DNA from: Candidatus Desantisbacteria bacterium CG1_02_38_46
GTDB lineage: Bacteria > Desantisbacteria > UBA1551 > UBA1559
Length of the DNA: 16,862 nt
Direction: 5' to 3'
Assembly: GCA_001871015.1 (NCBI GenBank)
Contig: MNUO01000130.1
Span: 1 to 16,862 of the forward strand
Positions 1-16,862 of this stretch are shown here, piece by piece. Position 1 is the stretch's first letter. Each line of letters begins with the position of its first letter. Under the pieces are notes generated by a model. That model was not told the DNA's origin. It saw only the letters and a list, made by a program, of their open reading frames with translations, and searched no databases. The position numbers and the translations under genes were made by a program.

Positions 1-13
1 AAGCATAATTGAA

Positions 14-46
14 GAGCCGAATCTGGGAAATCTGGACGTTCGGTTC
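14..46 (+). ncRNA. Group II intron domain V
   Basis: GAGCCGAA (14-21) pairs with TTCGGTTC (39-46), with one G-U pair. This brings the AGC catalytic triad (15-17) into the lower stem. CG at 37-38 is the two-nucleotide bulge, and a short upper stem (22-36) carries a GAAA-type loop at 27-30. The AGC triad, CG bulge and GNRA-like loop in a hairpin of about 34 nt are diagnostic for domain V, the metal-binding active site of the ribozyme. The upper stem is less regular than usual because it contains G-U pairs or a mismatch. Confidence 0.85.
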
Positions 47-49
47 TGT

Positions 50-93
50 GAGGGGCATTAAATACCAAATGGAGGTATAAAAGATGTCTACTC
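50..93 (+). ncRNA. Group II intron domain VI with bulged branch-point A
   Basis: GAG (50-52) pairs with CTC (91-93), A90 is bulged, and GGGCAT (53-58) pairs with ATGTCT (84-89) using two G-U pairs. After an internal loop, ATACC (62-66) pairs with GGTAT (74-78) around a 7-nt loop (67-73). A90 is the predicted branch-point nucleotide for lariat formation. The same stretch contains GGAGG (71-75) and the ATG (84-86) that serve as ribosome binding site and start codon of the following reading frame. RNA folding and translation start would therefore compete. Confidence 0.78.
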
Positions 94-1211
94 GACAAAG
101 AAGAATAATTGTGAAAGCAGGTTTTCATGATGTGAAGCTTTGTCCGGTGAGTTATGATATTGGAGAAGAATTTAAAAATATTAAATTGATTGATGCGGAG
201 AAAAATGAAGATATTCTCTGTCAATATGAGAAGGGCAAACTTTTCTGGGTTGTTGAGAATCTGGAAAAGGGAAAGGAAAAAGAGTATTTGATTTCTGATG
301 AAGAAGGTGAAATTTTTCCTGAGGTAGAATTAGAGAAAAAAGAAAGTACTGTTGATGTAAATGTAGAAAAAACTCTTTTTACTACTTACCATTTTGGAAA
401 AAATTTTGCAAGGCCCTTCTTAAATCCGGTTATTGGACCTACTGGTAAAACTGTTGTAAGAGAATTATTCGATAAACCAGAACCACCTGACCACGACCAT
501 ATTCACCACCGCGGAATTCTGGTTACCCATGGCGATGTGAATGGAGTAGATGACTGGAGCGAAGAAGAAGGTCATGGTTTTGTCAGGCACAACTCTTTTA
601 GAGAACTTTGTTCAGGGCAAGTCTACGGTAAAATTGTTGTTGAGAATTCATGGGTATCAAAGGAAGAAAAAAAGGTTCTTACTGAAATAAGGGAGATGAA
701 ATTCTATAACCTTTCACAGGTTCGAATTATTGACTTTGAGATAACCTTTCAAACCACAGAAGGAAAAGTAACATTTGGTGATACAAAAGAAGGTGGAATT
801 ATATCTGTGCGGGTGCCAACATCAATAAGGGGTGACAGAGAGGGAAAAATTGAAAATTGTTATGGCGGAACAGGTGAATGGGAGACCTGGGGAAAGAGAG
901 CGCACTGGTGTGATTATTCAGGAATGCTTGATTCTGAAATAGTGGGTTTAGCTATTTTTGATAATCCAGATAATTTAAGGTATCCTGGATACTGGCATGT
1001 CCGGGATTATGGTTTGATGACCTCTAATCCTTTTGCTCTTTCTTATTACTATAATGATAAGAACAGAGATGGTTCACATACTGTGGAAGCTAATAAAGAA
1101 CTCAAGTTCTGCTATAGAATTTTTGTTCATCGCAAAGATGCAAAAGGAGCAAAAGTGTCCGATGCTTTCAACAACTACATCAGTCCACCACAGATAGAGG
1201 AGAAAAAATGA
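84..1211 (+). CDS. DUF6807 (PmoA-like) family protein
   Basis: A 375-residue protein of the DUF6807 family, often labelled 'PmoA' in databases although it is not the membrane methane monooxygenase subunit. The hallmark is the His-rich segment DHDHIHHRG at residues 136-144, followed by a GDVNGVDDW-type motif (150-158). There is no signal peptide or membrane segment, so it is predicted cytosolic. The family's biochemical role is unsettled; its members commonly sit beside sugar oxidoreductases and isomerases, as here. The called ATG at 84 has a GGAGG site at 71-75, but both lie inside group II intron domain VI, so residues 1-4 are intron-derived. The ancestral start was probably just upstream of RRIIVKAG (residues 6-13) on the 5' exon. 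An in-frame GTG at 111 is an alternative start. The gene ends just before a hairpin repeat and the esterase gene. Confidence 0.82.
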   Translation: MSTRQRRIIVKAGFHDVKLCPVSYDIGEEFKNIKLIDAEKNEDILCQYEKGKLFWVVENLEKGKEKEYLISDEEGEIFPEVELEKKESTVDVNVEKTLFTTYHFGKNFARPFLNPVIGPTGKTVVRELFDKPEPPDHDHIHHRGILVTHGDVNGVDDWSEEEGHGFVRHNSFRELCSGQVYGKIVVENSWVSKEEKKVLTEIREMKFYNLSQVRIIDFEITFQTTEGKVTFGDTKEGGIISVRVPTSIRGDREGKIENCYGGTGEWETWGKRAHWCDYSGMLDSEIVGLAIFDNPDNLRYPGYWHVRDYGLMTSNPFALSYYYNDKNRDGSHTVEANKELKFCYRIFVHRKDAKGAKVSDAFNNYISPPQIEEKK

Positions 1212-1213
1212 GA

Positions 1214-1256
1214 CCTCACACACCCTCTTATTGAAATGAGGGGGGATAGGGTGAGG
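1214..1256. repeat. Imperfect inverted repeat between genes 1 and 2
   Basis: CCTCAC (1214-1219) pairs with GTGAGG (1251-1256), and CCCTC (1223-1227) pairs with GAGGG (1238-1242) around a 10-nt loop. It lies in the 58-bp gap between the stop codon at 1211 and the esterase start at 1270, directly before that gene's GGAGGG site (1259-1264). The C-rich/G-rich arms resemble dispersed intergenic palindromes seen in many bacterial genomes. There is no T-run after it, so it is not a standard terminator. It could act as an RNA stability element or modulate translation of the next gene. Confidence 0.55.
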
Positions 1257-1269
1257 ATGGAGGGATAAG

Positions 1270-2340
1270 ATGCATGAAGAAATAAATTATTTAACAGATA
1301 ATTTCATCAAGAAGTGGTATAAAAGAACAAAGCCAGCACTTGCTTTTAAGGCTAAAAGTAAAAAAGAATTTTTGTCCTGGCAAAGAACATTAAAGAATAA
1401 AGTAAGAGAGCTTTTAGGAGAATTACCAGGGCCAGCAAATTTAAAACCGGATTTATATAGCAGAGAGGAGAAAGAAAAATACATCCGTGAAAAATGGATT
1501 ATCCAGACAGAAAAAGATTGTTTTATGCCGCTATACCTACTCATTCCAAAGGGCATAAAAGGAAAAGTGCCGGCAATTCTCTGCTGTCACGGGCACGGTA
1601 TCCATGCTAAAGATAACGTATCCGGGGTAACATTTAATGTAGCAGAAAGGGAAAACATGAAAAGAATTGCTAACTACAACTATGCCGAACAGATGACAGA
1701 AAGAGGATTTGTTACCATTGCTCCGGACTGGCGTTCTTTTGGAGAAAGAGTTGCCTATTCTAATCTTTATGAACCCAGGGACCAGTGTAATATTCATTTT
1801 CTCCAGCATCTTATCTTAGGAAGAACACTCCTGTTGGCAAATGTTTTTGATGCAACCAGAGCTATTGACTTTTTACTTACAAGAAAAGAAGTGGATAAAA
1901 ATAGAATTGGTTGTATGGGATTATCTTTTGGCGGGACAATGACTACATATACTACACTTCTTGACGAAAGAATAAAAGCTGCTGATATTATCTGCTATGC
2001 TACCAGCACAGAGCACTACACCATTAACAATCCAAATACCTGCGGTTCTCAATTAGTTCCACATCTTTATAAATATGCTGATGTGGGAGATGTAATGGCA
2101 GCAATTGCTCCAAGGCCTCTTTTAATAGAAAGCGGAGCTAATGATACCTGTTTTTATCTTGATTCTGCCAGAAAAGCACACAATATACTCAAAAAAGCTT
2201 ATAAAGCAGCAGGAGCAGAAAATAATCTCTGGATAGAAATTTTTCCGGGAGAGCACTCATTCTCCGGAAGAAAAGCTTTTGATTTCTTTGAAAAATATTT
2301 AGGGAAACCAAAAAATGCCAGAATTAGAAGAAATTATTGA
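1270..2340 (+). CDS. Alpha/beta hydrolase, acetyl-xylan-esterase/dienelactone-hydrolase type
   Basis: A 356-residue alpha/beta-hydrolase. HGHG at 107-110 supplies the oxyanion-hole region. GLSFGG at 217-222 is the nucleophile elbow with Ser219. Asp292 in GANDT is a candidate acid, and His329 in GEHSF is the catalytic base. An N-terminal helical section (1-80) precedes the fold, as in the large esterases related to acetyl xylan esterase that are common in carbohydrate loci. There is no signal peptide, so it should act in the cytosol, perhaps removing acyl groups from an imported sugar or sugar acid, or hydrolysing a lactone. The ATG at 1270 follows GGAGGG (1259-1264) at 5-nt spacing. Its 3' end overlaps the next gene by 26 bp, which suggests coupled translation. 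The fold and catalytic residues are clear; the substrate is unknown. Confidence 0.85.
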   Translation: MHEEINYLTDNFIKKWYKRTKPALAFKAKSKKEFLSWQRTLKNKVRELLGELPGPANLKPDLYSREEKEKYIREKWIIQTEKDCFMPLYLLIPKGIKGKVPAILCCHGHGIHAKDNVSGVTFNVAERENMKRIANYNYAEQMTERGFVTIAPDWRSFGERVAYSNLYEPRDQCNIHFLQHLILGRTLLLANVFDATRAIDFLLTRKEVDKNRIGCMGLSFGGTMTTYTTLLDERIKAADIICYATSTEHYTINNPNTCGSQLVPHLYKYADVGDVMAAIAPRPLLIESGANDTCFYLDSARKAHNILKKAYKAAGAENNLWIEIFPGEHSFSGRKAFDFFEKYLGKPKNARIRRNY

Positions 2341-3448
2341 TTTTATAAATCCGGATGAGAAATTACTTAGAAAGGGCAGGGAGAGACAGTCTGCTGTATG
2401 GAAGGGAATTGAGCCGGACTATTTGCCGCTTATCCTGCAGGAAACAGAAGCGCCGGAGTTGAATAATTTTGTTCATTATACCCTCAAAGACCAATTTTTC
2501 AACAAAGAGAAAATGATTCTTGAACAGTTGAAGGGGCTGGTTGGATTTGCAAAAGCAGGAGGCGATGCGCAATTTAGCATAAGGGCAAATCTTGGAGTCG
2601 GGGTTGTGCCCAGCATATTTGGCTTGAAGCCAATATTTACTCAGGATGACCAGATGCCGTGGTTTGTCCGAATGGATCCCTTCGGGAAAGGAACCCTGTC
2701 AAAAGAAGAAGTCCAGAACTTAGATATTCCTGGCGATATTCGAAACAGAGGACTTATACCGACGGCCATTGAGTATATAGAATATTTTAAAAGCAAAATA
2801 AAAAACGGCGTTAATATTTACTGTTTCGATACGCAGGGGCCATTTGACATTGCTCATTTAATCAGAGGTCCACAAATTTATACTGATTTATATGATGACC
2901 CTGAATTTGTCCATCGGCTTATGGATATTTCAACCAGAGTTTATATAGAAACGACGAAAATTTTTAAAGAAGCAGCAGGAGAACCATTGTGTTCGGGTTA
3001 TCACGGTTCACTTTGTCTTTATATGGATGGTGGCGGAGTACGTTTATGTGACGATTCATCTACTAATCTATCGCCACATCTTTTCAGGGAATTTTCCCTT
3101 CCTTATATTAAAAGAGCCTTAAGTCCGTTTGGAGGCGGATGGATTCATTTCTGTGGGAATTCCAATCACCTTTTGGATATGTATCTGGAGGTTGAAGAAA
3201 TTAAAGGTTTAAATTTCGGCAATCCTGAGAAGTATGATTATGAAAGTATTATGACAAAGATGATTTCAAAAGGGAAGTTTTATTTAGGTGTCTGGCCCGG
3301 GAAAAAAGGCGAAAGTTTGAAAGAATATTTTCAGCGTATACTTGCTCCATTAAAAGGCAGGAAGTGCGGACTAATTCTTCAATTTTCAAGAGAAAAAAAC
3401 GAACTACCCTGCAGCGAAATAATTGATTTGTGGTATTCACTGCAATAG
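2315..3448 (+). CDS. Uroporphyrinogen decarboxylase/corrinoid methyltransferase (URO-D) family protein
   Basis: A 377-residue protein with the URO-D TIM-barrel fold. Supporting motifs include FDTQGPFDIAH (171-181), the DDPEFVHRLMD helix (194-204), and HFCG at 278-281. In the methyltransferase branch of this superfamily (MtaA/MtbA and relatives), an H-x-C motif plus a distant Cys binds the zinc that activates a thiol. His278, Cys280 and Cys351 could form that set. It is therefore more likely a methyl-transfer-type or uncharacterised URO-D-like protein than a heme enzyme, and no heme genes are nearby. No corrinoid protein or MtaB-type partner is present in the window. The start lies inside the end of the esterase gene (26-bp overlap), preceded by a weak AGGGA (2301-2305). 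Family assignment is firm; function is inferred. Confidence 0.8.
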   Translation: MPELEEIIDFINPDEKLLRKGRERQSAVWKGIEPDYLPLILQETEAPELNNFVHYTLKDQFFNKEKMILEQLKGLVGFAKAGGDAQFSIRANLGVGVVPSIFGLKPIFTQDDQMPWFVRMDPFGKGTLSKEEVQNLDIPGDIRNRGLIPTAIEYIEYFKSKIKNGVNIYCFDTQGPFDIAHLIRGPQIYTDLYDDPEFVHRLMDISTRVYIETTKIFKEAAGEPLCSGYHGSLCLYMDGGGVRLCDDSSTNLSPHLFREFSLPYIKRALSPFGGGWIHFCGNSNHLLDMYLEVEEIKGLNFGNPEKYDYESIMTKMISKGKFYLGVWPGKKGESLKEYFQRILAPLKGRKCGLILQFSREKNELPCSEIIDLWYSLQ

Positions 3449-3456
3449 GAGAGAAG

Positions 3457-4251
3457 ATGAAAATTTCAGGAGTGTACAAAGGAAAAATTGGCTATACCCC
3501 AATAGTTAGCAATACAAAGAAAGGACTTCGCCTTATCCGTTTTGGCTTGTTGAATTTATCCAGAGGCAAATTATTTGAGGAAATTAACAAAAATTTTGAA
3601 ACAGTGCTGGTGATTCTAAATGGAAAATGCAAGGTAGGATGTGAGGGAAAAATTTGGAGAATGGGCAGGAGGAATTCTGTTTTTGAAAGTAGAGCATATG
3701 CTTTATATGTGCCGCCAAAATGTGGATATAAAATTACAGCAATAAGTTCAGAGGTTGAAATTGCAGTTTGCAAGTCCCCTGCTAAGACAAAAACTATTCC
3801 ACAGCTTATTACTCCTTCTCAGGTTAGGTTAAGAAAAGTAGGGAGAGGGTGCTACATAAGATATGTTTACGACATTGCAAGTGACAATGTGAAAGCTGAG
3901 AAATTGATGGTTGGTGAGACCATAAATTCACCTGGAAACTGGTCAAGTTATCCTCCTCATAAGCATAATGTTGACAATCTTCCTTATGAATCAAAACTTG
4001 AGGAACTGTATTTTTTCAGACTGGAACCGCAGGATGGTTTTGGTGTAATGAGGGTTTATGATAATAAGAAAATGAATCAAATTTATGTAATTAAAAATAA
4101 TGATGTGGTTACTATCCCGAAGGGTTATCATCCTGTAGGCGTTATTCCTGGCTATAAAATTTATTACCTCTGGGTTCTTGCCGGGAAAAAAAGAATTATG
4201 AAACCGAGGGATGACCCTGCTTATGCGTGGGTTAACAGGGAGGAAAAGTGA
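3457..4251 (+). CDS. iolB: 5-deoxy-glucuronate isomerase (IolB)
   Basis: A 264-residue bicupin matching IolB in length (about 270) and in its signature C-terminal half. That half contains GNWSSYPPHKH, DNLPYES, LEELYFF, GYHPVG and a DPAYAWV ending. The two His of PPHKH, the Glu of LEE and the His of GYHPV are the expected metal ligands of the second cupin. IolB converts 5-deoxy-D-glucuronate to 5-dehydro-2-deoxy-D-gluconate in myo-inositol breakdown and acts in the cytosol. An in-frame GTG at 3430 would extend it, but the ATG at 3457 has AGGAG (3447-3451) at the right distance and leaves a clean 8-nt gap after the URO-D gene. The stop overlaps the next gene by 4 bp (GTGA). The other core iol genes (iolD, iolJ, iolA) are absent here. 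Confidence 0.93.
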   Translation: MKISGVYKGKIGYTPIVSNTKKGLRLIRFGLLNLSRGKLFEEINKNFETVLVILNGKCKVGCEGKIWRMGRRNSVFESRAYALYVPPKCGYKITAISSEVEIAVCKSPAKTKTIPQLITPSQVRLRKVGRGCYIRYVYDIASDNVKAEKLMVGETINSPGNWSSYPPHKHNVDNLPYESKLEELYFFRLEPQDGFGVMRVYDNKKMNQIYVIKNNDVVTIPKGYHPVGVIPGYKIYYLWVLAGKKRIMKPRDDPAYAWVNREEK

Positions 4252-5549
4252 AAAAAATACAGATAGAAAAAACAAATTGTAATTTTGAAAGAGAGCTGCT
4301 TGTAAGACCTTTTGGGTTCAAAGGTGGCTATACGAAAGAGATATGGCAGAGCGTTACTTTGCTGCAAAGCTCTTCAGGTAAAATTGGTTTAGGCCTTGGA
4401 ACACAGAGCGTGCTCTGGTCAGATGCTTCAGTTTTTTCTTCACATTCTGAATCGGGCGGAAACACACTGATGTTTGCAATTACGCAATTTGCACTAAAAT
4501 GTACTATGGATATTAAATGGTCAACGCCAATAGAGTTGTTAGAATCAATTTTTTCAGATGTTTATGAATATGGTAAAAAAATTACAAACAATCCCAATTT
4601 AAGATTGACTTTTATTTTGAATGCCCTTGTAGCAGTAGACAATGCTGCATGGGTTTTGTACTCCAGTGAGAACGGCATTACAAAATTTGACGATATAATC
4701 CAAAAAGAATATCAAGAAGCCCTGTCCTGCAGGCATACAAATATTGCCAGCATTCCATTGATGGCTTATGCAGTTCCTATAAACGAAATAATTGATGCTG
4801 TTAAAGAAGGTTATTTTTTTCTAAAAATCAAAATCGGTTCTGACCCGGATAAGGATGGCGACAGAGAAAAGATGCTCCAGTGGGATATGAAACGTATTGA
4901 AGAAATCCATAAAGCAATAGGAGGAGTGAGGATTGGGCATACCAGAGATGGCAAAATTCCATATTATTTTGATGCAAATGGACGCTATGACAATAAGGAA
5001 AGACTTAAGAGGTTACTGGACCATGCTAAGAAAATAGGAGCATTTGACCAGATTGCAATTGTTGAGGAGCCATTTCCTGAGGAGTATGAAGAAGATGTCA
5101 GTGATTTCGGAATCAGAATTGCAGCTGATGAAAGTGCTCATTCTGATAAAGATGCAGAAAAGCGTATACAGATGGGGTATGGAGCCATTGCTCTTAAACC
5201 AATTGCAAAAACATTGAGCATGAGTCTGAAGATTGCAAAAATTGCACATCAGAAAAATATTCCCTGTTTCTGCGCAGACTTAACAGTTAGTCCAATTCTG
5301 GTTGACTGGAATAAAAATGTTGCGGCAAGACTTGCTCCATTACCTGGAATGAATATAGGGGTGCTTGAGACAAACGGACACCAGAATTATAAGAGATGGG
5401 ACGAACTTTTAAAATTCCATCCCTGCTATGGCGCAGAGTGGACAAAGACAAAAAACGGTTTGTTCAATCTGAATGAAGATTTCTATAATAAAAGCGGCGG
5501 GATTTTCGAAATATCTGAACATTACAAAAATCTTGTGGAGGTAAAATGA
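4248..5549 (+). CDS. Enolase-superfamily (mandelate racemase/muconate cycloisomerase-like) enzyme
   Basis: A 433-residue enolase-superfamily protein. The N-terminal capping domain covers roughly residues 1-150, followed by the TIM barrel. Lys193/Lys195 in KIK form the base motif on strand 2. Metal ligands are Asp242 (FDANG), Glu273 (VEEP) and Asp294/Glu295 (ADES), and Lys317 in ALKP sits where the strand-6 lysine of the muconate cycloisomerase/epimerase subgroup lies. Members abstract a proton alpha to a carboxylate to epimerise, cycloisomerise or dehydrate. In this neighbourhood a sugar-acid dehydratase or epimerase is plausible, but the subgroup residues do not settle it. It starts at GTG 4248, overlapping the iolB stop by 4 bp, with GGGAGG (4238-4243) just upstream. 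Its end overlaps the next gene by 4 bp (ATGA), so the three genes should be translated together. Confidence 0.86.
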   Translation: MKKIQIEKTNCNFERELLVRPFGFKGGYTKEIWQSVTLLQSSSGKIGLGLGTQSVLWSDASVFSSHSESGGNTLMFAITQFALKCTMDIKWSTPIELLESIFSDVYEYGKKITNNPNLRLTFILNALVAVDNAAWVLYSSENGITKFDDIIQKEYQEALSCRHTNIASIPLMAYAVPINEIIDAVKEGYFFLKIKIGSDPDKDGDREKMLQWDMKRIEEIHKAIGGVRIGHTRDGKIPYYFDANGRYDNKERLKRLLDHAKKIGAFDQIAIVEEPFPEEYEEDVSDFGIRIAADESAHSDKDAEKRIQMGYGAIALKPIAKTLSMSLKIAKIAHQKNIPCFCADLTVSPILVDWNKNVAARLAPLPGMNIGVLETNGHQNYKRWDELLKFHPCYGAEWTKTKNGLFNLNEDFYNKSGGIFEISEHYKNLVEVK

Positions 5550-6349
5550 AATTGAGTTTTATGACGTGGCTTTGTCCGGATTGGGACGTAAAACAAATTT
5601 TAAATGCTGCAAAGAAATACGGCTATGACGGTGTTGAAATCAGGGTTGAGTCCAATCAGAAACACGGGATTGAACTTGCTGCATCAAAAGAAGAACGACT
5701 TGCAACAAAAAAGGCATTTGCAGATGCAGGCATAGAAATGAGTTGCGTTGCAACTTCCCTGCAGTTTGCAATTCCAGACGAATCAAAGCAAAAGGGCAAT
5801 ATTGAAACAATTAAGAAATACATAGAACTGTGCGTTGATACAGGATGCCCGTATATACGGGTTTTTGGCGGCCAGACAGCACCCGGAGAAATAAAAGGGG
5901 TAGTTTCTTTTACGGCAGACGCACTGATAAAAGCTGCGGATTGCGCAAAAGGGACAGAAGTGGAAATTCTGCTGGAAACTCATGATAATTTCAGTCAGAG
6001 TGTAAGAGTTGCAGAAGTTTTGAAAACAGCAAAACACCCGAAACTCAATGCGTTGTGGGATGTGATGCATCCTTTCCGTCTGTTAGATTCGTTTTCTTAT
6101 GCGTATTCAAATCTGAAAGGTTACATAAAACATCTTCATATCCACGATGGAATGTATCTGGAAAATGGTGCGAAAATGGATATTTGCCTGCTCGGTGAAG
6201 GCGTGATTGACCACCGTATCCCGATGAAATTTATGAAAGAAGAAAAGTTCAGCGGTCATTTTTCTGTTGAGATTATCGGAAAGGGAGAACCTGGCAAGTG
6301 GCTTGAGCAGTATGCGAAAAAATTCCGCGGATACGAAAGGGAAATTTAG
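5546..6349 (+). CDS. Sugar phosphate isomerase/epimerase family TIM-barrel protein
   Basis: A 267-residue xylose-isomerase-like TIM barrel (the AP endonuclease 2 family, which includes IolE, IolI, hydroxypyruvate isomerase and tagatose epimerases). GYDGVEIR (26-33) is the strand-1 signature. The likely metal ligands are Glu144 (LLETHD), Asp172 (LWDVMH), His198 (HLHIHD) and Glu242 (SVEI), with His175 nearby. LGEGVID (216-222) is the usual loop before the last strands. It is cytosolic and normally performs keto/aldo isomerisation, C3 epimerisation or dehydration of a sugar derivative. Next to iolB it could stand in for IolE/IolI, but the sequence alone does not separate these. It starts in an ATGA overlap with the enolase-superfamily gene and has GGAGG at 5536-5540. 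Confidence 0.88.
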   Translation: MKLSFMTWLCPDWDVKQILNAAKKYGYDGVEIRVESNQKHGIELAASKEERLATKKAFADAGIEMSCVATSLQFAIPDESKQKGNIETIKKYIELCVDTGCPYIRVFGGQTAPGEIKGVVSFTADALIKAADCAKGTEVEILLETHDNFSQSVRVAEVLKTAKHPKLNALWDVMHPFRLLDSFSYAYSNLKGYIKHLHIHDGMYLENGAKMDICLLGEGVIDHRIPMKFMKEEKFSGHFSVEIIGKGEPGKWLEQYAKKFRGYEREI

Positions 6350-6350
6350 A

Positions 6351-7406
6351 ATGGACAAAATGGGAATAGGAATAATCGGTTGCGGAGAAATTGCTGTAGC
6401 ACATTCTATCGGAATCAGCAAAACAGAAAATGCCAGAATTGCTATGGTTATGGATACCAATATTGCTCTCGCAAAAGACCTGGGTGAAAAATACAATGCA
6501 CCTTTTACTGATAAAGTTGAAGAACTTCTTTCCAGCAAAGAGGTTGAGGTAGTATATATTGCTACCCCACATTATCTCCATGCTCCAATTGCAATAAAAG
6601 CAGCAAAAACAGGAAAGCACATAATGGTTGAAAAACCAATTTCTACAAATTTAAAAGATGCAAATGAAATGATTGAAGAATGTAAAAAAGGGAATGTCAA
6701 ACTTTCTACTTGTTTTGTTCTGAGATATTTTCCTTTTATTATAAAAGCAAAAGAACTGATTGAGAAAAATTCAATTGGAAAAATAATTGCTATACACATA
6801 AATTCAATTGGAGATAAACCAGAATCTTATTGGACGGGTGGTTATTCTGGAAGAGCAAAAACTGATTGGAGAATTTCAAAAGAAAAAAGTGGTGGTGGGA
6901 TATTAATAATGAATGCTTCTCACAATATTGATTACATCAGATTTATAACAGGGTTTGAGGCAAAAAGAGTTTATAGTGAATACGGAACATTTACTACTCC
7001 TGCTGAAGTTGAAGATGCGCTTTTTGCTACAATTTTATACGAGAATGGAGTAATGGGGGCAATTGATGCAAGTTCCTGCTTTAGGGGTGTGGGCAAACTG
7101 CAAAATCCAGCTGTTCTGGCAGATAAAATCTACGGAAGTGAAGGCCAGATAATCTTGTCAGACCCACTGCAGATATATACAGCAAAAAATTTTGAAGGGC
7201 TTAAACAAAATGAATGGAATGAAATTAAAGTTGAACAAACATATGACCTTCGTCAAAAATATGTTGAAGAATTTGTAAGTACTGTAAGAGAAGGCAAGGA
7301 GCCTCCAATAACCGGAGAAGATGGAAGGAAATCTCTTGAAATAGTTGTTGCAGCATATGAGTCAGGCAGAACACATAAGCCGGTGGATTTAATTACCCAT
7401 AAATAA
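6351..7406 (+). CDS. Gfo/Idh/MocA family NAD(P)-dependent oxidoreductase (first copy)
   Basis: A 351-residue dehydrogenase with an N-terminal Rossmann domain (GIGIIGCGEIA, 5-15), ATPHYLH at 71-77, the catalytic EKP motif at 94-96 (Lys95), and a C-terminal substrate domain with GGG at 181-183 and a conserved His191/Asp194 pair. This family oxidises or reduces ring hydroxyls of inositols, sugars and their derivatives, and includes inositol 2-dehydrogenase IolG. The frame stays open upstream to 6267, but that extension overlaps the isomerase gene. The ATG at 6351 places the Rossmann motif at the expected N-terminus and lies 1 nt after the previous stop, with AAGGGA (6337-6342) upstream. The exact substrate is not evident. 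It is clearly diverged from the second family member at 14432. Confidence 0.9.
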   Translation: MDKMGIGIIGCGEIAVAHSIGISKTENARIAMVMDTNIALAKDLGEKYNAPFTDKVEELLSSKEVEVVYIATPHYLHAPIAIKAAKTGKHIMVEKPISTNLKDANEMIEECKKGNVKLSTCFVLRYFPFIIKAKELIEKNSIGKIIAIHINSIGDKPESYWTGGYSGRAKTDWRISKEKSGGGILIMNASHNIDYIRFITGFEAKRVYSEYGTFTTPAEVEDALFATILYENGVMGAIDASSCFRGVGKLQNPAVLADKIYGSEGQIILSDPLQIYTAKNFEGLKQNEWNEIKVEQTYDLRQKYVEEFVSTVREGKEPPITGEDGRKSLEIVVAAYESGRTHKPVDLITHK

Positions 7407-7449
7407 TTTTATAGAGAAAATCAGAATTTAAAGATGCTGGAGAACAGAA

Positions 7450-7788
7450 GTGATTAAAAAAATGGAAGAAAGCGCTGTAGAATTACGGGAAAAATTTACT
7501 TACACTGTTCCCTCTGTTTTGCATAGATATCCTATTTTCGGCATGGGTTACAGGTCACCCTGGAGAATAGGAAATATTTTACAGGCAAAAATAGCAAAGA
7601 AATATGCTCTTAATGTAATGCTTGCACAACAATCCAGCAGGGAGATAGAGAGGACAGGCAGGAGCTTTCGGGATGTCATTGACAGTGCTACAATAAGTGC
7701 TTATGAGACAAAACTTATTATTCCCTGGGGAGCAGATGGTGACCACCTGAGAAATGAAAAAGAAGTAGAGGATGCGGTCAAATGGTAA
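7450..7788 (+). pseudogene. Truncated tagaturonate-epimerase-like (UxaE family) gene remnant
   Basis: A 112-residue open frame resembling one central stretch of tagaturonate epimerase (UxaE; full-length members are about 450-500 residues). The recognisable block is AQQS-RE-ERTGR-RDV-D-AT, followed about 15 residues later by GADGDH, a metal-site-like motif typical of this family. Everything after GADGDHLRNEKEVEDAV is missing because a TAA follows at 7786-7788. The usual N-terminal portion is also short. It has a plausible GTG start with GGAG (7439-7442), or an ATG at 7462, so a small protein may still be made. It is most likely a decayed gene. UxaE interconverts tagaturonate and fructuronate in uronate breakdown, which fits the neighbouring sugar-acid genes. 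The assignment rests on remembered family motifs. Confidence 0.6.
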
Positions 7789-7875
7789 AAATTATTATTT
7801 AGGAAGGACAATTTTAGGGGAGTTGGGTGGCATTCTTTACTGGCCTAGAGATAAATATTCCACCAACAGAAATGA

Positions 7876-7904
7876 TTGAAATTAATTTTCGTAAATAACA
7901 TAAT
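7876..7904 (+). promoter_or_regulatory. Predicted sigma70-type promoter before the GNAT gene
   Basis: TTGAAA (7876-7881) and CATAAT (7899-7904) are separated by exactly 17 nt. Each differs from the sigma70 consensus (TTGACA, TATAAT) by one base. The spacing to the AGGAGG site (7928-7933) gives a short leader for the acetyltransferase gene. It lies in the only sizeable non-coding gap before region 4, so it could start a separate transcript covering 7939-13074. AT-rich sequence can produce such matches by chance. Confidence 0.5.
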
Positions 7905-7938
7905 GAAAAAATTTGTGATAATTTTATAGGAGGGAAAA

Positions 7939-8409
7939 TTGGAAATAAGGAAGATGAGTTTAGAAGATATCGATAGAATTGTGGAAATTACCCGGATTGC
8001 ATGGGGTGAAGTAACAATGCACAAACTGGTGGAAGACCGGCATGGAGTCGTAGGCAATAAAAGATGGGATGAAAGAAAAATGGAAGAAGTTGAATCCGGA
8101 TGCAGGAATAATCCTTCCAATGTTATTGTGGCTGTAGAAGAAAACAAAGTAGTGGGTTATGCAACATTCGGTATAGATTATAATGATAAGATTGGAAATA
8201 TTGGTAATAATGCAGTAGACCCTGCTTACAGAGGAAGGGGAATCGGAACAGCAATGAATAAATGGATAGTGGATTTGTTCCGCAAAGAAGGACTGAAGAT
8301 AGCTAAAGTCTCTACTCTTGTCAATGATATATCCGCCCAGAAAGTTTATGAGAAAAATGGTTTTAAAGAAATATCTCGTTCTGTCCATTATACCTTGGAT
8401 TTAAAATAA
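7939..8409 (+). CDS. GNAT family N-acetyltransferase
   Basis: A 156-residue Gcn5-related acetyltransferase, a normal length for a single-domain member. The acetyl-CoA pyrophosphate-binding motif A is RGRGIGTA at 98-105, preceded by the strand ending in VDPAY (93-97). AQKVYEKNGFKE (133-144) is the usual C-terminal motif B region. The substrate cannot be predicted. The start is TTG at 7939, chosen because AGGAGG (7928-7933) lies 5 nt upstream. An ATG five codons later (7954) is possible but less well placed. It is separated from upstream genes by about 150 bp containing a predicted promoter, and the hydroxyacid dehydrogenase gene starts 12 nt after its stop. Its link to sugar-acid metabolism is unclear; it may modify an amino sugar, an antibiotic or a protein. 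Confidence 0.87.
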   Translation: MEIRKMSLEDIDRIVEITRIAWGEVTMHKLVEDRHGVVGNKRWDERKMEEVESGCRNNPSNVIVAVEENKVVGYATFGIDYNDKIGNIGNNAVDPAYRGRGIGTAMNKWIVDLFRKEGLKIAKVSTLVNDISAQKVYEKNGFKEISRSVHYTLDLK

Positions 8410-8421
8410 CAAGGAGGAAGA

Positions 8422-9438
8422 ATGTCCCAAAGACCAAAAATAGCTGTTCTTGTTAGTTCTCAAATGAAAAAGGACTGCATTGCCGATGAAGATTTTCAAA
8501 GATTAAAAAATTTCAGTGAAGTTGTTTTTGGAGAATCTTCATCCGTGACTTACGAGTTAATGTTAAAATTAATGAAGGATGCAGATGGATGCCTTACAGG
8601 ATGGGGAACGCCACAATTTGATAAACAGATTTTAGGTGTTGCCCCGCAATTAAAAATTATTGCCCATGCAGCAGGCACTATAAAACCTATGCTTGAAAAA
8701 GTAAGAGAAGAAATAAAAAGAAGAAAAATTGTTGTTACCAATGCCACCACTTCTCTGGGAATTGGTGTAGCTGAATTTACTCTTGGAATGATGTTGATGA
8801 CAATGAAAAGAGCCTGGTGGTTTAAAGAGTTAACAAAAGAAGGAAAATGGCAGGAAAAGGAAGAAAGAAAAAAATCCTGCGACCCTTATAATGCAACAAT
8901 AGGAATTATTGGGGCAAGCAAAGTAGGAAGACACTTAATTAAATTATTAAAACAATTTGATTTAAAGAAAATTTTAGTTTTTGACCCCTATCTTTCTAAA
9001 GAAGATGCAAGTAAATTAGGAGTAGAGAAAACATCCCTCGAGGAATTAATGTCTTCCTCTGATGTAATTTCTCTCCATGCTCCTTCCACGCAAGAGACAA
9101 AATGGATGATTAATAAAAATAATCTTAAATTAATGAAAGATGGAGCAATATTTATCAATACTGCAAGAGGGGCAATTGTCAACGAAAAAGATTTGATTGA
9201 GGAACTAAAAACAGGAAGAATTACTGCCTGCATTGATGTTACTGACACTGAGCCTCCTTCTCTGGATAACCCTTTACGGACGCTGCCAAATGTGGTTTTA
9301 ACCCCTCATATTGCCGGTGGAATTGCGCAAAATCGTCTCAGAGTCGGGAAGCATGCTATTGATGAAATAGAAAGATTTTTTAATAAAGAAAAAATTCTTT
9401 ATCAAGTAAATTTAGATATATGGGACCAGTTAGCCTGA
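8422..9438 (+). CDS. D-isomer-specific 2-hydroxyacid dehydrogenase (first copy)
   Basis: A 338-residue D-2-hydroxyacid dehydrogenase, the family of phosphoglycerate, glycerate and hydroxypyruvate dehydrogenases. The NAD-binding motif starts at GIIGASKVG (161-169), and Asp188 in VFDPY is the acidic residue favouring NAD over NADP. The catalytic triad is Arg249 (NTARGA), Glu277 (DTEPP) and His296 (TPHIAG). The glycine-rich loop is slightly unusual, with ASKVG instead of the common GxGxIG. It probably interconverts a 2-keto acid and a D-2-hydroxy acid derived from a sugar acid, with the substrate unknown. A strong AAGGAGG site precedes the ATG, and the phosphofructokinase gene follows after 7 nt, so the two are likely co-transcribed. 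Confidence 0.9.
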   Translation: MSQRPKIAVLVSSQMKKDCIADEDFQRLKNFSEVVFGESSSVTYELMLKLMKDADGCLTGWGTPQFDKQILGVAPQLKIIAHAAGTIKPMLEKVREEIKRRKIVVTNATTSLGIGVAEFTLGMMLMTMKRAWWFKELTKEGKWQEKEERKKSCDPYNATIGIIGASKVGRHLIKLLKQFDLKKILVFDPYLSKEDASKLGVEKTSLEELMSSSDVISLHAPSTQETKWMINKNNLKLMKDGAIFINTARGAIVNEKDLIEELKTGRITACIDVTDTEPPSLDNPLRTLPNVVLTPHIAGGIAQNRLRVGKHAIDEIERFFNKEKILYQVNLDIWDQLA

Positions 9439-9445
9439 GAAATCT

Positions 9446-10732
9446 ATGAAGAAAAAAAATGTAATTGTTGCCCAATCTGGTGGACCATCGCCGGTAATAA
9501 ATAATTCTCTAAGAGGAATAATTAATACAATTAAATCTTATCCTGATAAATTTCAAACAATCTACGCAGGTTATCACGGCATAGAAGGGGTTCTGACCGA
9601 AGAATTGCTGGACATATCCGCACAGGATGAGAAAGAAATTGCTCTTCTGCGCACCACTCCTGCAGCAGGCACAATCGGAACCTGCAGGTACAAATTAAAG
9701 GACAAGCAGGAAAAGGATTTTGCGAGGGTAGTTGAAGTATTTAAGGCACACAAGATTGGTTACTTTTTTTATATAGGTGGTAATGGTTCACAACATACAG
9801 CTTTTAAAGTCAGTGAAATTGCAAAAAAAGCAGGGCTGGATTTGATTGCAACCGGTGTTCCAAAAACAATTGATAACGATGTCGGAGATTCAGAGTTTAA
9901 ACTTATTGACCATACGCCAGGTTATGGAAGTGTTGCGAAATACTGGGCACATCTTATCCAGAACGCAAATGAAGAAAATGCTGGTTCATGTCCTGCAGAC
10001 CCTGTTCTTGTAATACAGGCAATGGGCAGAAAAATAGGATATATTCCAGCAGCAGCAAGACTTGCTGATTCTGAAAGGACAATGCCTCTTCAGGTCTACA
10101 TAATGGAGTCCAGATTAAATCTCGAACAACTTGCAGACAAAGTCAACGATGAGTTAAAAAAAAGCAAGAGATGTATTGTGGTGATAAGCGAAGGATTTCC
10201 TGTTGGCAATCTCGGCGAGAGTAAGGATAGTTTTGGCCATACACAGTTCAGTGCAAGCAAGATGACAGTTGAACAGATTGTTGTTAACTATCTTAACGAT
10301 AAAGGTCTTAATGCGAGGGGAAGTGCAAGGGGACAGGTGATGGGTACTGACCAGAGAAGTGCAATAGTTTATGCATCTTCGGTTGACCTTGATGAAGCAT
10401 ATAAACTTGGCAAGAAAGCAGTTGAAATAGCAATAAATGAAGGCAGTGGTTACATGGCTACAATCCTCAGGAAATGGGATTCCCCGGTTTATAATGTGTA
10501 TTATGATAAGGTTCCACTTGAAAAAGTAGCACTTTCAGAAAGAACTTTTCCTTGGAAATGGATTGCAGATTCAAGAATAGATGTAACAGATGATTTTTTA
10601 AAATATGCCAGACCTTTAATTGGTGAGGAGTGGGTTTCAGTTCCACTTGTAAATGGTCTGCAGAGATTTACGTGCTTCAAGCAGATTTTTGCAGAAAAGA
10701 AATGTCCTGATTATATTCCTGAAACATATTAG
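9446..10732 (+). CDS. 6-phosphofructokinase family (PPi-PFK-like) kinase
   Basis: A 428-residue phosphofructokinase of the longer group that includes pyrophosphate-dependent enzymes (E. coli PfkA has 320 residues). Motifs are QSGGPSPVINN (10-20), GGNGS (111-115), GVPKTIDND (137-145, catalytic Asp143), DHTPGYGS (155-162) and QAMGRKIG (191-198). PPi-dependent enzymes usually have Asp at the position of Gly114 and Lys at Lys140, whereas ATP enzymes have Gly at both. This protein has Gly114 with Lys140, and Asn113 replaces the usual first Asp. The phosphoryl donor is therefore uncertain, and the substrate may be a sugar phosphate other than fructose 6-phosphate. It follows the hydroxyacid dehydrogenase by 7 nt, with no strong Shine-Dalgarno, and precedes the HAD gene by 16 nt. 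Confidence 0.9.
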   Translation: MKKKNVIVAQSGGPSPVINNSLRGIINTIKSYPDKFQTIYAGYHGIEGVLTEELLDISAQDEKEIALLRTTPAAGTIGTCRYKLKDKQEKDFARVVEVFKAHKIGYFFYIGGNGSQHTAFKVSEIAKKAGLDLIATGVPKTIDNDVGDSEFKLIDHTPGYGSVAKYWAHLIQNANEENAGSCPADPVLVIQAMGRKIGYIPAAARLADSERTMPLQVYIMESRLNLEQLADKVNDELKKSKRCIVVISEGFPVGNLGESKDSFGHTQFSASKMTVEQIVVNYLNDKGLNARGSARGQVMGTDQRSAIVYASSVDLDEAYKLGKKAVEIAINEGSGYMATILRKWDSPVYNVYYDKVPLEKVALSERTFPWKWIADSRIDVTDDFLKYARPLIGEEWVSVPLVNGLQRFTCFKQIFAEKKCPDYIPETY

Positions 10733-10748
10733 AAAAAAGGAGGAAAGG

Positions 10749-11636
10749 ATGAGTGACCCAACACTTGTTTTTAAAAATTTCAAACCGACAAGAGAATTTC
10801 TTGTAGGAATTGATTCAGATGGTTGTGCTTTTGACACAATGGAGATAAAACACAAAGAGTGTTTTATACCGAACATCATCAAATATTTTGGTTTGCAGAA
10901 AGTTTCAAAGTATGCCCGTGATGCAGCCGAATTTGTCAATCTTTATTCAAAATCCCGCGGTGCAAACAGATTTATTGCGCTTATAGAAGTTTTTGACTTA
11001 CTCAGAGAAAGAAAAGAAGTCCTTATGCGGAATGCCGAAATTCCACAAGCTCAACCCCTGCGCGATTGGATAAAAAAAGAATCAAAACTTGGTAATCCAA
11101 CCCTCAGAAAATATGTGCAGGAAAACAATGACCAATTTATGAAAAAGACATTGGAATGGTCAGAGGCAGTAAATAATACTGTAGAAAATATTGTTCAGGG
11201 TGTTCCTCCTTTTCCATTTGTTAGGGAAAGTCTTGAAAAACTATTCCTAAAAGCTGACATAGTCATTGTTTCAGCAACACCGCAGCAAGCACTTGAACGC
11301 GAGTGGAAAGAGCATGGTGTAGATAAATATGTTGCTCTTATTGTAGGTCAGGAAGTAGGAAGTAAAAGCGAGATTTTGAATTATGTCGGAAAAGGGAAAT
11401 ATGCGAAGGACAAAGTTTTGATGGTAGGCGATGCTCCTGGAGATTTAAAGGCAGCGAGGGAAAATCAGGTACTTTTCTTTCCTGTAAATTCAGGCCATGA
11501 GGAAGATTCCTGGGAGAAATTTTATAAAGAAGTACTGGATAAATTCTTAAGCGGAATATATGCCGGAGATTATGAAAAAGCACTTATAGAGGAATTCAAT
11601 AAATATCTTCCTGAATTACCACCGTGGAAGAAATAG
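10749..11636 (+). CDS. HAD-superfamily hydrolase (phosphatase-like)
   Basis: A 295-residue haloacid dehalogenase superfamily protein. Motif I is DSDG (22-25), with nucleophile Asp22 and acid/base Asp24. Motif II is the Ser of VSAT (Ser175), a lysine around GSKSE (Lys206) is the motif III candidate, and motif IV is GDAPGD (227-232) with Asp228 and Asp232 for magnesium. The segment of about 140 residues between motifs I and II is a large helical cap that should select the substrate. It likely dephosphorylates a sugar phosphate or acid phosphate. The frame is open upstream to 10653, but that part overlaps the phosphofructokinase gene. The ATG at 10749 has AAAAGGAGG just before it and is preferred. 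The gene sits between the kinase and 6-phosphogluconate dehydrogenase genes, which suggests a joint role. Confidence 0.86.
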   Translation: MSDPTLVFKNFKPTREFLVGIDSDGCAFDTMEIKHKECFIPNIIKYFGLQKVSKYARDAAEFVNLYSKSRGANRFIALIEVFDLLRERKEVLMRNAEIPQAQPLRDWIKKESKLGNPTLRKYVQENNDQFMKKTLEWSEAVNNTVENIVQGVPPFPFVRESLEKLFLKADIVIVSATPQQALEREWKEHGVDKYVALIVGQEVGSKSEILNYVGKGKYAKDKVLMVGDAPGDLKAARENQVLFFPVNSGHEEDSWEKFYKEVLDKFLSGIYAGDYEKALIEEFNKYLPELPPWKK

Positions 11637-11655
11637 ATAATTAAAGGAGGAATTT

Positions 11656-13074
11656 GTGGAAAAGGCAGATATTGGTTTGATAGGGCTGGCTGTAATGGGA
11701 GAAAATCTTGTTCTGAATATGGAGAGTAAGGGCTTTACAGTCGCTGTTTTTAATCGTACTGTATCAAAAGTAGATGATTTTATAAATGGCAGGGCAAAAG
11801 GGAAAAAAATTGTTGGAACACACAGTATAGAAGAGTTTGTTCAGGCGCTTAAAACTCCGCGCAAAATAATGCTGATGGTAAAAGCAGGACAACCAGTAGA
11901 TGACTTTATAGAACTCCTTCTTCCACATGTGGAAAAAAGGGACATTATCATTGATGGTGGAAATTCTTTTTTCCAGGATACAATCCGCAGAGCAAAATAT
12001 GTTGAGGGAAAAGGATTCCTGTATATCGGCACAGGAGTTTCTGGAGGAGAAGAAGGAGCGCTGAAAGGTCCTGCCATTATGCCCGGTGGTTCAAAAGAAG
12101 CATGGGAGCACATTAAATCAGTTTTTCAGAGTATTGCTGCAAAAGTAAGGGACAAAACGCCATGCTGTGCATATATTGGTGAAAACGGCGCAGGGCACTA
12201 TGTTAAAATGGTACACAACGGAATAGAGTACGGCGATATGCAGCTCATTTCAGAAGCATATTTCTTGATGAAGGAACTTTTAGGAATGAAAGTTGATGAA
12301 ATGCACAAGGTTTTTGCAGAATGGAACAAATCTGACCTTGACTCTTACCTTATAGATATTACCGCAAACATATTGAGCAAGAAAGATGCACAGACAGGAA
12401 AGCCAATTATTAATCTTATTCTTGATACAGCAGAGCAGAAAGGAACTGGAAAATGGACTTCTCAGAGTGCGCTTGACCTTGGTGTTCCTGCAGCAACAAT
12501 TGCAGAAGCCGTTTTTGCTCGATGTATAAGCGGATTGAAAGAAGAGAGAACGGCTGCATCAAAAGTTTTGAAGGGACCAGAGAAGAAATTTGAGGGTAGC
12601 AAAAAAACTTTTATTAAAAAAATTCACGATGCACTCTATGCTTCAAAAATTTGTTCTTATGCTCAGGGGTTCCAGCTGATGAAATCTGCTTCAGCGGAAT
12701 ACAAATGGAATTTAAATTTTGGTGAAATAGCACTTATATGGAGAAACGGCTGCATTATAAGGGCACAGTTCCTCGAAAGAATAAAAGATGCCTTTACGAA
12801 AAACCCTGGTTTGCAGAATCTTCTTCTGGACCAATACTTTAAGGAAATAGTTATTTCGAATCAGAAAGGATGGAGGGAGGTTGTTTCTGAAGCGGTGAAA
12901 AAAGGCATACCAATTCCGGCATTCAGTTCAGCCCTCAATTATTATGACAGTTACCGCACAGAGAGGTTGTCAGCAAATATGATACAGGCGCAGAGAGATT
13001 ATTTCGGGGCACACACCTATGAAAGGGTAGACAAGCCCAGAAAACAATATTTCCATACAAACTGGCTTGAATAG
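11656..13074 (+). CDS. gnd: 6-phosphogluconate dehydrogenase, decarboxylating
   Basis: A 472-residue protein, the normal length for the long dimeric 6-phosphogluconate dehydrogenase. It oxidises and decarboxylates 6-phosphogluconate to ribulose 5-phosphate. Visible motifs are the Rossmann loop GLIGLAVMG (7-15), NRT (33-35, Arg34 expected for NADP), GGNSFF (101-106), VSGGEEGA (128-135) and [15 protein letters not shown] (180-194), with catalytic Lys184 and Glu191. The C-terminal [11 protein letters not shown] segment is the tail that completes the partner subunit's active site. The start is GTG at 11656 with AAAGGAGG (11643-11650) 5 nt away, and the gene follows the HAD gene by 19 nt. It connects this operon to the pentose phosphate pathway. 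A homologue acting on another phosphorylated aldonate is possible but not needed to explain the sequence. Confidence 0.95.
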
Positions 13075-13115
13075 ACTGGGTGTTACAAAAGTGTTGCATT
13101 TAATTGTACCCAAAT

Positions 13116-13186
13116 GTCATTGCGAGGTCGCCTGAGGTGACCGAAGCAATCCAAATGCGAGATTGCTTCACTTCGTTCGCAATGAC
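13116..13186. repeat. Palindromic REP-like intergenic repeat
   Basis: A 71-bp element with nested inverted repeats. The outer arms GTCATTGCGA (13116-13125) and TCGCAATGAC (13177-13186) are perfect complements. An inner pair GAAGCAATC (13143-13151)/GATTGCTTC (13161-13169) is also perfect with a 9-nt loop. GGTCGCC (13126-13132)/GGTGACC (13136-13142) forms a third hairpin with one mismatch. Its base composition is more G+C-rich than the surroundings. The GTCATTGCGAGG...GAAGCAATC pattern resembles a widespread family of dispersed palindromes in bacterial genomes. It fills most of the 126-bp gap between gnd and the larA-like gene and may stabilise or attenuate the transcript. No T-run supports a classical terminator. 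Confidence 0.8.
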
Positions 13187-13200
13187 CTATAGATGGAAGG

Positions 13201-14424
13201 GTGTGTAAATTGCTTACAGAAGAAGAAATAAAAAATTTGATACACCAGAATTTGAAAAAAGAGGATTACGCAGGAAAAAGAATTCTGGTAATTATCCCTG
13301 ACCATACACGCAGCGGTCCGACAGGTTTATTTTTTAAGACTATTTCAGAAGAGCTTTCTTTAATTGCAAAAAAACTTGATTTTATAATTGCTCTGGGAAC
13401 GCATCCACCACTTAAAGAAGAAAAAATAAATAAATTGCTTGGTATAAGCGCAAAAGAACGCAGGACAAAGTATAAAAACATAGAGCTCTTCAACCATTGT
13501 TGGGATGACCCTTCAAACCTGCAAACAATAGGAAAAATAACGCACAGCGATATGAAAAGAATTTCCGGCGGGCTTATGAATGAAGAAATACCTGTGCAAA
13601 TTAATAAAAGGGTTTTTGAATACGACAGAATCATTATCTCCGGACCGGTTTTTCCCCACGAGGTTGTTGGTTTTTCAGGAGGATATAAATACCTTTTTCC
13701 AGGAATTGCAGGCCCAGAAATCATACACCGTTTTCACTGGCTTGGAGCATTGATTACAAACATAAAAATTAACGGAGTAAAAAACACTCCGGTGAGAGAA
13801 GTGGTCAACAAATCAGCTTCTTTCATAAAAATTCCCATAAAAATGCTTTGCTATGTGATTAAGGAAGGACGGGTTCATGGTTTATACATAGGAGGAAAAG
13901 AATCCTGGTCAAGAGCGGCTGACCTTTCCGAAAAACTTAACATAGAATACAAGAAAAGAAAATTTCATACTGTTCTGGCTGTGGCTCCACCAATGTATGA
14001 AGACCTGTGGACAGCAGGAAAGTGTATGTACAAACTTGAACCGGTTGTTGAAGATGGCGGCAGGCTTATCATCTATGCCCCGCATATAAAAGAAGTATCT
14101 TTTACTCATGGAAAATATTTATTCCAAATTGGGTATCATACAAGAGATTATTTCTTAAAACAAATGGATAAATTCAGGGATATTCCCGGTGGAATCCTTG
14201 CTCACTCTACTCATGTTAAGGGAATTGGGACCTATGTTAACAATAGAGAAGTACCTCGAATAAATGTAATTCTGGCAACTGGAATACCCAAACAAAAGTG
14301 TAAGGAGATTAATTTAGATTATATGGACCCCTTTAAAATTAATGTTGAAGATTATGCAAATAGAGAAGATGAAGGGATTCTACTTGTAAGAAAAGCTGGA
14401 GAAGTTCTTTATCGAAGGAGGTAA
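13201..14424 (+). CDS. LarA-family nickel-dependent 2-hydroxyacid racemase/epimerase homologue
   Basis: A 407-residue LarA-like (DUF2088-type) protein. DHTR (34-37), GTHPP (67-71, His68), PHEVVGFSGG (152-161, His153), YKYLFPGIAG (162-171, Lys163) and His179 line up with the cofactor and catalytic residues of lactate racemase LarA. The spacings His-10-Lys-16-His and Asp-3-Arg are the same as in that enzyme. Lys163 would hold the nickel-pincer nucleotide. Superfamily members racemise lactate, malate and other 2-hydroxyacids, and some epimerise sugar acids such as gluconate. The sugar-acid setting favours the latter here. The cofactor-synthesis genes (larB, larC, larE) are not in the window. The GTG at 13201 abuts GGAAGG (13195-13200), so TTG at 13210 with 9-nt spacing may be the real start. 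Confidence 0.87.
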   Translation: MCKLLTEEEIKNLIHQNLKKEDYAGKRILVIIPDHTRSGPTGLFFKTISEELSLIAKKLDFIIALGTHPPLKEEKINKLLGISAKERRTKYKNIELFNHCWDDPSNLQTIGKITHSDMKRISGGLMNEEIPVQINKRVFEYDRIIISGPVFPHEVVGFSGGYKYLFPGIAGPEIIHRFHWLGALITNIKINGVKNTPVREVVNKSASFIKIPIKMLCYVIKEGRVHGLYIGGKESWSRAADLSEKLNIEYKKRKFHTVLAVAPPMYEDLWTAGKCMYKLEPVVEDGGRLIIYAPHIKEVSFTHGKYLFQIGYHTRDYFLKQMDKFRDIPGGILAHSTHVKGIGTYVNNREVPRINVILATGIPKQKCKEINLDYMDPFKINVEDYANREDEGILLVRKAGEVLYRRR

Positions 14425-14431
14425 AAGAAAA

Positions 14432-15574
14432 ATGGATAAAGTTCGAATCGGAGTAGTTGGATGCGGAGGCATGGGACAGGGGCACATTAAAAGCATAAAA
14501 GAACTTCCGGAAGCAGAACTTGGAGCAGTTTCGGATGTAGATGAAGAAACAGTCAAGAAAACTTCCCGGGAAAATGGCGTAAAGGGATTTACAGATTATA
14601 ATGAACTGATAAATAGCAGTTTGGTGGATGCGGTGGTAATTGCCACGCCGCATTATTTTCACCCTCCTGTTGGAATTGCTGCTTTCGAGAAGGGATTGCA
14701 TGTTCTTTCAGAAAAGCCGATTGCTGTTACAGTTAGTGCTGTTGATGAGTTTTTAAAAGCAGCAAAGAAAAGCGGCAAGGTTTTTGCAGTGATGTATCAG
14801 TTGCGTACTTCTCCAGCAATAAGACTTGCTCGCAAGATAGTTAAAGACGGAAGACTTGGCGAGATAAAACGCACAATTATGCTTGACCCTAATTACAGGA
14901 GTCAGGCATATTATAGTAGTGCAGGGTGGCGCGGAACATGGAAGGGTGAAGGTGGTGGGGTTCTGATAAACCAGGCTCCACACGGGATTGATTTATTTAT
15001 GCTTTTAGGTGGACTTCCTGTGCGGGTCAGTGCCAGTGTGCGCACGAGACTTCATAAAATTGAAGTAGAGGATGAAGCATCTGCTGTTTTAGAATATGCA
15101 AATGGTGCCTGGGGATATTATTATACATCAACATGCGAAATGCCATATACTCAGAGGATAGAGATTTGCGGAGATAAAGGAAAGTTGGTTTATGCTGACG
15201 GAATACTAAAAATGTATTCTGTGAATCCTTCAATTTCACAGCATAATGCAACAAATCAGAATATGTGGACTTTTCCCGAAGTAAAAGAGGAACCTCTTGA
15301 ATTACAGGAGGTTGAATCCGGTCACAAGGAAATTATGAGAAATTTCTGCGCAGCTATTCTGCATGGCGAAGAAGTGATTGCTTCAGGGGAAGAAGGTGTC
15401 TGGAGCGTTGAATTTATTAATGCTGTGAATCTTTCAGGAAGATTGTGCAAGCCAGTTAATATTCCGGTCAATCGGAAAGAATATGACAATTTAATGGATA
15501 GTTTGATAAAAAGTTCTCAGGAAAAAACAGCGGTAAAAGTCCAGCGTGTTACTGACCCCCGAATCAGTAAATAA
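14432..15574 (+). CDS. Gfo/Idh/MocA family NAD(P)-dependent oxidoreductase (second copy)
   Basis: A 380-residue dehydrogenase of the same family as the one at 6351. The Rossmann motif is GVVGCGGMG (7-15), ATPHYFH is at 71-77, the catalytic EKP is at 94-96 (Lys95), and the C-terminal domain has GGG (174-176) with His184 and Asp187. WRGTW (166-170) before that is the usual substrate-domain signature. It shares the ATPHY.H.P segment with the first copy but has a longer C-terminal tail and many differences, so it is an old paralogue with its own substrate. It likely oxidises a hydroxyl of a cyclic or linear sugar derivative. The gene starts 7 nt after the larA-like gene, with CGAAGGAGG just upstream, so the racemase and this dehydrogenase are probably co-translated. 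Confidence 0.9.
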   Translation: MDKVRIGVVGCGGMGQGHIKSIKELPEAELGAVSDVDEETVKKTSRENGVKGFTDYNELINSSLVDAVVIATPHYFHPPVGIAAFEKGLHVLSEKPIAVTVSAVDEFLKAAKKSGKVFAVMYQLRTSPAIRLARKIVKDGRLGEIKRTIMLDPNYRSQAYYSSAGWRGTWKGEGGGVLINQAPHGIDLFMLLGGLPVRVSASVRTRLHKIEVEDEASAVLEYANGAWGYYYTSTCEMPYTQRIEICGDKGKLVYADGILKMYSVNPSISQHNATNQNMWTFPEVKEEPLELQEVESGHKEIMRNFCAAILHGEEVIASGEEGVWSVEFINAVNLSGRLCKPVNIPVNRKEYDNLMDSLIKSSQEKTAVKVQRVTDPRISK

Positions 15575-15582
15575 AAAAATAT

Positions 15583-16578
15583 ATGAAGATTAAAGTGGTT
15601 ATAACAGACTTAGGATATAAGCATTATAATATTGAGCGCAAACTGATTGAATCCATTAATGGAGAATTAGAAGTTCGTCACTGTCTGACCGAACAGGATG
15701 TTATTAGTCTTGCCAGAGATGCTGACGGTGTTATTGTTCGTCTTCAGCCTTTTTCTGCAAGAGTAATTGAAAAACTTGAGAAATGCCTGGTAGTAGCCCG
15801 CTATGGCGTAGGCGTGGACAATATCGACATTGCTGCTGCTACAAAAAAGGGTATAGTAGTTGCTAATGTCCTGGACTACGCGACCGATGAGGTTGCAGAG
15901 CAGGCACTGGCGCTATTGTTTTCCTGTATTCGCAAGATTACCAATCATGATAAAAAGATTCGTGATGGGGTCTGGGATATTGGACAACAGGACCCAATAT
16001 ATCGAATCCAGGGGAAGACATTAGGGCTAATTGGTTTTGGAAGAATTGCACAGGTTCTTGCAGGGAAAGTCAAAGGTTTTGAATTCCATATTCTTGCTTA
16101 TGACCCTTTTGTTAAAAAAGAATTGGCCGAAAAAACAGGAGTAGAGTTAACAACATTAAACAGGGTTCTTGAGGAGTCCGATTATATCTCATTACATCTG
16201 CCACTGAATAAAGAAACTTTTCATCTTATCAATGAGAAAACATTGCGAACAATGAAATCCACGGCTATCTTAGTGAATACCTCCCGCGGAGGTTTGGTTG
16301 ATACAAAGGCTTTATATAGAGCATTAAAAGAAGGCTGGATTAACAGTGCAGGCATTGATGTTCATGAAGAAGAGCCCCCACCTAAAGATTACTGCCTTTT
16401 TGAATTAGATAATGTAGTTATTTCAGACCATGCTGGATGGTATTCCGAGGAATCAATTCAGAACCTTCAAAGAGGTGCTGTAGAAGCGGTTGTAGCAGTT
16501 CTTACCGGGGGATGGCCAAAATTTTTGGTTAATCCAGAAGTAAAAGAAATGATTAAAAAAGGAGGTCGGAAATGGTAA
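15583..16578 (+). CDS. D-isomer-specific 2-hydroxyacid dehydrogenase (second copy)
   Basis: A 331-residue D-2-hydroxyacid dehydrogenase. RYGVGVDNID (73-82) is the substrate-domain signature, GLIGFGRIA (148-156) the NAD-binding loop, and Asp174 in AYDPF the NAD-preferring acid. Arg235 (NTSRGG), Glu264 (HEEEPP) and His283 (SDHAG) form the catalytic set. It resembles phosphoglycerate dehydrogenase-like and CtBP-like enzymes more than the first copy does. It lacks the C-terminal ACT domain of SerA, so serine synthesis is unlikely. It starts 8 nt after the preceding stop with only A/T bases and no visible Shine-Dalgarno, which suggests coupling to the upstream gene. It overlaps the following kinase gene by 7 bp. 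Confidence 0.9.
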   Translation: MKIKVVITDLGYKHYNIERKLIESINGELEVRHCLTEQDVISLARDADGVIVRLQPFSARVIEKLEKCLVVARYGVGVDNIDIAAATKKGIVVANVLDYATDEVAEQALALLFSCIRKITNHDKKIRDGVWDIGQQDPIYRIQGKTLGLIGFGRIAQVLAGKVKGFEFHILAYDPFVKKELAEKTGVELTTLNRVLEESDYISLHLPLNKETFHLINEKTLRTMKSTAILVNTSRGGLVDTKALYRALKEGWINSAGIDVHEEEPPPKDYCLFELDNVVISDHAGWYSEESIQNLQRGAVEAVVAVLTGGWPKFLVNPEVKEMIKKGGRKW

Positions 16579-16862
16579 AAAAAACAGTAGTAACTTTTGG
16601 CGAGATTATGCTCAGGCTTTCTACACCTGATTTTCAACTCATTGGACAGAGTAGTTCTTATGATGCTATTTATGGTGGGGGCGAAGCAAATGTAGCAGTG
16701 AGTCTTGCTATTTTTGCCCATAAGGTTTACTATGTAACCTGTCTGCCAGATAATCCTCTCGGAGATGGAGCAATAAATTTTCTACGTCAATATGGCATAA
16801 ATACTACTTTTATCCAGCGAACAGGAAGTCGAGTAGGGATTTATTTTCTGGAAACCGGTGTA
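16572..16862 (+). CDS. PfkB-family sugar kinase, 2-keto-3-deoxygluconate kinase-like (partial, 3' end outside window)
   Basis: The first 97 residues of a ribokinase/PfkB-family kinase are present and open to the window edge; full-length members have about 310-330 residues. FGEIMLRLSTP (9-19), YGGGEANVAVSLA (34-46), LPDNPLGDGA and RVGIYFLETG match the N-terminal half of KDG kinases (KdgK), including the substrate-binding GGGEAN loop. KdgK phosphorylates 2-keto-3-deoxygluconate for cleavage to pyruvate and glyceraldehyde 3-phosphate. IolC, the kinase that follows IolB in inositol breakdown, belongs to the same superfamily but usually has a GGSPAN loop, so KDG kinase is favoured. The ATG at 16572 has AAAGGAGG (16557-16564) upstream and overlaps the dehydrogenase stop by 7 bp. 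The ATP-binding C-terminal part is not visible. Confidence 0.85.
   Translation, partial: MVKKTVVTFGEIMLRLSTPDFQLIGQSSSYDAIYGGGEANVAVSLAIFAHKVYYVTCLPDNPLGDGAINFLRQYGINTTFIQRTGSRVGIYFLETGV

What the first reader, a model, noticed from the sequence alone, without database searches (positions are those of the whole stretch)
14..111. Start codon and ribosome binding site of the first gene lie inside group II intron domain VI
Domain V (14-46), a 3-nt joiner and domain VI (50-93) fold as expected, with a bulged A90 seven nt before a GAC 3' end at 96. GGAGG (71-75) and ATG (84-86), the only good start signals for the DUF6807 gene, are within domain VI. Either the intron now supplies the start signals for a gene whose own 5' end it displaced, or the real start is on the 5' exon and is restored only by splicing. 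The residues encoded by 84-96 would then be an annotation artefact. Intron folding could also switch translation of the whole operon. The catalytic motifs are seen directly; the functional consequences are inference.
Basis: partly seen in the sequence, partly recalled or inferred. Interest (0 to 1): 0.75.

Follow-up and report, generated by a model that had tools for sequence, protein, structure and literature searches.

The report
Mobile introns that replace start codons
This is the tail of a mobile self-splicing (group II) intron that inserts itself right behind the start codons of bacterial genes and carries its own ribosome-binding site and start codon in its last domain, so the invaded gene, even an essential one, can apparently still be read whether or not the intron is cut out.

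Summary
In detail: Rfam Intron_gpII hits 12-96 (47.4 bits), and GGAGG (71-75) and ATG (84-86) lie in domain VI (D6). It is not a one-off. Five copies in this genome read from the D6 ATG in frame into five different genes. All three intron 5' ends in the genome sit directly after a native SD...ATGA. Related introns occur in many phyla; one Nitrospira MAG has 33 3' ends and 27 5' ends, the 5' ends at 26 ATG+1 and one GTG+1, all with an SD. Genes hit include groES, pgk, hisS, serA and glnA. EBS1 is UUCAUU, complementary to AAUGA: an anti-start-codon guide. Native ATG+1 (4 nt) and D6 ATG+10 (13 nt) share phase, so spliced (MKRRIIV...) and unspliced (MSTRQRRIIV...) RNAs read the same frame. In the fold AUG pairs with CAU, with covariation, so splicing and D6 translation should exclude each other. 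A retargeted sublineage (9/9 at GRCGT repeats) is never in frame and has a decayed SD; dead remnants without domain V keep SD+ATG. Use of the D6 start in vivo is inferred. Closest precedent: C.te.I1 of Clostridium tetani. New variant of a known kind.

The parts
13..47 (+). Group II intron domain V (catalytic hairpin, AGC triad 15-17)
   Evidence: RF00029 hit 12-96; fold
49..94 (+). Group II intron domain VI: basal helix 49-59/83-94 with bulged A90, distal hairpin 62-66/74-78
   Evidence: fold; covariation on 18 distinct D6 types: 98.1 % of cells paired, score 0.307 vs 0.175 shuffled
71..75 (+). Shine-Dalgarno GGAGG inside D6 (GGA in the apical loop, last GG paired)
   Evidence: sequence; aligned SD in the start-codon lineage
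56..58 (+). CAU that pairs with the start codon AUG in folded D6
   Evidence: fold; columns 5-7/24-26
84..86 (+). Intron-borne start codon ATG, 13 nt before the 3' splice site
   Evidence: in frame with the downstream gene in 5/5 copies of this genome
90..90 (+). Bulged branch-point adenosine of D6
   Evidence: fold
96..97 (+). 3' splice site (intron ends GAC-96, exon begins AA-97)
   Evidence: five copies identical to here and then diverging
97..1211 (+). 3' exon: DUF6807 gene from the second base of native codon 2; spliced product predicted MKRRIIVKAG..., unspliced MSTRQRRIIVKAG...
   Evidence: Pfam PF14100; intron-less homologue starts MAEKRIIVKSG

Best explanation
The first 96 bases are the 3' end of a multicopy, reverse-transcriptase-encoding group II intron of a lineage that inserts one nucleotide behind start codons. 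Its EBS1 guide reads UUCAUU and pairs with the (A)AUGA of the target. Its domain VI carries a replacement ribosome-binding site and an AUG 13 nt before the 3' splice site. Native ATG+1 and D6 ATG+10 are both 1 modulo 3, so the host gene is in frame either way: the spliced mRNA gives the native protein, the unspliced mRNA a protein whose first residues are replaced by MSTR(Q/H). Within folded D6 the AUG is paired and the SD half paired, so a splicing-competent intron should hide its start while an unfolded or decaying one exposes it. That would make insertion into start codons, also of essential genes, nearly neutral and let copies persist after the intron dies. Shown here: anatomy, insertion position, frame, EBS1/IBS1 complementarity, pairing with covariation, retention in dead copies, decay in a retargeted sublineage. 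Inferred: that splicing occurs, that ribosomes use the D6 start, and that the two exclude each other.
For: 3' side: 5/5 copies in this genome in frame into five different genes; 37/55 SD-bearing copies elsewhere in frame >=60 aa vs 2 and 3 in the other frames, while SD-less D6s that share the same ATG give 3, 2, 2 of 25. 5' side, found by DNA search with no start codon required: this genome 3/3 at SD...ATGA|; Nitrospira Bin_21_1 27 of 27 (26 ATG+1, one GTG+1), all with SD vs 17 % of 809 background ATG[AG] sites; complete introns L040, L042, L074, L086 and L301 keep the frame both spliced and unspliced. NCBIfam full-length models align residue 5 of MSTR+ with model residue 1-2 for GroES, IspH, SerA and Adk, and similarly for RidA, rubrerythrin and PilT. 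EBS1 UUCAUU in 8/8 introns with sequence there; a sister intron has UUUAUG at that place facing CAUAAA. Covariation in D6. Natural control: Actinomycetota JACQXZ copies, 9/9 5' ends at GRCGT repeats, SD decayed to TGAGG, 0 of 9 in frame. Remnants without D5 keep SD+ATG in frame while the D6 fold weakens (L103, L059, L006).
Against: No RNA or protein data: neither splicing nor use of the D6 start is shown. A folded D6 of -13 kcal/mol with AUG paired would be a poor initiation site by general knowledge of translation. The intron body and RT of the window's own copy are not assembled, so which 5' flank belongs to the window is unknown. About a third of SD-bearing copies are not in frame; some look like insertions at start+2 (5' exons L063/L233 and L236; L075 and L087/L204 open in the +2 frame), others are unexplained. 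The main SD-bearing clade is single in the IEP tree (99/98), but start-codon insertion also occurs in a second clade (G107), so one origin is not shown.
Confidence: 0.82

Rival explanations
1. The introns splice efficiently and only the native 5'-exon start is used; the D6 ATG is a structural by-product (CAU:AUG pair in the basal helix) that happens to be in frame.
For: SD-less sister lineages have the same CAU...AUG pair without reading frame, so the AUG itself can be structural; the native start is intact upstream.
Against: The SD is conserved with a fitting spacing in the start-codon lineage and decayed in the retargeted JACQXZ lineage; remnants that cannot splice (no D5, no RT) keep SD+ATG in frame while the fold decays.
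Confidence: 0.12
2. The intron is only a hitch-hiking insertion between promoter and gene in this MAG, and its D6 gave the DUF6807 gene a chance start (single domestication).
For: The window alone shows only this.
Against: Five of five copies in the genome and dozens in other phyla show the same arrangement at different genes.
Confidence: 0.02
3. An alternative-splicing or trans-splicing device: one 5' exon (SD-ATG-N) is joined to many D5/D6-led 3' exons, as C.te.I1 does in cis, a spliced-leader-like system.
For: Many interchangeable 3' halves with identical D5/D6 and phase; all 5' exons end ATGN, so any 5' exon would fit any 3' exon.
Against: The copies that are assembled end to end are introns with 5' end, RT and D6 in one piece; 5' ends lie at many different loci, each with its own SD; contig ends are what an identical repeat produces in short-read assemblies.
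Confidence: 0.04

Closest known systems
C.te.I1 group II intron of Clostridium tetani (PMC3919590)
   Same: [quoted passage not shown] unspliced RNA is the main form (75-95 %) and gives its own protein.
   Different: One locus without IEP, four tandem D5/6 motifs, 5' exon a complete S-layer ORF, 5' splice site shifted by 8 nt. Here: a mobile RT-bearing family, insertion after start codons, anti-start EBS1, D6 start in the same frame as the native start.
Azotobacter groEL intron (Ferat 2003; Michel 2007; both known here only through citations)
   Same: A group II intron lodged at a codon where insertion is harmless, in an essential gene.
   Different: Sits in the termination codon; what Michel 2007 says about initiation codons could not be read.
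Group IIC introns behind transcription terminators; attC-targeting introns (review PMC4424553)
   Same: Evolved insertion specificity for a common harmless motif instead of one homing site.
   Different: Target is the translation start; recognition through EBS1 = UUCAUU; the intron re-supplies the signal it separates from the gene.
Rfam group-II-D1D4-6 (RF02005)
   Same: Domains I-IV of L040, L042, L086 and L124 match it at 90-151 bits.
   Different: The family is defined by domain I-IV structure only; insertion behind start codons is not part of its definition.

Membership tests
Group II intron | Catalytic D5 and D6 with bulged A | tested here: met
   RF00029 47.4 bits > GA 40; fold with A90 bulged
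Group II intron | 5' end GUGYG and 3' end AY | tested here: met
   GTGTGCCG at three 5' junctions of this genome; 3' end GAC; the window's own 5' end is not assembled
Group II intron | Domains I-IV | tested here: met
   RF02005 in relatives L040, L042, L086, L124; only the first 218-239 nt of this genome's own copies are assembled
Group II intron | Intron-encoded RT/maturase | tested here: inconclusive
   Only the C-terminal maturase stretch is assembled upstream of D5 in this genome; RT ORFs in L042, L086, L124; L124 is similar to solved group II RTs at 1e-49
Group II intron | Splices and retrohomes | not testable with these tools
   no RNA data; near-identical copies at five places imply recent mobility
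Group IIC (terminator-targeting) introns | Insertion behind an intrinsic terminator | tested here: not met
   5' exons are SD-ATGN
C.te.I1-type alternatively splicing intron | Start codon of the downstream ORF inside D6 | tested here: met
C.te.I1-type alternatively splicing intron | Tandem D5/6 motifs behind one 5' exon | tested here: not met
   copies are separate introns in one piece where assembled

The most novel reading that the evidence does not exclude
A widespread lineage of mobile group II introns uses an anti-start-codon guide to insert behind start codons and installs its own RBS and start codon in the matching phase; D6 works as a two-state element, folded for splicing or open for translation, so the host gene is expressed in either state and essential genes become safe harbours.
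Probability: 0.6. Interest if true: 0.9.

Novelty: new variant of a known kind. Interest (0 to 1): 0.85.

Why it matters
Bacterial group II introns are thought to avoid housekeeping genes because they must splice well to be tolerated. Here introns sit in the start codons of groES, pgk, hisS and other core genes, up to about 33 copies in one genome, apparently because they repair the signal they interrupt. It is an insertion specificity (the translation start) that I did not find described in the open literature searched, a strategy for living in coding genes without depending on splicing, a testable competition between ribosome and ribozyme on one hairpin, and a source of doubtful N-terminal annotations (MSTRQ/MSTRH).

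Tried and rejected
The plasmid collection gave only a short D5 match; viral contigs gave none. An EBS2-SD pairing was considered and dropped: SD spacing varies from 5 to 12 nt, which does not fit a fixed IBS2. A trans-splicing/spliced-leader reading was weighed and set aside because introns in one piece with separate 5' sites exist. The D6 ATG alone as the signal was rejected: SD-less lineages share it without frame. The G000 C32 match to ATGAGTGTGCCG is the native start of another gene, not an intron. The other intron of this genome (C76, 34.7-36.6 kb) is a distant type without SD+ATG in D6. Literature searches found no report of start-codon-targeting introns; Michel 2007 is not held.

Full report
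The window is one whole contig (G000:C98, 16,862 nt) of a 1.73-Mb, 133-contig genome. Its first 96 bases are a group II intron 3' end: Rfam Intron_gpII at 12-96, 47.4 bits, above the gathering score. The fold gives D5, a joiner and D6 with A90 bulged.

The same 3' end occurs at four more contigs of the genome with 95-100 % identity up to the border and then diverges. In every copy the D6 ATG runs on in frame into a different gene: DUF6807 (window), an OmpA-domain protein with a signal-like N-terminus, an MbnB/TglH/ChrH-like protein, an M28 peptidase with a signal-like N-terminus, and an M50 peptidase. Upstream of D5 in the other four lies the C-terminus of a group II RT/maturase or part of it. 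Contigs end in this element as expected of an identical repeat.

The 5' ends were found by pattern and then, without requiring a start codon, by DNA similarity: exactly three, each preceded by a Shine-Dalgarno sequence and ATGA, e.g. CAAAAGGAGGGAAATAAAATGA|GTGTGCCGAG. The intron therefore sits one nucleotide behind start codons.

A scan of 84,980 species genomes with the D5...ATG...D6 pattern returned 102 stretches in many phyla. In the 55 of the 80 listed copies with an SD in D6, 37 have an open frame of at least 60 aa in phase with the D6 ATG, against 2 and 3 in the other two frames; 25 copies with the same ATG but no SD give 3, 2 and 2. Nitrospira sp. Bin_21_1 holds 33 full 3' ends and 27 5' ends. 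All 27 5' exons end in a start codon plus one nucleotide (26 ATG, one GTG) behind an SD; only 17 % of 809 background ATG[AG] sites have such an SD; 26 of 27 have an in-frame stop within 61 codons upstream, as starts should, and one (L175) is open for 498 codons and may be internal. Of 29 3' ends read, 23 continue in frame for more than 90 aa, including phosphoglycerate kinase, histidyl-tRNA synthetase, GroES, IspH, glutamine synthetase, SerA, RidA and rubrerythrin. Full-length NCBIfam models begin at residue 5 or 6 of these proteins with model position 1-3 for GroES, IspH, SerA, RidA, Adk, rubrerythrin and PilT, so the junction is at native codon 2. For the window, the closest intron-less homologue found (51 %) begins AAGGAGAAAAAG-ATG, MAEKRIIVKSG, against MKRRIIVKAG (spliced) and MSTRQRRIIVKAG (unspliced).

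Phase explains the fit. The native exon leaves ATG+1 = 4 nt, the D6 leaves 13 nt; both are 1 modulo 3. Introns assembled with both flanks keep the frame both ways: L040, L042, L074, L086 and L301 from an independent lineage.

Targeting: at about +195 all eight start-codon introns with sequence there read UUCAUU, the complement of AAUGA; at the same column a sister intron whose 5' exon ends CATAAA reads TTTATG, and another ending GAATGA reads TCGTTC. This is the expected covariation of EBS1 with IBS1. What restricts insertion to start codons among all AATGA sites is not explained; SD spacing varies, so a fixed second pairing with the SD is unlikely.

D6: in the fold AUG pairs with CAU and the last two G of the SD with CC (UU, UC or CU in others). 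On 18 distinct types, reduced by hand to the paired positions, 98.1 % of cells pair, 14 cells change on both sides against 3.3 in shuffles (0/500), score 0.307 against at most 0.131 when slid. The register was set by eye, so this is supporting rather than independent evidence. The structure implies that a docked D6 hides its start, and that a ribosome on it prevents splicing. This is inference.

Two natural controls support selection on the start signals. The copies in Actinomycetota JACQXZ belong to the same D6 type but their nine 5' ends lie at GRCGT in short repeats; their SD has become TGAGG and none of nine 3' ends is in frame. Conversely, remnants that lost D5 and the RT (L103 in a complete Gemmatimonadota chromosome, L059, L038, L093, and L006 in the window's genome) keep SD, ATG and frame, while the hairpin weakens in L103, L059 and L006 (-7.8, -6.0, -2.8 against -13.3 kcal/mol).

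Lineage: domains I-IV match Rfam group-II-D1D4-6. In the IEP tree the SD-bearing introns of the main type form one group (99/98); G107, an independent case found in an Rfam sample of 145 genomes, groups with L065 (100/99). Roughly 26 other D6s in that sample have no SD+ATG in frame.

Known relatives: C.te.I1 of Clostridium tetani has start codons of downstream ORFs in its D5/6 motifs and is mostly unspliced (PMC3919590), but it is a single IEP-less locus. The Azotobacter groEL intron sits in a stop codon (known here from citations). The open-access review of group II introns names homing sites, terminators and attC as insertion specificities (PMC4424553). No start-codon-targeting lineage was found in nine literature searches; subscription papers, notably Michel 2007, could not be read, which is the main risk to novelty.

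Limits: no RNA or protein evidence; MAG assemblies; the window's own 5' flank is not identified; a third of SD copies are out of frame, in part consistent with insertion at start+2 (L063/L233 ...ATGGA|, L236 ...TTGGA|), in part unexplained.

Noticed in passing
G000 C76:13308-13364 (L006): D6-only remnant of the same intron: GGAGGTATAAAAAATGTTTACTGGACAAAA leads a 158-aa ORF with a signal-like N-terminus; no D5 left.
   Followed up: partly
G000 C76:34700-36606 (L014): A second, distant group II intron with intact RT ORF (427 aa) and no SD+ATG in D6.
   Followed up: partly
G070 (JACQXZ) L237, L241, L242, L245-L250: Sublineage of the same introns inserted 9/9 in GTGAGACGTAAGGCGT-type repeat arrays, a clean case of retargeting.
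   Followed up: partly
VFJS01 Spirochaetia (L060, L068, L094, L105): Several intron copies share the same 3' exon start AATACTTTCTG, as if homing into a repeated element; D6 has GGGGGTAGCGACATG but mostly no long frame.
   Followed up: no
G059 C279:5938, C182:25, C181:4383 and others: A second group II intron family in Nitrospira Bin_21_1 with about 84 % D5 identity to the first.
   Followed up: no
L063/L233 and L236: 5' exons ending start codon + 2 nt (ATGGA|, TTGGA|): splicing would keep the frame but the D6 start would not.
   Followed up: partly
L074: Intron with broken RT inserted at the start codon of a transposase-like gene (MIKYHVGVDVSKDKH...).
   Followed up: no
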